From the NCBI RefSeq assembly GCF_009793335.1, contig NZ_WING01000001.1, positions 5,704,001-5,768,000 of the forward strand: a stretch of DNA of 64,000 nt, in the 5' to 3' direction. Within the stretch, counting starts at the first letter, position 1, and the number at the start of each line of letters is the position of its first letter. This DNA comes from Actinomadura sp. J1-007 (lineage in GTDB: Bacteria; Actinomycetota; Actinomycetes; Streptosporangiales; Streptosporangiaceae). Shown here piece after piece: positions 1 to 64,000 of this stretch. The notes under the pieces were generated by a model. That model made no database searches. It was not told the DNA's origin and saw only the letters and a list, made by a program, of their open reading frames with translations. The position numbers and the translations under genes were made by a program.

Positions 1-59
1 ATCTGGTCAACAACGCTCAGCTCTTGCTCCGGGGTGAACCGATCAACGCTTCTCGCCAT
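1..59 (-). CDS. N-terminal fragment of a small HTH-type protein, cut by window edge
   Basis: An ATG at 57-59 on the minus strand is preceded by a strong GGAGG ribosome binding site and opens a reading frame that runs off the window. The visible residues begin MARSVDRFTPEQELSVVDQ. This resembles the start of helix-turn-helix proteins of the resolvase/transposase type found in mobile elements, but only 19 residues are visible, so the family is an inference. Its place next to an integrase-bearing element supports a mobile-element role. Confidence 0.45.
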   Translation of the reverse strand, partial: MARSVDRFTPEQELSVVDQ

Positions 60-290
60 CGTCTCCCGCCTCCACAACATCAACGCCCTACTGACACCCT
101 GACGCATCCGACCGCGCCGTGTTGAACGAACGGTGGGTTCCCATGAACTGGATCAGTCCCGCTTCTCATCCAACGACCGAGTGGAGTTCCCCTTGTCCTG
201 CGTACCAGCGGACGACCGCTGCTCTGGCTCCCGGTGTGCGCTGCTCGGTACACCGGGCCAGCGCCACGTCACGTCCAGGGTCGAGGTTGA
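60..290. other. Non-coding stretch at island edge
   Basis: No reading frame here has a convincing start, ribosome binding site or protein-like composition. It holds the upstream region of the leftward partial gene. No clear promoter, hairpin terminator or repeat was seen. Confidence 0.4.
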
Positions 291-566
291 TCATCTTGGC
301 ATGGTGGGCCGGTACTCGGAGGAGGGATCGGTGTGCACCGCCCATACGTCATGGTCCCGGGAGAGCTTCAGTCCCTCCCTGACAGCGGCACGGCGCGCCC
401 GCTGAGCTACCCGCTGGACGTGCTCGGGGTGGCGATGGATGTCGGGTGTGCTGGCGGTGAGCGCTGCGGCCAGGCGATCGAAATCGATCACCACGTCGCC
501 GGGTCGGGCGTGCGCCTCCACGCCCGATCGCAGCAGGTGCGGTGCCCGTGTGGGGCTGTCCGTCAA
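291..566 (-). CDS. Possible small hypothetical protein (91 aa)
   Basis: An open frame of 91 residues lies 19 bases downstream of the 847-residue gene and on the same strand. Its composition is protein-like, with a mixed acidic/basic helical pattern in the middle such as HPEHVQRVAQRARRAAV. The only start in this frame is TTG and it has no clear ribosome binding site, so the true start may lie upstream, overlapping the previous gene. No family is recognised. If real it is probably co-transcribed with the 847-residue gene. Confidence 0.35.
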   Translation of the reverse strand: MTDSPTRAPHLLRSGVEAHARPGDVVIDFDRLAAALTASTPDIHRHPEHVQRVAQRARRAAVREGLKLSRDHDVWAVHTDPSSEYRPTMPR

Positions 567-585
567 ACGGGCACCGCAGGGGCTG

Positions 586-3129
586 CTACAACTGCAGGAT
601 CACCCCTTCGACCTGCTGCAGGGCGGCGACACTGGCCTCGGCTGCGCTGCGGGCCTTGGTCAGCCTCTCCATCCATTCGATTCGCTGGTCAGCCGATAGG
701 GGCTGCTCCTCCAGTCGAATACGCAGCTGCCGGGCTGTTTCGAAGTCGGCCAATAGAGCGTCGGCGGATTGGACCGCGTGTTCGTACATGCCAGCGACAA
801 CCTCGATCCGAGCGGGTAGCTCGCGTCGGAGATCAGTGAGTTGTGCACGAGGGTCTGCCGCTACAGTTTCGGCCGCCCGCATTCTGCTCTCCGGAATTAT
901 GTTCTCTGTTCTGCCGTGGTGCTGGCTGTCCTCTTCGTCATACCCGTCCTCCTCGTCCTCGGCAGCGTTTGAGACATGTGGCATATCGGGAGGGAAAGTC
1001 TCGTCGAACCACGCCTTGTCCACGACGAATGCCGTGGGGCTGCCTTCGCTGTCCGGAACAAGGACCATGCCTGGGACGATCGGTGTCCTGTTCTCCGGGT
1101 TCCAGCTTTGCTCGCCGTAGCAGAGTGGAGTTGTTCCGTCGGGAGGCTGCGGGGCGCTGTAAGCGTCGGGATGAGCGAGAATTGTCTTCGCGAAAGCGAT
1201 CAGGAGGTCCCGGGTGACGGTCGGCGCGCCCAGCGTGAAGGCCATCTTCAGCGCAGCGACGGCGCTTGATGGGCTGCGGCGCACCCCTTTTCTCAGGTTG
1301 CCCGCCTCGCTGCCCTGGCCGGGAGTGATCAGCGGCTCGGGAGCGTGGATCAGGTTGGGCACGATGCGGTCGACCAGAGCAGACCACGCTGCGGCATCGC
1401 CGGCCTCGGCTTTCAGGATGAGAGTCCTGACCGACCTGGGGTCTTGTCGGGCGCCTTCCTTGACATCCGAAACTCCGAACAAGCCTGTCGCGGACAGAAT
1501 GTTCCCGCGCTGCAGGAACAGCTGTGCGACAGCGGCGGACCAGAGCCTTGTACGAGCCATGGCGGCCTTGGTACGGATCTGGCTCCAGGCCGGCTCTTGA
1601 AGCGCGCCCCGCACGATCGGCCAGTACGGCCCCGTGTCGCGTACCTGGCGCCGCCCAGTCGTTGCTGATGCCTCCGGCAGAGCGGGAAAGATCAGTGCGG
1701 TGATGGAGCGGATGGCAATGTCTCGCAGTGCCGCCGGGGCGGGCACCTCTTCCAGAGGTAGCAGCGGAGCGAGTGGGTCGAGCGGCCCGTTTGCTGTGAG
1801 CGCCGCGCGCACGCCATCCACGTCGAGCTGGTCGGCCGCCCGAGCACCGGGGAAGGCGTCGCTGAGTGCCGGTACGAGCTGTCTGTCGGTGACGTAGGCG
1901 TCGACGAGGATGGCCCATAGGGCGATGAGACGGGCATCTTCGTCGTACGGCTGGATGCCGCGCAAGTGATCATCGACGTTCAGTGTCCGCAGCACGTGTT
2001 CCAGGGCCGCCGGGTCGCTGCAGCCGATCACGATGTCCGTGGGCACGGTAGTGATCTTTGCGGCACGGTTGGCCGGAAGCTCTTGGCCCGCGTCCTCCCC
2101 GGCGCGGGCGGCGTTAAGGGTGAAGGAGATGCGGTTAAGGATTTCCCGCAGGTTGAGTAGCAGGAGCGGGGGGTCGGAGTTCTCGTTCGGCATCGGCCAC
2201 AGCGATTGCGGCATACCCGTGACCAGATGCTCGGCCCGGACGCCGTAGATGTCTAGACGGGCCAGGGCCCTGTTGTTCGCCGTCACGGCGACCATGCGCC
2301 ACAGCTTCGTCACCTGCTCATCGGGCTGCTGGATACGCCACTGCTGAAGGACGCACATCCCTCGTGACAGTTGGCCGGAAGCGACCAGCGACTCGACGAG
2401 ATCGTAGCCCCGGCGGCGCCCAACACGGCGAAGGTTCTCCACCGCGTAACGCTGGAGGTGCACGGCGACTTCCTGTGGCTGGGGCGCAAGCACGAACGCC
2501 GCTACAGGCCGTCCGTCGCGCTCTGCGGGCTGCACAAGGGGGCGGGGACGGCGATTGCCAAGCGACGACAGCAGGCGGTCCCAGTCGCGCCGTGCCTCTC
2601 GGGCTACCTTGAGGGCAGCCCTGTGCTTGTCATCAGCCGCCGCGAGCGCTGCAGCGGCGTGGGGCTCATCGTCTCCAGAGCGACGCCGGGCATCCCGCTC
2701 CATCTCCGCAAGCTTCGCGTCCTTGTCGGCCCTCTCCACGGCGAACTCGGCAGCGACCAGTTCCCTGACCCGTCCCATCGCCCCCTCGTTGGGCGGGGTC
2801 CAGGCTCCGGCAGTGCGGTCGTTCAGGTCCCACGGGGCGATGCCCGCACCGTGGACGTCGCAGCTGAGCAGAAGCACCTTGTCTTCGCCCGTCTGGACGG
2901 TCCGATAGACGTTGGGAGCCAGGACCTTCTTACCGCGCTGGGAAGCGGTCAGCTTCTTGATCTCGGTGTCGCCCAAGGCGGACGCCAGGCCCTCAATGAT
3001 CGCCTCTCGTGGCGGTGGGGTCACCCCCACCTCGGCGCAGGTGTTTTCGACGGCGTCGGCGAGACGTTCCGCGTAGGCCGCGGTGCTGATGTAGGGGAAG
3101 ATGCCGTCCGCCCGCTTCTTCGGAATCAT
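586..3129 (-). CDS. Large hypothetical protein of an integrated element (847 aa)
   Basis: This is an intact 847-residue reading frame with normal actinomycete codon use, but I do not recognise the family. Residues about 130-210 are charged and helical, probably a coiled coil. Around residues 250-310 the segment VTANNRALARLDIYG has the feel of a ParB-box-II-like motif, a weak resemblance only. The middle is helical with many Ala-Leu repeats, residues about 720-740 form an acidic tract (EDEEDGYDEED), and the last 80 residues are again coiled-coil-like. No signal peptide or membrane segment is visible, so it should be cytoplasmic. It sits between a truncated HTH gene and a tyrosine integrase beside tRNA-Lys, so it is probably cargo or a maintenance protein of that element. 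Confidence 0.7.
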   Translation of the reverse strand: MIPKKRADGIFPYISTAAYAERLADAVENTCAEVGVTPPPREAIIEGLASALGDTEIKKLTASQRGKKVLAPNVYRTVQTGEDKVLLLSCDVHGAGIAPWDLNDRTAGAWTPPNEGAMGRVRELVAAEFAVERADKDAKLAEMERDARRRSGDDEPHAAAALAAADDKHRAALKVAREARRDWDRLLSSLGNRRPRPLVQPAERDGRPVAAFVLAPQPQEVAVHLQRYAVENLRRVGRRRGYDLVESLVASGQLSRGMCVLQQWRIQQPDEQVTKLWRMVAVTANNRALARLDIYGVRAEHLVTGMPQSLWPMPNENSDPPLLLLNLREILNRISFTLNAARAGEDAGQELPANRAAKITTVPTDIVIGCSDPAALEHVLRTLNVDDHLRGIQPYDEDARLIALWAILVDAYVTDRQLVPALSDAFPGARAADQLDVDGVRAALTANGPLDPLAPLLPLEEVPAPAALRDIAIRSITALIFPALPEASATTGRRQVRDTGPYWPIVRGALQEPAWSQIRTKAAMARTRLWSAAVAQLFLQRGNILSATGLFGVSDVKEGARQDPRSVRTLILKAEAGDAAAWSALVDRIVPNLIHAPEPLITPGQGSEAGNLRKGVRRSPSSAVAALKMAFTLGAPTVTRDLLIAFAKTILAHPDAYSAPQPPDGTTPLCYGEQSWNPENRTPIVPGMVLVPDSEGSPTAFVVDKAWFDETFPPDMPHVSNAAEDEEDGYDEEDSQHHGRTENIIPESRMRAAETVAADPRAQLTDLRRELPARIEVVAGMYEHAVQSADALLADFETARQLRIRLEEQPLSADQRIEWMERLTKARSAAEASVAALQQVEGVILQL

Positions 3130-3858
3130 TGCGCGATCTGCTTTCTCCGGCTACGCCGGGAGAAGCACGCTCTCGGCCGTCGAGGGCGTGACACGCGCCC
3201 GAGAGCCACAGCCTCGTGCCAAGCAAACCGCGGACCGGTTCCCGTAGCGTTCGATCCCGAGCTGCTCCGTACGATCCGCCTGCCGCTGCCCGCAGAAGGA
3301 TCAGCCCCAACAGCGCCACGGCGGCGCCTGGACGTCTCGCAACTGGCTCCTACTCCGCCGACGGCGGCATGAGACGGACACCGGTGGAGAACCACCGACG
3401 TGCGGATCGATGCTCGCATACCGGAGTCCTGAGTGATGCCGAATTGGAAAAGTTGAGACCTTTCTTCCCGGGGATAGAAATGATCTTTGTGGGTAGATGG
3501 TGGATCGAGGTGATCATTATTGGATTCTGAGGATATTAGGGGTTATGGCAGCAATCGAGGTGAATGGTGGGATCATCTTGATTGTGTCGATCCGAGCGCT
3601 GTTGAGCGTTGAGGTGCTGCTGGCGGTCGCGCTGCGGACCGGCCAGGCGGGGTCCAACACCACCGCTGACCTGTGCCGAAAACTCCATCGCCGGTTCTGA
3701 CCTGGGGATGAAAGCGATGCCTCGTAAAACGGTGCTGTCTGCAGCATTGAGTTATCGGTCGGCTTTCCCGGGGATGCGGACCAAACCGTTGGTTGATCTT
3801 TCGTTCGTGCTGGGGCACATGACGACGCGTGATCCTGGGCGTGCTGTAGTCATCGCCG
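3130..3858. other. Intergenic region between the 847-aa gene and the integrase, partly AT-rich
   Basis: About 730 bases lie between divergent genes. The stretch about 3440-3570 is clearly richer in A and T than its surroundings, which fits promoters and integrase/excisionase control. Short open frames here, such as one at 3497-3700, lack ribosome binding sites and recognisable features. I could not identify an excisionase gene, which would normally lie near such an integrase. Confidence 0.45.
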
Positions 3859-5268
3859 ATGACATTCACCAAGAGCGCCGGTGGGGTGCACCGGCGATGC
3901 GGCTGCATCAACCCACAGACAGGAAGACCCTGGGGGAGCGCGTGCCCGAAGCTGTCTCGCGGGGGTCGGCACGGCAGCTGGTACATCCGGCTGGAGCTCC
4001 CGCCCGGACCGGACGGCCGACGCAGGCGGGTCCGGCGCGGTGGCTTCCCGACGCGCAAGGCGGCCGAAGAGGTGCTGGCCGAGCTCCGGGCGCCCGGTCA
4101 GGGTGATGCGGGCTCGGGGCTGGTCACGGTGGGGGAGTGGCTGGCGCATTGGCTGGCCACCCGTACCCGTGCGTCGTCTACGGTGCGTGGGTACGCTAGT
4201 CACGTCCGGCTCTACCTGGATCCGTACCTGGGCACGATCCTCCTCACGGAGTTGTCGGTGTCGCAGGTGCATGCGATGTTCACCGCGATCGCCCGTCAAC
4301 ACGAAGCCGACGGCAAGCCGGTAACCCCGGCGACGCTCAACCGGATCCGGGCCACCCTGCGGGCGGCGCTGAACGCCGCGATCCGCCAAGGGCTGCTCAC
4401 CGACAATCCCGCCTCCCGCGCCGAACTCCCAGCGGCGCGGCGGCCCCGCGCCGTCGTATGGACCGCAGCCCGGGTCGAGTACTGGCAGCGCACCGGGGAA
4501 CGCCCGCCGGTGGCGGTGTGGACCGCCGCGCAGACCGCCGAGTTCCTGCACGCCATCCGCGACCATCGCCTGTATGCGGCGTTCCACTTGATCGCGCTGC
4601 GCGGGCTGCGGCGCGGTGAGGCGGCGGGGCTGCGCTGGTGCGACATCGACCTGGACGAGGGCGTCGCGGTCATTTCCCAGCAGCTGCAGCAGTACGACGG
4701 GTACCTGACGGCCTGTCCGCCCAAGACGGCCCGCAGCGCTCGGGTGGTCGCGCTGGACCGCACGACCGTGGCAGCGCAGCGCGCCCGCCGTCGCCGCCAA
4801 CGGCAGGAGCGGGCGGTGTACGGCGAGGGGTTCCGCGACAGCGGGTATGTGATCACCTGTCTGAACGGTGATCCCATGTCTCCGGACCGGCTGACCCGCA
4901 TCTTCCAGCAACTGATCAGCGAACATGGGTTGCCGCCGGTCCGGCTGCACGACTTGCGGCATGGTGCGGCGACGTTGGCGTTGGCGGCGGGGGTGGAGTT
5001 GAAGGTGGTGCAGGAGATGCTGGGGCATTCCAGCATCGTGCTGACCGCCGACACCTATACCAGCGTTCTGCCCGAGGTCGCTCACACCGCCGCAGAGAAG
5101 ACCGCGGCCCACGTTCTCAAGGCCGGACGGCTCGTCCCCGGAACCAACCGAACTCGTCGACGTCCAACCACAGGGAAGAAACGGCGCGGACGCAAGAACC
5201 GGTCCGGACGGGCGAACCGTTCCCGGGCGCATCCAGCGCGTCAGATCAGCCGACCACAGCGGCGCTGA
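3859..5268 (+). CDS. Site-specific tyrosine recombinase (phage/ICE-type integrase)
   Basis: The 469-residue protein is a tyrosine recombinase that would integrate and excise a mobile element. An N-terminal Arm-binding-like segment (residues about 1-75) is followed by a SAM-like core-binding domain (about 90-185, with ASSTVRGYASHVRLYL) and the catalytic domain (about 225-420). Catalytic residues are visible: the first Arg in ALRGLRRGEAAGLRW, the HDLRH box, LGHSS and the nucleophile Tyr in TADTYTSVLPEV. The last 50 residues are a very basic Arg/Lys tail. The gene lies about 300 bases from the 3' end of tRNA-Lys, the usual placing for an integrase that uses the tRNA as its attachment site. The ATG at 3859 has no strong ribosome binding site. 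Confidence 0.93.
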   Translation: MTFTKSAGGVHRRCGCINPQTGRPWGSACPKLSRGGRHGSWYIRLELPPGPDGRRRRVRRGGFPTRKAAEEVLAELRAPGQGDAGSGLVTVGEWLAHWLATRTRASSTVRGYASHVRLYLDPYLGTILLTELSVSQVHAMFTAIARQHEADGKPVTPATLNRIRATLRAALNAAIRQGLLTDNPASRAELPAARRPRAVVWTAARVEYWQRTGERPPVAVWTAAQTAEFLHAIRDHRLYAAFHLIALRGLRRGEAAGLRWCDIDLDEGVAVISQQLQQYDGYLTACPPKTARSARVVALDRTTVAAQRARRRRQRQERAVYGEGFRDSGYVITCLNGDPMSPDRLTRIFQQLISEHGLPPVRLHDLRHGAATLALAAGVELKVVQEMLGHSSIVLTADTYTSVLPEVAHTAAEKTAAHVLKAGRLVPGTNRTRRRPTTGKKRRGRKNRSGRANRSRAHPARQISRPQRR

Positions 5269-5571
5269 ACCAGCGCCATAGACGGCTGCGGCCCGTCGGC
5301 CCGTAAATGCGTGCTCAGAGCTCTGTGAGCTCCCTGTCCTTGCCGTCTGAGAAACGAAAGGGCTAATCGAAAACTCTGACGTGTCGGGCTGGCATGGGGT
5401 CGACGCGCGCTTACGCCTGCCCAGGATGAGGGGTGAAGCCGGTGAGCGTGGTGGGGGAGGTGTGCGCCTGATATGTGCCGGAATGTCCGGGACACAGGCT
5501 GGCCTCAGTGTGGCCCCATATGCGAGCAGCGACGACTTCAGGGGCGGATGTCGTCGCTGGTGGGAGCGGGG
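5269..5571. other. Junction between integrase and tRNA-Lys; inverted repeats
   Basis: No gene is visible. A near-perfect palindrome lies at about 5321-5338 (GCTCAGAGCTCTGTGAGC). A hairpin with nine-base-pair arms AGCGACGAC/GTCGTCGCT lies at 5528-5558, just past the 3' end of the leftward tRNA-Lys, and could terminate its transcript. If the element uses tRNA-Lys, the attachment core should overlap 5572-5600. No second copy of the tRNA 3' end was seen in the window, so the far end of the element would lie to the left. Confidence 0.45.
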
Positions 5572-5644
5572 TGCGCCGTCAGGGACTTGAACCCCGAACC
5601 CGCGGATTAAGAGTCCGCTGCTCTGCCAATTGAGCTAACGGCGC
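5572..5644 (-). tRNA. tRNA-Lys (anticodon CTT)
   Basis: Read on the minus strand, the 73-base sequence starts GCGCCGTTAGCTCAATTGG. It has a seven-base-pair acceptor stem (GCGCCGT with ACGGCGC), a normal D arm, an anticodon stem GCGGA/TCCGC with loop CTCTTAA giving anticodon CTT, and a T arm containing GGTTCAAGTCC. CCA is not encoded. The gene is intact although it lies next to an integrase, as expected when the element regenerates the tRNA 3' end. Confidence 0.95.
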
Positions 5645-5719
5645 TTGTCTGGAGGGGCCCTCGGGGGTCCCTGGCGACAGGAAGAACATTAGCAGGAGGC
5701 GGGGAGCTGCGCGAATCGG

Positions 5720-6289
5720 TTAGTCCTGGGCGGGGAGGACGCTGACCATGCCGCGCCAGAGGGCGATGGCGGTGGCGCGGGAGCCGACGCCGAGCTTGGA
5801 GTAGATCCGGTTGACGTGGTTCTTGACGGTCTTCTCGCTGAGGAAGAGCTGGCGGGCGATCTCGCCGTTGGAGCGGCCGGAGGCGATGAGGTCCATGACC
5901 TCGGCCTCGCGGGCGGAGAGGCCGAGGGAGACGCGGGAGGCGTCGCGGAGGCTGCGGATGAGGTCGCGGACGGTGAACGCGCCGGGGGTGAGGTGGCCGC
6001 AGGCGCCGTTGCGCAGGGCGGTGGGGACGGTGGGGTCCTCGGGCGCGGCGAGGAGGAAGACGCGGGAGGAACGGGAGAGGGGGGCGGCCTGGGAGGCGGC
6101 GGCGGGGTCCAGCAGGACGATGTCGGGGCGGAGGCGTTCGGCCAGGCGGGCGGCGTCCGGGCCGGTGGAGGTCTCGGCGATGACCTCGAGTTCGTCGCTG
6201 GTCTCGAGCAGGGAGATGACATCGGCGCGGGCGTGGGGGTTGCCGTCCACCACCAGGACGCGCAGGGGGGCCGTTTCGTCGACACTCAT
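5720..6289 (-). CDS. Orphan LuxR/NarL-type response regulator with degenerate receiver
   Basis: Residues 1-115 form a CheY-like receiver and residues about 125-185 a LuxR-type DNA-binding domain ([20 protein letters not shown], then [16 protein letters not shown]). The candidate phospho-acceptor Asp remains in VLLDPAA. The second acidic-pocket residue is Gly (VVDGNP), the switch Thr/Ser is Ala (FLLAAPED), the conserved Lys is replaced (GHLTPG), and helix 3 is shortened. The receiver is therefore probably not controlled by ordinary phosphorylation. No histidine kinase is adjacent. The start at 6289 is chosen because a ribosome binding site precedes it and the receiver begins right after it; an upstream ATG at 6331 would add 14 unrelated residues. 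Confidence 0.88.
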
Positions 6290-6495
6290 CCCGTCTCCGG
6301 CGTGTCTTTGACATTTATAAGGTCGGAGCATAACCGGCCGATCAAGCGGAGGCGAGACTCCTGGGGCGGGTGGAGGGCTCGTTGGCGAAGAAGACGAAGA
6401 ACGCTTCCGGGACGGGGCCTCCGTTCATCAGCGCGAGAGGGTCCCCCGCCGGGGCACTGTGACGGCGGCCGGGGGCTCGGAACGAGGAGGGTGAG

Positions 6496-7293
6496 ATGGT
6501 TCAGGTTGCGGTGGCGCAGTACGCGCCCGGGCTGGACAAGGAGCGGAACCTGGCGGAGGCGCGCCGGCTGGTGGACGAGGCGGCGGGCCGGGGCGCGCGG
6601 GTGATCGTGCTTCCGGAGTACGCGGCGTTCACGGCGCCGAGGATGGACGAGCGGTTCGTGGAGTCGGCCGAGCCGGTGGACGGCCCGTTCGTCACGGGGC
6701 TCGCCGAGGCCGCGGCCCGGCACGGGGCGCACGTCGTCGCCGGGCTGAACGAGCGGCTGGACGAGCCGGGACGGATCTCCAACACGCTCCTGGCGGTCGG
6801 GCCGTCCGGGATCGCGGCCCGGTACCGCAAGGTCCATCTGTACGACGCGTTCGGCTACAAGGAGTCGGACATCGTGCGGCGCGGCGCGGTCGCCGATCCG
6901 GAGACGTTCACCGTGGACGGCGTCACGTTCGGCATGCAGACCTGTTACGACGTGCGTTTTCCGGAGATGACGCGGCGGATCGTCGACGCGGGCGCCGACG
7001 TGCTGGCCCTGCCCGCCGACTGGGTGCCGGGGCCGCTCAAGGAGGACCACTGGGTCACCCTGGTGCGGGCCCGCGCGATCGAGAACACGATCTACGTGGC
7101 CGCGGCCGACCAGGCGGGCCCGACGGGCGCCGGCAACAGCATGATCGTCGATCCGATGGGCGTCGTGGTGGCGTCGCTCGGCGAGTCCACCGGCACCGCC
7201 GCAGGGGAGGTCTCCGCCGAACGGATCGCCGAGGTGCGCAAGAAGAACCCGGCCCTCCGGCTCCGCCGCTTCACCGTGGCGCCGACCCCTTAG
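6496..7293 (+). CDS. Carbon-nitrogen hydrolase (nitrilase superfamily amidase)
   Basis: The 265-residue protein is a single nitrilase-fold domain, the usual length for omega-amidase-type or deaminated-glutathione amidase-type enzymes. The Glu-Lys-Cys catalytic triad is visible: Glu in VLPEYAAF, Lys in YRKVHLYD, and the nucleophile Cys in QTCYDVRFPE. It should hydrolyse a small carboxamide in the cytoplasm; the substrate cannot be read from the sequence. The ATG at 6496 follows GGAGGGTGAG. It is a single gene and its stop codon directly abuts the stop of the convergent gene at 7294, leaving no room for a terminator between them. Confidence 0.9.
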   Translation: MVQVAVAQYAPGLDKERNLAEARRLVDEAAGRGARVIVLPEYAAFTAPRMDERFVESAEPVDGPFVTGLAEAAARHGAHVVAGLNERLDEPGRISNTLLAVGPSGIAARYRKVHLYDAFGYKESDIVRRGAVADPETFTVDGVTFGMQTCYDVRFPEMTRRIVDAGADVLALPADWVPGPLKEDHWVTLVRARAIENTIYVAAADQAGPTGAGNSMIVDPMGVVVASLGESTGTAAGEVSAERIAEVRKKNPALRLRRFTVAPTP

Positions 7294-7842
7294 TCAGAGC
7301 GGGGGGAGGTCTTCGGTCACCGCGTTCAGCAGGTCGGTGATCAGGCGCGTGGCGGCGTCGGGGTCCTCGGTGATGTGGTTGATGTGGTCGGCGAGGAGGA
7401 AGACCGTCGCCTCCAGGGCGATCAGCTCGGCGCGCAGCCACGGGCCGTACTGGCGCCGCCAGAGCGTCGGGCTGACGCCGATCGCGGCGGCGACCATCAT
7501 CCCGGCCATCGTGGGGATGGTCTCGGGCTCGATGCTCCTGGTCATCATCCGCATCGTCCCGACCACGTACGGCAGGACGTACTCGATCACGTCGCGTTCG
7601 AGGTGCTCGTGCGCCTGCCGGAGCCACTCCACGTACAGGTAGATGAGCGTGCACGCGCCGTCCAGCACGTCGTTGGCGCCCTCGGAGTCGAACGACCGGA
7701 GGAACTGGTCGATCAGCCGGTGCTGCTCGGGGTCCATCTCGGGGCGTTCCGACTGGAACCCCTTGATCCGCGAGTCGATCAGCAGCAGCGCGGCGCCCAC
7801 GTCGCCGATCGGCGCCCGTCCGGGACTGAAGCGAGATGACAC
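7294..7842 (-). CDS. Hypothetical cytoplasmic protein (182 aa)
   Basis: I do not recognise this family. The protein is mostly helical, with a Met-rich, fairly hydrophobic middle (TIPTMAGMMVAAAIGVSPT) and no signal peptide. The hydrophobic part is too mixed for a sure membrane helix. The GTG start at 7842 has an excellent ribosome binding site (GAGGAGGA) seven bases upstream. It is convergent with the nitrilase gene, stop to stop. Nothing shows its role. Confidence 0.7.
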   Translation of the reverse strand: MSSRFSPGRAPIGDVGAALLLIDSRIKGFQSERPEMDPEQHRLIDQFLRSFDSEGANDVLDGACTLIYLYVEWLRQAHEHLERDVIEYVLPYVVGTMRMMTRSIEPETIPTMAGMMVAAAIGVSPTLWRRQYGPWLRAELIALEATVFLLADHINHITEDPDAATRLITDLLNAVTEDLPPL

Positions 7843-7981
7843 GTCGTCCTCCTCAAGGGCGACCGGCGCGGCCGACGGACCGCCACCCGCCCACCAGATG
7901 CTAGGAGCACGCTAGAGCGTCAACCGGTCACTGTCCGTGCCAACGCCCATATGAGGGGGTTCCTCCCGGTCCCGGCAACGG

Positions 7982-10776
7982 TCACGGCTGATCGGGTTCC
8001 GACAGGCGCTGGAGGGACTCCCGCGTTCGGCGGGTGGTGGCGTGCTCCGGGCCGAGGATCCGTTCCTGCGCTTCCAGAACGGCTCGCAGCTCGGCCTCGC
8101 TCTCGTCGCGGAGCCCGCGGTCGTGGAGCACCCCGGCCAGGAGGGTACGGGCCGTGAGCGTGATCGGGTGCTGGGCGCCGAGCACGTCCGCGCAGAGCCC
8201 GATCACGGCGCGGGCCTCGTTCTCCGCGGCCTCCAGCTCTCCCAGGGTGCGTTGCAGGGCGGCGATGCAGTGCCGGGTGCCCAGCGTGTCGGGGTGCCGT
8301 TCGCCGCGCAGCTCCGTCTCCGCGGCCAGCAGGGCGCGGTGCTCGGCCATGGCCTCCGCGTGCTCGCCCTGCTCGGCGAGTACGTGCCCGAGCTGGTGCC
8401 AGGTGCTGAAGACGTTCGGATGCCGGTCGCCGAGGGCCCGCCTGCACCGCTCAAGGATGTCGCGGTACTCGCGCTCGGCTTCGGCGAACTCGCTCCGTTC
8501 GCGCAGCAGCCCGGCCAGGCAGTGGCGCGTCTGCAAGGTCTCGGGGTGGTCATGGCCGAACACCCTGGCCTGCACTTCGATGACGGCTCGGTGCTCGGCC
8601 TCCGCCTCGGCGAGTTTGCCCTGCTGGTGCAGGGCGTGGCCGAGCTGGTGCCGTGTCCGCAGGGTCTCCCGGTGCTCGTCGCCGAGGAGCCGGCGGCGCG
8701 CCGCGACGACCGTTGCGTACTCGGCCTCGGCCTCCCGCGTCCGGCCCCTCAGGTTCAGGACGGTGGCCAGGTAGTGGCGGGTCGCCAGCGTGTTCGGATG
8801 CAGCTCTCCGAGAACCCGCTCCTCCATCTCCAGGACCGACCGGTACTCGTCCTCGGCCTCGGCGTACCGGCCGCGCGTTCGGAGGAGGCCGGCGAGGCAG
8901 TAGCGCGTGGCCAGCGTCTCCCGGTGCTCGTCGCCGAGGGTCCGCCTCTCGACCTCCAGGACGGCCCGGTGCCCCTCCTCGGCCTCGGCGAGCCGGCCGA
9001 GCCGTTCCTCCACGTGCGCGAGCTTGTGGCGGATCGCCAGCACGAGCGGGTCCTCGGCGCCTCGCGCGTCGGCCTCCAGCCGCAGCAGCTCCCTCATCTC
9101 GGCCTCCGCCTCGGCGTTGCGGCCGTTCGAACCGACCTGCTCGGTCAGGCAGAGGCGCGTCGCCCGCGCGTCCTCGTGGTCGGCGCCGAGCTTGCGGATC
9201 TCGACGTCGAGCACGGCCCGGTGCTCCGCTTCGGACTCGGCCAGGCGGCCCCGGTCGCCGGCGATGTGGGCCAGCAGGTGGCGCGAGGCCAGGAGGGAGC
9301 GGTGGTCGGGATCCAGCAGCCGCCGCCGGACGGCGAGGACGTTCCGGCACAGTTCCTCGGCTTGCTGGAACAGGCCGCGGTTCCAGAAGTAGTTGGCGCA
9401 TCCGTGTGCGGCCTGCGCCGCGTCCAGCAGAACGGAGTCGGTGGCCTGTGCCGATCTGGGCCCCGACACGCTTTCCAGCAAATGGACGCAGTGCGGTGCG
9501 AGGAGTCGCCAATGCAGCCAATCGCTGGGGTCGAGCGCATTGAAACCCAGCTTCTTCGCGGCGTTCTTGACGAGGGTGACGGCCGCTTCAAGATAGTCGG
9601 CAGACTGGCCTTCGGTCTCTGCGACGGTCCTGTTGGCGTCCCGGACGACGAGATGCAGGCGCAACTGCTCGGCGGAACCGTCCTTGCCCGGCCCGTCCAT
9701 TTCGATGAGTCCCACCGAGGAAAGGGCTTGCAGCGCCGTCCAGATCTCCTGCCCGCCGATGCCGCCGAACAGCGCGGAGCCGGACATCCGCTCCGCGTCC
9801 AGAACGGTGCGATAGGGGACCGGTGCGTCGGCGAGAAACGACAGCAGCCGCAGCAGCGGACGCGCCCTCGTCGCGCCCTGCCGTTCGATCAAGTCCACGG
9901 ACAGTTCCCACGTCCTGTCGATCAGGACGCGGGCCTGGTCCTCGGTGAGGGCGGTGTCCGCGCCGGACGCCGGGAGGAGATCCGTCAGACGGCCCCGGTC
10001 GAGGGCGTCGCGGTATCCGGTGTAGCTCCTGATGTCGTCCTCGCCCGCGAACTCCACGGGCCGCGCGTTCGTGTGCGCCAGGTAACCCCCTGCCAGCCGG
10101 AGCGCCAGCGGAAGCCCGCCGAGCCGTCGCGCCAGCGCCAGCGCCTCGGCCCGCGCCCCGGCGGACTCTCCGGCCCGGTCGAGCAGCACCGTGACCGCGT
10201 CCTCGTCGGGCAGCACGTTGAGCGGATGCCCGACCCACCACGGCCCCCAGCGGTCCATGTCGCCGTCGCGGCTCGTCGCCAGAACCATGCCGAGCGGGGA
10301 CGGAACGGGCCGGATCCAACCCGTACCGGCCTTGGGCGACCGCCCCTGGACGTCGAGGACCGCGAGGTCGTCGGCGTTGTCCACGACCAGCAGCCACCGG
10401 CGGTCGAACCGGCCGAGCCGCTGCCACAGCAGGTCGGGCGCGTCCCCTCGCCCAGCTCCGCCGCCGTGATCCCGAGCCTCCGGCAGAGCCGGTGGACGCC
10501 GTCCTGGAAGCGGGCCGCGGACGAAGCGGAGATCCACCACGTCTCCACGCCCTGCGAGACCGCGCGCCAGGCCACCTCCAGCGCGACGCTCGTCTTGCCG
10601 CACCCGCCGAGCCCCGTCAGCACGCGGGCGTGGGACACCTCGCGTTCGTCCCACACCTCGGCCAGTTCCCCGACCAGCGCCTCGCGTCCCCGCAACGGAA
10701 AACGGTCGTCGCGCAGCCCGAGCGGCGGGGCGATCGACATCGGCTGTTCCGCGGAGCCGTCCCGACGATGATCCAC
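7982..10776 (-). CDS. STAND (NB-ARC-like) ATPase with kinesin-light-chain-type TPR repeats, frameshifted
   Basis: Restoring one base in the C run at 10444-10447 gives a continuous protein of about 931 residues. The N-terminal part carries the Walker A loop GLGGCGKTSVALEVA and, after the repair, the Walker B segment WLLVVDNADD and a GLPLALRLAGGYLA motif, all typical of STAND ATPases. A helical region follows, then about ten 42-residue TPR units from roughly residue 520 on, with repeated LGDEHRETLATRYCLAGLL-like cores. Related actinobacterial proteins are signalling or regulatory switches in which ligand binding by the repeats drives nucleotide-dependent assembly; the ligand is unknown here. 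There is no obvious effector domain N-terminal to the ATPase. The GTG at 10776 is chosen because AGGGGG precedes it; an ATG at 10740 is the alternative. Confidence 0.85.
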
Positions 10777-11282
10777 GGACCTCACCCCCTGCCCGCAACG
10801 AACATAAGCCGTCCGCCCACCCCCCGAAACCCTCCTCCGTCCCATCCCACAGCCACCCGCGAGAGCCGTGAAGTCCCGTCTCGCTCTTTCCGCGAGCCGT
10901 GGCCGGAGGGACGTTCTCGCCGCCGCTCGGGCGTGGATTCGCTCGGCTGGTCGGCCACAGAACACACGGGACTGAGCGCCTTGGTCCGGAGAGCCGTCGC
11001 GCGAGGGCGTCTCGCTTGCTTGAGCCCCACCGCCATGCCCCGGCTTGATGCCGCGAGGCTTCGGGGAGGTCGCCGGCCGGTGACGGAGCCGGGCGCATGC
11101 TTCGGACGGAGCTCGACCCGGAGGGCGACCTTTGGGGAGGAGCGCGTCGGCAGACCAGATAGGCCCTGCTCATCTTTGGGATGAGCAGGGCTTTTCGCAT
11201 TCATCGGTCAATGGGGCTGCTCACAGGTGCAAAAATGGTCGGATCCGAGCACAGGCGGCAAATCCGACCAAGGGGACCGAAC
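10777..11282. other. Divergent intergenic region with an orphan rightward terminator
   Basis: About 500 bases lie between the leftward STAND gene and the rightward nuclease gene. Frames of 140-230 codons here look like GC shadows and have no ribosome binding sites. The one clear element is a rightward intrinsic terminator at 11163-11195. No rightward gene is recognisable upstream of it, so this region may encode a small RNA. Confidence 0.45.
11163..11195 (+). terminator. Intrinsic terminator without an evident upstream gene
   Basis: A perfect 12-base-pair stem (GCCCTGCTCATC with GATGAGCAGGGC) closes a five-base loop and is followed directly by TTTT. The direction is rightward. It stands about 90 bases ahead of the nuclease start. 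Confidence 0.8.
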
Positions 11283-12301
11283 GTGACGGTCGTCGTCATC
11301 CAACCTTCAGCCGGCAACGCCGCGTCCAGGCGTCGGTGGGCCGACACTTTGGGGCAAGAAGTCCAGTTCATCGGCCCGGAGCGTGAGGGCCGCCTCTCTG
11401 AGGAACAGCGTCAGCAGCTGTTGGAGCTTCATCCGTCAGGGCGGGCCCGGTTCTGGGGAGCCAGCTCGTTCCAGAACAGCAAGATGGCGCGCGTGCACTT
11501 CGGCGATGTCGTGCTGTTCACCGGCCAGAAGAAGGTCTGCGGCATCGGTGAGGTCGGCGTCCTCTTCGATAACGCGGCTTTCGCTGACACCCTCTGGACG
11601 CCTGACAAGGACGGGAGCTGGAACAACGTCTACAGTCTTCTGAGCTTCCAGCCGACGGAGATCCCCTACGAGGAGATCTGGGCGCTACCGGGCTTCAACG
11701 AGGGTGACAACTTCATGGGGCTCCGGATACTGGACGACGGCAAGACGAAAGCGGTGCTCCAGGGACTCGGGATCACTCCGTCCACCAGTCTCCAGCAAGA
11801 CCTTGCGCGGGAAGAGGAGGTTGCTCGGGCACTCGTCCAGGGCACGCAGGTGGTGGACTTGGAGAACGTCCGCACCACTCGGGCCGGCTATCAGGTTCAC
11901 GAGCGGCAAGTGCTCGTTCACAGGGCGGAGGCTCTGCTCGTCCGCGAGTACGTCAACAGCCTGGAAGGGTGCGAGACCGGAAGGTTGCGGACACCGGTCG
12001 GCATCACCGATATCCACGTCACGGGGCCTGACGGGACAGAGATCATCGAAGCCAAGCGCGGCTCCGACCACCGCTATGTGCGTGATGCCCTAGGACAGCT
12101 TCTCGACTACGTCGTCCACAGCCCCGAACCGGCCGACAGGATCTCCGGACTGTTCCCTGAGAAGCCGGCCGAGGTCTCCATCGCCCTCCTCCACCGGTAC
12201 GGGGTGGACTGCCTGTACCGCCAGGGGCCGGGATCTTTCCAGCGGCTCCCGCGCCGCTGGAAACCCGTGAGCACATGGCGAAGGTCTGGACAGGCGGCTG
12301 A
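11283..12301 (+). CDS. Lone restriction-type endonuclease: N-terminal sensor-like domain plus PD-(D/E)XK nuclease, frameshifted at the end
   Basis: The first about 200 residues contain a beta-rich module (RVHFGDVVLFTGQKKVCGIG) that resembles EVE/PUA-like nucleic-acid base readers; this is inference. Residues about 240-300 carry a PD-(D/E)XK nuclease core, with GITDIHVTGPDGTEIIEAK providing the Asp and Glu-x-Lys, then DALGQLLDY. Such a pair suggests a modification-dependent or other stand-alone nuclease. The GTG at 11283 is preferred because AAGGGG lies just upstream. Near the 3' end, adding one base to CCC at 12248-12250 gives a tail PAPLETREHMAKVWTGG and a stop at 12299-12301. Without it, the frame runs on into the tRNA-His terminator until 12404. 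The repaired protein has 339 residues. Confidence 0.7.
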
Positions 12302-12358
12302 GGGTGGCGATCCCAGAATCGGACACCGAAGATTGTCGATCATGGGTTGTGAGACGAG

Positions 12359-12393
12359 AAAGGGCCCGGCCACCCTTGGTGGCCAGGCCCTTT
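12359..12393 (-). terminator. Strong hairpin terminator behind tRNA-His
   Basis: A 16-base-pair stem with one mismatch (AAAGGGCC..GGCCACC against its complement) has a three-base loop. On the minus strand it is followed by TTTCTCGTCTC. It sits a few bases past the tRNA-His 3' end and probably also stops rightward transcription from the nuclease gene. Confidence 0.75.
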
Positions 12394-12399
12394 GCCTGG

Positions 12400-12473
12400 G
12401 GTGAGTGAGGGGACTTGAACCCCCGACATCTTGGACCACAACCAAGTGCTCTGCCAGCTGAGCTACACCCACC
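12400..12473 (-). tRNA. tRNA-His (anticodon GTG)
   Basis: Read on the minus strand it starts with the extra G-1 typical of tRNA-His, then GTGGGTGTAGCTCAGCTGG. The anticodon stem is CTTGG/CCAAG with loop TTGTGGT, giving anticodon GTG. The T arm contains GGGTTCAAGTCCC. The acceptor stem has one G-U pair. CCA is not encoded. Its place beside the oligoribonuclease gene is conserved in many actinobacteria. Confidence 0.95.
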
Positions 12474-12557
12474 GTGGCCGGGATCGCTCCCGGCTTTCGT
12501 TAGTGTAGCGGCTTTCGGGGGGTGGTTGGCGACTCGGTTTCGGCCGGGGCGGGGTGG

Positions 12558-13160
12558 TCAGTCGGAGGCGGCGATGACCTGGGCGGCCAGGCCGCGGGCC
12601 GTGTCGGAGTCGGGGCCCGGCTGGGCGACGAAGACGGCGGCGCGGTAGTAGCGCAGTTCCTGGATGCTCTCGGTGATGTCGGCGAGGGCGCGGTGGCCGC
12701 CCTTCTTCTCCGGGCTGGCGAAGTAGACCCTCGGGTACCAGCGGCGGGCCAGTTCCTTGATGCTGGAGACGTCGACCATGCGGTAGTGCAGGTGGGCGTC
12801 CAGGGCCGGCATGTCGCGGGCCAGGAACGAGCGGTCGGTGGCGATGGAGTTGCCGCACAGCGGGGCCTTCTTGGCGTCCCGTACGTGCTCGCGGACGTAG
12901 GACAGGACCGCGTCCTCGGCCTCGGCGAGGGTGACGCCGCCGGCGAGGACGTCCAGGAGGCCCGAGGTGGTGTGCATGTCGCGCACGACCTTGGACATCT
13001 GGGTGAGCGACTCGGGCGGAGGCTTGATCACGACGTCGACGCCCTCGTCGAGGATGTTGAGCTCGCTGTCGGTCACCAGAGCGGCTATCTCGATCAGCGC
13101 GTCGTTGCGCAGGTCGAGTCCCGTCATTTCGCAGTCGATCCAGACCAGCCGCTCGTTCAT
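12558..13160 (-). CDS. orn: Oligoribonuclease
   Basis: This 200-residue DEDDh-family 3'-5' exonuclease degrades the shortest RNA fragments (including pGpG) to mononucleotides in the cytoplasm. The protein begins [16 protein letters not shown], giving the first Asp and Glu of the active site. [30 protein letters not shown] and [18 protein letters not shown] supply the remaining motifs, including the catalytic His and last Asp. The length matches the family. The ATG at 13160 is chosen because the conserved N-terminus begins there; an upstream start at 13199 would add 13 unrelated residues. tRNA-His follows on the same strand. Confidence 0.96.
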
Positions 13161-13214
13161 GGCCTTCACCCTACGACCATGAACGACTGCGCGGGGCATC
13201 GAGTTTCGATGGAT

Positions 13215-13874
13215 CTAGCTGGTCGGGGTGGCGCGGCGGGCGATGTGGGGAGGGACGGGGACGCCCGGAGGGAGGCGCGGGTCGGGTTCGGGGGCGTCCA
13301 GGACCTGGCGGACGGGGAGGACGCCGGCCCAGAGGTCGAGGGCGTAGTCCTCGTCCTCGTCGATGGGCGGGCCCTGGCGGACCTTGACGGAGGCCTCGGT
13401 GAGGGGCAGGGCCAGGACGGTGGTGGCGGCGAGTTCCTTGCGGGTGGGGAGGCGGGCGTGGTCCCACTGGCCCGGGGCGAGGCGCTCGGTGATGGCGCGG
13501 AGGCCGGCGAGCTTCTCGTCGGGGTCGGTGACCGGGCGGGGGACGCCGTAGATGATCGCGCTGCGGTAGTTGAGGGAGTGGTTGAAGACCGAGCGGGCGA
13601 GGACGACGCCGTCGAGGTGGGTGACGGTGACGCAGACCTCCTGGGACGGGCTCGCGGCCAGGCTGGACGCGCCCGTGGAGCCGTGCAGGTAGAGGGTGCC
13701 GCCGATGCGGCCGTAGCCGGTCGGGATGACGCGGGGCGATCCGTTCACGACGACGCCGAGGTGGCAGACCATGCCCTGGTCGAGGACGGCGTCGAGGTCG
13801 GAACGGGTCGTTCCGGCGCGTTCGGCGTGGCGGCCGAGGCGGGTCCGGTCGGTCCGGGACAGCGGTGTTTCCAT
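13215..13874 (-). CDS. Pyridoxamine 5'-phosphate oxidase-family flavin-binding protein
   Basis: The 219-residue protein has the FMN-binding split-barrel pattern of nitroimidazole-resistance/PPOX-like proteins: ...GMVCHLGVVVNGSPRVIPT, YLHGSTGASSLAA, then VCVTVTHLDGVVLARS and SLNYRSAIIYG. These usually bind a flavin and reduce or bind small molecules; the substrate is unknown. It is divergent from a MocR regulator 54 bases away. The shared intergenic region contains an inverted repeat, so the regulator probably controls this gene, perhaps in vitamin B6 metabolism. Confidence 0.87.
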   Translation of the reverse strand: METPLSRTDRTRLGRHAERAGTTRSDLDAVLDQGMVCHLGVVVNGSPRVIPTGYGRIGGTLYLHGSTGASSLAASPSQEVCVTVTHLDGVVLARSVFNHSLNYRSAIIYGVPRPVTDPDEKLAGLRAITERLAPGQWDHARLPTRKELAATTVLALPLTEASVKVRQGPPIDEDEDYALDLWAGVLPVRQVLDAPEPDPRLPPGVPVPPHIARRATPTS

Positions 13875-13894
13875 GTGGCTCTACGCTAGAGGGG

Positions 13895-13920
13895 GAGTGG
13901 CCTGGTCAGTAGGGCCACTC
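13895..13920. promoter_or_regulatory. Inverted repeat between PPOX-family and MocR genes, candidate operator
   Basis: GAGTGGCC at 13895-13902 and GGCCACTC at 13913-13920 form a perfect eight-base inverted repeat with a ten-base spacer. It lies in the 54-base gap between divergent starts, where an autoregulated MocR protein would be expected to bind. Confidence 0.6.
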
Positions 13921-13928
13921 GGTGCCGA

Positions 13929-15329
13929 ATGCCGGAGACCACTTTGCCTCGCCCGCTCGACCTGCCGCTGACGGTGGACCGGTCCGACGGCGCGTCCATG
14001 AGCGCGCAGCTCGTCGGGCAGCTCCGCGCGGCCCTGGCGGAGGGACGGCTCGCGGCGGGCGAGCGGCTGCCGTCGGGGCGCGCGCTGGCGGGAACGCTCG
14101 GGGTGAGCCGCACGGTGGTGACGGAGGCGTACGAGCAGCTGTACGCCGAGGGGTGGCTCGAAGGCAGGCACGGTTCGGGGACGTACGTGACGGAGGGCGT
14201 CGCCGCCCGGCCGCCGGAGGGCGCGGCGCCGGGCGTGCCGGGGCCGTGCGGGGACGGGCCGCCGAGGCGGGGCGCGGGGACGATCGACCTGCGGCCCGGC
14301 ATCGCGTGGATCGGGATCCTCGACACGCCCGCGTGGCGGCGCGCCTGGCGGCTCGCGGCGCGGATGCCGCCCAGGGTGCCGAGGCAGGACCCGCACGGGC
14401 TGCCGGGGCTGCGGGCGCTGCTGGCCTCCTACATCCGGCGCAGCCGGGGCGTCGCGTGCCCGGTGGACGGCGTGCTCGTCACGCGGGGCGCGACGAGCGG
14501 GCTGGACCTGCTGGCCGCGGCCGTGCTGCGGCCGGGCGACCGGGTCGGGATCGAGGAGCCCGGCTACATGCGGGCGCGCTCGGTGCTGGCGGGGCGCGGC
14601 GCCGAGGTGGTGCCGTGCCCGGTGGACGAGCACGGGCTGGTCGTCGAGGGGCTCCCGGACGACCTGCGCCTGGTCTACACGACGCCGTCGCACCAGTACC
14701 CGCTGGGCGGCGTCCTGCCGGTGGCGCGGCGGCGCGCGCTGCTCGCCTGGGCGCGGCGGAACGGGGCGCTGGTCGCCGAGGACGACTACGACGGGGAGTT
14801 CCGGTACGACGTGGCGCCGCTGCCCGCGCTGTACGGCCTGGACCCGGAGGTGGTGGTGTACCTCGGGACCACGGCCAAGACCCTCACCGCGGACATGGGG
14901 GTGGGATGGCTCGTCGCCCGCCCGGACCTGGTGGCCGCGGTCGCGCGCCGCCGCGACGAGCTGAACGACCGGACGCCGCTCGTCCCCCAGGAGGCCCTGC
15001 GGATCCTGCTGGAACGCGGCGACCTCGAACGGTACGTCCGCCGGATGCGGGCCGAGTACGCCCGCCGCCGTGAGGCGGTGGTCGAGGCGCTCGGCGGGCT
15101 GCGGCTGCGCGGCGACACGGCGGGCCTGCACGTCGTCGTCGACCTGCCCGCCCCGGTCGTGGAGCGGGTCCGGGACGGGGCGGCGGAGCGCGGCGTCCTC
15201 GTGCAGACCCTCGACCCGTACCACTCCGGCCCGGCGCGCGTCACCGGGCTCGTCATCGGCTACGGCGCGGCCACGCTCGCGCAGCTCAGGACGGGCTGCG
15301 CGCTGATCGCCGACCTCGCCGCCCGGTAG
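13929..15329 (+). CDS. MocR/PdxR-type transcription regulator (GntR HTH fused to aminotransferase fold)
   Basis: Residues about 15-85 are a GntR winged helix (LPSGRALAGTLGVSRTVVTE, then YEQLYAEGWLEGRHGSGTYV). Residues about 115-465 are a class I aminotransferase-like domain with YTTPSHQYPLGGVLP, EDDYDGEFR and the probable PLP lysine in LGTTAKTLTADMG. This build is typical of MocR regulators that use PLP or a related amine as a signal. The length of 466 residues is normal. The divergent PPOX-family gene is the most likely target. The ATG at 13929 lacks a strong ribosome binding site, so translation may be leaderless. Confidence 0.93.
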   Translation: MPETTLPRPLDLPLTVDRSDGASMSAQLVGQLRAALAEGRLAAGERLPSGRALAGTLGVSRTVVTEAYEQLYAEGWLEGRHGSGTYVTEGVAARPPEGAAPGVPGPCGDGPPRRGAGTIDLRPGIAWIGILDTPAWRRAWRLAARMPPRVPRQDPHGLPGLRALLASYIRRSRGVACPVDGVLVTRGATSGLDLLAAAVLRPGDRVGIEEPGYMRARSVLAGRGAEVVPCPVDEHGLVVEGLPDDLRLVYTTPSHQYPLGGVLPVARRRALLAWARRNGALVAEDDYDGEFRYDVAPLPALYGLDPEVVVYLGTTAKTLTADMGVGWLVARPDLVAAVARRRDELNDRTPLVPQEALRILLERGDLERYVRRMRAEYARRREAVVEALGGLRLRGDTAGLHVVVDLPAPVVERVRDGAAERGVLVQTLDPYHSGPARVTGLVIGYGAATLAQLRTGCALIADLAAR

Positions 15330-15332
15330 GGG

Positions 15333-16112
15333 TCAGCCGACGGGCGAGGGCGAGTTGTTCGGCGACAGGGTCGTGGCCGGGCGGATCGGCTCGGGCGTCC
15401 TGGACGGGTCGGGCGAGCGCGACGGGTCGGGTGAACGGGTCGGCTCGGGCAGGGGCGCCGGGACGCGGTCGGCGGGCCGGGCGCGCCTCGGGATCATGCG
15501 GGTGGCGGTCTCCTCGGCGGGGACCGGGCGCGGCCGCGGGATGGCCGCGAGGGGCGTGTCGGGCCCGGTGACGCGCCGCACGTCGATGCCGCCGGGATCG
15601 GGGCGGTCGGTGCCCGGGATCTGGGAGGCGCCGAAGTGGCCGCCCCGCGCCCAGTCCCGGCGGGTGCGGCGCGCGTGGTACGACTGCGGCGACGGCAGGG
15701 GCGGCCCGGCGGGCCAGCGGCGGGCGATGCCCCAGGTGTCGAGCCAGCGGACGATCGGGTCCAGCCCGGCCATGATCGTTCCGGTGAACGGCTCGGTCGC
15801 CCGGCCGATGACCACGATCTGGGTGCAGACGCGCCCCTCGTGGCCGGGGTCGCCGAGGAGCCGGGCCGCGCGGGTGGCGGGCAGGAGCTGGACGACGTCG
15901 CCGGAGCAGGGGTTCCAGATCAGATGCGGGAGCCTGCCGTCCTTGACCAGGTCCGCGGCGAGGGAGCGGGCCGACACGGCGCGGGGGTCGGACTCGCTGC
16001 TGAACCACACCACGCGGGGCGCACCCCCCTGTAGCGCTCCGCCGTCCTGGTGCGCGGGCACGCGTGCGGCTCCCGGCAGCCATGCGTCTGCCACGGTGCG
16101 TTCCTTTCCCAT
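15333..16112 (-). CDS. Amidase-fold protein resembling peptidoglycan amidases, probably inactive
   Basis: Residues about 30-165 follow the pattern of phage and actinobacterial N-acetylmuramoyl-alanine amidases: VVWFSSES, LPHLIWNPCSGDVVQLLP, CTQIVVIG and GGHFGASQIPG. In active relatives the first motif carries a zinc-binding His (VVWH...); here it is Phe, so zinc binding is probably lost. The C-terminal 80 residues are rich in Pro, Arg and Ser with an SPDPSRSPDPSRTPEP repeat. There is no signal peptide. It could be a binding rather than catalytic protein; the role is unknown. It overlaps nothing and starts opposite a 380-base regulatory gap. Confidence 0.55.
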   Translation of the reverse strand: MGKERTVADAWLPGAARVPAHQDGGALQGGAPRVVWFSSESDPRAVSARSLAADLVKDGRLPHLIWNPCSGDVVQLLPATRAARLLGDPGHEGRVCTQIVVIGRATEPFTGTIMAGLDPIVRWLDTWGIARRWPAGPPLPSPQSYHARRTRRDWARGGHFGASQIPGTDRPDPGGIDVRRVTGPDTPLAAIPRPRPVPAEETATRMIPRRARPADRVPAPLPEPTRSPDPSRSPDPSRTPEPIRPATTLSPNNSPSPVG

Positions 16113-16494
16113 CGGGCGGGCTGGGCCCGGATGGTCTAGCCCCTCGTTCGTGGCCCGGGCGCGGACGCGCGAGAGTCCGGCCTGCCGCCGTGGGCCGGTT
16201 TCGGCGGCTTTGGCACCCCACGTGGGGTTAGATCCCAGTCTGATCGGGTGTCGTCGCTGTTGCGTACCCCTCCGGGGTTGTTAATCCACCTGGCGTCACC
16301 CCGTTCCTGCCACCTCCCCGCCGGGAACGGCCGTGGACGGCGCGTCCGCGCAGGTCACGGGCTGCTCCCGGATGATCGTCAGGTGATCACGGGCAGCGGC
16401 CGGAAGTGGCCGGAAGATTACCGTCCGCACCTGTGAACCGATTGGCGGGGGAGGGGTTCCCCGCGCATACCGAGCCGCGTTCTAATGTGGCGTC
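16113..16494. other. Divergent intergenic region with a perfect palindrome
   Basis: This 380-base gap separates the amidase-fold gene from the phosphotransferase gene. It contains the 14-base palindrome at 16215-16228 and AT-richer patches near 16275-16290 that suit promoters. No small gene is evident. Confidence 0.5.
16215..16228. promoter_or_regulatory. Perfect 14-base palindrome, candidate operator
   Basis: ACCCCACGTGGGGT is a perfect palindrome in the gap between divergent genes. The binding protein is unknown. Confidence 0.4.
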
Positions 16495-17634
16495 ATGACC
16501 GTTGACGCTGAACTCCCGGCCGGGGTACCCGGCATCGACGTCCCCCGGCTGGCCGGCTGGCTGGCGCGCGCCCTGCCCGGGTCCGGGCGGATCACCGCGA
16601 TCGACCTCATCGCGGGCGGACGGTCCAACCTGACGTACGCCATCACCCTGGACGGCGGCGACACCGGCGCGGGCGGCGGCACGGGCGCGGGCGGCGGCGG
16701 CACGGAAGGCGGCAGGAGGATCGTGCTGCGGCGGCCTCCGCTCGGGCACGTCCTGCCGACCGCGCACGACATGGGCCGCGAGTACAAGGTGCTGTCCGCG
16801 CTCGGGTCCGGCAGCGACGTGCCGGTGCCGACCACGCTGGCGTTCTGCGAGGACGAGGACGTCATCGGCGCGAAGTTCTACCTCATGGACTTCGTCGAGG
16901 GCCGCGTCCTGCGCACCCGGGAGGACGCCGCCGACCTCGCGCCCGAGCAGGCCGCCGGGCTCAGCGAGGCGCTCGCGCGGGCGCTCGCCGCGATCCACAC
17001 CGTGGACGTCGAGGCGGTCGGGCTCGGCGGGTTCGGCCGGCCGAGCGGCTACATGGCGCGGCAGCTCAAGCGCTGGGGCAAGCAGTGGGACGGCTCGCAG
17101 GAGGCGATCAGGGCGACCGGGACCGTCCGGGACCTGCCCGAGTACGACCGCCTCGTGGCCCGGCTGGACGAGCGGCTGCCCGCCGACGCCCCGGCGCGGC
17201 TCGTGCACGGCGACTTCCGGCTCGACAACGCGCTGGCCCGCCTCGAACCGCGCCCCGAGATCGCCGCCGTCGTGGACTGGGAGATGTCGACGCTCGGCGA
17301 CCCGCTGTCCGACCTCGGGCTCACGCTCGTCTACTGGGCGGAGGCCACCGACGAGCGGCTCCTGCCGGTCGGCGCGACGATCACCACGGCGCCCGGGTTC
17401 CTCACCCGGCGCGCGTTCGCCGAGCGGTACGCGGCGCTCACCGGCTACGACCTCGCCGACCTCGACTTCTACGTGGCGTTCGCCCGGTTCAAGCTCGCGG
17501 TGATCCTGGAGGGCATCCACGCCCGCTACCTCCAGAACGCCACGGTCGGCGAGGGGTTCGACAAGATCGGCGAGGCCGTCCCGACGCTGCTCCAGGGGGC
17601 CCACGCCAACCTGGACAGCCGTTCCCCCTGGTGA
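16495..17634 (+). CDS. Aminoglycoside phosphotransferase-family kinase
   Basis: The 379-residue protein is a protein-kinase-like phosphotransferase. Motifs are IVLRRPPLGHVLPTAHDMGR in the N-lobe, the catalytic loop LVHGDFRLDNALA and the metal-binding DWEMSTLGDPLSDLGL. This pattern is typical of the ACAD10/11-like group that acts in fatty acid or hydroxy-acid breakdown rather than antibiotic resistance. No acyl-CoA dehydrogenase is adjacent, so the substrate stays open. An unusual Gly-rich insert (about residues 54-73) splits two N-lobe strands. The gene appears monocistronic. Confidence 0.9.
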   Translation: MTVDAELPAGVPGIDVPRLAGWLARALPGSGRITAIDLIAGGRSNLTYAITLDGGDTGAGGGTGAGGGGTEGGRRIVLRRPPLGHVLPTAHDMGREYKVLSALGSGSDVPVPTTLAFCEDEDVIGAKFYLMDFVEGRVLRTREDAADLAPEQAAGLSEALARALAAIHTVDVEAVGLGGFGRPSGYMARQLKRWGKQWDGSQEAIRATGTVRDLPEYDRLVARLDERLPADAPARLVHGDFRLDNALARLEPRPEIAAVVDWEMSTLGDPLSDLGLTLVYWAEATDERLLPVGATITTAPGFLTRRAFAERYAALTGYDLADLDFYVAFARFKLAVILEGIHARYLQNATVGEGFDKIGEAVPTLLQGAHANLDSRSPW

Positions 17635-17685
17635 CCCGGCGGCACGGGACGGGCCGTACGGGACGGGCCGGGCGCTGCCGGGCGG

Positions 17686-19164
17686 TCAGCAGTAGGAGAC
17701 CGCCGCGGCGCCGGCCGGGGCGAACGAGACCGCGCCGTTCTTCTCGCCCCAGCACAGGGTGTTGGTGCGCTCGACGGTGACCCCGGTGGTCTCGCCCGGC
17801 GTGAGGTGGCCTCCGCCGCCCGCGCGCAGGTCCCCGTTGACGCCGGCGACGCGCCAGTCGACCGGCCCGCCGACCGCCGTGATCTTCACCGTGCAGCGCT
17901 TGGCGACGTCCATGTCGCAGCCGGCGACGGCGAGGCCGCCGGGGGCCGGGGGACGCGGCTTGGACGGCGCCGGCGGGTGCGGACGCGAGGGCTTGCGCGT
18001 CGCGGTCTTGGACGGCGTCGGCTTCTTCGTCGGCGTCGGGCTCGTGGTCGTCGGCGACGGCGACGCGCTGGTGGGCGCGGGGTCGCTGGGCCGTCCGCTG
18101 GACGGGCCGGACTCCATGGACGGCGCGCCGCCGGACCCGCCGGCCCCGGGTGCCGGACCGTCCGCGGACGTCTTCTCGCCCGTCCCGCCGCCGAACGCCG
18201 TGAACGACACCGCGATCAAGGCGATCACCGCGATCCCGCCCGCGACGGCCAGCAGGATCGGGCGGCGGTGGCTCGCGGGCGCCCGGTCGCGGGCGCGGGC
18301 GGAGGCCGGCTCGTAGGGGAGCGGCCACCCGTACTCGTCGAACGGCTCGGTCCAGGCGGCGATCGCCCTGCGGTTGTCGGCCCGGTCCTCGGCGGTCGCG
18401 GCGGTCAGCACGTCCAGCCGCAGGTCCGCCGGGACCGCCGCGATGGGCAGGACGGACAGCAGCCGGTCGACGGGCAGCGGCGGGGTCTCGCGCGACCCGC
18501 ACGCCGGGCAGCTCGCGACGTGCCGGACGAGCGACGCGGAGGTCTGCGGCGAGAGCGGCCACGACTCGGTGAGCGCGGAGACGCTCGGGCAGTCCTTCCA
18601 GTGGTTCTGCGCGATCAGCGCCGCGTGCAGCGCGTCGGCGAGGTCGTCGCGGGCCTCGGCGACCAGGCGCGTGGTCTCCTCGGCGGGCACGCCGAAGATC
18701 CCGGACAGGTCCACCGCGTCCAGCTCGTGCCGTACGGCGAGGTCGATCGCCTCGCGCTGGCGGCCGTTCAGCGCGGCGAGGGCGCTGTGCGCGAGCAGGC
18801 GCCGCTCCTCGCGGCGGGCGAGCTGCTCGGCGCTCAGGCCGTCGTCGGCCTCGGGCGCCTCCTGCCCGGTGTGCCGGTTCGGGCTGTCGCGCCGCCGCAT
18901 GCACTCCTTGCGCGCCACCGCGTACAGCCAGCCGCGCAGCCGTTCGGGCTCGCCCAGGCGGGCGACGTGCTCGCGCGCGGAGATCAGGCAGTTGCGCAGC
19001 GCCCCCGCCGCCTCCACCCGGTCGCGCAGCAGCCCGTGGCAGTAGTCGTAGAGGAACGGGGCGTAGGTGTCGTAGACCTCGGTCAGCGCGATGACGTCGC
19101 CGGTGCGCAGCGCGTCGGCCAGCCGCTGGTCGTCGAACCCGCCGGCACCAGGCCCTCCGGCCAC
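17686..19164 (-). CDS. Membrane-tethered sigma/anti-sigma fusion protein (paralog 1)
   Basis: Residues about 12-95 look like sigma-70 region 2 (TYAPFLYDYCHGLLRD, RLRGWLYAVARKECMRRR) and about 125-180 like region 4 (LNGRQREAIDLAVRHEL, then VPAEETTRLVAEARDDLADAL). A zf-HC2 anti-sigma motif follows: Cys, 22 residues, then HVASCPAC. One membrane helix (PILLAVAGGIAVIALIAVSF) precedes a long Ser/Thr/Pro-rich stalk and a Cys-containing C-terminal domain of about 85 residues, presumably outside. The layout suggests a sigma factor held at the membrane by its own anti-sigma part and an outer sensor. The GTG at 19164 has GGGAGGA upstream. A 30%-type paralog is the next gene upstream on the same strand. 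Confidence 0.8.
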   Translation of the reverse strand: MAGGPGAGGFDDQRLADALRTGDVIALTEVYDTYAPFLYDYCHGLLRDRVEAAGALRNCLISAREHVARLGEPERLRGWLYAVARKECMRRRDSPNRHTGQEAPEADDGLSAEQLARREERRLLAHSALAALNGRQREAIDLAVRHELDAVDLSGIFGVPAEETTRLVAEARDDLADALHAALIAQNHWKDCPSVSALTESWPLSPQTSASLVRHVASCPACGSRETPPLPVDRLLSVLPIAAVPADLRLDVLTAATAEDRADNRRAIAAWTEPFDEYGWPLPYEPASARARDRAPASHRRPILLAVAGGIAVIALIAVSFTAFGGGTGEKTSADGPAPGAGGSGGAPSMESGPSSGRPSDPAPTSASPSPTTTSPTPTKKPTPSKTATRKPSRPHPPAPSKPRPPAPGGLAVAGCDMDVAKRCTVKITAVGGPVDWRVAGVNGDLRAGGGGHLTPGETTGVTVERTNTLCWGEKNGAVSFAPAGAAAVSYC

Positions 19165-19404
19165 GGGATCCTCCCAGGTGAATCGGTGTTTCGGACACGC
19201 CCCCGGTGAGCGCCGACGCTTGACCGGCCGCTCTGGTTGCCCGATCTTGCCACCAGTTGCCCGAGATTTCTCCGTTTGGTCCCCGATTTTGTGATCAATG
19301 GCCTACGCGCCGTGGCCATCTCCCCTCGTGGGACGCCGGTTTCGACGTTCGATGTGATCTGGCGCACATCATTCGTCGGGAACGGCGCGCTTCGCGGACG
19401 ATGC

Positions 19405-20889
19405 TCAGCCGCCGGCGCACTGCCAGGAGACGGGCGCGGAGCCGTTGGGGGAGAAGCGGACGAAGCCGTTCCCCGAGGAAGGGCAGTCGGCGATCAGCCT
19501 GACCGTGACCGTCTCCGAGGCGCCCTTGGAGAGCCGTCCGCCGCCTACCGCGCTGAGGCCGCTGCTCGTTCCGGCGACCGACCACGTGACCGGGCCGCCG
19601 ACCGCGTGCACCGAGACGCCGCACGAACCGTTCTGCACCGTGATGGTGCATCCGCCGCTGGTCGCCAGGCGGCCGGGCTTGGACGGCTCGCTGGGCGGCG
19701 GCGTCGCGGACGGCCGCTGGGGAGCGCGGGTGCGCTTCGTACGGCTCGGGGTGGGCGTCGTCGGCGTCGGCGTGGGGGACGTGGTGCTCGGCGTCGGCGT
19801 CGGCGACTCGCTCTCGGTGGGCGACTCCGACGGCGCGGCGGACGGGTCGGGCGCCGAGGTGGTGCCCGCGGGCGACCCGGCTCCGGCGCGGCCGTCCGAC
19901 GAGTCGGGCATGACCATGAACGCGCCCGCGACGATGACCAGCACGATCACCGCCGCGGCGACGGCGGGCCACAGCTTGGGCGGGGCGGCGCGACGCCGCC
20001 GGCCCTCTCCGCCCCCGCCGCTCTCCACCGGAACGGGCCAGCCCCAGGTGTCGAACGGCTCGGCGCTGCCCGCGGCGCGGGCCAGCTCCCCGGCGAGCGC
20101 CGGGTCGGTCGCCGTCGCGAGCACGCGCCCGCGCAGGTCGGTGGGCATGAGCGCGACCGGGAGCACCTGGAGGAGGCGCGCGGTGGAGACGGTGCGGTCG
20201 CGGCGTTCGGCGCAGACCCGGCAGGACGCGATGTGGCGGACGAGCCTGCGGGACACCGGCGGCGTCAGCGGCTCCTCGCCGTCGCCGGCCAGCTCCGCGA
20301 CGTGCGGGCAGTCGTCGCGGCCCGTGCGGGCGATCACGGCGGCGGCGAGCGCGTCGTCGAGCCGGGCGCGGGCCGTCCCCGCGAGGTCGGTGGCCTCCTG
20401 GGCGCCGATGCCGAGCGCGCCGCCGATCTCCGCCGCGTCCAGGCCGTGCCGCAGGAGCAGGTCGAGGGTCTCGCGCTCGCGGCCCCGCAGCCCGGACAGG
20501 GCGCCGTGGACGAGCCGCCGCGTCTCCAGGCGGTGCGCCCGCTCTCCGGCGTCGAGGAAGACGTCCTCGACCTCCGGGGCCTCGTGCCGTTCGGCGGGCC
20601 GGTCGGGGTCGGCGAGGCGGCGCAGGCACTGGTTGCGGGCCAGGGCGTACAGCCAGCTCCGGAACCGTTCGGGCTCCTGGAGCAGGCCGATGTGCGTGGT
20701 GGCCGCGATGAGCGCGTCGTGCAGGGCGCCCGCCGCCGAGTCCTGGTCGCGCAGCAGCGCGTGGCAGTAGTCGTAGAGCCGGGCCGCGTACCGGTCCATG
20801 AGGTGGATCAGCGCGCCGCCGTCGCCGGACGCCAGGGTCTCGGCCAGGCGCTCGTCGTCCGCGCGATCGAGACTGGGCCAACCGGACAC
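19405..20889 (-). CDS. Membrane-tethered sigma/anti-sigma fusion protein (paralog 2)
   Basis: The order of parts equals that of the neighbour downstream: region-2-like segment (RYAARLYDYCHALLRDQ, RFRSWLYALARNQCLRRL), region-4-like segment (GLRGRERETLDLLLRHGLDA, then IGAQEATDLAGTARARL), zf-HC2 motif (Cys, 24 residues, HIASCRVC), a conserved EPFDTWGWPVP stretch, one membrane helix (LWPAVAAAVIVLVIVAGAFM), a Ser/Thr/Pro stalk with TPTPSTTSPTPTPTTPTPS, and a C-terminal beta-rich domain containing VGGPVTWSVAG. The same GPV-x-W-x-VAG core occurs in the paralog. The GTG at 20889 has the same GGGAGGA ribosome binding site. The gap of 240 bases between the two suggests separate promoters. The C-terminus faces outward if the N-terminus is cytoplasmic. 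Confidence 0.8.
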   Translation of the reverse strand: MSGWPSLDRADDERLAETLASGDGGALIHLMDRYAARLYDYCHALLRDQDSAAGALHDALIAATTHIGLLQEPERFRSWLYALARNQCLRRLADPDRPAERHEAPEVEDVFLDAGERAHRLETRRLVHGALSGLRGRERETLDLLLRHGLDAAEIGGALGIGAQEATDLAGTARARLDDALAAAVIARTGRDDCPHVAELAGDGEEPLTPPVSRRLVRHIASCRVCAERRDRTVSTARLLQVLPVALMPTDLRGRVLATATDPALAGELARAAGSAEPFDTWGWPVPVESGGGGEGRRRRAAPPKLWPAVAAAVIVLVIVAGAFMVMPDSSDGRAGAGSPAGTTSAPDPSAAPSESPTESESPTPTPSTTSPTPTPTTPTPSRTKRTRAPQRPSATPPPSEPSKPGRLATSGGCTITVQNGSCGVSVHAVGGPVTWSVAGTSSGLSAVGGGRLSKGASETVTVRLIADCPSSGNGFVRFSPNGSAPVSWQCAGG

Positions 20890-21283
20890 GAGGTCCTCCC
20901 GTGGCAGATGGTTCGGGCCGTCAACGGCTCGCCTGCGCGGCGCGCGGTCTCCGGGAACGGGCCGGGCTCCGCGCCGTCGGGGAAGCCGTGGTGCTCATCG
21001 GCCCCCGGTCTCCGGGGGCGCCCCCCGCCGCGGGTCAGGGGGAGAAGAAAGAAGGTCGGAGGCCCGACGGCCCCGCTCCCCGTCGGGCCTCCACCAAGAA
21101 AGACGGGCGACGGATGCGTCCGGTTGACACGAGTTGGCGAAGAAATCTCCGGAACCTCGGCCCGTTCCCCCGCCGCGCCCGCGCACCGGCCCGCGAGCTG
21201 CGAACGGTCACGCAGCGTCAGGCCGCACAAACTTTATGCTGTTCAGGGCGTTGCGGGAGGGAACGGGCACCGGTGACGCCGCG
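20890..21283. other. Intergenic region with terminator hairpins
   Basis: This 394-base gap holds the upstream region of paralog 2 and the end of the VWA gene. It contains the 13-base-pair hairpin at 21058-21092 and a second GC hairpin at about 21001-21019 (GCCCCCGG/CCGGGGGC). No gene was seen. Confidence 0.5.
21058..21092 (-). terminator. Terminator hairpin downstream of the SBP-VWA gene
   Basis: GGAGGCCCGACGG and its exact complement form a 13-base-pair stem with a nine-base loop. On the minus strand the stem is followed by a pyrimidine tract, GACCTTCTTTCTTCT, fitting termination of the leftward VWA-protein transcript about 190 bases past its stop. Confidence 0.6.
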
Positions 21284-23935
21284 TCACTGCGTGATGCGGC
21301 GGGACAGCATCCTGAGGAAGATCTTGGAGATCTCCTGCGGGGTCATCGCGATCTGCACGTTGCCGTTGGTGAGCTTCGCGATCCGCTCCAGCTCGTTGCG
21401 GTCCACGCCCTTGCCGAACCCGATCATGTTGACCTGGATCGGCTTGTTGGGGTCGATCATCCGCTTCAGCCGGTCCAGCGTCTGCTCCAGGGTCGGCCCG
21501 TCGGTGTCGTCGTTCTTGCCGTCGGTCAGCAGCAGGATGGAGTTGCCGAACTCCGGCTTGTAGGTCCGGTTCATCTCCTTGTACGCGGCGAGCACCGAGT
21601 CGTACAGGCCGGTGTTGCCGTCCATCTTCGGGCGCATCTGGTTCAGCGTCGACAGCACCAGGTTGCGGCGCGTGCTGGAGCCGACGCGCTCGCCGAGCGG
21701 GCCGACCGACACCGACTGGCGGTAGTCCTTCGCGCCGTCCATCTTGGTGGAGAACAGCCACTGCCCGAGCTCGGTGTCGTTCGACATCATCGACAGGCCG
21801 CCCTGCGACACCTCGGCGATCGCCTGGAGCCGCGTCTTGCCGCCGCCGACCTTCTCGGCCATCGAGCCCGACACGTCGATCAGCGTCAGCATCCGCAGGC
21901 CGAGGGTCAGCTTCGACCACGCCTGCATGACCCCCGAGACCTCCTTGGCGCTCGGCGGGGGGAGCTGCCGGGGCCGCGCCGGGCTGACGCCCAGCTTCGC
22001 GGTGAACCCGCCCGGCGCCTTGCCGTCCGGCGACCGGAACCCGAGGGAGCGCACGTCGTCGCGCGTCGTCTCGGTGTTCATCGCCTTCTCCAGCAGCCCC
22101 GCGGCCTTCCGCCGGTCGCCGTCCCCGGTCGTGACGGTGTACGGGTAGTCCAGCGAGAGCGTCCCCTCCTGCGGGTACAGCGCGACGGCGGGCTCGGACG
22201 GCCCGGTGCGGTTGTAGTTCCACAGGGCCTGCTCGGACGACAGCGAGATCGGCTGCTTGCCGGTCCGGCCCTTGCGGAACTGCCCGAACTGGGCCGTCGC
22301 GTTCGGCACCGTGCTCTCGCGGACGGTGCGGACGATCCCGGTGAAGATCGACTCCTTGTTGGGGTCGTTCGCCAGCAGCGCGTTGGTGACCATCAGCCCG
22401 CCCATGCCGGCGGCGTTGCGCGCCGGGTCGGGCACGAGCAGCCGCACCGAGCCGGCCGGGATCATCTGGTTCTTGGTCACGCCGCCGCCCGCGGTGCCGC
22501 CCGCCGCCTTCAGCAGGTTGTCCCAGGACGGCGCCGCCGTGATGCCCTCCTGCTTCAGGCGGTTCGCGAGCGTCTGGGGCAGCCCGACGACGATCGGGCT
22601 CATGGCGAGGGACGTCTTGGTGCTCTGGACGGCCTTGTCGTCGCCCGACGTGCCGCGGACCATCGACGTCCACATGGAGGTGTCGGGGATCCACACGTCC
22701 GGCCGCTCGTTGCCGGCGCCCGCCACGCCCTGCCCGCTCAGCAGCGTCGCCACGGACGCGGGCTCGCTCCTGGTGACGCGCGTCTTCACGCACTTGCCGC
22801 TGATCTTGTGCTTGGCGTCGTTGAACCGGCCCGCCGCCTTGACCACGGCCGGCTGGATGTCGGGCGCCGCCGCCACGTTGAGGGTGAGCGCCCCGTCGCC
22901 GTCGCACCCGCCGCCGCTCTCGGCGAACGCGTACACGCCGACGCCGAGCAGCAGCGCGAGCCCGACCGCGCCCGCCATCGGGCCGATCAGCGCCGTCGCG
23001 CTGCGCTTGCGCTTGCGCCGCCCGTACTCGTAGTCGCCGCTGCCTCCGCCGTAACCGCCGGAGCCGCCGCTGCCGCTCCCGCTGCCGCCTGAGCCTCCGT
23101 AGCCGCCGGACTCGGAGGAGCCGCCCGCGCGCCCGCCGAAGAACCCGGTCTCGCCGCCGTCGGAGTTGCGGATCGAGTCGTAGCCGCCGTACCCGCCGGA
23201 CGAGGACGCGCCGGGGCCCTGCGCCGAGGCGGACGGCAGCGGCATGCCGCCCGTTCCGGTGGAGCCCTCGGGTACGCGCGCGCCCGGGGGAGGGGCGGCG
23301 GGCGTTCCGTAGCCGCCGCCCTGCCCGGACGTGCCGGGCGGACGGCCGAGGCCGTAGCCCCCCGCGTCGGAGGCGCCGGTGAAACCGCCCGCACCGAAGG
23401 CCGGCTCCTCCCCGGGCCGGGGCACGAACCACTCGTGCGTCTCGCCCGTCCCCGCCGCGCCGGGCTGCTGCGGTGCGCCGGGTTGGGGCGTGCCGGGCTG
23501 GGGCGTGCCCGGCTGGGGCGTGCCGGGAACGCCGGACGACGCTCCGGGCCCGCTGGACGCGGTCGGCGTGCCGGGGAGGCCGGGCGTGCCGAGGACGTCC
23601 GGCGAGCCGGGGGCGGCCGGGGGTCCGGCCTGGCCCGCGGGGCCGGGAGGGCTCAACGGGTCGGAGAGCGGAGCGCCGAACGGCACGTCCTGCGTGCCGG
23701 AGGGCGGCGCAGCCTGCGGCCCGGACGGCGGTCCGGTCGGCGGTACGGCTTGCGGCCCGGACGGTGGCCCGGCTTGCGGCCCGGTCGGCGGGACGACCGG
23801 TGGGCTCTGGCTGTCGCGCGGGCCGAACCAGTCGGACGACCCGTCGTTCGCGGGTCCGAAGACCGGCCTGGAGGGGTCGTGCCCGCCGTCATCCGGCGTC
23901 CCCTCGGGGAAGTCATTGCGATGACGTCCGCTCAC
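21284..23935 (-). CDS. Membrane-anchored protein with extracellular substrate-binding and von Willebrand A domains
   Basis: With the GTG at 23935 (GAGGG six bases upstream) the protein has 883 residues. The first about 320 residues are a low-complexity cytoplasmic tail rich in Pro, Gly and Ser, with PGTPQPGTPQPG-type repeats and then Gly-Ser-Tyr repeats. One membrane helix follows (LIGPMAGAVGLALLLGVGVY). Outside are a solute-binding-like domain (VAAAPDIQPAVVKAAGRFN, then VWIPDTSMW) and a VWA domain with the metal site DVSGSMAEK. Proteins of this build occur across actinobacteria and probably sense or present ligands at the envelope; the ligand is unknown. No transporter genes are adjacent, so it is not a normal ABC binding protein. 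Confidence 0.85.
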   Translation of the reverse strand: MSGRHRNDFPEGTPDDGGHDPSRPVFGPANDGSSDWFGPRDSQSPPVVPPTGPQAGPPSGPQAVPPTGPPSGPQAAPPSGTQDVPFGAPLSDPLSPPGPAGQAGPPAAPGSPDVLGTPGLPGTPTASSGPGASSGVPGTPQPGTPQPGTPQPGAPQQPGAAGTGETHEWFVPRPGEEPAFGAGGFTGASDAGGYGLGRPPGTSGQGGGYGTPAAPPPGARVPEGSTGTGGMPLPSASAQGPGASSSGGYGGYDSIRNSDGGETGFFGGRAGGSSESGGYGGSGGSGSGSGGSGGYGGGSGDYEYGRRKRKRSATALIGPMAGAVGLALLLGVGVYAFAESGGGCDGDGALTLNVAAAPDIQPAVVKAAGRFNDAKHKISGKCVKTRVTRSEPASVATLLSGQGVAGAGNERPDVWIPDTSMWTSMVRGTSGDDKAVQSTKTSLAMSPIVVGLPQTLANRLKQEGITAAPSWDNLLKAAGGTAGGGVTKNQMIPAGSVRLLVPDPARNAAGMGGLMVTNALLANDPNKESIFTGIVRTVRESTVPNATAQFGQFRKGRTGKQPISLSSEQALWNYNRTGPSEPAVALYPQEGTLSLDYPYTVTTGDGDRRKAAGLLEKAMNTETTRDDVRSLGFRSPDGKAPGGFTAKLGVSPARPRQLPPPSAKEVSGVMQAWSKLTLGLRMLTLIDVSGSMAEKVGGGKTRLQAIAEVSQGGLSMMSNDTELGQWLFSTKMDGAKDYRQSVSVGPLGERVGSSTRRNLVLSTLNQMRPKMDGNTGLYDSVLAAYKEMNRTYKPEFGNSILLLTDGKNDDTDGPTLEQTLDRLKRMIDPNKPIQVNMIGFGKGVDRNELERIAKLTNGNVQIAMTPQEISKIFLRMLSRRITQ

Positions 23936-24193
23936 GGCTGCCCTCGATTCACCAGAAACCCGTCGATGTTCCCCGGCACTGTAGTAGTACGACCGGGAGG
24001 TTACAAAGAACTCAAATCTGATGATGACGCAGGTCATGGGCCTACGTCTTGAAAAGCGCGGCAACGTGACGGCCCGTCACGCCCCGCGTTCGGGGCCGCG
24101 GGAGGCCGCGCGGCAACTCGGCGGCCCGGCCGAACGTCAGTAGATCTGGGACCCCGCGAGCTCGCGGGAGGCCCGGACGAGGGGGCGTGGCCG

Positions 24194-25273
24194 GTGACCG
24201 ACACGAGCGACGACCGCCCGACGCGGCCCGCGGAAGCGACCGGGCGTCCGGGACGGCCCGGACGGCTGCGGGCCTTGACCGAGCCCCGGCGCGGACGGTG
24301 GCGGACGGTCGCGGCCTGGACCGGCGCCGGGGCCTGGGGCGTCTGGGCCGCCGTACGGTTCGCGGGCGGCGACCGGATCCCGGGCGTCGAGGTGCCGTCC
24401 GCGCCGCTCCTGGCCCTCACCCCGTACGTGGCGGCGACCGTGCCCGTGCCCGTCCTGGCGGCGCTGCTGCTGCGCAGGTGGCGGGCGGCGGCCGTCGCGG
24501 GGGTCGTCGCGGCCGGGCTCGCCGCCGCCGTGCTGCCCCGCGCGATCGGCGGCGACGAGCCCGCCGCGCGCGGTCCCGTCCTGCGGGTGGTGACGGCGAA
24601 CCTGATGTTCGGCGAGGCCGACCCCGCCCGGCTGGTCGAGATCGTCCGGCGGGCCCGCGCGGACGTCCTCAGCCTCCAGGAGCTCCCGCCCGAGGCCGTC
24701 GCCCGCTACGAACGCGCCGGACTGTCCGCGCTCCTGCCCCACAAGGTCATCGACCCGCGGTGGGGCGCGGCCGGTTCCGGCCTCTACTCGCGCCACCCCA
24801 TGAGGGCGCTGCCGCCGCTGCCCCGTACCCAGATGGCCATGCCGCAGGCCGAGCTGGCGCTCCCGGACGGACGGCGCGTGCAGATCACCGCCGTCCACCC
24901 CGTACCGCCGATCTCCGCCGAATCACTCCACGACTGGAAACGCGACCTCGGCGCGCTGCCGCCGGCCCGTTCCTCCGCGGCCACCCCCGGCGGCGGGAAC
25001 GCGGCGGGCGCGCCCGTACGGATCCTGGCGGGGGACTTCAACGCCACGCTCGACCACGCCGGCCTCCGCCGTCTGATCGGCCGCGGCTACGCGGACGCCG
25101 CCGACCGCGACGGGAAGGGGCTCGTGCCGACGTGGGGGCTGGGCGGCCCGCGCCCGCCGCTGACGATCGACCACGTCCTGGTGGACCGGCGCTGCGCCGT
25201 CCGCGGCGTCGCCGTCCACGACCTGCCCGGCAGCGACCACCGCGCCGTCTCCACCGAGATCCGCCTCCCCTGA
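24194..25273 (+). CDS. Membrane protein with endonuclease/exonuclease/phosphatase (EEP) domain
   Basis: The 359-residue protein has two to three N-terminal hydrophobic segments (about residues 40-125: AAWTGAGAWGVWAAVRF, LLALTPYVAATVPVPVLAAL, AAAVAGVVAAGLAAAVL). They are followed by an EEP catalytic domain, presumably outside the membrane. Active-site motifs are VVTANLMFGE, LSLQELPPE, ILAGDFNATLDH and GSDHRAVSTE. Family members cleave phosphoesters in nucleic acids or lipids; substrate is unknown. The GTG at 24194 follows GAGGGGG. It diverges from the VWA-protein gene across a 258-base AT-richer gap. Confidence 0.9.
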   Translation: MTDTSDDRPTRPAEATGRPGRPGRLRALTEPRRGRWRTVAAWTGAGAWGVWAAVRFAGGDRIPGVEVPSAPLLALTPYVAATVPVPVLAALLLRRWRAAAVAGVVAAGLAAAVLPRAIGGDEPAARGPVLRVVTANLMFGEADPARLVEIVRRARADVLSLQELPPEAVARYERAGLSALLPHKVIDPRWGAAGSGLYSRHPMRALPPLPRTQMAMPQAELALPDGRRVQITAVHPVPPISAESLHDWKRDLGALPPARSSAATPGGGNAAGAPVRILAGDFNATLDHAGLRRLIGRGYADAADRDGKGLVPTWGLGGPRPPLTIDHVLVDRRCAVRGVAVHDLPGSDHRAVSTEIRLP

Positions 25274-25370
25274 CCGCTGCCCCTGACCGTCGCCCTCTCG
25301 GCCGGGTCCGAGCCTGGTGAACGAGCGGCCGGTGGCCGGGGCATCGGCGGGGTGGCGGCAGAATACGGGG

Positions 25371-26186
25371 ATGGCCAGGCTCGTCTCCGTGTCCGACCCC
25401 GCGGACCCGCGGCTCGCCGACTACGTGCGGCTCCGCGACGTGAACCTCCGCAAGAGCCTGGAGGCCGAGCACGGCCTGTTCGTCGCCGAGGGCGAGAAGG
25501 TGATCAGGCGCGCGGCGGGCGCGGGGCACCCCGCCCGCTCGTTCCTCATGGCGCGGCGCTGGGCCGGCCCGCTCGCCGACGTGCTCGACGCGACGGACGC
25601 CCCGGTCTACGTCGCGGACGACGCGACCCTGGAGGCCGTCGCCGGGTTCCAGGTGCACCGCGGCGCGCTCGCGTCGATGGAGCGCCTCCCGCTCCCGGCC
25701 GTGGACGACGTCGTCGCGGACGCCCGCCGCATCGTCGTCTGCGAGGACATCGTCGACCACACCAACATCGGCGCGATCTTCCGTTGCGCGGCGGCGCTCG
25801 GCGTGGACGCCGCCGTCCTCGCGCCCCGCTGCGCCGACCCGCTGTACCGGCGGTCGGTCAAGGTGTCGATGGGCGCGGTGTTCGCCCTGCCGTACGCGCG
25901 GATGGCCGACTGGCACGGGGGCCTCGCGGCGCTGCGCGGGCACGGGTTCCAGCTCCTCGCGCTGACCCCGGCGGCGGACGCGGTGCCGCTCGACGACGTC
26001 GCTCCCGCCGAACGCCGCGCGCTGCTGCTCGGCGCCGAGGGCGACGGGCTGTCGTCGCGCTGGCTCCGCGAGGCCGACGCCGCCGTCCGCATCCCGATGG
26101 GCGAGACGGCCCTCGCGCGCGGCGTCGACTCCCTCAACGTGGTCGCGGCGGCGGCGATCGCCTGCTACGCCCTCACCCGCGACTGA
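25371..26186 (+). CDS. RNA 2'-O-methyltransferase of the SpoU/TrmH family
   Basis: The 271-residue protein is a SPOUT-fold methyltransferase acting on rRNA or tRNA with S-adenosylmethionine. An N-terminal substrate-binding part (FVAEGEKVIRRAAGAGH) is followed by the knotted domain with motif 1 EDIVDHTNIGAIFRCAAA, motif 2 LLLGAEGDGLS and motif 3 IPMGETALARGVDSLNVVAA. The start at 25371 is preferred over 25317 because the conserved sequence begins there. The exact target nucleotide cannot be read from the sequence. Confidence 0.93.
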   Translation: MARLVSVSDPADPRLADYVRLRDVNLRKSLEAEHGLFVAEGEKVIRRAAGAGHPARSFLMARRWAGPLADVLDATDAPVYVADDATLEAVAGFQVHRGALASMERLPLPAVDDVVADARRIVVCEDIVDHTNIGAIFRCAAALGVDAAVLAPRCADPLYRRSVKVSMGAVFALPYARMADWHGGLAALRGHGFQLLALTPAADAVPLDDVAPAERRALLLGAEGDGLSSRWLREADAAVRIPMGETALARGVDSLNVVAAAAIACYALTRD

Positions 26187-26251
26187 GGCCGGGGCCGGGG
26201 TCGGGCACGGGCTCGCGGCGTCCCTTCAGCGGCCCGGGACCGGCGGACGGG

Positions 26252-27280
26252 TCACTTGCCGAAGACGCCCCGGCGGGGGCGGCGGTGCGTGCCCTTAGCG
26301 CGCCGCGCCGCCTCGGCGGCGGCAGCGGAGGCCGCGGGGTTGCGGCGGCCCAGGCGGAGCTGGGTCAGCAGCAGCGAGAACGCGACGAGGAGCGCGGCGA
26401 GCCACGCCACCTGGGTGCTCGCCATCCGTTCGAACGTCAGGTCCTGCGCGACGGGCGCCTTGTTGTTGCGCAGCCTGCTCTCGGGCGGCGGCGTGGTGGC
26501 GCTCGCCGCGACGGACGGGCTCGGCGGCGCGATCGGCGGCAGCGCGACCTGCGGGCTCTGGGTGGCGTTCGGCTGGTTGAACGTCCCGTTCGGCTTCGGC
26601 GGGTCGAACGACGAGCCGCCGTTGGACGACCCGCTGCCGCTCCCGCTGCCCGAGCCGCCGCTCCCCGAGCCCGAGCCCGAGTTCGAGCCCGAGCCGGACC
26701 CGGATCCGGAGCCCTTGCCGCCGGACAGCCCGCCGTCCTTGCCCGACGAGGGGCTGGAAGACGGCTTCGGCTTCTTCTTGACCACGTACTGGATGGTCGC
26801 CGAGTCGGAGATGGGCTCGACGTTCGACGAGGCGACGGAGACCGTCACGGTCACGTTCGTGGTCTTCTTGAGGCTCTCGGGGAGGCGCACCCGCAGGTTG
26901 ATGTGGTCGCGCCGCTTCCCGGCGGGGTCGAGGTCGCCGACCTTGCACCCGGTGCCGCCGAACGGCGTCTCGCACTCCCCGTCGAGGAACGCGGAGGCCG
27001 GGCTCGTCGTGATCCTCCGTATCCGGACGTCCTTGGCGATGCCCGACACGGCCCTGAACTGCACCGGCACGGACACGGTCTGCCCCGGCTTCGCCACCGC
27101 GTCGCTGGGAGCGAGGTACACCACCAGTTCGGGAGCGGCGGGTACCTCGGTCTTGGTGGCCGTCACCGAGGGGGACGGGGACGGGTCGCCCACCGCGAAC
27201 GCGGGCGCCGCGCCCGCGGCCAGGATCGCCGCCGTGCCGAGCCCCGCGAAGATCGGTCGTACCGCCGATCGGTAGAGCAC
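26252..27280 (-). CDS. Secreted, membrane-anchored wall-surface protein of unknown function
   Basis: A signal peptide (residues 1-30, IFAGLGTAAILAAGAAPAFA) is followed by a beta-rich domain of about 150 residues with two Cys (GECETPFGGTGC), which could form a disulfide. Then comes a long Gly-Ser stalk, a Pro-rich part, and a C-terminal membrane helix (VAWLAALLVAFSLLLTQL) ending in a very basic tail. There is no LPXTG sorting motif, so it stays in the membrane with its domain outside. The GTG at 27280 has GGAGG upstream. No family is recognised; the beta domain resembles Ig-like surface modules only in general pattern. Confidence 0.75.
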   Translation of the reverse strand: MLYRSAVRPIFAGLGTAAILAAGAAPAFAVGDPSPSPSVTATKTEVPAAPELVVYLAPSDAVAKPGQTVSVPVQFRAVSGIAKDVRIRRITTSPASAFLDGECETPFGGTGCKVGDLDPAGKRRDHINLRVRLPESLKKTTNVTVTVSVASSNVEPISDSATIQYVVKKKPKPSSSPSSGKDGGLSGGKGSGSGSGSGSNSGSGSGSGGSGSGSGSGSSNGGSSFDPPKPNGTFNQPNATQSPQVALPPIAPPSPSVAASATTPPPESRLRNNKAPVAQDLTFERMASTQVAWLAALLVAFSLLLTQLRLGRRNPAASAAAAEAARRAKGTHRRPRRGVFGK

Positions 27281-27425
27281 CGCCTCAGCACCTCCGTCGC
27301 CTCACCGTTGAGCGCTTTGTCAGCGTCGGGCATCCGCGTCCCGCCGTACCCGAGGGATCGCCTCGGGAATCATGCGAACACGGATCTACGGATCAAATCA
27401 ACCCCGCGCGTCCCCTTCTGGACGT

Positions 27426-27794
27426 TCAGATGAACTCCTCGCGGAGGTCCTCGACCTCCGCCCCGGGAGCCCAAGTCTGCCAGACCCCCTGGTCGATGCG
27501 TTCCAGCCCGAGACGCTGCGCGACGGGCGCCCGGCCGCCCGCGTACTCGACCCGCAGCCACGTCTCGTGCTCGCCGACGACGACGAAACGTTCGCCATGC
27601 CAGGTGCACGTCGTGCGGACGTAGCGGAGCACCTCGATCTCGGACGCGGGGACGATGCGCCGGTAGCGCCCCGGCCGCAGCTCCTCGAAGCCGTCCGTGG
27701 GCTCCGGCGCGTACAGCCGGACCTCGCCGTCCGCGCCGGGCGCGGCCTCGAACTCGCGGCCGAGCCAGCGCGCCACGTACCCGTCGCGGATCAT
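27426..27794 (-). CDS. Small partner protein of the SseB-array gene (122 aa)
   Basis: The ATG at 27792-27794 overlaps the stop of the upstream SseB-array gene by four bases (ATGA), which implies translational coupling. The product is acidic, cytoplasmic and beta-rich: MIRDGYVARWLGREFEAAPG, YAPEPTDGFEELRPGRY, then WHGERFVVVGEHETWLRVEY. I do not recognise the family. A small acidic protein coupled to a large protein with a C-terminal domain of possible toxin type could be an immunity factor or chaperone; that is inference. An earlier in-frame ATG at 27983 lies inside the upstream gene and is less likely. Confidence 0.72.
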   Translation of the reverse strand: MIRDGYVARWLGREFEAAPGADGEVRLYAPEPTDGFEELRPGRYRRIVPASEIEVLRYVRTTCTWHGERFVVVGEHETWLRVEYAGGRAPVAQRLGLERIDQGVWQTWAPGAEVEDLREEFI

Positions 27795-30700
27795 TGCGCG
27801 GCCTCCGTCCGGTCGTCCCATCCGCCGGTTCCGGACGCGCCCGAAGTGCCGGACGCGTCGGGCCGTTCCGGGGCGGTCTCGGGCGGAGCCAGGCGAGGCG
27901 GTCCGGGTCGTACATCGCGACGAACCGCTCGGACCGGTCCATGCCCAACAGGTACATCTCGGCGCCGTACGGCAAGCGCACACTGTCCACCTTGTACTCG
28001 CGGACGGAGCCCGCGCTGCCCGGCGCGAACCCCCCGCCCTGGAACGGCGGGCGCTCGATCACCCAGCCGTCCTCGCCCCACGACGCGAGCTCCTCCTCCG
28101 ACTGCCCGCCGAACGGGATGCGGTAGAGGTCCGGGCAGTACGCGGGCCAGCGGATGACGTACACGCCCTCGTCCTGCGGAGAGAACGGCGAGTCGGCGTA
28201 GAGCAGGCCCAGCGTCTCGTACAGCTGGACCGGCGTCTGCAACTCGGCGACGTCGGACGTCGGATGCACGAAACCGCCGACGCGGTCGTAGCCCTGTTCG
28301 AGGTACCAGCCGACGTGATTGTGCGGGACGACCTTCTGCATGATGGCGGGCTGCGCGGCGCGTTCGGCGTCGAGGTGCTGCGGATACGGCGGCGCTTCGA
28401 CGAACGCGTCGGACGCGTGTGCGCGCGGGTCTGGCACGCCGGTCTCCGACGGCGGCTCGGCCGTCGCGGGAGGGAACGCGTCCTGCAACGTCGCGTTCGG
28501 ATCCTGCGCGGCCGCGTGCGCGTCCTGGTAGGGCTGCGCGGCGTCCGCCCGCGGCTCGGGACGTGGCCGCGGCTGCGGCTCGGTGGCGGGCTCGTTCGCG
28601 GTCCCGGCGGCGGGCCCGGTCGCGGGCTCGGGCTCGGAACGGGGCGCGGGATCGGGCTGCGGCGCGGGCACGTCCGGGCGCGGCTGCACGAGCCCGACCC
28701 GGATCGCCCACTCGCTGAGCGCGCGCACCTGGTCGCCGCGCAGCGACGCGCCGATCCGCGTGCCCGGGTTGAGGAGCATCGCCCAGTCCTCGCGCGGCCA
28801 CGACCCGATCAGCTCGCGGAAGTCCGCGTACACGAACCGCGACTCCGGCAGCACCTCGCGCAGCCGTACGAGCGAGGTGAACACCTGCACCGCCGATTCG
28901 CCACGCAGCGCCGCCTCCCAGCGGAACTCGCGCTGTATCGGCGTGACCTCCAGCGGCGCGTCCACCGGAATGGGCACCAGGACGTTCGCGGCGAGCAGGA
29001 CGCGCAGGAACGCGTCGGAGTCGCCGCTCAACGCCGCCTCGAACAGCTCCTGGTCGATGCGGTTTCCGGGCTCGAACTCCTCCTGAACGGCCTCGTCGGC
29101 GGCCGGGCCTGCGGAACCCGTTCGCTGCTCCGACGGGGGCTGGCCGGTAGGCCGTCCGCCGCCATGCGCGGTCGCGTCCTGCTGCGGCGTTCCGGGGGCT
29201 TCGGACGCGCCCAACGACTCGGGGACGCCCGAAGGTGTTCCGGGAGCGCCCAACGTGTCGGCTGGCTGCGGCGTTTCCGTTGGGGACTGCGGAGGCGGCG
29301 AGCCTGCCCCTGGCGTTCCGGCGCTCTGGGCGTCCGGCGCGCTGGACGACGTTCCCGGGGCCGCAGCTTCGCGTACGTCCGGAGCGCCGGGCAGCGCGGC
29401 GGCGTCCGGCGCTGGCGGTACGGGAGGCGCTGGAGGTACGGGAGGCGCGGGCGGTACGGGAGGCGCGGAGGGTGCGGCTTGGGCGGCGGTGGCCGCCGCT
29501 GCCTGCTGTGCGGCGGCTCGTTCCGTCGGGAGCTGCTCCGGCGGGGGCTCGGCGGGGCCGCTGAGGGCGCGCACCTGGTCGCCGGGCATGGTCGCGTCCA
29601 CGGGCGTGCCGGGATTGAGGACGAGCGTCCACGCGGTGTCCGGCCAGGCGGTCACCATCTCCAGCAGGCTCGGCATCACGAAGCGGGACGAGCCGATCGC
29701 GTCGTTCATCCACTTCAGGGACGTGAACACCTGGATCGACGCGTGCCCGTGCACCATGACGGGCCGCCACGGGAAGTCGGGGTCGCCGGGCGGGATGCCC
29801 CACGGCGTGTCCGGGTCGGCCGGGACGAGCACCTGAGCGCCCAGCAGGATCTTGAAGAACGCGTCGGTGTCGCGCCTGCGGGCGGCGTCGAACAGGCGGT
29901 GCTCCACGTCGTTCTGCGGCTCGAACCCGTCGGACATCCGCTGCGCCGCGCGCTGGTCGGCCCACGTCGCGAGCCCCGGGAGCTGCTCGGCGAGGATCGT
30001 GCCGCCCGCCGGCGAGCCGGAGTTGATCGCCAGCAGCCACGCGTGGTCGGGCCAGTAGCGGAGCATCGCGGTGAACGGCAGCGTGATCGACTCGGTGCCC
30101 GTCCCGACGGCGCGGGCGTGTTCGAGCAGCCGTTCCGGCGAGGTGAACACGGGGACGACCGTCGTGCCGTCCACCTCGCGCGTCTGCCAGGGGAAGCCGG
30201 GCCTGCCGGGCCGCAGCGTGTAGTCCATCTCCTCGGGGACGGGGAGCAGGACCTCCGTCCCGGCGAGCGTCTGGAGGAACAGGTCGTGGTCGTTGTTGGC
30301 GGCGGCGCGCAAGAGTTCGCGCTCGACCTCGTTGGCGGGCCGGAACTCGGGCCGGGGCTCAGGGCGCGCCAGCTCCCGATGCTGCTCCTGGAGCTCCTCC
30401 CACTGCGCCGCGTCGCCGTCGGTGGCCGTGCGGTCCGCAACCGGAGGCCCCGCGACGGGACGGTCGCCCGGTTCCGGGACGGCGTGCCCGCCGCGCCCCG
30501 TTCCGCCGCCGGGCGCGTCCGTCCCCGTCAGGTCGGTGTCGGACACGGGCGCGAAACTCTGCGTACGCGTCGGATCTCCGGCGCCGGACGCACCGGGAGC
30601 GTCCGTTCCGGGTACGGGGGGCTGCGGCGGGCCCTGGACGCCCCTTCCGGTCGGCGGAGCGTCCGTCCCTTGCGCGCGTGCCGGATCGGGAACGGCGGGC

Positions 30701-32030
30701 GCGACGTCATGAGCCGGAGCGGCGGCGCTCGGAACACCCGCCGTGGGGGCGGTGTCGTGCGGAAGCGCCGGGTCTTGCCCCGTGCCCGTTCCGCCGGGCG
30801 GAGGCGGGACGCTCTGCGCACGCGTCGCGTCGGGAACGTTCGGCCCGCCGGGCGGAGGCACGATTCCCTGCGCCTGCGTCGGGTCGGCGGCGTTAGGCGT
30901 CCCGGCGGGCGCAACGTCCTGCGGACGCGTCGCGTCGGGAACGCCTGCCGCCCCCGCTGCCGCCACGTTGCCCAGCCCCCGCGCGGGATCGGCACCAGGT
31001 GGAGTCGCGCCGCTCTGCGCGTGCGTCGGGTCGGTGGCCGGTGGCGTCGCGCCACTCTGCGCGTGCGCCGGGTCTGCGCCAGGCGGCGTCGCGCCGCTCT
31101 GCGCGTGTGCCGGGTCGGTGGACGGGACGCGCGGCGAGGATACGGGGCCTTGCGCGTGCGCTGGGTCGGGGATGCCCGGTGTGGGGGCGGTCGGGTCTGG
31201 AACGGGGGAGAAGCTCTGGGTGCGTGTGGGGTCGGCGGCGTCCGGTGGGGGCCGCCGGTCGGGGCTTGGGGCGGGACGGCGGGATGCGGGGCCTCGGCGC
31301 CGTGGACGGGCTGCGCGCGCGTGGGCTCGGTGCCGGGCGGCGGTTCGGCGGTGTGGGCGCCGGACGGGGGCGGGGCCGGGGCCGTGGGCAGCGGTTGGGC
31401 GCGGGTCGGTTCGGTGCCGGGCGCCGGCTCGCCGGTGTGCGCCCGGCCGGTCGCGGGACCGGTGAACGGCGCGCCCGGAGGAGTCGGGTCGGACGGGTGC
31501 GGCAGGGGAACGTCGCGCGCGGTCTCCGGGGGACGGGTCGCCGGCTGCGCAGGAGGAACGGCCTGCGGGGCGTTCGCGATGAGGTCGGGACGGCCCGCGA
31601 CCGGCGGGCGGCCGTCGCCCTCGGCGACCTGCCGCACGAACCAGGACGGCAGGCGCGACTCGATCGGCAGCGCCACCCCCGTGACGCCCTGCGCCGGCAC
31701 GTCGACCGCGAGCCACCAGCGGGCGTCCGGCCACGTCTGGGCGAGGTCGGCGAACCTCAGCTTCATGAAGTGCCGGTACGCCGGGCCGAGGCAGGCGCGC
31801 ATGGCCTCGGCGGAGGTGTAGACGAGCACGTGCGTGCGGCCGTCCTCGTCCTGGGTGGGCCAGGTGGGCTGCGCCTCGTTCGCCAGCACGTCGTCGATCA
31901 GGTCCGGTGGTACGGGGACGACCAGCTCGCCGTCCGCGAGGAGGCGGAAGTAGCCCTCCTGGTCCCCCGACCGTACGGTGTCCTGTAGTCGACGCTCGAA
32001 GTCCGATGTGGGTCGCCACGCGTCGGCCAC
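27791..32030 (-). CDS. Giant multidomain protein with four SseB-like modules and a novel C-terminal domain, two frameshifts
   Basis: Adding one base in the G run at 31247-31251 and one at about 27884-27888 gives a single 1,413-residue protein. Four SseB N-terminal-like modules are visible, each starting like NEVERELLRAAANNDHDLFL and containing LVPVP and FTSPE/FTSL cores. Module 1 is N-terminal; modules 2-4 lie in the middle, separated by long Pro/Ala/Gln-rich linkers with tandem repeats. About 160 residues at the C-terminus form a distinct domain (VGWYLEQGYDRVGGFVHPTS, VYVIRWPAYCPDLYRIPFGG, AEMYLLGMDRSERFVAMYD) that I cannot place. No signal peptide is seen. The GTG at 32030 follows AGGGGG; an ATG at 32051 is the alternative. 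SseB modules are linked to type III or type VII secretion and sulfotransfer annotation, but their role here is unknown. Confidence 0.75.
31004..31129 (-). repeat. Three tandem 42-base repeats in the SseB-array linker
   Basis: Units start at 31004, 31046 and 31088 and share the core GTCGCGCCGCTCTGCGCGTG. Each codes for 14 residues, read as SGATPPGADPAHAQ. Looser versions of the same unit extend across the whole linker from about 30600. Confidence 0.8.
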
Positions 32031-32199
32031 GGTCGCCACCCCCTGTTTCATCCCGCCGTGTTCGTCCCGCCGTGCGCGTCCCCCGCCCGCCGGACCCCGT
32101 TGGGACGGGTCCGGGCGGGCCGGTTACGGACTGCCTACGCTACATGGGCGAACAGGACCAAAGAGCCCAATCGACGGCTCGGCTCCACGGGACCGCAGG

Positions 32200-33585
32200 T
32201 CAGCGGCTCGCCACCCGCGCGCCGTGCGCGCCGCGGGACGCGAGCCGGGCGAGCGCCCCGACGAGCCGGTCGACGTGCTCGTCGGTCGTCCCGATGCCGA
32301 AGCTCGCGCGTACCGCCGAGCCCTCGCCGTCCGCGCATCCTCCGGCGCCGCCCGTGTCGAGCAGGTGCCGGACGAACGGGTGCGCGCAGAACTTCCCGTC
32401 CCGCACACCGATGCCGTACTCACCGGACAGCGTAAGCGCGACGTCGCGCGCGTTCCAGCCGTCCACGAGGAGCGACACGATTCCGACGCGCGGGCCGCGG
32501 TCGCCCCAGAGCGTGAGCTCGCGAACTCCGGGGATGGAGGCGATGCCCGCGCGAAGGCGGGCGAGGAGGCGTTCCTCATGCTCGATCCGCGCGTCCCAGC
32601 CCGCCGACAGCGTGTCGCAGGCGGCGGCGAGCGCGATGACGCCGAGGACGTTCGGCGTGCCCGCCTCGTGCCGCTGCTCGGCGTCCGCCGCCCAGCGGGT
32701 CGTGTCGCCGCGGCCGGTGACCGCCGCGCTCGCGCCGCCGCCCTTGAGGTACGGCGCGGCGGCGCGCAGCCAGTCGGCGCGCCCGGCGAGCACGCCCGCG
32801 CCGAACGGCGCGTACAGCTTGTGGCCGGAGAACGCGACGTAGTCGACGCCGAGCGCGCTCATGTCGATCGGGCGGTGCGGGACGAGCTGCGCGGCGTCCA
32901 CGGCGATGCGGGCGCCGTGCCGCCGCGCCACGTTCGCCAGCTCCCGGACGGGCCACAGCTCGCCGGTGACGTTGGACGCGGCCGTGACCACCAGCAGCCG
33001 GGGCCCGGTCGGCGCGGCGGCGAGCGCGCGGTCGGCGGCGTCGATCGCCTCGGCGGGCGTCGCGGGCGCCGGGAGCCGTACGGCGCGGCGCCACGGCAGC
33101 AGCGTCGCGTGGTGCTCGGTCTCGAACACGACGACGGTCGTCCCCGGCGGGACGGCGTGCGCGAGCAGGTTCATGGCGTCGGTGGTGTTGCGCGTGAACA
33201 CCACCGCCGAACGCCGCCACGCCCCGAGGAACCCGCGGACCGTCTCGCGCGCCTTCTCGTACGCGTCCGTCGTGACCTGCGAGGCGTACCCGGCGCCGCG
33301 GTGGACGCTGCTGTAGTAGGGCAGCGCCTTGGTGACGGCCTCGTGCACCGCTTCGAGGCACGGCGCGCTGGCCGCGTAGTCGAGGTTGGCGTACGGCACC
33401 TCGCGGCCGTCGTCGAGCGGAACGGGCGCGTCGGCGCCGATGACCCGCGGCTCGCGCGCCGCGCGGGCGGCGGGCGCCGCGGCCCGGCCGGACGCGGGCG
33501 CCGGAACGGTGCGAACCTCAGGGGCGCCGGGCGCCGTCACAGAAGGGACGGGAGTGGCGTGGGCGAGCGTTGCGGCGGGACACAT
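32200..33585 (-). CDS. Class V aminotransferase, cysteine desulfurase-like, under SAM-IV riboswitch
   Basis: The PLP-dependent protein carries the lysine in VAFSGHKLYAPFGAG, the Asp of AVDAAQLVPH and, near the end, GIGVRDGKFCAHPFV, where the Cys matches the catalytic Cys position of SufS-type desulfurases. An unusual Ala/Pro-rich N-terminal segment of about 55 residues precedes the domain. It probably handles sulfur of cysteine or a related amino acid in the cytoplasm. The ATG at 33585 is chosen because GGAGG lies nine bases upstream; the longer frame from 33744 would run through the riboswitch. Control by S-adenosylmethionine through the upstream leader places it in sulfur/methionine metabolism. 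No other sulfur gene is adjacent. Confidence 0.88.
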   Translation of the reverse strand: MCPAATLAHATPVPSVTAPGAPEVRTVPAPASGRAAAPAARAAREPRVIGADAPVPLDDGREVPYANLDYAASAPCLEAVHEAVTKALPYYSSVHRGAGYASQVTTDAYEKARETVRGFLGAWRRSAVVFTRNTTDAMNLLAHAVPPGTTVVVFETEHHATLLPWRRAVRLPAPATPAEAIDAADRALAAAPTGPRLLVVTAASNVTGELWPVRELANVARRHGARIAVDAAQLVPHRPIDMSALGVDYVAFSGHKLYAPFGAGVLAGRADWLRAAAPYLKGGGASAAVTGRGDTTRWAADAEQRHEAGTPNVLGVIALAAACDTLSAGWDARIEHEERLLARLRAGIASIPGVRELTLWGDRGPRVGIVSLLVDGWNARDVALTLSGEYGIGVRDGKFCAHPFVRHLLDTGGAGGCADGEGSAVRASFGIGTTDEHVDRLVGALARLASRGAHGARVASR

Positions 33586-33634
33586 GCGTGCGACCTCCAT
33601 CGGAGTCCGGGGACCCCGGGGATGTCGGCGGGGC

Positions 33635-33750
33635 CCGCGCTTGCCGGAACGCGGTGTTGCGTCCGGCCTGGTCCTCACCCGGGGCACCCCATCGCGGACG
33701 AAGGGTTGCCGGCCAGCAAGCCGGGGCTTGACGCTGGCGCTCATGACCTA
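33635..33750 (-). promoter_or_regulatory. SAM-IV riboswitch
   Basis: On the minus strand the leader begins GGTCATGAGCGCCAGCGTCA, then AGCCCCGGCTTGCTGGCCGG, CAACCCTTCG and GGGGTGCCCCGGGTGAGGACC, as in the actinobacterial SAM-IV aptamer. A further hairpin, CCGGACGC..GCGTTCCGG, follows. A -10 element TATACT at 33758-33763 lies 8-9 bases upstream of the likely RNA start. Downstream, CTCC-GAT-GGAG can form a hairpin that hides the aminotransferase ribosome binding site at 33594-33598, so control is probably at translation. Confidence 0.88.
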
Positions 33751-33798
33751 GTGCGGAAGTATATGCGGATGCCGACGGGGTTCGAAAGGGAGGGTGCG

Positions 33799-34185
33799 AT
33801 GCGGTACGGGGCGGTTCGGGCGCTGGCGCTGGGAGCGGTGACGCTCGGCGCGGCCGGTCTGCTGGCGGGTTGCGGGTCGTTCGGCGGAGACAACGCCGAG
33901 AAGGTCTGCGGCGACACCGAGAAGGCGTTCCAGCAGTACGTCGCGCAGGTCAGAGGCGTGGACGCGAACGAGCCCGCGCAGTGGGGCAAGGTCACCGAGC
34001 GGCTCGCCGGGCGCGTCGACGCGCTGGCCGGCGAGGCCGACGGGAAGAAGCTCAAGAAGGCGCTGAAGGACGAGGCGGGACGGCTGCGCACCGCCGCCGC
34101 GTCCGTCGGGACGGGCGACGCCGCTCAGCTCAACACGGTCATGTCCGATACGCCCCAGCGCATCGGCAAAGCCTGCTCGCGCTGA
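33799..34185 (+). CDS. Small lipoprotein of unknown function (128 aa)
   Basis: The ATG at 33799 follows GGGAGGG. A lipoprotein signal peptide ends in the lipobox LLAGC (residues about 21-25), so the protein should be lipid-anchored on the outer face of the membrane. The mature part is helical and charged, with a pair of Cys (KVCGDTEKAFQQYV and GKACSR at the end) that could form a disulfide. No family is recognised. Its promoter region overlaps that of the leftward SAM-IV transcript, about 50 bases away. A strong bidirectional terminator follows. Confidence 0.82.
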   Translation: MRYGAVRALALGAVTLGAAGLLAGCGSFGGDNAEKVCGDTEKAFQQYVAQVRGVDANEPAQWGKVTERLAGRVDALAGEADGKKLKKALKDEAGRLRTAAASVGTGDAAQLNTVMSDTPQRIGKACSR

Positions 34186-34225
34186 CGCCCACGCTCGCTC
34201 GCGCTCGCGCTCGCCGGGCGGGCAT

Positions 34226-34263
34226 GGAAGAGGGGCCGGTGCTCTCGCACCGGCCCCTCTTCC
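34226..34263. terminator. Bidirectional terminator between convergent genes
   Basis: GGAAGAGGGGCCGGTGC and its exact complement form a 17-base-pair stem with a TCTC loop. It lies between the rightward lipoprotein gene and the leftward PBP gene and ends five bases before the PBP stop codon. Confidence 0.85.
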
Positions 34264-34267
34264 CGCG

Positions 34268-37200
34268 TCAGCCGTTGTGGCCGGGGCGGCCTCCGCCGTT
34301 GCCCCCGCCGTTGCCGCCGCCGGGGCCCGGATTCTCACCGTCGCCGGGTGACTCGCCGCCTCCGGGCTCCTCGCCGTCCCCGCCGGGCTTGCTCGGCGGG
34401 GGTGAACCGCCCGAGGGCGGCTTGGGGGAGTTGTGGCCGGGACGCTGCGTGTGCGGGGTGCGCGTGCCGGGCGTACGGGGCGACAGGCTGTTGCCGGGCC
34501 GCCCGTCGCCGGGCGCCTCGCTGTAGCCGCCGCCCGTCTGCACCGACGGGGAGCCGAACTCCTTCTGCTCGTACCCCTTGATGTTGACCGCGTTGCCCAT
34601 GTACGAGTTCCACATCTGCGCCGGGAGCTGCCCGCCGTAGGAGCCGTAGCCGGGGATGTTCAGCGGCCTGCCGTCGCTGCGGAACATAGACACCGTCGTC
34701 GCCATCTGCGGGATGAACCCGTTGAACCAGATCGCGGCGCCCTTGTCGGTCGTCCCCGTCTTGCCCGCGACGTCGCGCCCGTCGGGGAGCTGCGCGGCGC
34801 GGCCCGTGCCGCCCGCACGACCTGCTGCATGGCGTACGTGGCGTCGCGGGCGTTCTGCGAGCTGAACGCCTGGGCGGCCTTCTCGGTGAACGAGCGCGTG
34901 TGGTCCTTGTTGTCGGTGACCGACTTGACCACGAACGGCTTGCGGAACTTGCCCTCCGAGGCGAACGTCGCGTACACCCCGGCCTGCTCCACCGGGTGCA
35001 GCGACACCACGCCGAGCGGGAACGTCGGCGCGGACCGCTGCTCGGGCTTCATCCGGTCGGCCGGGATGCCCATCTTCTCGGCCATCTCGGCGATCTTCTC
35101 GGTGCCGATGTCCTGGCCGAGGTTGACGTACGCGGTGTTGATCGAGTGCTGGGTGGCGGTGACCAGGTTGACCTGGCCGAAGTTCTCGCCGCTGTCGTTC
35201 TTGATCGGGGTGCCCCGGAAGTACTGCGGGGAGCTGCCGTCGTAGGAGCTGGTCAGCGACTTGCCCGCGTCGAGGGCGGCGGCGAGCGCGATCGGCTTGA
35301 AGCCCGACCCGGCCTGCGCCCAGTCGCCGAACGCGCTGCTCAGCGCCTCGTTCAGGTAGTTGCGCCCGCCGTAGAACGCCAGCACCTGCCCGGTCGCCGG
35401 ATCGACCGACACCATCGCGGTGCGGATCTTCTTGCTCATCCCGGCCGGGACGTTCTGCGTGACCGACTGCCTGGCCGCGTCCATCAGCCGCTTGTCGAAC
35501 GTCGTCGTGATCTTCAGTCCGGAGCGGTTGATCTCGTCCTCGCTGTAGCCGCGGCGCTCGGTCAGCTCCTTCTTGGCCACGTTGACCATGTAGCCGCGCT
35601 GGCCCTTGAGGATGTTGGTGATCTTCTCCTTGACCGGCGCGGGGAACTTCATCGCGTTCGCCTCGGCCTGCGACACTGAGCCGTCCCGCACCATGTTGCC
35701 GACGACCGCGCGCCAGCGCTGCTCGGCGTAGGGCCGGTGCGCGCCGCTCGGGTCGGCGAAGTTGCTCGGCTGCTGGATCGCGGCGGCGAGGTAGGCGCCC
35801 TGCGCGGGCGTGAGCTCCTTGACGTCCTTGCCGTAGTACGCCTTGGCGGCGGCCTGCACGCCGTACGCGTCGCGGCCGAAGTAGATCGTGTTGAGGTACT
35901 GCTCCAGGATCCAGTCCTTGGACTTCTCCCGCCCGACCTTCAGGGAGACCATGATCTCCTTGAGCTTGCGGGTGACCGAGCGCTCCTTGCCGATGCCGCC
36001 GTAGTAGTTGCGGACCATCTGCTGGGTGATCGTGGAGCCGCCCTGGAGCTGCTCGCCCGTCGCGGTGGACCAGAACGCGCGCGCGGTGCCGGAGACCGAC
36101 ACCCCGGGGTCCTGGTAGAAGCTGCGGTTCTCGGCGGCGATCACGCCGTCGCGGACGCCCTTCGGAATCTGGTCGAGCTTGACCGCGTCGCGGTTGACGC
36201 CCGTCTTCGCGATCTGCGTCTTGCCGTCGGCGTAGTAGAACGTGGGGCCCTGCGCGATCGCCTGCTCCTGCGGGGACGGCACGGGGGTGAACAGGTAGGC
36301 GACGCCGAACGCCGCGACGCAGAACCCGATGAACGCGAGCAGGCCGAACAGGACGCGCCGCGCGTACCTGACCTTGCGGCTGCGCTGCTTCTTCGGGCCC
36401 TTGCCCCCGCCGCCACCGCCGCCGCGCCCGCGCCCTCCGCCCGGTCCGGCGGGGCCGCCCGCGTCCTTGGACGGGTCGGGGGCCTTGCCCTCCTCGGAGA
36501 CGGCCACGCCTTCGCGCGTCGCGTCCGCGCCGTCCTTGGCGTCCTTGGCGTCGTCGTCGCTGACGGCGCCGATCTCCTGGGTCTCGATGGACGCCTGGGC
36601 CGCGCGCTTCTCTGCCGCGCCGTTCAGGGCGCCGGTCGCCGGGGGAACGGTTTCGGGGGAGCCGGTGGCCTCGGGACCTCTTCCGGACGGGTCTGCTCGG
36701 CGGACCCGCTTTCCGGGGGAATCGTCTCCGCACGAGTCGCCGTGGAAGCGTCCACTTCTGCGGGAGTAGCCACGACTTCCGCAGAAGTCGCCGCGGGAGC
36801 ATCGCCTTCAGAAGGACTCGCGTCGGAAGAGTCGGCTTCGGTCGAAATCGTTTCGGCGGGAGTCTCCGCGGGAGCGTCAGGTCGGGGCGGGATCTCTTCG
36901 GCGCGAGTGGTCTCGGAAAGGCTGGATTGCGCCGGAATCGCTTCTGCCCGGGTCGCCGTGGAAGCGCTGGTTTCTACCGCGTCCTCGTCGTTGACGTCCT
37001 CGTCGGACACCGCGTCCTGTGAAGGCGCCTCTTCGGGGAGGCTCTCGCTCTCGGCGGCGTCCTCGGCGCCGTCCTTGGCGGCGTCCTCGCGGTCGGCCGT
37101 GAGCGTCGCGGTGGCGGATCTGGCGGACTCCGCCTCCGGCGCGGACGCGGAAACGCCCTCGGCGCCGCTGGAGACGGCGTCGCCGTCGAGCTCGTTCCCC

Positions 37201-37343
37201 GCCTCGGATCCGGTCGCGGGGGCGTCCTCCCCGCTCCCGGGCCCGGCGGCCGGTCCGCCGCCCGAGACCGGGGCCTCGCCCGGATTCGTGTCACCGGGCC
37301 CGGCGGGACTGCCGCCCCCCGGGCTCTTCTCGCTACTGCTCAC
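34268..37343 (-). CDS. Class A penicillin-binding protein (transglycosylase-transpeptidase), two frameshifts
   Basis: Repairing one base near GGG at 36673-36675 and one at CCC at 34812-34814 gives a 1,025-residue bifunctional enzyme that polymerises and cross-links peptidoglycan. An unusual acidic N-terminal tail of about 280 residues with STATRAExIP-like repeats comes first, then a membrane helix (VLFGLLAFIGFCVAAFGVAY). The transglycosylase domain has AAENRSFYQDPG, GGSTITQQMVRNYY and ILEQYLNTIYFGRDAYG. The transpeptidase domain has the SxxK serine in GSGFKPIALA, SIN, and KTGTTDKG; the second frameshift sits shortly before KTG. The C-terminus is Gly/Pro-rich. The start is GTG. Class A enzymes are essential or near-essential in many actinobacteria, so real inactivation is doubtful. 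Confidence 0.92.
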
Positions 37344-37616
37344 AAGCCCCCCGTGATGTTTTCGTTACCGACGATACCTGAGGGGGATGGGGCGTTCGGC
37401 CGTTCATTGCACACTCCCATGGCCTCCCTTGAGAAGGACGAACGGCCGCGCCGCCCGGTTGTCGTGACGACCGTCGCAATGGCGTTCCTGTGCACTCCCG
37501 GCCGCCGCGCGCGTTCCGTCCCCCTCGGCTTCTCCGTCCGCCGGAACGGCGAGCGGCGGGTCGCCCGAAACCGGGCTCCCCGCCGCGCCGTACCCGCGGA
37601 CGTCGTCAGATTCCGG
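37344..37616. other. Intergenic region, inverted GGCCGTTC/GAACGGCC repeat
   Basis: The gap between the PBP start and the FKBP stop holds GGCCGTTC at about 37397 and its complement GAACGGCC at about 37440. This could be a terminator for the FKBP gene or a regulatory stem for the PBP gene. AT-richer sequence near 37354-37372 suits the PBP promoter. Confidence 0.4.
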
Positions 37617-38753
37617 TCATTTGACGAGCGTGCCGAGGATGTCGACCACGAAGACGAGCGTGTCGTCGCCCTTGATGCCGGCCTGCGGCGCGCCCTTCTT
37701 CCCGTAGCCCTCGCTCGGCGGCAGGACGAGCATCACGCGGCTGCCGACCTTCTGGCCCGTCAGGCCCTTGTCGAAGCCGGGGACGGTGCCGCCCGTGCCG
37801 ATCGGGAACTTGGCCGGGACGCCCTGCTGGTAGCTGGAGTCGAAGACCTTGCCGTTGCGCCAGAGCTGGCCCTGGTAGTTGACGATCGCCTGGTCGCCCT
37901 TGGCGAGCGGCTTGCCGGTGCCCTCGGTGAGGACCTTGGTCTGGAGCTTGTCCGGGGCGTCGGCCTTGGGAACGGTGACCTTCGGCGCCTCGCCGGGCTT
38001 GCCGTTCTCGACCTTCGGCAGCTCCTTGTCGTCGAGCTTCTTCTCGGTGCCCTGCGGCCCGGCGTTCTTGTGGGCGGCGCCCTGGACGTCCACCACGAAC
38101 ACCAGCGAGTCGCTCGGCGAGACCCCGAGCTGCTGGCCCTCCTGCCCGAAGCCCTGGCCCGGCGGGATCTCCAGGACCACCCGGCTGCCCACGGTCTGCC
38201 CGACCAGGCCCTTGTCGAGCCCCTTGACGCCGCTCTTGCCGAGGACGAGCGGCTTGTCGGCCGCCTGCTGCTGCTTCGGGTCGAACGACGAGCCGATCTG
38301 CTTGCTCGTGCTGCCCTTGGCGTCGTCGCCGGTCTTCTTGGCCCACTGGTAGAAGGCGTACTTGACGAACGTGGTGTCGCCGGCCGCGATCTTCTCCCCG
38401 GAGCCCTTGATCGCCGTAGAGACCTTGAGCTTCTTGCCCGGCTCCAGGTCCTTGGGGATCTTCACCTTGGGCGCCTGGCCGAACGTGCCCGACACCTCGA
38501 CCTTCGGCCCCGGCCGCGTCACGTAGTAGGTGGTGCCGCCCGCGATGACCAGCACGACCACCACCAGACCCGCGATCATCCAGCGCCGCCGCTTGCGCGC
38601 CTGCGCCGCGGTCAGCCCGGACGGCCGCGGCCCTCCGCTCCCGCGCCCGGCGCTGATGCCGTGGGGCGTGAACTCCGGGCTCCGGATGCTCTTGGCGTTG
38701 GGAAGGTTGGCCTTCACCGCCGGCTTGCCCCGGGGCTTGTCATCCTCGGACAT
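37617..38753 (-). CDS. Membrane-anchored protein with two FKBP-type prolyl isomerase domains
   Basis: The 378-residue protein starts with a cytoplasmic segment of about 55 residues and a membrane helix (MIAGLVVVVLVIAGGTTYYV). Two FKBP domains follow, presumably outside: residues about 90-230, with SRVVLEIPPGQGFG and LVFVVDVQG, and about 255-378, with IVNYQGQLWRNGKVFDSSY, VPGFDKGLTGQKVGSRVML and PPSEGYG. The second matches the family better in its active-site residues; the first is longer with an insert. It probably helps fold secreted proteins. It lies upstream of the PBP gene on the same strand, but 270 bases apart. Confidence 0.93.
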   Translation of the reverse strand: MSEDDKPRGKPAVKANLPNAKSIRSPEFTPHGISAGRGSGGPRPSGLTAAQARKRRRWMIAGLVVVVLVIAGGTTYYVTRPGPKVEVSGTFGQAPKVKIPKDLEPGKKLKVSTAIKGSGEKIAAGDTTFVKYAFYQWAKKTGDDAKGSTSKQIGSSFDPKQQQAADKPLVLGKSGVKGLDKGLVGQTVGSRVVLEIPPGQGFGQEGQQLGVSPSDSLVFVVDVQGAAHKNAGPQGTEKKLDDKELPKVENGKPGEAPKVTVPKADAPDKLQTKVLTEGTGKPLAKGDQAIVNYQGQLWRNGKVFDSSYQQGVPAKFPIGTGGTVPGFDKGLTGQKVGSRVMLVLPPSEGYGKKGAPQAGIKGDDTLVFVVDILGTLVK

Positions 38754-38981
38754 GGTTCCTCACTCGCTCCGGGCTCGACGACATCACGAAAGTGACCACC
38801 CTTCCAGCGCCGATCTAAGAACAGCGTGAAATCCGTGCAAAGGAGGCCGACCCGCAATCTACCGGTCCCTCCTGCGGTCGCCAGGGTGCGCGGCGACGGG
38901 GAAGCCGCCAGGATACTGCCCCGCCCCGCCCGCGTCCCCCACCTCACCGTCCCGTCCCGCCCCTCTCAGCAACCGGCGCGG

Positions 38982-39404
38982 TCAGGGACGCCCGCGCCCC
39001 GCGGCCCGCTTCAGCAGGTACGGCACCATCAGCCGGTGGATCGGCGCGACGACCGCCCACAGCGCGCGGCCCGGCCTCCGCCGGTAGGACACCGACGTGG
39101 TCCAGCGCGCCGTCCCGCCGTCGAGGCGCAGGGTGAGGCGCGCGGTCATCAGCGCCGATTCGAGTCGCAGCCGGACGGCGCCGTCCTCGCGCCCGGTGAT
39201 CGCCCAGCCCAGCACGTGATCGGGCGACGGGCGCGGCCCCAGCCGCAGGCCGAGGACCGCCCGCCATCCCACCAGCAGGAAGGCCCGCACGGGCGCGGGC
39301 GCCTCCTCGAACACGTCCCGCGTCCACGCCTCGGCCGACCGCCCGTCCCCGGGCCTGACCGGCACGCTGAACGCGTCGCCGTAGTCGCCGTCCTCCGCCA
39401 CCAC
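38982..39404 (-). CDS. DUF2867-family protein (140 aa)
   Basis: The protein follows the DUF2867 pattern, a SRPBCC-like ligand-binding fold: EAWTRDVFEEAPAPVRAFLL, LGWAITGREDGAVRLRLES, and WTTSVSYRRRPGRALW followed by APIHRLMVPYLLKRA. Family members have no settled biochemical role. The GTG at 39404 (or the next codon, also GTG) lies just after GGGAGG. It is a single short gene between the FKBP gene and tRNA-Arg. Confidence 0.78.
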   Translation of the reverse strand: MVAEDGDYGDAFSVPVRPGDGRSAEAWTRDVFEEAPAPVRAFLLVGWRAVLGLRLGPRPSPDHVLGWAITGREDGAVRLRLESALMTARLTLRLDGGTARWTTSVSYRRRPGRALWAVVAPIHRLMVPYLLKRAAGRGRP

Positions 39405-39543
39405 GCACCTCCCGGGCCGCGACCGATCACCGCTCCCGTTCTACCGCCGCCTTCCCGGCGCGCGTGATCGGGGGGCACAGGGCGGCACATGTCGGGCGTG
39501 GATCGTGGGCCGCCGGCGCATGCTCGCGCGGGGAAGGGGAGAG

Positions 39544-39617
39544 CGCGCCCGGCAGGATTCGAACCCGCGACCGTCGGTTTAGAAGACCGATGCTCTGTCC
39601 AACTGAGCTACGGGCGC
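39544..39617 (-). tRNA. tRNA-Arg (anticodon TCT)
   Basis: Read on the minus strand, it starts GCGCCCGTAGCTCAGTTGGA. The acceptor stem GCGCCCG pairs with CGGGCGC. The anticodon stem TCGGT/ACCGA with loop CTTCTAA gives anticodon TCT, for the rare AGA codon. The T arm contains GGGTTCGAATCC. CCA is not encoded. Confidence 0.95.
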
Positions 39618-39666
39618 CCCTGACACCGGACCCGCCTTCGCGGAATGCCCCCAGGTCGAGACCGGT

Positions 39667-39692
39667 ATCCGGCACCCGGCCGGGTGCCGGAT
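39667..39692. repeat. Perfect 26-base palindrome upstream of tRNA-Arg
   Basis: ATCCGGCACCCGG is followed at once by its exact complement CCGGGTGCCGGAT. It lies 50 bases upstream of the leftward tRNA-Arg and 150 bases ahead of the rightward phosphotransferase gene. It could be an operator or a cruciform/terminator element. Confidence 0.65.
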
Positions 39693-39842
39693 CATAGTGT
39701 AGAGCGGGCCGCCCCCAGGCTCCACATCTATACCTCGTAGGCCGTTGCCGGTCATCCTGGTGGTTTTCGGACAACTCCGAGGAAGCCGCCAGTTCGGGTG
39801 GCGTGGTTCGGTGTGGGCGGTGCCCGGAGCGTCATATCTTGT

Positions 39843-40640
39843 ATGGCTGTGGCGGTGAACATTGAGGTTCCGCTCTCCGGCGGGGATGTCACGGAGGGCG
39901 TCGTGCGGGTGGGGGACACGGTCCGCAGGCCGTTCCGCCCGCACACTCCGGCGGTGCACGGGCTGCTCCGCCATCTCGAACGGGTCGGGTTCGACGGCGC
40001 GCCGCGCGTGCTCGGCGTGGACGAGCGGGGCCGGGAGATCCTGAGCTGGATGCCGGGGAACGTCCCGCACCGGCCGCTTCCCCGGTACGCGGTGACGGAC
40101 GAGGCGTTGCGGGGCGTGGCGGCGCTGCTGCGCGGCTACCACGACGCGGTCGGCTCGTACGAGCCCCCGCCGGACGCCCCCTGGGACTCCGCCGCGTCCA
40201 ACCTGGACGGCCCGCCGGAGCTGATCGGGCACTGCGACGTGACGCCGGACAACGTGGTGTTCAGCGGCGGCAAGCCCTACGCGCTGATCGACTTCGATCT
40301 CGCGCGGCCCACGACGCGGCTGTACGACGTGGTGACGACGCTGCGGCACTGGGCGCCGATCGCCGACCCGGTCGACCGCGACGCGCTGCTGTACGGGGCG
40401 GACGTGGGGAAGCGGATCCGGGTGTTCTGCGACGCGTACGGCCTGGATCGTGACAGCAGGCGCGACCTGCTGCCCGCCGCGCGGCTGAGGTTCGAGCGGT
40501 CGTACCAGGCGATGCGGCTGCGCGCCGAGCAGGTCGGCGGCGGCTGGGCCCGGATCTGGCACGGCGGCGCGGGGCCGCGCATCCGCCGCGCGCAGGACTG
40601 GCTCGAACGCAACTGGGACGAGCTCGAAGCCGCCCTCTGA
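39843..40640 (+). CDS. Aminoglycoside phosphotransferase-family kinase (265 aa)
   Basis: This small kinase-fold phosphotransferase has the catalytic loop [15 protein letters not shown], the metal-binding segment [11 protein letters not shown], and a shortened N-lobe ([20 protein letters not shown]). The actual substrate is unknown; these proteins are common in actinobacteria and seldom confer resistance. The ATG at 39843 has no ribosome binding site, and TATCTTGT lies just ahead, so translation may be leaderless. The upstream in-frame start at 39798 would add 15 unlikely residues. Confidence 0.85.
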
Positions 40641-40687
40641 CGCCCCGCCCCGGCGTGCGCGGGACGGGCCCGTACGCCATATCGTCT

Positions 40688-41661
40688 ATGACCGTGACAA
40701 AGGGGCAGAGCAGGGCGATCGGCCTGCTTGCGGGGGTCGCGCTCGACGCCGCGTTCGGCGATCCGCGGCGCGGGCACCCGGTGGCGGCGTTCGGGCGTAC
40801 GGCCGCGTACCTGGAGCGGAAGGTCCACGCCGACTCCCGGGCGCGGGGCGCGGCGTACACGGCGGTGCTCGTCGGCGGCGCGGGCGCGCTCGGCCTCGCC
40901 GCCGAACGGCTCGCGGCGCGGAGCCCGTGGGCGCGCGCGGCCTGCACGGCGGCGGCGACCTGGGCGGTCCTCGGCGGGACGTCGCTCGGGCGCGAGGGCC
41001 GTTCGATGGCGCGGCACCTGGAGTGCGGCGACGTGGAGGCGGGACGGGCGCGGCTGGCGCACCTGTGCGCCCGCGACCCCGCCGGGCTGGGCGCGCCGGA
41101 GCTGGCCCGCGCGACCGTGGAGTCGGTCGCCGAGAACACCTCCGACGCCGCGATCGCCCCGCTGTTCTGGGGCGCGGTCGCGGGCGTCCCCGGTCTGCTC
41201 GCCTACCGGGCGATCAACACGCTGGACGCGATGGTCGGCTACCGCAGCCCCCGCTACGCGAACTTCGGGTGGGCGTCCGCCCGCCTCGACGACGCCGCCA
41301 ACTGGCTGCCCGCGCGGCTGACCGGCGTCCTCACGGTCGCGTGCGCGCCGTTCGCCGGAGGACGGCCGCGCGAGGCGTGGCGGATGCTCGTCCGGGACGG
41401 CGGGGCGCACCCCAGCCCCAACGCGGGACGTTGCGAGGCGCCGTTCGCGGGGGCCCTGGGCGTACGGCTCGGGGCGCCAACGCCTACCACGGGCAGGTCG
41501 AGCGGCGGCCGGAGATGGGGGACGGGCGCGCGCCCGGAGTCGGCGACGTGCGGCGCGCGGTACGGCTGTCCGGGGCGGTCACGTCGGCGGCGGCCGTCGT
41601 GTGCGCGGCGCTGGCGTGGTGGACGCGGCGGACGCCGCCGCGGCGGGAAGGGGCGGGATGA
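40688..41661 (+). CDS. cobD: Adenosylcobinamide-phosphate synthase, frameshifted
   Basis: CobD/CbiB is a membrane enzyme that attaches aminopropanol to adenosylcobyric acid in cobalamin synthesis. Visible motifs are [39 protein letters not shown] and [20 protein letters not shown]. One base is missing in GGGG at 41471-41474; adding it restores [20 protein letters not shown] and a normal 324-residue product. It ends in ATGA, overlapping the start of cobQ, so the two are translationally coupled. The ATG at 40688 is the family-typical start. Confidence 0.92.
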
Positions 41662-43162
41662 GCGGGGCTCTGCTGGTCGCGGGAACGACGTCCGACGCGG
41701 GCAAGAGCGTCCTGACGGCCGGGATCTGCCGGTGGCTGGCGCGGCAGGGGTGAGCGTCGCGCCGTTCAAGGCGCAGAACATGTCGCTCAACTCCATGGTC
41801 ACGGCGGACGGCGCGGAGATCGGCCGCGCGCAGTACATGCAGGCCCAGGCGGCGCGCGTCGAGCCGCGCGCGGCGATGAACCCCGTCCTGCTGAAGCCGG
41901 GCAGCGACCGCCGCAGCCAGGTCGTCGTGCTGGGACGGCCGGTCGCCGAGGTGGACGCCACCCAGTACGGCGCGCACAAGGAGCGGCTGCGCGCGGTCGT
42001 CGCGGACTGCCTCGCCGAGCTGCGCGCCGCCCACGACGTGGTGGTCTGCGAGGGCGCCGGGTCGCCCGCGGAGATCAACCTGCGCGCCGGCGACATCGTC
42101 AACATGGGCCTCGCCCGCGCCGCGGACCTGCCGGTGATCGTGGTCGGCGACATCGACCGGGGCGGGGTGTTCGCCTCGCTGTACGGGACGGTCGCGCTGC
42201 TCGAACCCGCCGACCAGGCGCTGATCGCGGGGTTCGTCGTCAACAAGTTCCGGGGCGCGGCCGAGCTGCTCGCGCCGGGCCTGGACCAGCTGGAGGCGCT
42301 CACGGGACGTCCGACGCTGGGCGTCCTGCCGTGGACGCTCGGCCTCTACCTCGACTCGGAGGACACGCTCGCGCTGGACGCGCGGCCCCGCGAGGACGCG
42401 CGCGGCCCGTACGGGCGGGAGACGCTGCGGATCGCGGTGGTGCGGTTCCCGCGGATCTCCAACTTCACCGACCTGGACGCGCTGGCCTGCGAGCCCGGCG
42501 TCGCCGTCCGGTACGCGGCGAGCCCCGGCGACCTCGCCGACGCCGACCTCGTCGTCCTGCCGGGTACGCGCGCGACGGTGCACGACCTCGCCTGGCTGCG
42601 CCGCACCGGCCTCGCGGACGAGATCGCGCGGCGCGCCGCCGACGGGCGCCCGGTGCTCGGCGTCTGCGGCGGCCACCAGATGCTGGCCCGCGAGATCCAC
42701 GACGACGTCGAGTCGGGGGCCGGACGGGTCGAGGGGCTCGGGCTGCTCCCGGCGCGCGTCCGCTTCGACGCGGCGAAGACCCTGGCGCGGCCGGAGGGGA
42801 GCGCGTACGGCGAGCCCGTCACCGCGTACGAGATCCACCACGGCGTCGTGGACGTCGAGGGCGGCGAGCCGTTCCTCGACGGCTGCCGCGTCGGCGCGGT
42901 GTACGGGACGACCTGGCACGGCGCGATGGAGAACGACGCGTTCCGGCGGGCGTTCCTCGCCGACGTGGCGCGCAGGGCCGGGCGCGACTTCACGCCCGCG
43001 CCGGACGTGTCGTTCGCCGCGCTGCGGGAGGCCACGCTCGACCGGCTCGGCGACCTCGTGGCCGATCACCTCGACACCGGCGCGCTGTGGCGGCTCATCG
43101 AGAAGGGCGCGCCGTCCGGGCTGCCCGTCGTCCCGCCCGGCGGCGCCCCGCCGATCGCCTGA
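41658..43162 (+). CDS. cobQ: Cobyric acid synthase, frameshifted near the N-terminus
   Basis: CobQ amidates four side chains of adenosylcobyrinic acid a,c-diamide, using ATP and glutamine. The N-terminal dethiobiotin-synthetase-like ATPase domain has [20 protein letters not shown], then, after a one-base repair in GGGG at 41747-41750, [35 protein letters not shown] and [17 protein letters not shown] follow. The C-terminal glutamine amidotransferase domain carries the nucleophile Cys in [14 protein letters not shown] and the His in YEIHHG. Without the repair, a stop codon falls after 31 residues. The repaired length of 501 is normal. No other cobalamin genes are in the window. Confidence 0.94.
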
Positions 43163-43183
43163 CCGGGCCGCCGCCGGCCGTCT

Positions 43184-43198
43184 TGGAGCGGCGTTCCA
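43184..43198. promoter_or_regulatory. Dyad upstream of the TetR gene, candidate operator
   Basis: TGGAGCGGCGTTCCA is close to a palindrome (outer arms TGGA/TCCA and inner CG/CG match). It lies 20-34 bases ahead of the TetR start, the usual place for autoregulation. Confidence 0.5.
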
Positions 43199-43217
43199 GC
43201 CATGCCAGGATGAGCCC

Positions 43218-43904
43218 ATGGCGACCAAGGGGCAGCGGGGCGAACGGCGCGCGGGCGCGCTCTCCAAGGAGCGGATCGTCGAGGCCGCGATCGAGATCCT
43301 CGACGCCGAGGGCGGAGGCGCCCTGACCTTCCGCGCTCTGACCGCCCGCTTGGAGACGGGCAGCGGGGCGATCTACTGGCACGTCGCCAACAAGGACGAG
43401 CTGCTCGCGGCGGCCACCGGAGAGATCATCGACCGGGCCATGGCCGAGGCGGTCGGCGGCGCGGAGCCGCGCGAGGCCATCCGCACCATCGCCCTCGGGA
43501 TCTTCGACGCGATCGACGCCCACCCCTGGGTCGGCGCCCAGCTCCCCCGGGAACCGTGGCAGGCCGCGATGATGCGGATCTTCGAGGGCATCGGCGGACG
43601 GCTCCAGGCGCTCGGCGTCCCCGAGCGCGCGCGGTTCGACTGCGCGTCCGCCCTGGTGAACTACATCCTCGGCGTCGCCGGGCAGAACGCCGCGAACGCC
43701 CGCGTCTTCGCGGGCGAGGTGGACCGGACGGCCTACCTCACGGCCATCGCCGAGCGGTGGGCGCAGCACGACCCCGCGCAGTTCCCGTTCGTACGCCAGG
43801 TGGCCGCGCAGTTGGGCGAGCACGACGACCGCGAGCAGTTCCTCGCCGGGATCGACCTCATCCTGGCCGGCATCGCGGCCGTCTCCCGGCCTGATGACAA
43901 GTAA
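43218..43904 (+). CDS. TetR-family transcription regulator
   Basis: The N-terminal HTH is clear (SKERIVEAAIEILDAEGGGA, TFRALTARLETGSGAIYWHV). The C-terminal ligand domain fits the TetR_C group with the pattern FDAIDAHPWVGAQLPREPW. It is a 228-residue cytoplasmic repressor. A dyad lies just upstream. It may control itself and the secreted hydrolase gene that follows 55 bases downstream; no efflux pump is adjacent. Confidence 0.92.
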   Translation: MATKGQRGERRAGALSKERIVEAAIEILDAEGGGALTFRALTARLETGSGAIYWHVANKDELLAAATGEIIDRAMAEAVGGAEPREAIRTIALGIFDAIDAHPWVGAQLPREPWQAAMMRIFEGIGGRLQALGVPERARFDCASALVNYILGVAGQNAANARVFAGEVDRTAYLTAIAERWAQHDPAQFPFVRQVAAQLGEHDDREQFLAGIDLILAGIAAVSRPDDK

Positions 43905-43959
43905 GTGCTCGCTGGTTAAGATCACCCTGCTCTTCTGAACTTCCTTCATCTTTCGCGGG

Positions 43960-45960
43960 GTGGCGCCGGTGAGACGCTCGTTCGGTGTGCCGGTGGCCCT
44001 CGCGGCGCTGGCGTTCGGCTCGTTCGCCCAGGCCGCGCCCGCCTCGGCCGCGGATCCGCTGCGCACGGCCGCCGCGCAGGCCGCCGACGGCTGCGACCCG
44101 ATCGTCCCGACGGCGTGCCTCGTGCCGTTCCCGAACGACTGGTACACGGTCAAGGACCGCGCGACCGACACCGGACGCCGCGTCGCGCTCAAACCGGGCG
44201 CGATGCCCCGCAACCTCCTCGGCAAGGGCATCGACCCGACGGAGCTCAACCGCAACGACGGGTTCTCGCCCGCCTCGCCGATCCTCGTGCGGGTGCCCGG
44301 CATCGACCCCGCCGCGACCGGTCTCGCGCCGAGCACCGACATCGGGCGTTCCCTCCGGGCGGACGCGCCGGTCGCCGTCATCGACGCCCGCACCGGCGCG
44401 CGGCAGCCGTACTGGGCCGAACTCGACGCGCAGGACCCGCAGCGCCGCACGCTCCTCGTCCACCCGGCCAAGCGGCTGGACGAGGGCCGCCGCTACCTCG
44501 TCGCCCTGCGCGGCGCCCGTGCCGCTTCCGGTGCCGCGATCCCGGCGACACCCGCGTTCACCGCGCTGAGCAGCCCGAACCCGCCCGCCGACCCGCGCCT
44601 CAAACCGCGCTGGAAGGCCCTGCGGACCACCCTGAACGACCTGCGCCGCTTCGGCATCGGCTCCTCCGGCCTCAACCTGGCCTGGGACTTCACCACCTCG
44701 TCCACCCGGAGCCTCACCGGACGCGCGCTCGCGATGCGCGACGCCTCGTTCCAACGGCTCGGCGCCAAGGCCCCCAAGGTCATCGTCACCTCGGTCAAGG
44801 ACGACCCGAAGGACGAGCGCATCGGCCGCCGCGTCAAGGGCCTCATCGAGGTGCCGAGCTTCCTCAACCCCACCGGCACCGCGCTCACCTACGCCAAGCC
44901 CAAGCCCGGCCCGTACGACCCGCCCGTCGCCCCCGCCTGGCGGACGTACCACGCGCCGTTCCAGTGCAACATCCCCCGGACCGCGCTCGACGGCCGTACG
45001 CCCGCCCGTCCCCTCCTCTACGGGCACGGCCTCTTCGGCGACTACACCGTCATCGACTCCGACGCGTCCACGTCCCTCTCGTCCGAGCACGGCTTCATGC
45101 TCTGCGCGACGAACTGGATGGGCATCTCCGGGCCCGACATGCCGTACCTCGCGCTGCTCGCTGACCTGTCCAACTTCCGGACGATCCCGGACCGCATGCA
45201 GCAGTCGTACCTCAACACCCTCTTCCTCGGCCGCTGGATGATCCACCCCAAGGGCGCCGCGGCCCAGGAAGCCTTCCACGGTGCCATCGACCCCAAGGCC
45301 AAGCTGGCCTATTCGGGCGTCAGCCACGGAGGCATCCAGGGCGCCGCGCTGACCGCCCTCGCGCAGGACTTCACCACCTCGGTCCTGAGCGTGCCGGGCA
45401 TGTCGTTCTCGACCCTGCTGAACCGCAGCTCCGCGTTCCAGTCCGTCCAGAAGATCATCGACATCCCGTACCCGGACAAGGCCGACCAGCAGCTCGGCTT
45501 CGCGCTGCTCCAGTCCCTGTGGGACCGCGGCGAGGCCAGCGGCTACGTCGGCCACCTCGCGGCGAACCCCCTGCCCCGCACGCCGGCGCACCGCGTCCTC
45601 CTGCACGAGGCGTTCGGCGACGACGCGGTCTCCAACGTGACGACGGAACTGGAAGCCCGCACACTCGGCATCCCCGCCAAGCTCCCCGCCCTCCGCCCAG
45701 GCCGCAGCAACGACACGGTCCCGTTCTGGGGAATCCGCGCGATCCCGTCGTTCCCGTACACCGGCTCGGCGCTGGTCATGTGGGACAGCGGCAGCCCGGC
45801 CCCGCCCCCCGGCAACGTCCCCCCGACCCCGGACCCGAGCCCCCACGACAGCACCACCCGCAGCCCCCTGGCCCGCACCCAAACAGCCCACTACCTCAAG
45901 TTCGGCGGCCAACTCCTAGACGTCTGCAACAGAGCCCCCTGCGTCATCCCACCCAACTAA
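43960..45960 (+). CDS. Secreted alpha/beta-hydrolase-type protein
   Basis: A signal peptide (VALAALAFGSFAQAAPASA) is followed by a large, mostly unassigned N-terminal part. A central alpha/beta-hydrolase core has RPLLYGHGLFGDYTVI for the oxyanion region and the nucleophile serine in YSGVSHGGIQGAAL. DACNRAPC-like Cys pairs at both ends (CDPIVPTAC and CNRAPC) could form disulfides outside the cell. The substrate is unknown. GTG at 43960 or 43969 can serve as start; the latter is better placed after GCGGGG. It may be controlled by the TetR gene upstream. A terminator follows at 45976-46000. Confidence 0.82.
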   Translation: MAPVRRSFGVPVALAALAFGSFAQAAPASAADPLRTAAAQAADGCDPIVPTACLVPFPNDWYTVKDRATDTGRRVALKPGAMPRNLLGKGIDPTELNRNDGFSPASPILVRVPGIDPAATGLAPSTDIGRSLRADAPVAVIDARTGARQPYWAELDAQDPQRRTLLVHPAKRLDEGRRYLVALRGARAASGAAIPATPAFTALSSPNPPADPRLKPRWKALRTTLNDLRRFGIGSSGLNLAWDFTTSSTRSLTGRALAMRDASFQRLGAKAPKVIVTSVKDDPKDERIGRRVKGLIEVPSFLNPTGTALTYAKPKPGPYDPPVAPAWRTYHAPFQCNIPRTALDGRTPARPLLYGHGLFGDYTVIDSDASTSLSSEHGFMLCATNWMGISGPDMPYLALLADLSNFRTIPDRMQQSYLNTLFLGRWMIHPKGAAAQEAFHGAIDPKAKLAYSGVSHGGIQGAALTALAQDFTTSVLSVPGMSFSTLLNRSSAFQSVQKIIDIPYPDKADQQLGFALLQSLWDRGEASGYVGHLAANPLPRTPAHRVLLHEAFGDDAVSNVTTELEARTLGIPAKLPALRPGRSNDTVPFWGIRAIPSFPYTGSALVMWDSGSPAPPPGNVPPTPDPSPHDSTTRSPLARTQTAHYLKFGGQLLDVCNRAPCVIPPN

Positions 45961-45975
45961 CCCCCGACACGCCGA

Positions 45976-46000
45976 AGCCCCGGCCACATAGGCCGGGGCT
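45976..46000. terminator. Hairpin terminator between convergent genes
   Basis: AGCCCCGGCC and GGCCGGGGCT form a perfect ten-base-pair stem with an ACATA loop between the secreted hydrolase gene and the leftward DUF397 gene. There is no U-run, as is common in actinobacteria. Confidence 0.75.
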
Positions 46001-46017
46001 CGGACCGTTCTCCGTAC

Positions 46018-46215
46018 TCAGAAAGCCGACCCGCCTTGCTTAATGCGGGCCAGGAGTTCGGCGAACGTTTCCGGCGCGAGCACCAGGTGCCCGGCCCCAG
46101 GCGCCTTGCTGTCTCGAATGCCGACCAAGCCCGTGCTGAGGTCGGCCAGCTCAACACATTCGCCGCTGGTGCCGCCGGTCGACCGGCTGCTCTTACGCCA
46201 AGTGGGGGACGTCAC
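46018..46215 (-). CDS. DUF397-domain protein (copy 1)
   Basis: The 65-residue protein is a typical DUF397 member: WRKSSRSTGGTSGECVELAD, GIRDSKAPGAGHLVLAPETF and AELLARIKQG. The GTG at 46215 follows GGAG. In Streptomyces, DUF397 proteins pair with an adjacent XRE-type regulator and act with it in development or as toxin/antitoxin-like pairs. A nearly identical second copy lies directly upstream, so this is a recent tandem duplicate. Confidence 0.88.
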   Translation of the reverse strand: MTSPTWRKSSRSTGGTSGECVELADLSTGLVGIRDSKAPGAGHLVLAPETFAELLARIKQGGSAF

Positions 46216-46337
46216 TGCATTCGCTCCATCGTCCGAGGTCAAGGCTTGGCTCCATCCTGCTTGAGGCGGGCCAGGAGTTCGGCGAACGTTTCCGGCGCGA
46301 GCACCAGGTGCCCGGCCCCAGGAGCCTTGCTGTCTCG
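46045..46337. repeat. Direct repeat of 72 bases in the two DUF397 genes
   Basis: Positions 46045-46116 and 46266-46337 agree at about 71 of 72 bases and encode the same C-terminal part of DUF397. The two halves of the genes outside the repeat differ much more, which suggests recent duplication or gene conversion limited to the 3' part. Confidence 0.85.
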
Positions 46338-46430
46338 GACGCCGATGTTGGGGGGGAGCTTGGCGGCTTCCACGCAGTCGGAATCCTGCGCACCATGGCT
46401 GTAGCTCGACTTCCGCCACTGGGCACTCAT
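46239..46430 (-). CDS. DUF397-domain protein (copy 2)
   Basis: The 63-residue protein starts MSAQWRKSSYSHGAQDSDCV and ends like copy 1. Its ATG overlaps the stop of the upstream XRE-type regulator by four bases (ATGA), so the two are translationally coupled. It is the regulator's direct partner by position; copy 1 follows 24 bases downstream. Confidence 0.92.
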   Translation of the reverse strand: MSAQWRKSSYSHGAQDSDCVEAAKLPPNIGVRDSKAPGAGHLVLAPETFAELLARLKQDGAKP

Positions 46431-47236
46431 GTCAACGACTCCTGTGCTCGTCTCAAGAGGTCTCGCGAGGCTTCACGGGAAAGCGCGTCCGCACCGATGA
46501 GATCGAACCGTTCGGCCATTCGCGCCACCTCTCCGGGGTCCGCCGTCAGTCTCCCACCGGCGGCCGCCTCCGTGTACGCGAGCCTTTCCCGGCCGACCGT
46601 CAGCACCTTGAACGAACCGCGCAGTCCCAGGTGGTAGCCGGTGGACCGGGGGACGATCCTGAGGACGACCCTGGAAAGCAGCGAGAACTCGATCAGGCGG
46701 CCGAGTTGCACCCTCATGACCTCCGGCCCGCCGACCACCCGCTCGATCACCTCCTGCTCCAGCAGCACCCACAGGCGCGGTGGATCCGGCCGGGTCAGCG
46801 CGTCCTGGCGTCGCATCCGGACCCGTACGGCCCGCTCCACATCACTCTCGCCGCCCAGCGTGAAAACGGTCCTGGCGTAGTCCTCCGTCTGAAGCAGGCC
46901 GGGCACGATGGAACATTCGTAGCTTTCGATGACGTCGGCCTTGGCCTCCAACTCGACGTGGGCCTTGAACCAGTCGGGCTCGTGTGCGGACCTGGCATAG
47001 AACAGCAGCATGGAGACCAGCTCGCCCGTTCCGTAGAGCTCGTCGAGGCTCTCGGCCTGCTTCTCGTCAGGGCGCCGCAGCCCCGACTCCCAGTGGGAGA
47101 CGGTTTGCCTGGCAGCGTTCACCGCCCTCCCCACACGAGCGCAGGAGTAGCCGTGCCTCGTACGGAGAAAGTGCAGGTAGACCGCTAGAAAGTCGCGCAT
47201 GGACGATCGGGGGTCGAGTGTCTCTCTGCGGAGCAT
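46427..47236 (-). CDS. XRE-family regulator with DUF5753 domain (WhiJ-like)
   Basis: Residues about 15-65 form an XRE-type HTH (GYSCARVGRAVNAARQTVSH, WESGLRRPDE). Residues about 90-260 match the DUF5753 domain (YECSIVPGLLQTEDYARTVF, RRQDALTRPDPPRLWVLLEQ, LSRVVLRIVPRSTGYHLGL). This is the regulator of the HTH-DUF397-ATPase clusters known from Streptomyces (whiJ type), which influence development. Two DUF397 genes follow and an anti-sigma-like ATPase is divergent. The start at 47236 has only a weak ribosome binding site; 47200 is an alternative. Confidence 0.92.
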   Translation of the reverse strand: MLRRETLDPRSSMRDFLAVYLHFLRTRHGYSCARVGRAVNAARQTVSHWESGLRRPDEKQAESLDELYGTGELVSMLLFYARSAHEPDWFKAHVELEAKADVIESYECSIVPGLLQTEDYARTVFTLGGESDVERAVRVRMRRQDALTRPDPPRLWVLLEQEVIERVVGGPEVMRVQLGRLIEFSLLSRVVLRIVPRSTGYHLGLRGSFKVLTVGRERLAYTEAAAGGRLTADPGEVARMAERFDLIGADALSREASRDLLRRAQESLT

Positions 47237-47391
47237 TGATCACTCTCTGTTAGGGATCATGTCTCCAGTGTCTACGGAGTCACGCTGAAGCTAACCCCGG
47301 CCGGTCACTCTTGTCCCAGGAACAGGGAGCAGAGACAGGACGGTGAGCGGGCGTGGCGGCGAGGTGCGTGGGGGTGGGCGGGGTCTGCGTC

Positions 47392-47823
47392 ATGGACTGG
47401 CGGACGGTGCCCGGGGACGGGACGCCGGGGACCGTGCGGGCGTTGCTGGAGCGGCGGCTTGCGCGGCGGGAGCTTTCGCTCTTACTGCGGGAGCGGGGTG
47501 ATGACCTGTGTCTCGTGGCGAGCGAATTGCTGTCGAACGCGTGTGCGGAGACGCCGGGCAGGGAGATACGTGTTCGGGTGACGTGTGGGGACGGGGTGCT
47601 CTGGGTCGGGGTGTGGGACGCCTCCGACGTGGTTCCGGACGAGCCCGCGCCGGTGGTGGAGTTGGACTTTGCGGCGTTGGACGAGTTGCCCGAGGAGCTG
47701 GCCGTCAGCGGGCGTGGGCTTGGGATCGTTCGCGCATTGGCGGACGAGTGGGGAATCGCTCGTACTTCCCCGAGAGGGAAGTGGGTGTGGGCCGTGTTCC
47801 TTTATGCGGGAGCGGTCATTTGA
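47392..47823 (+). CDS. HATPase-type serine kinase/anti-sigma-like protein
   Basis: The protein of about 143 residues has the GHKL ATPase pattern of RsbW-like proteins: LVASELLSNACAETPG (the N box), VWDASDV (the G1 region) and GRGLGIVRALADEWGI (the G2 box). It should bind ATP and sequester or phosphorylate a sigma factor or anti-sigma antagonist. In this cluster type such a gene is regularly next to the XRE/DUF397 pair, here divergent from it. The ATG at 47392 is preferred; a GTG at 47353 is possible. It overlaps the convergent transporter gene by eight bases. Confidence 0.87.
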   Translation: MDWRTVPGDGTPGTVRALLERRLARRELSLLLRERGDDLCLVASELLSNACAETPGREIRVRVTCGDGVLWVGVWDASDVVPDEPAPVVELDFAALDELPEELAVSGRGLGIVRALADEWGIARTSPRGKWVWAVFLYAGAVI

Positions 47824-48787
47824 TGAAGCCTTGGGATTTGAGCCAGTCGCGGGCTACGAAGACGGGGTCGTTGCCGTCGACGTCGACCTTGCTGTTGAGG
47901 TCGCGCATGACCTGGGTGGTGAGTTTGGGGCTGATCTTGGCGAAGACCTCGGTCAGCTCCGGGTGCTCGCGGAGGACGGGCTCGCGGACGGTGATCGCCG
48001 GGTTGTAGTTGGGGAAGAACTTCTTGTCGTCGGCGAGCACCTTGAGGTCGAGCGCCTGGATGCGGCCGTCGGTCTCGGTGACCTCGCCGAACGTGCAGCG
48101 GCCCGCGGAGGCCGCGTTGTAGATGACGCCCGAGGCCATCTGCATGACGTTGCGGGAAGGGACGGTCGAGCCGTACTTCAGGCCGTACTTGTCGAGCATT
48201 CCGCGCAGGCCGTCGTTGCGGGAGAAGAACTCCGGCTCGGCGCAGAACGTCCTTTGGGGGACGGGGACCTTGCTCATGTCCGAGAGCTTCGCCAGGCCGT
48301 ACTTCTTCTGGTTGGCCGGGCTGACGGCGATCGTGTACGTGTTGTTGAGCGGGGCGGGAGGGGCGAGCCAGGCGATGCGGTTCTTCTGGAGGTCCGCTTT
48401 CCGGACCGCTTCGAACTGCTCGGCCGGGTCGGGGATCGGGTCGGTCTCGCCGAGGTAGGTGATCCAGCCCGTTCCGGTGTACTCCCACATCAGGTCGTTG
48501 TCGCCGCCGGTGATCGACTTGCGGGCGGTGACGCTGCCCTGCACGTTGGTGTGGTCGACGGCGTTCGCGCCCGCGGCGGTCAGCGCCAGCACGGCGATCT
48601 TGCCCAGCACGATCTGCTCGGTGAACTCCTTGGACGTCACCTTGATCTTCGCGTCCTTGAGCCCGTCGATCGGCTTGATCGTGCCCGGCTCGATCGACGG
48701 GATGAACGCCGACGCGGGCTTCAGGCCGCAGGCGGCGAGCAGCGCCGCGCAGGCGGCGAGGGCGAGGGGGAGCGGGGTTCGGCGCAT
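47816..48787 (-). CDS. Glycine betaine/choline-type ABC transporter substrate-binding lipoprotein
   Basis: A lipoprotein signal peptide ends in LLAAC (residues 16-20). The mature part is an OpuAC-type binding domain: IKVTSKEFTEQIVLGKIAVL, DLMWEYTGTGWITYLG, CAEPEFFSRNDGLRGMLDKY and GEVTETDGRIQALDLKVLAD. It would bind betaine, choline or a related osmolyte on the outer face of the membrane. It is the last gene of a four-gene leftward operon; its start touches the stop of the permease gene. It converges with the HATPase gene. Confidence 0.93.
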   Translation of the reverse strand: MRRTPLPLALAACAALLAACGLKPASAFIPSIEPGTIKPIDGLKDAKIKVTSKEFTEQIVLGKIAVLALTAAGANAVDHTNVQGSVTARKSITGGDNDLMWEYTGTGWITYLGETDPIPDPAEQFEAVRKADLQKNRIAWLAPPAPLNNTYTIAVSPANQKKYGLAKLSDMSKVPVPQRTFCAEPEFFSRNDGLRGMLDKYGLKYGSTVPSRNVMQMASGVIYNAASAGRCTFGEVTETDGRIQALDLKVLADDKKFFPNYNPAITVREPVLREHPELTEVFAKISPKLTTQVMRDLNSKVDVDGNDPVFVARDWLKSQGFIK

Positions 48788-49629
48788 CACAGGCCCTTCG
48801 GCGCGAGGTAGCGGGCCGCCATGCCGCCGACCCAGTCGACCAGGAGGGCGAGCAGCGCGATCAGGATGCAGCCGGTGAGCAGCACCGGCGTGCGCTGCGT
48901 GCTGACGCCCGTCGTGACGAGGTCGCCGAGCCCGCCGCCGCTGATGAACGAGGCGATGCTCGCCGTGCCGACCATCAGGACGAGCGTGGTGCGGATCCCG
49001 GCGAGGATGACCGGCGTCGCCAGCGGCAGCTCGACCCGGGTGAGCACGCGGGTCGCCGACATGCCGATGCCCCGGCCCGCGTCGGTCAGGGTCGGGTCGA
49101 CCTGCTGGAGGCCGACCATCGTGTTGCGCAGCGCGGGCAGCACCCCGTACGCGACGAGCGCGACGATCGCCGTCCAGAAGCCGATGCCGAAGATGACCGC
49201 GAGCAGCACGACGACGCCGATCGCGGGCGCCGACTGCCCGATGTTGGCGACCGCGAGGACGAACGGCGTGGCCGGGCGGGCGAACGAGCGGCTGAGCAGG
49301 ACGCCGAGCGGGATCGCGATCACCAGGACGATCAGCGTCGCGACCACGGTCAGCTCGACGTGCTCCCAGGTCTTGCGGGTGACGTAGTCGAGCGTCAGGA
49401 CGCGGGCGGCGATGCTGTCGAGGTGGGTGTTCCTGACGTACACCATCCACCCGGCGCCGATGGCGACGATGAGGACCGGTTCGAGCAGCGCGCGCCACGA
49501 GCGCGCGGTCGGCGCGTGCAGCGAGCCGCGCGCGGCGACCGCCGAACGCGTCGTCAGATCGGAGCCGTCCGGCGTCGCGGCGGCGCCCTCAGGGGCGGCG
49601 GCGGACGGCTCGCGCGGCGGGGCGCTCAC
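48787..49629 (-). CDS. Osmolyte ABC transporter permease (OpuCD-like)
   Basis: The 280-residue permease has about six membrane helices, a cytoplasmic N-terminal extension of about 40 residues, and the BPD signature GLQQVDPTLTDAGRGIGMSA, then VELPLATPVILAGIRTTLV. The GTG start at 49629 overlaps the ATPase gene's stop by four bases (GTGA). It works with the second permease, the ATPase and the binding protein. Confidence 0.92.
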   Translation of the reverse strand: MSAPPREPSAAAPEGAAATPDGSDLTTRSAVAARGSLHAPTARSWRALLEPVLIVAIGAGWMVYVRNTHLDSIAARVLTLDYVTRKTWEHVELTVVATLIVLVIAIPLGVLLSRSFARPATPFVLAVANIGQSAPAIGVVVLLAVIFGIGFWTAIVALVAYGVLPALRNTMVGLQQVDPTLTDAGRGIGMSATRVLTRVELPLATPVILAGIRTTLVLMVGTASIASFISGGGLGDLVTTGVSTQRTPVLLTGCILIALLALLVDWVGGMAARYLAPKGL

Positions 49630-51068
49630 GGCGCCGCCGTCCTGTCCTGGCGGCGGCGCGCCTTCGCCTGCTCCTTCATCTCCTTGATCGCGTTCTGGAG
49701 GGTCGCGAGCGTGACCGTTCCCCGGTAGACGCCGCGCGGGCCGACGACCGGCACCCACTCGTGCTCGATCTGGATCAGCGCTTCGAGGGCCTGCTGGAGG
49801 GTGTTGCGGGCGCGGATCGGGGTCGCGGCCGGCTCGCCGCGCTCGCCGATCGGGCCCGTGACCCCTTCGAGGTCGGCGGCGGTGATCCAGCGGACGGGTC
49901 GGCTGCGCCCGTCCAGGACGATGGCGAACGAGTCGTCCGCCGTGCCGATCCGCTCCCGGACGGCGGCCGCGTCGTCCTCCGGGCGCGCCTGCGGCACCTG
50001 CTGCAACGGCACGTCGGCGACGCGGCTGAACTTCAGCAGCTTCATCGCCTGCGCGCCGCCGAGGAACTGCTCGACGTACTCGTCGGCCGGGTTGAGCAGA
50101 ATCTCCTGCGGCGTCGCGTACTGCACGATCCGCGAGCCCTTGTCGAGGATCGCGATGCGGTCGCCGAGCTTCAGCGCCTCGTCCACGTCGTGGGTGACGA
50201 ACACGATCGTCTTGCCGAGCTCCTCCTGGAGCTGGAGCAGCTCGTCCTGGAGGCGCTCGCGGGTGATCGGGTCGAGCGCGCCGAACGGCTCGTCCATCAG
50301 CATCGCGGGCGGGTCGGCGCCGAGCGCGCGCGCCACCCCGACGCGCTGCTGCTGCCCGCCCGACAGCTCGCGCGGATAGCGGTCGCGGAACTGCTCGGGC
50401 GGCAGGTCGACCAGGCGCAGCAGCTCATCGACGCGCTCGGCGATGCGCTTTTTGTCCCAGCCGAGCATCTGGGGGACGAGCCCGACATTCGTGCCGACCG
50501 TCATGTGCGGGAACAGCCCCGCGTTCTGGATGACGTAGCCGATGTGGCGGCGCAGCTCGTTCGGGTCGAGGCCCATCGCCTCCCGGCCGGCCACGATGAT
50601 CCGGCCGGACGTCGGCTCGATCAGCCGGTTGATGAGCCGCATGGTGGTCGTCTTGCCGCTGCCGGACGGGCCGAGCAGCACGACGATCTCGCCGCCGGGG
50701 ATGGTCAGCGACACGTCGTCCACGGCGGGCGTGCGCTGGCCGGGGAACCGCTTGGTCACGTTGATCAGCTCGATGCCGGCGCGGTCGCGGCCCCCCTCCC
50801 CGCCCGGCGGGCCGCCGGACGCGTCCGGCCGGTCGGACGGTCCGGGCGGCTCGGAGGCCCCGGACGGCGCGGCGCGTTCGGAGGACGAGCCGGACGCCGA
50901 GAACGCGCCGGGCTCCTGCGCGGCGGACGCGAGGGCCGCCTCGGACGGCCCGGCGGGCTCGGACGGCCCGGCGGGGCCGGGGGTCTCGGACGGCCCGGAG
51001 GCGGCGGCGCCGCCGGCGCGGGGTTCGCCGTCGCCGCCGGCGGATGGGTCGGGCAGGGTGTCAGGCAC
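49626..51068 (-). CDS. Osmolyte ABC transporter ATPase with CBS domains
   Basis: After a low-complexity Ser/Gly/Pro-rich N-terminal segment of about 95 residues, an ABC domain follows: Walker A LLGPSGSGKTTTMRL, Q-loop YVIQNAGLFPHMTV, signature LSGGQQQRVGVARAL, Walker B PAMLMDEPFGALDP, and H-loop FVTHDVDEAL. The C-terminal about 140 residues carry a CBS pair (FAIVLDGRSRPVRWITAADL, EHEWVPVVGPRGVYRG), which in OpuA-type importers senses ionic strength or a nucleotide. It drives the osmolyte importer. Its GTG overlaps the preceding permease gene by eight bases. Confidence 0.95.
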   Translation of the reverse strand: MPDTLPDPSAGGDGEPRAGGAAASGPSETPGPAGPSEPAGPSEAALASAAQEPGAFSASGSSSERAAPSGASEPPGPSDRPDASGGPPGGEGGRDRAGIELINVTKRFPGQRTPAVDDVSLTIPGGEIVVLLGPSGSGKTTTMRLINRLIEPTSGRIIVAGREAMGLDPNELRRHIGYVIQNAGLFPHMTVGTNVGLVPQMLGWDKKRIAERVDELLRLVDLPPEQFRDRYPRELSGGQQQRVGVARALGADPPAMLMDEPFGALDPITRERLQDELLQLQEELGKTIVFVTHDVDEALKLGDRIAILDKGSRIVQYATPQEILLNPADEYVEQFLGGAQAMKLLKFSRVADVPLQQVPQARPEDDAAAVRERIGTADDSFAIVLDGRSRPVRWITAADLEGVTGPIGERGEPAATPIRARNTLQQALEALIQIEHEWVPVVGPRGVYRGTVTLATLQNAIKEMKEQAKARRRQDRTAAP

Positions 51069-51708
51069 GGATGCCTCGCGGTGTGGTCAGGCGGCCGATC
51101 AGCATCAGACAGCCGTCGAAGATCAGGGCAAGGATGACGATGCCGAGCGTTCCGGCGAGGGTCATGTTGATCGAGTTGGCGCCGCCGAGCCTGGCGAGGC
51201 CGGAGAAGATCTGCTCGCCGAGGCCGGGCCCGGAGACGTACGCGGCGATCGCGCCGATCCCCATCGCGAGCTGCGTCGCGACGCGGACGCCGGTGAGGAT
51301 CACCGGCCAGGCGAGCGGCAGCTCGACCCGCAGCAGGATGCGGCCGCGGTTCATCCCGATGCCGCGCGCGGCGTCCACCAGGGTGCGGTCGACGCCCGCC
51401 AGCCCGACGATCGTGTTGCGGACGATCGGCAGCAGCGAGTAGAGCGTGAGCGCGACGACGCTGGGCGCCACGCCGAGGCCGAGCGGCGTGATGAGCAGGC
51501 CGAGCAGCGCGAGCGACGGGACGGTGAAGACGACCCCCGCGGTGCTGGTGGCGAACTTCGACAGGGTCTCGCTCCGGTAGACCGCGAGGCCGATCAGCAC
51601 GCCGATCAGCAGCGCCGCGACGACGCACTGGAAGACCATGCTGGCGTGCTGCCACGTCTCGAAGGTCAGCAGCTCACGACGGCTGCTCAGGTACTCCCAG
51701 AAGTTCAC
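51061..51708 (-). CDS. Osmolyte ABC transporter permease (OpuCB-like)
   Basis: This 215-residue permease is the first gene of the operon. It has about five or six membrane helices and the signature GLAGVDRTLVDAARGIGMNR, then VELPLAWPVILTGVRVATQ. It forms the channel with the OpuCD-like permease. The promoter must lie in the 213-base gap at 51709-51921, which is shared with the divergent DUF1444 gene. Confidence 0.93.
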   Translation of the reverse strand: MNFWEYLSSRRELLTFETWQHASMVFQCVVAALLIGVLIGLAVYRSETLSKFATSTAGVVFTVPSLALLGLLITPLGLGVAPSVVALTLYSLLPIVRNTIVGLAGVDRTLVDAARGIGMNRGRILLRVELPLAWPVILTGVRVATQLAMGIGAIAAYVSGPGLGEQIFSGLARLGGANSINMTLAGTLGIVILALIFDGCLMLIGRLTTPRGIRA

Positions 51709-51921
51709 ATGGCCCGCCCTTCCGCACGCTCAACGAAGATCACTACCCAGGCCCCCTCGGGCGGACACGTCGCTTCCGCGAAGCGCCCGCCCGCCGTCGT
51801 TTCCACGCAGTGTCCCACTCCTCGGGCGGGCACTCGCCGGGGCGGCGGGTTTCCGCGCCTCCGCGCGGCCCCCCGGTAGTGTGATCCACTCCGGACCCAC
51901 AGGCATCAGGAGGAACGCCCA

Positions 51922-52752
51922 GTGACCGAGCCGCCGACCGAGCCGCGGTCCAGCCTCGTCGTCCCGCTGATGAAGGCCCGGGTGCCCGCCGAGGTGCAGC
52001 TCGAGTTCCCGCTGCCGCCGGACGAGGAGCCGATCCGCGAGCCGTTCGCGGGGGACCTCTACGTCACCTACGCGCTGGAGCTGCCCGACGAGGCGGCGGC
52101 GCCCGGACGCCGCTACGAGCACGTCGCGCGGCGGCACTGCGCCGAGCTGGGCGTCGCGCCCGGGGAGCTGCGGCGGCAGGCGACGGTCAACCTCCGCAAC
52201 CGGCGGCCGGATCTGGCCCTGAGCTGGTACCCGGACGTGCGCGCGGTGACGGTGTCGCTCGGCGAGGCCGTCCCGGCGGGCGCCCGGCGCGCCCTGCCCG
52301 GCGGCCTCGCGGGCGGACCGGGCGGACCCGGCGCGCCGGGCGGACCCGGCGCGCCGGGCGGGCCGGGGGAGGCGGGTCCCGGCGGCGTGCCGGGGGCGGC
52401 CTCCGGCGCGCTCGGCGGGCGCGTGCCGGGCGGCGCGGAGAAGACGGCGGCCGCGGCGCGGCGCGGCGGGCTCGAAGCCGGGCTGCTGCTGGACGACGGG
52501 TTCCTGGAGAAGCTCGCGCAGGACGTCGAGGGCGACCTGGTCGTGGCGACGCCCGCGCGGGACGTGTTCGTCGCGTCCGGGACGGGCCATCCCGACGGGA
52601 TCGACAAGCTGCGCTGGGCCGTCGCGCAGGTGTGGTCCGAGGACCGGGGCGACGCGGACGCCGACCCGGCGTGGGACGTGCCCGCCGGGAGCCTGCTCAC
52701 GCACCGCCTGCTGGTGCGCCGCGAGGGTGGCTGGGAGGTGCTGGCGGCCTGA
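51922..52752 (+). CDS. DUF1444-family protein with a Gly/Pro-rich insert
   Basis: The 276-residue protein resembles the YtpQ/DUF1444 family: LYVTYALELPDEAAAPGRRY, EHVARRHCAELGV, then LLLDDGFLEKLAQDVEGDLV and RLLVRREGGWEVLA. An insert of about 50 residues (about 130-180) is made of Gly-Pro-Ala repeats such as GGPGAPGGPGAPGGPG. The function is unknown; the protein is cytoplasmic. The GTG at 51922 follows AGGAGGAA. Confidence 0.8.
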   Translation: MTEPPTEPRSSLVVPLMKARVPAEVQLEFPLPPDEEPIREPFAGDLYVTYALELPDEAAAPGRRYEHVARRHCAELGVAPGELRRQATVNLRNRRPDLALSWYPDVRAVTVSLGEAVPAGARRALPGGLAGGPGGPGAPGGPGAPGGPGEAGPGGVPGAASGALGGRVPGGAEKTAAAARRGGLEAGLLLDDGFLEKLAQDVEGDLVVATPARDVFVASGTGHPDGIDKLRWAVAQVWSEDRGDADADPAWDVPAGSLLTHRLLVRREGGWEVLAA

Positions 52753-52816
52753 CCGGGCGGCCACCTCCGTACGTATGACCTAATTGCGGCTTCTGTTAGA
52801 CCGAAATAGTGCGAAC

Positions 52817-52844
52817 ACGCCGTGTCGGTACGCCTACACGGCGT
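52817..52844. terminator. Hairpin between the DUF1444 and ligase genes
   Basis: ACGCCGTGT and ACACGGCGT form a nine-base-pair stem around a ten-base loop in the 130-base gap. It could end the DUF1444 transcript or act in the ligase mRNA leader. Confidence 0.45.
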
Positions 52845-52882
52845 AGCCTCCGCTTGTCCCCCCAGGCAGGAGGAGTTCCGCT

Positions 52883-54574
52883 ATGGAAGGCAATCTCGTG
52901 GCCGACCTGGCCCGTCGCGCCGATACCTACGGGTGGCGGGACCGGCCGCTGTACCACTCCGGCGACTCCACCCTCACCCACGGCCAGATCCACGACGCGG
53001 GCGCCCGCGCGGCGGGCGTGCTGCGCTCCGCGGGGGTGCGGGAGGGCCACCGCGTCCTCATCGCCCTCCCCGACTCGGCCGCGTTCGTCGCCGCCCTGCT
53101 CGGCACGCTGCGGCTCGGCGCCGTCGCGGTGCTGACCGGGCCCGAGCAGTCCGAGGACGAGCACGCCTACGTCCTCGGGGACGCCGCGCCGCAGGCGGTC
53201 GTGTGCGCGGAGCGGCTCGTCCGCCGGTTCCCCTCCGTGCACGTCCTCACCGGCGACGACCTCGGCGACGAGCCCGTCCGCGTGCCCGAGCCCGTCGCGG
53301 TCGCGCCCGGCGCCCCGGCCTACGTGCAATACACGTCCGGGACGACGGGCAAGCCGAAGGGCGTCGTCCATAGGCATACCGATCCGGAGACCTACGTCCG
53401 CGCGATGGCGGTCGGCGCCCTCGGGATGACGGCCTCGGACGTCACGTTCTCGCTGTCGAAGGCGTGCTATCCGTACGGGCTCGGCGCGACCGTGTTCTTC
53501 CCGATGACGTGCGGCGGCTCGGCGGTGCTGTGGCCGGACGCGCCGACCGTGGAGGGCGCGGTCGAGCAGGCGAGGCGGCACCGGCCGACGCTGCTGTTCA
53601 CCGTCCCGACGTGGTACGCGCGGCTGGTCAGCGCGGCCGACCCGCGGGCGGTCCGCGACGCGTTCGGCTCGCTGCGCGCCGCGGCCTCGGCGGGCGAGCC
53701 GCTGCTGCCGTCGCTCGCGGCGCGGATCGAGGAGTCGCTCGGCTGCCCGGTGCTGGACGGCCTCGGCAGCACCGAGGTCGGCCACACGTTCGTCTCCAAC
53801 ACCGTGACCAGGCGGCGGGCGGGCACGCTCGGCGTCGTGCTCGCGCCGTACGAGATCGAGGTCCGGGCCGAGTCGCCGTCCACCCTCTACGGCGCCGCCG
53901 GGTCCGGCGGGGGCGCGCGGGCCGGCACGGGCGAGCGCGGCGCGCTGTACGTACGGGGCCCGTCGGTGATGACCGAGTACTTCGGCATGCCCGAGCGGAC
54001 GGCCGAGGCCCTCGACGCGGACGGCTGGCTGCGCACCGGCGACCTCGTGCACCTGGACGCCGACGGGTTCGTCCACCACCACGGCCGGATCCTCGACCAG
54101 GTGACGGTGTCGGGCGAGCGGGTGCTGCCGCTGGAGGTCGAGCGGATCCTCGGCCGCCACCCCGGCGTGGTGGAGGTCGCCGTCGTCGCCGACGCGGGCG
54201 GCGGCGGGACGCTGTCGGCGTACGTGGTGATCGAGGAGGGGCTCCAGGCCACCCGCGGGCTGGAGCGCGAGCTGCTCGGCCTCGCCCGCGACCGGCTGCC
54301 CGAGCACAAGGTGCCGCGCTCGGTGACGTTCATGACCGAGCTGCCCCGCACCTCCACCGGCAAGATCCGCCGGGGCCTGCTCAGCCGCAGCGCGGACGGC
54401 TCGTTCCCCTGCCCCGCGCCGCCGCCGCGCGCCCGCCCGGACGGCCCCGCCCCGCCCTGCCCCGAGGGGGCGGCGGAGGGCTCGGGCGCCGGGTCGTCCG
54501 CCTCGGGCGCCGGGTCGGCCGCGGTGGAACGGCAGCCCTGCCGGCCAGGCGAGGGGCGGCCGGGGCCGGGGTGA
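52883..54574 (+). CDS. Benzoate-CoA ligase-like acyl-CoA synthetase
   Basis: The 563-residue adenylate-forming enzyme has the core motifs YTSGTTGKPKGVVHR, ACYPYGLGATVFFPMTCGGS, DGLGSTEVGHTFVSN, GWLRTGDLVHLDADG and PRTSTGKIRRGLL. It should activate a carboxylic acid to its AMP-ester and then the CoA thioester. The YGLGATVFFP segment is like that of benzoate-type ligases, but the substrate is uncertain. The last 65 residues are a Pro/Gly/Ala-rich tail. The ATG at 52883 follows AGGAGGAG. No ring-cleavage or polyketide genes are near. Confidence 0.88.
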   Translation: MEGNLVADLARRADTYGWRDRPLYHSGDSTLTHGQIHDAGARAAGVLRSAGVREGHRVLIALPDSAAFVAALLGTLRLGAVAVLTGPEQSEDEHAYVLGDAAPQAVVCAERLVRRFPSVHVLTGDDLGDEPVRVPEPVAVAPGAPAYVQYTSGTTGKPKGVVHRHTDPETYVRAMAVGALGMTASDVTFSLSKACYPYGLGATVFFPMTCGGSAVLWPDAPTVEGAVEQARRHRPTLLFTVPTWYARLVSAADPRAVRDAFGSLRAAASAGEPLLPSLAARIEESLGCPVLDGLGSTEVGHTFVSNTVTRRRAGTLGVVLAPYEIEVRAESPSTLYGAAGSGGGARAGTGERGALYVRGPSVMTEYFGMPERTAEALDADGWLRTGDLVHLDADGFVHHHGRILDQVTVSGERVLPLEVERILGRHPGVVEVAVVADAGGGGTLSAYVVIEEGLQATRGLERELLGLARDRLPEHKVPRSVTFMTELPRTSTGKIRRGLLSRSADGSFPCPAPPPRARPDGPAPPCPEGAAEGSGAGSSASGAGSAAVERQPCRPGEGRPGPG

Positions 54575-54653
54575 GAGGCCGCCCGGATCGGGGGAAGGCC
54601 GCCGGGACGGGTGGGCCGGAGGGGACGAGTCGGGCGTTCGGGGGCACGGAGGA

Positions 54654-54659
54654 TATAGT
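54654..54659 (+). promoter_or_regulatory. Candidate -10 element of the nickel/peptide importer operon
   Basis: TATAGT lies just ahead of the Nur-like box and about 35 bases before the ATG. A bound regulator at the box would overlap the transcription start. Confidence 0.5.
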
Positions 54660-54664
54660 TCCTT

Positions 54665-54683
54665 GTTGCAATTGGCTTGCAAC
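54665..54683. promoter_or_regulatory. Nur-like operator (TTGCAA-N5-TTGCAA)
   Basis: GTTGCAA-TTGGC-TTGCAAC is a perfect inverted repeat with seven-base arms. It fits the nickel-responsive Nur box described in Streptomyces (TTGCAA, five bases, TTGCAA). It sits between the -10 element and the ribosome binding site of the first importer gene, so it should repress the operon when nickel is plentiful. Confidence 0.8.
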
Positions 54684-54693
54684 TAGGAGATCC

Positions 54694-56268
54694 ATGCGAA
54701 AGCCCGCGCTTGTCATCGGGGCGGTCGCCGCGGCGACCGGCCTCCTGGCCACCGGATGCGGGTCGGGCGGCGACCCGGCCGGCAAGACCGGCGGCACGTT
54801 CACCTACGCGATCGGGGACGAGCCCGAGACGCTCAACCCCGCGCTCCAGGACGAGCACACCGACCCGGTGACCGAGATGGTGTTCCGCGGGCTGACCCGG
54901 CACGACGCGCAGAACAAGGTCGTGCCGGGCCTGGCCGAGTCCTGGCGGGTCTCCAAGGACGAGAAGGAGTACACCTTCACGCTCCGCAAGGGGCTGACCT
55001 GGCAGGACGGCAAGCCGCTCACGTCCGCCGACGTCCGGTTCACGATCGATGCGGTGAAGGCGGCCGGGGCCGACGCGCCGCTGTCGCGCAACTTCTCCGC
55101 CGTGACGAGCGTCGAGACGCCCGACCCGCTGACGGCGAAGTTCAGCCTGTCCAAGCCGTTCGCGCCGCTGCTGGACGCGGTGGCGATGGGGCTGCTGCCC
55201 GAGCACGCGCTCAAGGGGAAGAAGCTGACCGACGGCGGGTTCGGGCAGCACCCGGTCGGCGCGGGCCCGTACCGGCTGGCGGCCTACAAGCCCGGCCAGT
55301 ACAGCGAGCTGGTCCCGTTCGACGGCTACTACGAGGGCCGCCCGAAGCTGCCCAAGATCGTGATCAAGTACGTGTCGGACGACACCGCGCGGCTGATCCA
55401 GCTCAAGAACGGCGAGGTGGACGGCGCGCTCGTCCAGCCGCAGCAGGTCTCCAAGGTCAAGGGCCAGGACGGGCTGCGGGTCGAGACGTACCCGACGGCC
55501 GACTACCGGGCGCTGATGTTCAACTTCAAAAAGCCCGTCTTCGCCGACCGGAACGTGCGGACCGCCATGAACTACGCGGTCGACCGGGAGGCGATCGTCA
55601 AGAGCGTGCTGCTCGGCCAGGGCTCCCCGGCGACCGGGCCGCTCGACGAGAGCCCGTACAAGACCGACGCCGCGCCGTTCACGCACGACCCCGCCAAGAC
55701 CGACGAGCTGATGAAGAAGGCCGGCTACGCCAAGAACGGCCAGGGGCTGTGGGCGAAGGACGGCAAGACGGTCCGGTTCGAGCTGACCACGTTCGCCGAG
55801 GACTCCGCGCGCGTCGCCATCCTCAACGTCGCCGCGACCGAGCTGAAGAAGGCCGGCTACGACGTCGTCCCGAACCCGCGGCCGAAGGACTGGGTGCGCA
55901 AGCACTGGGGCGACCTCGACGCGATGGTCGTCGGCTGGGGCACCCCGTACGACCCGGACTCCTCGGTCTACGGGCCGTTCCACTCCTCGCAGGCGCTCGA
56001 CAAGGGCGGGTCCAACTACGGCACCTACGCCAACACCGAGGTCGACAAGGCGCTCGACCGGGCCCGCGACACCTCCGACCCGGCCGTCCGCAAGGCCGCG
56101 TACGCCGACTTCCAGAAGGCGCTCGCCGCCGACCCGCCGTTCGTGTGGGTCGCCTACCTCCAGACCAACAACGCGGTGCCGAAGGCGCTGAGCGGCCCGC
56201 AGCGGCGCACGCTCGGCCACCACGGCTACGGCTTCTTCTGGAACGCCGAGAAGTGGTCCTGGTCCTGA
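54694..56268 (+). CDS. nikA: Nickel/peptide ABC transporter substrate-binding lipoprotein
   Basis: The 524-residue lipoprotein (signal peptide ending LLATGC) is a family-5 solute-binding protein: FTYAIGDEPETLNPALQDEH, TEMVFRGLTRHDAQNKVVPG, FTLRKGLTWQDGKPLTSADV and VGAGPYRLAAYKPGQY. By sequence this family carries peptides, nickel or siderophore-like ligands. The Nur-like operator directly upstream argues for nickel, perhaps as a chelate. It is first in an operon with two permeases and a fused ATPase. The ATG at 54694 follows AGGAG. Confidence 0.88.
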   Translation: MRKPALVIGAVAAATGLLATGCGSGGDPAGKTGGTFTYAIGDEPETLNPALQDEHTDPVTEMVFRGLTRHDAQNKVVPGLAESWRVSKDEKEYTFTLRKGLTWQDGKPLTSADVRFTIDAVKAAGADAPLSRNFSAVTSVETPDPLTAKFSLSKPFAPLLDAVAMGLLPEHALKGKKLTDGGFGQHPVGAGPYRLAAYKPGQYSELVPFDGYYEGRPKLPKIVIKYVSDDTARLIQLKNGEVDGALVQPQQVSKVKGQDGLRVETYPTADYRALMFNFKKPVFADRNVRTAMNYAVDREAIVKSVLLGQGSPATGPLDESPYKTDAAPFTHDPAKTDELMKKAGYAKNGQGLWAKDGKTVRFELTTFAEDSARVAILNVAATELKKAGYDVVPNPRPKDWVRKHWGDLDAMVVGWGTPYDPDSSVYGPFHSSQALDKGGSNYGTYANTEVDKALDRARDTSDPAVRKAAYADFQKALAADPPFVWVAYLQTNNAVPKALSGPQRRTLGHHGYGFFWNAEKWSWS

Positions 56269-56272
56269 ACAG

Positions 56273-57265
56273 GTGAAGCGCTTCCTGCTCCTGCGGGCGG
56301 TGACGGCCGTCGCGGTCGTCATCGCCCTGTCGGGCCTCTGCTTCGCGCTGCTCGACCTCGCGCCGGGCAGCCCCGCCGCCGAGATCCTGGAGGCGCGGTC
56401 CGGCGGGCGCCCGCCCGCGCCCGCCGACGTCGCGCGCCTCGAACGGAGCATGGGGCTGAACGACCCGCTGCCCGTCCGCTACGGCCGCTGGGTCGCGGAC
56501 GCCGCCCGGGGCGACTTCGGCACCTCGTACGGCAGCGGCCGGCCCGTCAGCGAGATCCTCGCCGACACCGCGCCGTGGACCCTGCTGCTGACGGTCGTCG
56601 CGGTGCTGTTCAGCGTGGTCGGCGCGGTCGGCTTCGGCCTCGCCGCCGCGCTCACGCGCCGCGCCTGGCTGCGCCGCTCCATCGAGACGTTCCTCTTCGC
56701 GCTCGGCGGGATGCCCGGGTTCGTGACCTCGCTGCTGCTGCTGTGGGTGTTCGCCGCGTGGCTGCGGTGGCTGCCGTCGGGGGGCCTGTCGCGGCCGGGC
56801 GAGCCGGTGACGCTGTCCGTGCTCGTCCCGCACCTGGTGCTGCCCGCGCTGGCGCTGGCGTTCGGGCACCACTTCGGAACGTATGCGCGGCTCGTCCAGA
56901 CGGGGGTCGGGCGGCTGCGGGACGCGCCGCACGTCGAGAACGCGCGGGCGCGCGGGCTGTCGCGCTACACCGTCACCGCCCGCCACTTCGTCCGGCTCGG
57001 CATGGTGCCGTTCACCGCGCGGCTCGGCGTCGGCGTCGGGACGCTCGTCGCGGGCGCCTACGCCACCGAGATGATCTTCTCCTGGCCGGGGGTCGGGCGG
57101 CAGGCCATCTACGCCGCGCGCGAGCAGGACTACGCCGTCCTCACCGCCGTCGTGCTGGTCACGGGGGTCATCGTCGTGCTCGCCAACTTCGTCGGCGACC
57201 TCGCCGTCGCCTGGCTCGACCCGCGCGTCCGCCTGACCGGAGGGCCCGACCATGCCCATCGCTGA
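56273..57265 (+). CDS. nikB: Nickel/peptide ABC transporter permease 1
   Basis: The 330-residue permease of the DppB/NikB type has an N-terminal helix (AVTAVAVVIALSGLCFALLD), ...LGGMPGFVTSLLLLWVF, and the coupling motif ENARARGLSRYTVTARHFVR, with TEMIFSWPGVGRQAIYAA near the end. The GTG is four bases after the stop of the binding-protein gene. Confidence 0.92.
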   Translation: MKRFLLLRAVTAVAVVIALSGLCFALLDLAPGSPAAEILEARSGGRPPAPADVARLERSMGLNDPLPVRYGRWVADAARGDFGTSYGSGRPVSEILADTAPWTLLLTVVAVLFSVVGAVGFGLAAALTRRAWLRRSIETFLFALGGMPGFVTSLLLLWVFAAWLRWLPSGGLSRPGEPVTLSVLVPHLVLPALALAFGHHFGTYARLVQTGVGRLRDAPHVENARARGLSRYTVTARHFVRLGMVPFTARLGVGVGTLVAGAYATEMIFSWPGVGRQAIYAAREQDYAVLTAVVLVTGVIVVLANFVGDLAVAWLDPRVRLTGGPDHAHR

Positions 57266-58205
57266 CGGCGGCCGCGCCCTGCGGAAGGCCGCGGCGGAAG
57301 CGGAGGACCAGGACCCCGGCGCCGGTGCCCCGCCGCTCTCGGGGGGTGGCGGGGCGCCGGCGCCGGTCACGCGCGGGCTGCTCGCGATGCGGATCCCCGT
57401 GCGGCGGCCGGGCGTGTGGGCCGCGGGCGCCGTGCTGCTCGCGCTCGCGCTCGCGGCGGTGTGCGCGCCGCTGCTCACCCCGTACGACCCGATCGCGACC
57501 GACACCGCCGCGACCGGCCTCGCGCCCGGCTCGCCCGGCCACCCGTTCGGCACCGACCCGCTCGGCCGCGACCTGCTGGCCCGGCTGCTGTACGGGGGCC
57601 GCACGTCGCTGCTGGTCGGCCTGACCGCCGCCGCGATCACCGTCGGCGCCGGGGTGCTGCTCGGCGGGATCGCCGCCGCCGGGCCGCGCTGGCTGGACGA
57701 GCTGATCGCGCGCGCCGCCGACGTGCTGCTGTCGCTGCCGATGCTGGTCGTCGTGCTCGCCCTCGCCGCCGTGATCGGTCCCTCGCTCGGCACGGTGGTG
57801 CTCGCCGTCGCCGCGACGAGCTGGATGTCGGTCGCGCTCGTCGCCCGCGCCGAGCTGGTCGGCCAGCGCGAGCGGCTGTACGTGCGCGCCGCGTACGCCC
57901 TCGGCCTGTCGCGCGGGCAGGTGCTGCGCCGCCACCTGCTGCCCGGCGCGCTGCCGCCGATCGCGTCGATCGCCGCGTTCGAGGTCGGGCACGCCGTGCT
58001 GACCGAGTCGACGCTCAGCTTCCTCGGCCTCGGCGTCCCGCCGAACCGGCCGAGCTGGGGCAACCTGCTCACCGAGGCGCAGGCGCACCTGCTGACCGGC
58101 GAGTGGTACACCGTCGCGTTCCCCGCCGCGTGCGTGGTCGTCACGATCCTCGCCGTCAACGTCCTCGCGTCCGCCGTCGCGCGCGGCGAGGGAAGGGCGT
58201 GGTGA
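57252..58205 (+). CDS. nikC: Nickel/peptide ABC transporter permease 2
   Basis: The 317-residue DppC/NikC-type permease has a 45-residue low-complexity start, then HPFGTDPLGRDLLARLLYGG, the coupling loop RAAYALGLSRGQVLRRHLLP and ESTLSFLGLGVPPNRPSWGN. It overlaps the nikB gene by 14 bases and the next gene by four (GTGA), so the operon is translationally coupled. Confidence 0.93.
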   Translation: MPIADGGRALRKAAAEAEDQDPGAGAPPLSGGGGAPAPVTRGLLAMRIPVRRPGVWAAGAVLLALALAAVCAPLLTPYDPIATDTAATGLAPGSPGHPFGTDPLGRDLLARLLYGGRTSLLVGLTAAAITVGAGVLLGGIAAAGPRWLDELIARAADVLLSLPMLVVVLALAAVIGPSLGTVVLAVAATSWMSVALVARAELVGQRERLYVRAAYALGLSRGQVLRRHLLPGALPPIASIAAFEVGHAVLTESTLSFLGLGVPPNRPSWGNLLTEAQAHLLTGEWYTVAFPAACVVVTILAVNVLASAVARGEGRAW

Positions 58206-59839
58206 GCGCGGTGGATGCGGGGAGCAGGGGGAACGCGGTGAGCGGGGGGAACGCGGGGAGCGGGGAGAACGCGGTGAGCGGGGGGAACGTGCTGGACGTC
58301 CGCGGCCTGACCGTGGAGGTCCCGGGCCGCCGCGTCGTGGACGGCCTGTCGCTCGCCGTCGGCGCGGGACGCGTCGTCGCGCTCGTCGGGCCGAGCGGCA
58401 GCGGCAAGAGCCTCACCGCCCGCTCGATCGTCCGGCTGCACGACCCGTCCGGCGCCGTACGGGTCTCGGGCACGATCCTGCTCGGGGAGAGCGACGTGCT
58501 GTCGCTCGGGCGGCGCGAGCTGCGCGAGGTGCGGGGCCGGCACGTCGGCTACGCGTTCCAGGACGCCGTCGCGAGCCTCAACCCGGCGATCACGATCGGC
58601 CGCCATCTCGCCGAGACGGTCCGCGCGCACGGGTCCGGCGACGCGTACGCGCTCGGCGCGGCGGCGCTGAAGCGCTGCGGGCTCGCCGCGGACGACGTCT
58701 GGGACGCCCGCCCGTACGAGCTGTCCGGCGGGCAGGCGCAGCGCGCCGCCCTCGCGCTCGCGACCGTCCTCGAACCGGGCCTGCTCATCGCCGACGAGGT
58801 CACCACCGCGCTCGACCCGGTCACCCAGGCCGAGGTCCTCGACACGATCCGCGCGCAGGCGGCCGGGGAGGGCCGCGCCGTCCTGCTCATCACCCACGAC
58901 CTCGCCGTCGCGGGCCGCTGGGCGGACGAGATCGCCGTGCTGTCGGACGGCCGCGTGGTCGAGCACGGCCCGAGCGCCGAGATCCTGCGGTCGCCGTCCG
59001 CCCCGTTCACCCGGGCCCTGGTGGCCGCGGCCCGGCTGGAGGCCCCCGGCGGGGTGTCCCTGGAGAAGCGGCGGGGGGACAGGGAGCGGCCCGTCCTGCT
59101 GTCGGTACGGGGCGTCCGGCGCGTCCTGCGGGGCCGGGCCCGTACGACCGTCGCGCTGGACGGCGCGGACCTGGACGTGCGCGAGGGGGAGTCGGTCGCG
59201 GTCGTCGGCCGCAGCGGCTCGGGCAAGTCCACGCTCGTCGGCGTGCTCGCCGCGCTGGACCGCCCGGACGCGGGCCGCGTCGTCGCGGGCGGGCGCGACG
59301 TGTGGGCTCTGCGCGAGCGCGACCGCCGCGCGCTGCGCCGGGGCACGGGCCTGGTGTTCCAGGACGCGCTCGCCTCGTTCGACCCCCGCTACACCGTCGA
59401 ACGCGTCGTCGCCGAGGCGCTGGCGGGCGGCGGTGGCGTGGCGGACCTGCTGGAGCGCGTCGGGCTGGACCCGGCGATGGCCGCGCGCCGTCCCGCCACG
59501 CTGTCGGGCGGCGAGCGGCAGCGGGTCGCGCTGGCGCGGGCGCTCGCGGCGGGGCCGCGCGTGCTGCTCGCCGACGAGCCGACCACGGGCCTGGACGTCA
59601 TCGCGCAGGAGCGCATCCTCGCGCTGCTGGCGCGCCTGCGCCGCGACGAGGGGCTGTCGGTCGTGTTCGTGACCCACGACCTGCGGGTGGCCCGCCGCAT
59701 CGCCGACCGGGTCGTGGTGCTGGCGGACGGCGCGGTGGTGGAGGACCTGCCCGCGTCGTCCCTGGACGCCGCGTCCGAAGCGGAGACCCGAGCCCTCCTG
59801 GAGGCGACCCCGAGACTCGGGGAGCCCGGCCCGGCCTAG
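58202..59839 (+). CDS. nikDE: Fused double ABC ATPase (NikD-NikE type)
   Basis: One 545-residue chain carries two ABC domains that are separate genes (nikD, nikE) in many bacteria. Domain 1, about residues 30-280: Walker A ALVGPSGSGKSLTARS, signature ELSGGQAQRAALALA, Walker B GLLIADEVTTALDP. Domain 2, about residues 300-540: VVGRSGSGKSTLVGV, LSGGERQRVALARAL and VLLADEPTTGLDV, with FVTHDLRVARRIAD. It powers the importer. The N-terminus consists of SGGNAV-like six-residue repeats with several in-frame GTG codons, so the true start among them is unclear. Confidence 0.92.
   Translation: MSAVDAGSRGNAVSGGNAGSGENAVSGGNVLDVRGLTVEVPGRRVVDGLSLAVGAGRVVALVGPSGSGKSLTARSIVRLHDPSGAVRVSGTILLGESDVLSLGRRELREVRGRHVGYAFQDAVASLNPAITIGRHLAETVRAHGSGDAYALGAAALKRCGLAADDVWDARPYELSGGQAQRAALALATVLEPGLLIADEVTTALDPVTQAEVLDTIRAQAAGEGRAVLLITHDLAVAGRWADEIAVLSDGRVVEHGPSAEILRSPSAPFTRALVAAARLEAPGGVSLEKRRGDRERPVLLSVRGVRRVLRGRARTTVALDGADLDVREGESVAVVGRSGSGKSTLVGVLAALDRPDAGRVVAGGRDVWALRERDRRALRRGTGLVFQDALASFDPRYTVERVVAEALAGGGGVADLLERVGLDPAMAARRPATLSGGERQRVALARALAAGPRVLLADEPTTGLDVIAQERILALLARLRRDEGLSVVFVTHDLRVARRIADRVVVLADGAVVEDLPASSLDAASEAETRALLEATPRLGEPGPA
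58223..58291 (+). repeat. 18-base tandem repeats at the start of the fused ATPase gene
   Basis: Nearly four units of AGCGGGGGGAACGCGGTG lie at 58223, 58241, 58259 and 58277. Most units hold a ribosome-binding-site-like GGGGGGA followed by an in-frame GTG, so several staggered starts are possible. Confidence 0.75.
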
Positions 59840-59845
59840 GCCGGG

Positions 59846-60295
59846 TCAGACCTTGATGCTCAGCTTGCCGAGGGCCTCGACCAGGGGGATCAGCTCCGGC
59901 AGGTCGGCGGCCTCGGCGAGCGCGTCGTCCAGGGCCGCGTTGTGGGTGGGGGTGGCCTCGGCGCAGAGGGCGGCGCCCGCCTCGGTGGCCTCGGCGTAGA
60001 TGCCGCGGCGGTCCTCCTCGGACAGGACGCGGCGCAGCAGGCCGCGCTTCTCCAGCCGCGTGACCAGGCGGGTCGTGGCGCTCTGGCTGAGGACGAGCCG
60101 CGCGGCGAGCTGCTGCATGCGCACGTCGCGGCCCTCGTCGCCGGACAGGTGGACCAGCACGCAGAACTCGTTGACGCTCAGCCCGTGCGCCTCCTGGAGG
60201 GCGCGCTCGATGCGGTCCTCGATGCGGGCCTGGAGGGCGGCGAGGGTGCGCCAGCCCTGGGCGCGGGCCTCGGTGGTCCCCGCGGTCGGTGACAC
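59846..60295 (-). CDS. MarR-family regulator
   Basis: The 149-residue protein has the MarR winged helix: LSVNEFCVLVHLSGDEGRDV, MQQLAARLVLSQSATTRLVT and RLEKRGLLRRVLSEEDRRGI. It is divergent from an MFS efflux gene across a 180-base gap with a long inverted repeat, so it probably represses both. Its stop lies six bases past the convergent importer operon. Confidence 0.93.
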   Translation of the reverse strand: MSPTAGTTEARAQGWRTLAALQARIEDRIERALQEAHGLSVNEFCVLVHLSGDEGRDVRMQQLAARLVLSQSATTRLVTRLEKRGLLRRVLSEEDRRGIYAEATEAGAALCAEATPTHNAALDDALAEAADLPELIPLVEALGKLSIKV

Positions 60296-60340
60296 GGCTC
60301 ACTCCTCCTCGGCTTGGCATCCGCTTACTTGCATGGTGAG

Positions 60341-60394
60341 ATAGCAGGCGTCTGCAAATAACAAGCGTGTGCAACTAATGCAGGTGCCTGTTAT
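60341..60394. promoter_or_regulatory. Inverted repeat between MarR and MFS genes, candidate operators
   Basis: ATAGCAGGCGTCTGCA at 60341-60356 and TGCAGGTGCCTGTTAT at 60379-60394 match as complements at 13 of 16 positions. They lie symmetrically in the divergent promoter region. They could be two binding sites for the MarR protein. Confidence 0.55.
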
Positions 60395-60476
60395 CCGCGT
60401 ACGCGTTACACCCTACCCGAGCCGCCCGGACCGGCCGCCCCGCCGCGGCCCGTCCGGCCCGACCCTGGAGTTGTTC

Positions 60477-61687
60477 ATGCCGCTCGCTCTGCTGGCGCTG
60501 GCGCTCGGCGCCTTCGGCATCGGTACGACCGAGTTCGTCATCGCCGGGCTGCTCCCGGACCTCGCCGCCGACTTCCACACCTCCATCCCCACGGCCGGGC
60601 TGCTGGTCTCCGGCTACGCGTTCGGCGTGGTCGCCGGGCGCCGCTGGTCACCGCGCTCGGCGCCCGGCTCCCGCGCAAGACCCTGCTCGTCGGCCTGATG
60701 GCGCTGTTCGTGGCCGCGCACCTGCTGTCGGCGCTGGCCCCCTCGTTCGGCGCGCTCATGGCCGGACGGATCGTCGCCTCGTTCGCGCACGGCGCCTACA
60801 TCGGCGTCGGCTCCGTCGTGGCCGCCGACCTCGTCCGCCCCGAGAAGCGCGCGAGCGCGATCGCGCTGATGTTCACCGGGCTCAGCCTGGCCAACGTCCT
60901 CGGCGTGCCGCTCGGCACGTTCCTCGGGCAGCAGCTCGGCTGGCGCGCCACGTTCTGGACGGTCGCCGCGATCGGCGTCGTGGCCCTCGCCGGGGTCGTC
61001 CTGCTCGTGCCGCGCGGGGGCCGCCCCGAGACCCGGCTCCGCCACGAGCTCGCCGCGTTCCGCAGCGGCCGGACCTGGCTCGCGCTCGCCATGACCGCGA
61101 TCGGCTGGGCGCCGGTGCTCGGCGTCGTCACCTACGTCGCGCCGCTGCTCACCGAGGTCACCGGCTTCTCCAAGGGCGCCGTCCCGATCGTGATGACCCT
61201 GCTCGGCGTCGGGATGCTCGTCGGGGGCCCGATCGGCGGGCGCTACGCCGACCGCGCCCTCATGCCGAGCGTGTACGCCCTGCTCGGAGGGCTCGCCGTC
61301 GTGTCGGCCGCGCTGCTCGGCGCGGCGCACAACAAGGTCGCCGTCGTGGCCGCCCTCACGGCGTTCGGCGTCGTCGCGTCCGCCACGATCCCGGCGCTCC
61401 AGACGCGCGTGCTCGACCAGGCCGCGGGCGCGCCCGCGATGGCCTCGGCCGCGAACGTCGCCGCGTTCAACCTCGGCAACGCCGTGGGCCCCGCCCTCGC
61501 GGGCCTCACGATCGGCGCGGGCTTCGGCTACACCTCGCCGCTGTGGGTCGCGGTCGCCCTGGCCGTCGCCGGCCTCGCCGTGGCGCTCCTGTCCGGCGCC
61601 CTCGACCGGCGCGCCGGCCACCCAGCGGACGGCGCGGCGGAACGGTCGGCCGCCTCGAACGGCGCGGTCGAGCCCGTCGGCCGCTGA
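60477..61687 (+). CDS. MFS efflux transporter (Cmr/arabinose-efflux type), frameshifted
   Basis: With one base added in GGG at 60636-60638 the gene encodes a 403-residue, 12-helix transporter. It begins MPLALLALALGAFGIGTTEF, then FHTSIPTAGLLVSGYAFGVV, and after the repair LGARLPRKTLLVGLMALFVA, ASFAHGAYIGVGSVVAADLV, ANVLGVPLGTFLGQQLGWRA and NLGNAVGPALAGLTIGAGFG. It would pump out a drug or metabolite in exchange for protons. The divergent MarR gene probably controls it. The ATG at 60477 follows GGAG six bases upstream. The break comes after about 52 residues. Confidence 0.92.
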
Positions 61688-61709
61688 GCCCGTCCCCCAA
61701 GCGCTTCTC

Positions 61710-62357
61710 TCAGGTGGAACGGTCGGGGCGGGTCAGCAGGCCGCGTTCGAGGGCCATGACGACGGCGGCGGTGCGGTCGCTGACGTCCAGCTTGGCGAAG
61801 ACGCGGAGCAGGTGGGTCTTCACCGTCGCCTCCGCGATGACCAGCCGGCGGCCGATGTCGGCGTTGGACAGGCCGTCGGCCACCGCGTTCAGCACGTCGG
61901 CCTCGCGCGCGGTCAGCGCCACCGGCTCGGGCCGCCGCATCCGGGCGACGAGCCGTTCGGCGACGCGCGGGGCGAGGACGGTCTCGCCCCGCGACGCGGC
62001 GCGGATCGCGTCGACGAGCTGCTCGCGGGTGGTGTCCTTCAGCAGGTAGCCGATCGCGCCCGCCTCGACCGCGCGCTCGATCTCGGCGTCGGTGTCGTAG
62101 GTGGTGAGGATCAGCACGCGGGTGCCCGTCCGGGCCACGATCTCGGCGGTCGCGGCGACGCCGTCCACGACCGGCATCCGCAGGTCGAGCAGTGCGACGT
62201 CGGGCGCGAGGCGTTCGGCCAGCGCGACCGCCTCGCGGCCGTCGCCCGCCTCGCCCACGATCTCGATGCTCGGCTCGCCCGCCAGCAGGGCGACGACGCC
62301 CGCGCGCATGACCGTGTGGTCGTCCGCGATGATGATGCGGAGCCCGGCTCCGGTCAT
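61710..62357 (-). CDS. NarL/LuxR-family response regulator
   Basis: The 215-residue protein has an intact receiver: IIIADDHTVMRAG for the acidic pocket, the phospho-Asp in VALLDLRMPVVDG, Thr in LILTTYDTD and Lys in IGYLLKDTTRE. The LuxR DNA-binding domain is LTAREADVLNAVADGLSNAD, then KTHLLRVFAKLDVSDRTAAV. The sensor kinase gene is one base upstream, so the two form a normal two-component system, in contrast to the orphan regulator at 5720. Confidence 0.96.
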   Translation of the reverse strand: MTGAGLRIIIADDHTVMRAGVVALLAGEPSIEIVGEAGDGREAVALAERLAPDVALLDLRMPVVDGVAATAEIVARTGTRVLILTTYDTDAEIERAVEAGAIGYLLKDTTREQLVDAIRAASRGETVLAPRVAERLVARMRRPEPVALTAREADVLNAVADGLSNADIGRRLVIAEATVKTHLLRVFAKLDVSDRTAAVVMALERGLLTRPDRST

Positions 62358-62358
62358 G

Positions 62359-63596
62359 TCACTCCTGCTCGTTCGTCGGGATCACGGCGAGGACGCGGGT
62401 GCCCTCGCCGGGGGCGCTGGTCACGGTCAGCTCGCCGCCCAGCTCGGACAGCCGCCTGCGCATCCCGTCCAGCCCGAACCCGCGCGGCGCCCCGGCGGCG
62501 AAGCCCCGGCCGTCGTCGGTGATCTCCAGCTCGACGCCGTGCGGCGCCCGCGCGAGGACGACGCCGACCGTCGCCGCGGCGGCGTGCTTGCGGACGTTGG
62601 CCAGCGACTCCTGCGTGCAGCGCAGCAGCGCGATCCGGGTCGGCTGGTCGCACTCGACGTCCGGCAGGTCGGCGCTGACCGCGATCCCGGTGTCCTCGGC
62701 GAAGCGGTCGAGGGTGCGGCGCAGCGTCCGGGCGACCGAGGCGGGCGCGGCGCCGTCCGGCGGGCCGGAGCCGGGGTGCGGCGGCGAGCCGTTCGCGGAG
62801 GACGGGACCGGGGGAGGGCCGGACGCGATGAGGGCGCGGGCCTCGGTGAGGTTCTCGCGGGCGGTGCGCTCGATCGACAGGAGCTGCCTGGCGCTGCGGT
62901 CCGGGTCGGCGGCGATGCCCGAACGGGCCGCCTCCGCCAGCACCACGATGGACGCGAACCCCTGCGCGAGGGTGTCGTGGATCTCCCGCGCGATGCGGTC
63001 GCGCTCGTCCGCCGCGCCCTGCCGCCGGTGCGCCTCGGCGAGCCGCCGCTGCGCGGTCTCCAGCTCGGCGCTCAGGCGCCGCTCGCGCTCGTCGCGCTGC
63101 GCGATCAGCCGGTGGGCGCCGAGGCCGAGCAGCACGCTCGCCGCGTAGCCGATGAGGGTGAACGCGGCGTTGCCGGTGAGCAGGCCGGCGGCCCAGCCCT
63201 CGCGGACGAGTCCGCCCGTGAGGGTGGCCGCGGCGGCGGCGCCGCTCAGCGCGATCGCCCGGCGCGGGCCCCCGGCGAGGAGCCAGAAGTGCGGGAGCGA
63301 CAGGACGAGCATCGCCGCGCCGCCGTTCAGCAGGAGCGAGGACCCGCCGAGGGCGAGGACGAGCACGGCCAGGAACGCGTACCGGCGCGGCGGGGAGGCG
63401 GCGGGCGACCTGCCCCGACCGCGTAGGCGAGGGCGAGGACGGCCGTCAGCGCCGCCATCCGGTACAGCGTCGCGTCGGACCGGTCGTGCACGGCGATCAT
63501 CGGAGGGCACAGCCCGAACACCGTCCAGACGGCGCCGTACCAGGCGCGCAGGTTCCGCGCCTGGTACCGGTCGTCCGGCCGGGGCCGTCGTTTCAT
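62359..63596 (-). CDS. Two-component sensor histidine kinase (HisKA_3 type), frameshifted
   Basis: A one-base repair in CCCC at 63413-63416 joins the N-terminus beginning MKRRPRPDDRYQARNLRAW with the rest, giving 412 residues. About five or six membrane helices come first. Then a HisKA_3 dimerisation domain with the phospho-accepting His in RDRIAREIHDTLAQGFASIV, and a GHKL ATPase domain with CTQESLANVRKHAAAATVGV, ITDDGRGF and FGLDGMRRRLSELGGEL. It should phosphorylate the response regulator encoded directly downstream. The signal is not evident; the MMPL transporter gene upstream may belong to the same operon, five bases away. Confidence 0.92.
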
Positions 63597-63601
63597 GCCG
63601 G

Positions 63602-64000
63602 TCAGCCTACGTTCGCCAGCGGACGGGCCGTACCGTCCCCGGCGGCCTCCCGCGCCCGCAGCGGGCCGCGCGAGGGCCACCAGCTCCGCTCCCCGAGCAG
63701 CAGCAGGAGCGCGGGCAGGATCATGATCCGGATGACCACCGCGTCCAGCAGCACGGCCGCCGCGAGCGCGAAGCCCATCTGCTTCATCTCCATGATGTGC
63801 AGGAAGACGAAGCTCGCGAACACCGTCACCATCACGAACGCGGCGCTGGTCACCACGCCCGCCGAGCCGCCGACGCCGTCCAGCACGGCCCGCCGGGCGG
63901 GGACGCCGCGCAGCGCCGCCTCCCTGATCCGGCTGATCACGAACACCTGGTAGTCCATCGACAGCCCGAACAGGATGACGAACAGCAGCAGCGGCACCCG
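63602..64000 (-). CDS. C-terminal part of an MMPL-family transporter, cut by window edge
   Basis: The visible 132 residues contain PLLLFVILFGLSMDYQVFVI, SRIREAALRGVPARRAVLDG, AFVMVTVFASFVFLHIMEMK and AVVIRIMILPALLLLLGERS, which are conserved in the last membrane-helix group of actinobacterial MMPL/RND-type lipid or drug exporters. GLSMDYQVFVISRIRE is the usual helix-10 motif with Asp and Tyr of the proton path. The rest lies beyond the window. The stop is five bases before the histidine-kinase start. Confidence 0.93.
   Translation of the reverse strand, partial: RVPLLLFVILFGLSMDYQVFVISRIREAALRGVPARRAVLDGVGGSAGVVTSAAFVMVTVFASFVFLHIMEMKQMGFALAAAVLLDAVVIRIMILPALLLLLGERSWWPSRGPLRAREAAGDGTARPLANVG

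Follow-up and report, generated by a model that had tools for sequence, protein, structure and literature searches.

Two adjacent genes of the window, the analysed 64,000-nucleotide stretch of the 10.3 Mb genome of Actinomadura sp. J1-007, each encode a sigma fold, a zinc anti-sigma motif, a membrane helix and an outer domain in one chain, and in both proteins (U and D) the residues that read the -35 element or form the region 2.2 box in ordinary ECF sigma factors are replaced in the aligned sequences. The explanation we prefer, with a probability of about 0.5, is that U and D are self-inhibited one-chain membrane receptors, the sigma part of which would be freed by proteolysis and would then act as a handicapped sigma factor. 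A preliminary description of the locus had proposed the sigma fold and the whole one-piece plan, which were both recovered here. Its further assumptions of a novel architecture, of two different signals and of a normal sigma factor in the N-terminal part were not supported.

Both genes are located on the minus strand, U first (20889-19405, 494 aa) and then D (19164-17686, 492 aa), and the two proteins are homologues with 47% identity from end to end. The order of the parts is the same in both. The chain begins with a sigma2 domain, which a linker joins to the sigma4-like domain, and continues with the C-H-C-C zinc motif, the FDxxGWP motif and the membrane helix; the Ser/Thr/Pro stalk and a four-Cys beta-sandwich complete it. 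For U, sigma2 covers residues 9-93 (20611-20865, with helices over 9-93), the sigma4-like domain, in which the recognition helix is devoid of the usual basic residues, 114-189 (20323-20550), the zinc motif 194-226 (20212-20310), the juxtamembrane motif FDTWGWP 279-285 (20035-20055), the membrane helix 306-326 (19912-19974), the stalk 331-403 (19681-19899) and the outer Ig/BACON-like domain 406-491 (19417-19674). The corresponding parts of D are sigma2 at residues 12-92 (18889-19131), the sigma4-like domain at 112-191 (18592-18831), the zinc motif at 192-222 (18499-18591), FDEYGWP at 275-281 (18322-18342), the membrane helix at 303-323 (18196-18258), the stalk at 325-408 (17941-18192) and the outer domain at 409-492 (17689-17940). 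A conserved neighbour encoding an SBP_bac_11 plus VWA protein lies upstream (21284-24064, minus strand).

The tandem pair was found in 39 loci including the window, nearly all of them Actinomadura, to which the closest named relatives by the U/D locus also belong. In the 38 other pair loci, U is preceded on its own strand by the gene of the VWA/solute-binding protein. A single copy, flanked on either side by the same neighbours, is present in four loci (L047, L049, L051 and L058), three of which are named Actinomadura. In the tree, the D proteins form one clade with a support of 100/100 (23 rows), while these single-copy relatives group with U and D branches outside them with a weak support of 89/75. 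This branching may mean that the duplication predates the genus and that D was lost in places. At the level of the class, a profile match with an E-value up to 1e-10 was obtained in 32 of 148 sampled genomes, a number which includes the genome of the window, results from scoring at most ten candidates per genome and also counts short frames other than one-piece proteins. In 13 of the 19 class loci fetched from other genomes, a single frame contains a sigma-like sequence, a zinc motif and a hydrophobic helix, which agrees with the published ECF48/52/53 plan, and the outer parts vary. Six of the 19 failed this filter; three of them (L179-L181) show long frames with the juxtamembrane motif.

Confidence is high over the globular regions of the AlphaFold2 models (mean pLDDT of 84.4 for U and 83.8 for D), but poor in the stalk and in the stretch preceding the membrane, as well as in residues 1-8 of D. 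The check suggested earlier, whether the N-terminal part lacks a sigma fold, was run on these models, and the fold is present. In the comparison with solved structures, sigma2 and sigma4 are arranged as in the anti-sigma-bound SigW and CnrH and unlike in sigma factors inside transcription complexes, the closest solved fold being SigW in its inhibited state with RsiW. The Pfam model Sigma70_r2 exceeded its cut-off of 24 bits in both proteins (33.3 bits for U, 24.5 bits for D). A sigma4 part is suggested by the fold and a profile match, though no Pfam region-4 match was obtained in U or D at an E-value up to 1.

According to the parts of the SigW literature cited here, the residues touching the -35 element are T168, K170, T171, R172, H174 and R175. 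Basic residues occupy at least two of the three positions of K170, R172 and R175 in 25 of 27 ordinary ECF sigma factors of the host genome, a set that leans canonical since it was drawn from the best 30 of 150 region-4 matches (three with stops within the stretch cut were left out). The same holds true for both of the two distant paralogues, but for none of 29 U, 23 D and 11 other relatives, the residue counts having taken in 29 of the 39 U and 23 of the 46 D. The position of R172 is occupied by leucine in 28/29 U and 21/23 D, and that of T168 by Glu in 23/29 U and by Glu or Asp in all 23 D. One basic residue is left at the position of R175 in 2/29 U and 11/23 D, which argues against a complete loss of the -35 contacts. 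The mean net charge of the 16-residue recognition helix is +4.4 in the ordinary ECFs (n=27), -1.45 in U (n=29) and -3.26 in D (n=23). For 13 one-piece relatives from other genomes it ranges by eye from -2 to +3, indicating a trend that is common to them, but not uniform.

A similar replacement was observed in region 2.2, which lies, according to the passages cited for it, in the sigma part that mainly serves to bind the polymerase clamp. The box reads AED..Q in the ordinary ECFs (D in 25/26 and Q in 19/26, the misaligned row L174 being left out), G..H in most U (G in 22/29, H in 29/29) and G..R in 23/23 D. By eye, regions 2.3-2.4 of sigma2 show nothing unusual, and no other part of the family is as conserved as sigma2.

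For the preferred reading, it is assumed that the ECF sigma2-sigma4 fold is held closed in the cytoplasm, most likely by the zinc module following in the same chain. One predicted helix would span the membrane, and the flexible stalk would bear the four-Cys Ig/BACON-like domain and allow it to meet a ligand of the cell surface or wall. Such a signal would most likely set off a cleavage near the membrane, possibly around the FDxxGWP motif, and thus free the sigma part; we know of no strict sequence motif of a protease. Having lost its -35-reading face, the freed part would rely mainly on sigma2, or work together with a partner, and would not behave as an ordinary -35/-10 sigma factor.

The zinc ligands C-x(n)-H-x3-C-x2-C are present in U and D and invariant in the family. 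With the Pfam model zf-HC2, D scored 12 bits, below the cut-off of 22.2, and U gave no match, while 8 of 12 zinc segments were matched at an E-value up to 1. A profile of the zinc segment retrieved nothing meaningful from the solved structures, and the profile of the whole family retrieved on the anti-sigma side only RsiW (E 0.39) and DdvA (E 0.51). The FDxxGWP motif is conserved on the cytoplasmic side and occurs in 0 of 30 ordinary ECF loci, a weak control because ordinary ECFs have no C-terminal extension.

The outer domains, the supposed difference of which had been taken to suggest two signals, turned out to be homologous and Ig/BACON-like with four Cys each, even if the outer domain and the stalk count among those parts of U and D that change faster. 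Neither protein gave a match, let alone one over the cut-off, to the Pfam model BACON. This model matched one of 14 family outer domains (E 0.023), and its cut-off was exceeded in the class relatives L182, L185, L190 and L192 (10 scanned). The best value of a profile search with the outer domain, 0.02, is unconvincing.

The replaced residues are also the starting point for a serious rival explanation, which we regard as quite possible. It states that U and D are pseudo-sigma receptors, in which the sigma fold would be a protein-binding module and the -35 face of sigma4 would now be a fixed docking face. The ligand of sigma2 would not be promoter DNA but, for instance, an anti-sigma factor, or the polymerase with sigma2 as a decoy, comparable to the sigma-like domain of PhyR with NepR, and the output would consist of the capture or release of a partner. 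PhyR is a response regulator and differs in this respect, since no receiver domain was found by Pfam in U or D. The ordinary appearance of regions 2.3-2.4 and the conservation of sigma2, which a DNA-melting role would explain, speak against a pseudo-sigma function, as does the basic residue kept at the R175 position. Furthermore, no binding partner was identified, and mutation of SCO4117, another one-piece ECF, alters transcription according to the cited passages of PMC5826349.

Relatives without sigma4 were also found. In six genus genomes, frames of 284-350 codons (L136-L141) were read in which a sigma2-like domain leads straight into a membrane helix, a stalk and a similar outer domain; sigma4 and the zinc motif are absent from these six frames. 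L142, read as a whole, is a 1116-codon frame with a very long linker instead, and L143 and L144 probably belong to the same long-linker type, judging by how long their frames are and by the profile matches found at either end. The sigma2 domain of these relatives is clear only by the family profile (e.g. E 4e-11 and 5e-11), whereas the Pfam sigma2 model gave an E-value of 0.058 for one and no match for another.

Upstream of U, an ECF-type promoter-like motif, GTGTCAACC-N16-CGTC, is located at 21102-21130 on the minus strand. Of the 39 U loci, 37 have the pattern CAACC-N16-CGTC, and the remaining two read GTGAACC at the same place. The promoter of U has a strong -35 box, yet neither U nor D has the residues for reading a -35 element, which suggests that a third, ordinary and competent ECF sigma factor drives U. 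Sigma70-consensus promoters were not found within 17600-21400.

Starting 8-9 nt after the -10 element, a 35-nt hairpin, GGAGGCCCGACGGGGAGCGGGGCCGTCGGGCCTCC (21058-21092, minus strand), is identical in 39 of 39 U loci, whereas the three adjoining 35-nt blocks show mean identities of only 0.59, 0.63 and 0.48. It was also found in 13 of 18 other loci, which include eight cut by a contig end, most of these eight being probably U genes. Eight of the 13 copies are identical, while five have a stem shortened by one pair, with one base gone from each arm and the pairing kept. Allowing up to 3 mismatches, the 29-nt core occurs once in each of six genus genomes tested and in none of nine other genomes tested; upstream of D the hairpin is present in 0 of 46 cases. 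Rfam gave no match for the U leader or hairpin, and two chance-level matches elsewhere. No clear T-run follows the hairpin in most of 14 rows. One terminator-like site (21055-21068) lies over its 3' arm, with 0.9 such sites expected by chance.

The region upstream of D showed a different picture. A conserved element, GTGGCAAGATCGGGCAACC (19235-19253, minus strand), is possibly an extended -10. Its pattern GTGGCA[AG]GAT precedes 42 of the 46 D genes and also stands for the conserved TGGTGGCAAGATC-GGCAACC block that is particular to D. The element is followed by a leader hairpin (19208-19233, minus strand) with a stem covarying between species, in which three of nine pairs are changed on both sides among 16 sequences. 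A promoter CAACC-N16-CGTC shared by both genes, in line with the earlier proposal of conserved promoters upstream of both, was considered and dropped for D, because the CGTC there lies within this covarying hairpin.

These upstream elements allow an evaluation of a second alternative, that U and D form an ordinary autoregulated ECF pair, whose released sigma parts would recognise CAACC-N16-CGTC and amplify their own genes. The conserved promoter of U and the similar string before 28 of 46 D genes would fit this alternative, as would the abundance of the pattern in the genome with 50 matches compared to 7 for the reversed control (76 to 19 with one mismatch). Codon use may be a cause of this excess, and many matches may lie in coding sequence. 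Nonetheless, such a pair is improbable, since the proteins have no -35-reading residues, the D string coincides with the leader hairpin and, in D, the invariant block is found upstream of this string. In addition, the exact TGTCAACC-N16-CGTC has three matches in the genome, and the other two are, by eye, without an obviously fitting gene. The last alternative, relics losing their function, could be deduced from the weak Pfam scores and lost contact residues, but is very improbable, being largely refuted by dN/dS values of 0.22/0.22 for sigma2 and 0.35/0.24 for sigma4 (U, 7 pairs/D, 40 pairs; outer domain 0.50/0.52) as well as by the invariant zinc ligands, the common synteny and the invariant leader hairpin. 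As estimated from these ratios, sigma2 and sigma4 are under purifying selection, and the changes in U and D are not decay.

A wider proposal is put forward only tentatively and is rather doubtful as a whole. It combines an Actinomadura family of pseudo-sigma receptors, one line of which would be cut to sigma2, helix and outer domain, signalling by partner capture or release, with a founding locus under an ECF-type promoter and the invariant 35-nt RNA (or DNA) hairpin, placed where the transcript begins, as a dedicated regulatory element. The hairpin would be a separate regulatory element and is easy to test.

It is unsettled whether the actinobacterial one-piece ECF proteins are promoter-reading sigma factors. 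U and D sharpen this question, since the loss of DNA contacts is fixed in the proteins sampled, yet the domain is under strong selection. A pseudo-sigma membrane receptor, if true, would in our judgement be an unusual signalling device, and none of the papers listed by the literature search seemed to describe one. While the one-piece architecture is known, what is new is the pair in 39 loci, the altered -35 face of sigma4 and region 2.2 box, the relatives that have sigma2 but no sigma4, and the invariant hairpin.

The architecture had been regarded as novel; however, it was described before for ECF48, ECF52 and ECF53, with SCO4117 of Streptomyces coelicolor (ECF52) as the studied case, in the cited parts of PMC5826349 and PMC8999054 (parts of PMC10766802, PMC7406223, PMC6713349 and PMC5358783 are cited further). 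According to these parts, ECF52 is said to be confined to Actinobacteria, and a proteolytic release was proposed. Like U and D, SCO4117 unites in a single chain a sigma domain, a zinc finger, a membrane helix, a Pro-rich stretch and an outer domain for binding. Its authors, in the passages cited, call their proposed promoter motif theoretical and report that overproduction of the protein failed. The outer domain of SCO4117 is described there as a carbohydrate-binding module (smart00776), unlike the small four-Cys Ig/BACON-like domain of U and D; using Pfam models only, no such module was found in U, D or the 14 family outer domains. The cited SCO4117 passages make no mention of lost -35 contacts, a tandem pair or a leader hairpin, the comparison with U and D being one of descriptions. 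ECF53 and ECF48 share a C-terminal zinc finger and one or two membrane helices, with regulatory extensions that can reach 400 residues (PMC8999054, in the part cited). Likened by the description in the same source, IutY (ECF243) also combines sigma and membrane anti-sigma factor in one chain activated by proteolysis (PMC8999054), but unlike U and D it belongs to Gram-negative iron cell-surface signalling. The SigW/RsiW system shares the inhibited sigma fold and, as far as the cited literature describes RsiW, the CHCC zinc ligands. In contrast to U and D, SigW and RsiW are separate proteins in Bacillus, and SigW keeps, according to the same literature, the -35-contact residues K170, T171, R172 and R175.

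The region upstream of U, the first of the two one-piece sigma-factor-like proteins, contains a 35-nt hairpin (window 21058-21092, minus strand), which is identical in sequence in all 39 U loci and is immediately preceded by the ECF-type promoter. A search of six genomes of the genus gave a single match to this hairpin per genome, and an Rfam search with it gave no match. For D, the paralogous second protein, the upstream region (window 19208-19253, minus strand) comprises the block TGGTGGCAAGATC-GGCAACC together with a leader hairpin, the stem of which covaries. Further upstream of U, the gene for an SBP_bac_11 + VWA protein (window 21284-24064, minus strand) was kept in 38/38 tandem loci besides that of the window, and the protein is a possible functional partner.

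In Actinoallomurus, two additional one-piece copies were observed in tandem (L048:9449-12618), both of which are excluded from the D clade. The open frames of L136-L141, read in six genomes, lack both sigma4 and the zinc motif; they carry a sigma2-like domain followed by a membrane helix, a stalk and an outer domain of similar kind. A sigma2-only relative in the window's own genome (L067, G000:C1:6486187-6487011) appears to be split across two frames. In the 1116-codon frame of L142, a very long Ala/Pro/acid-rich linker joins a sigma2-like domain to a membrane helix and an outer domain that is again similar; L142 was read whole, and L143 and L144 probably share this layout, judging by their frame length and by profile matches at both ends.

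A juxtamembrane motif of the F-D-x-x-G-F-P type was found in 10 of the 19 one-piece or related loci of other genomes (L177-L181, L183, L190-L192 and L194), with L183 showing the variant L-T-x-x-G-F-P.
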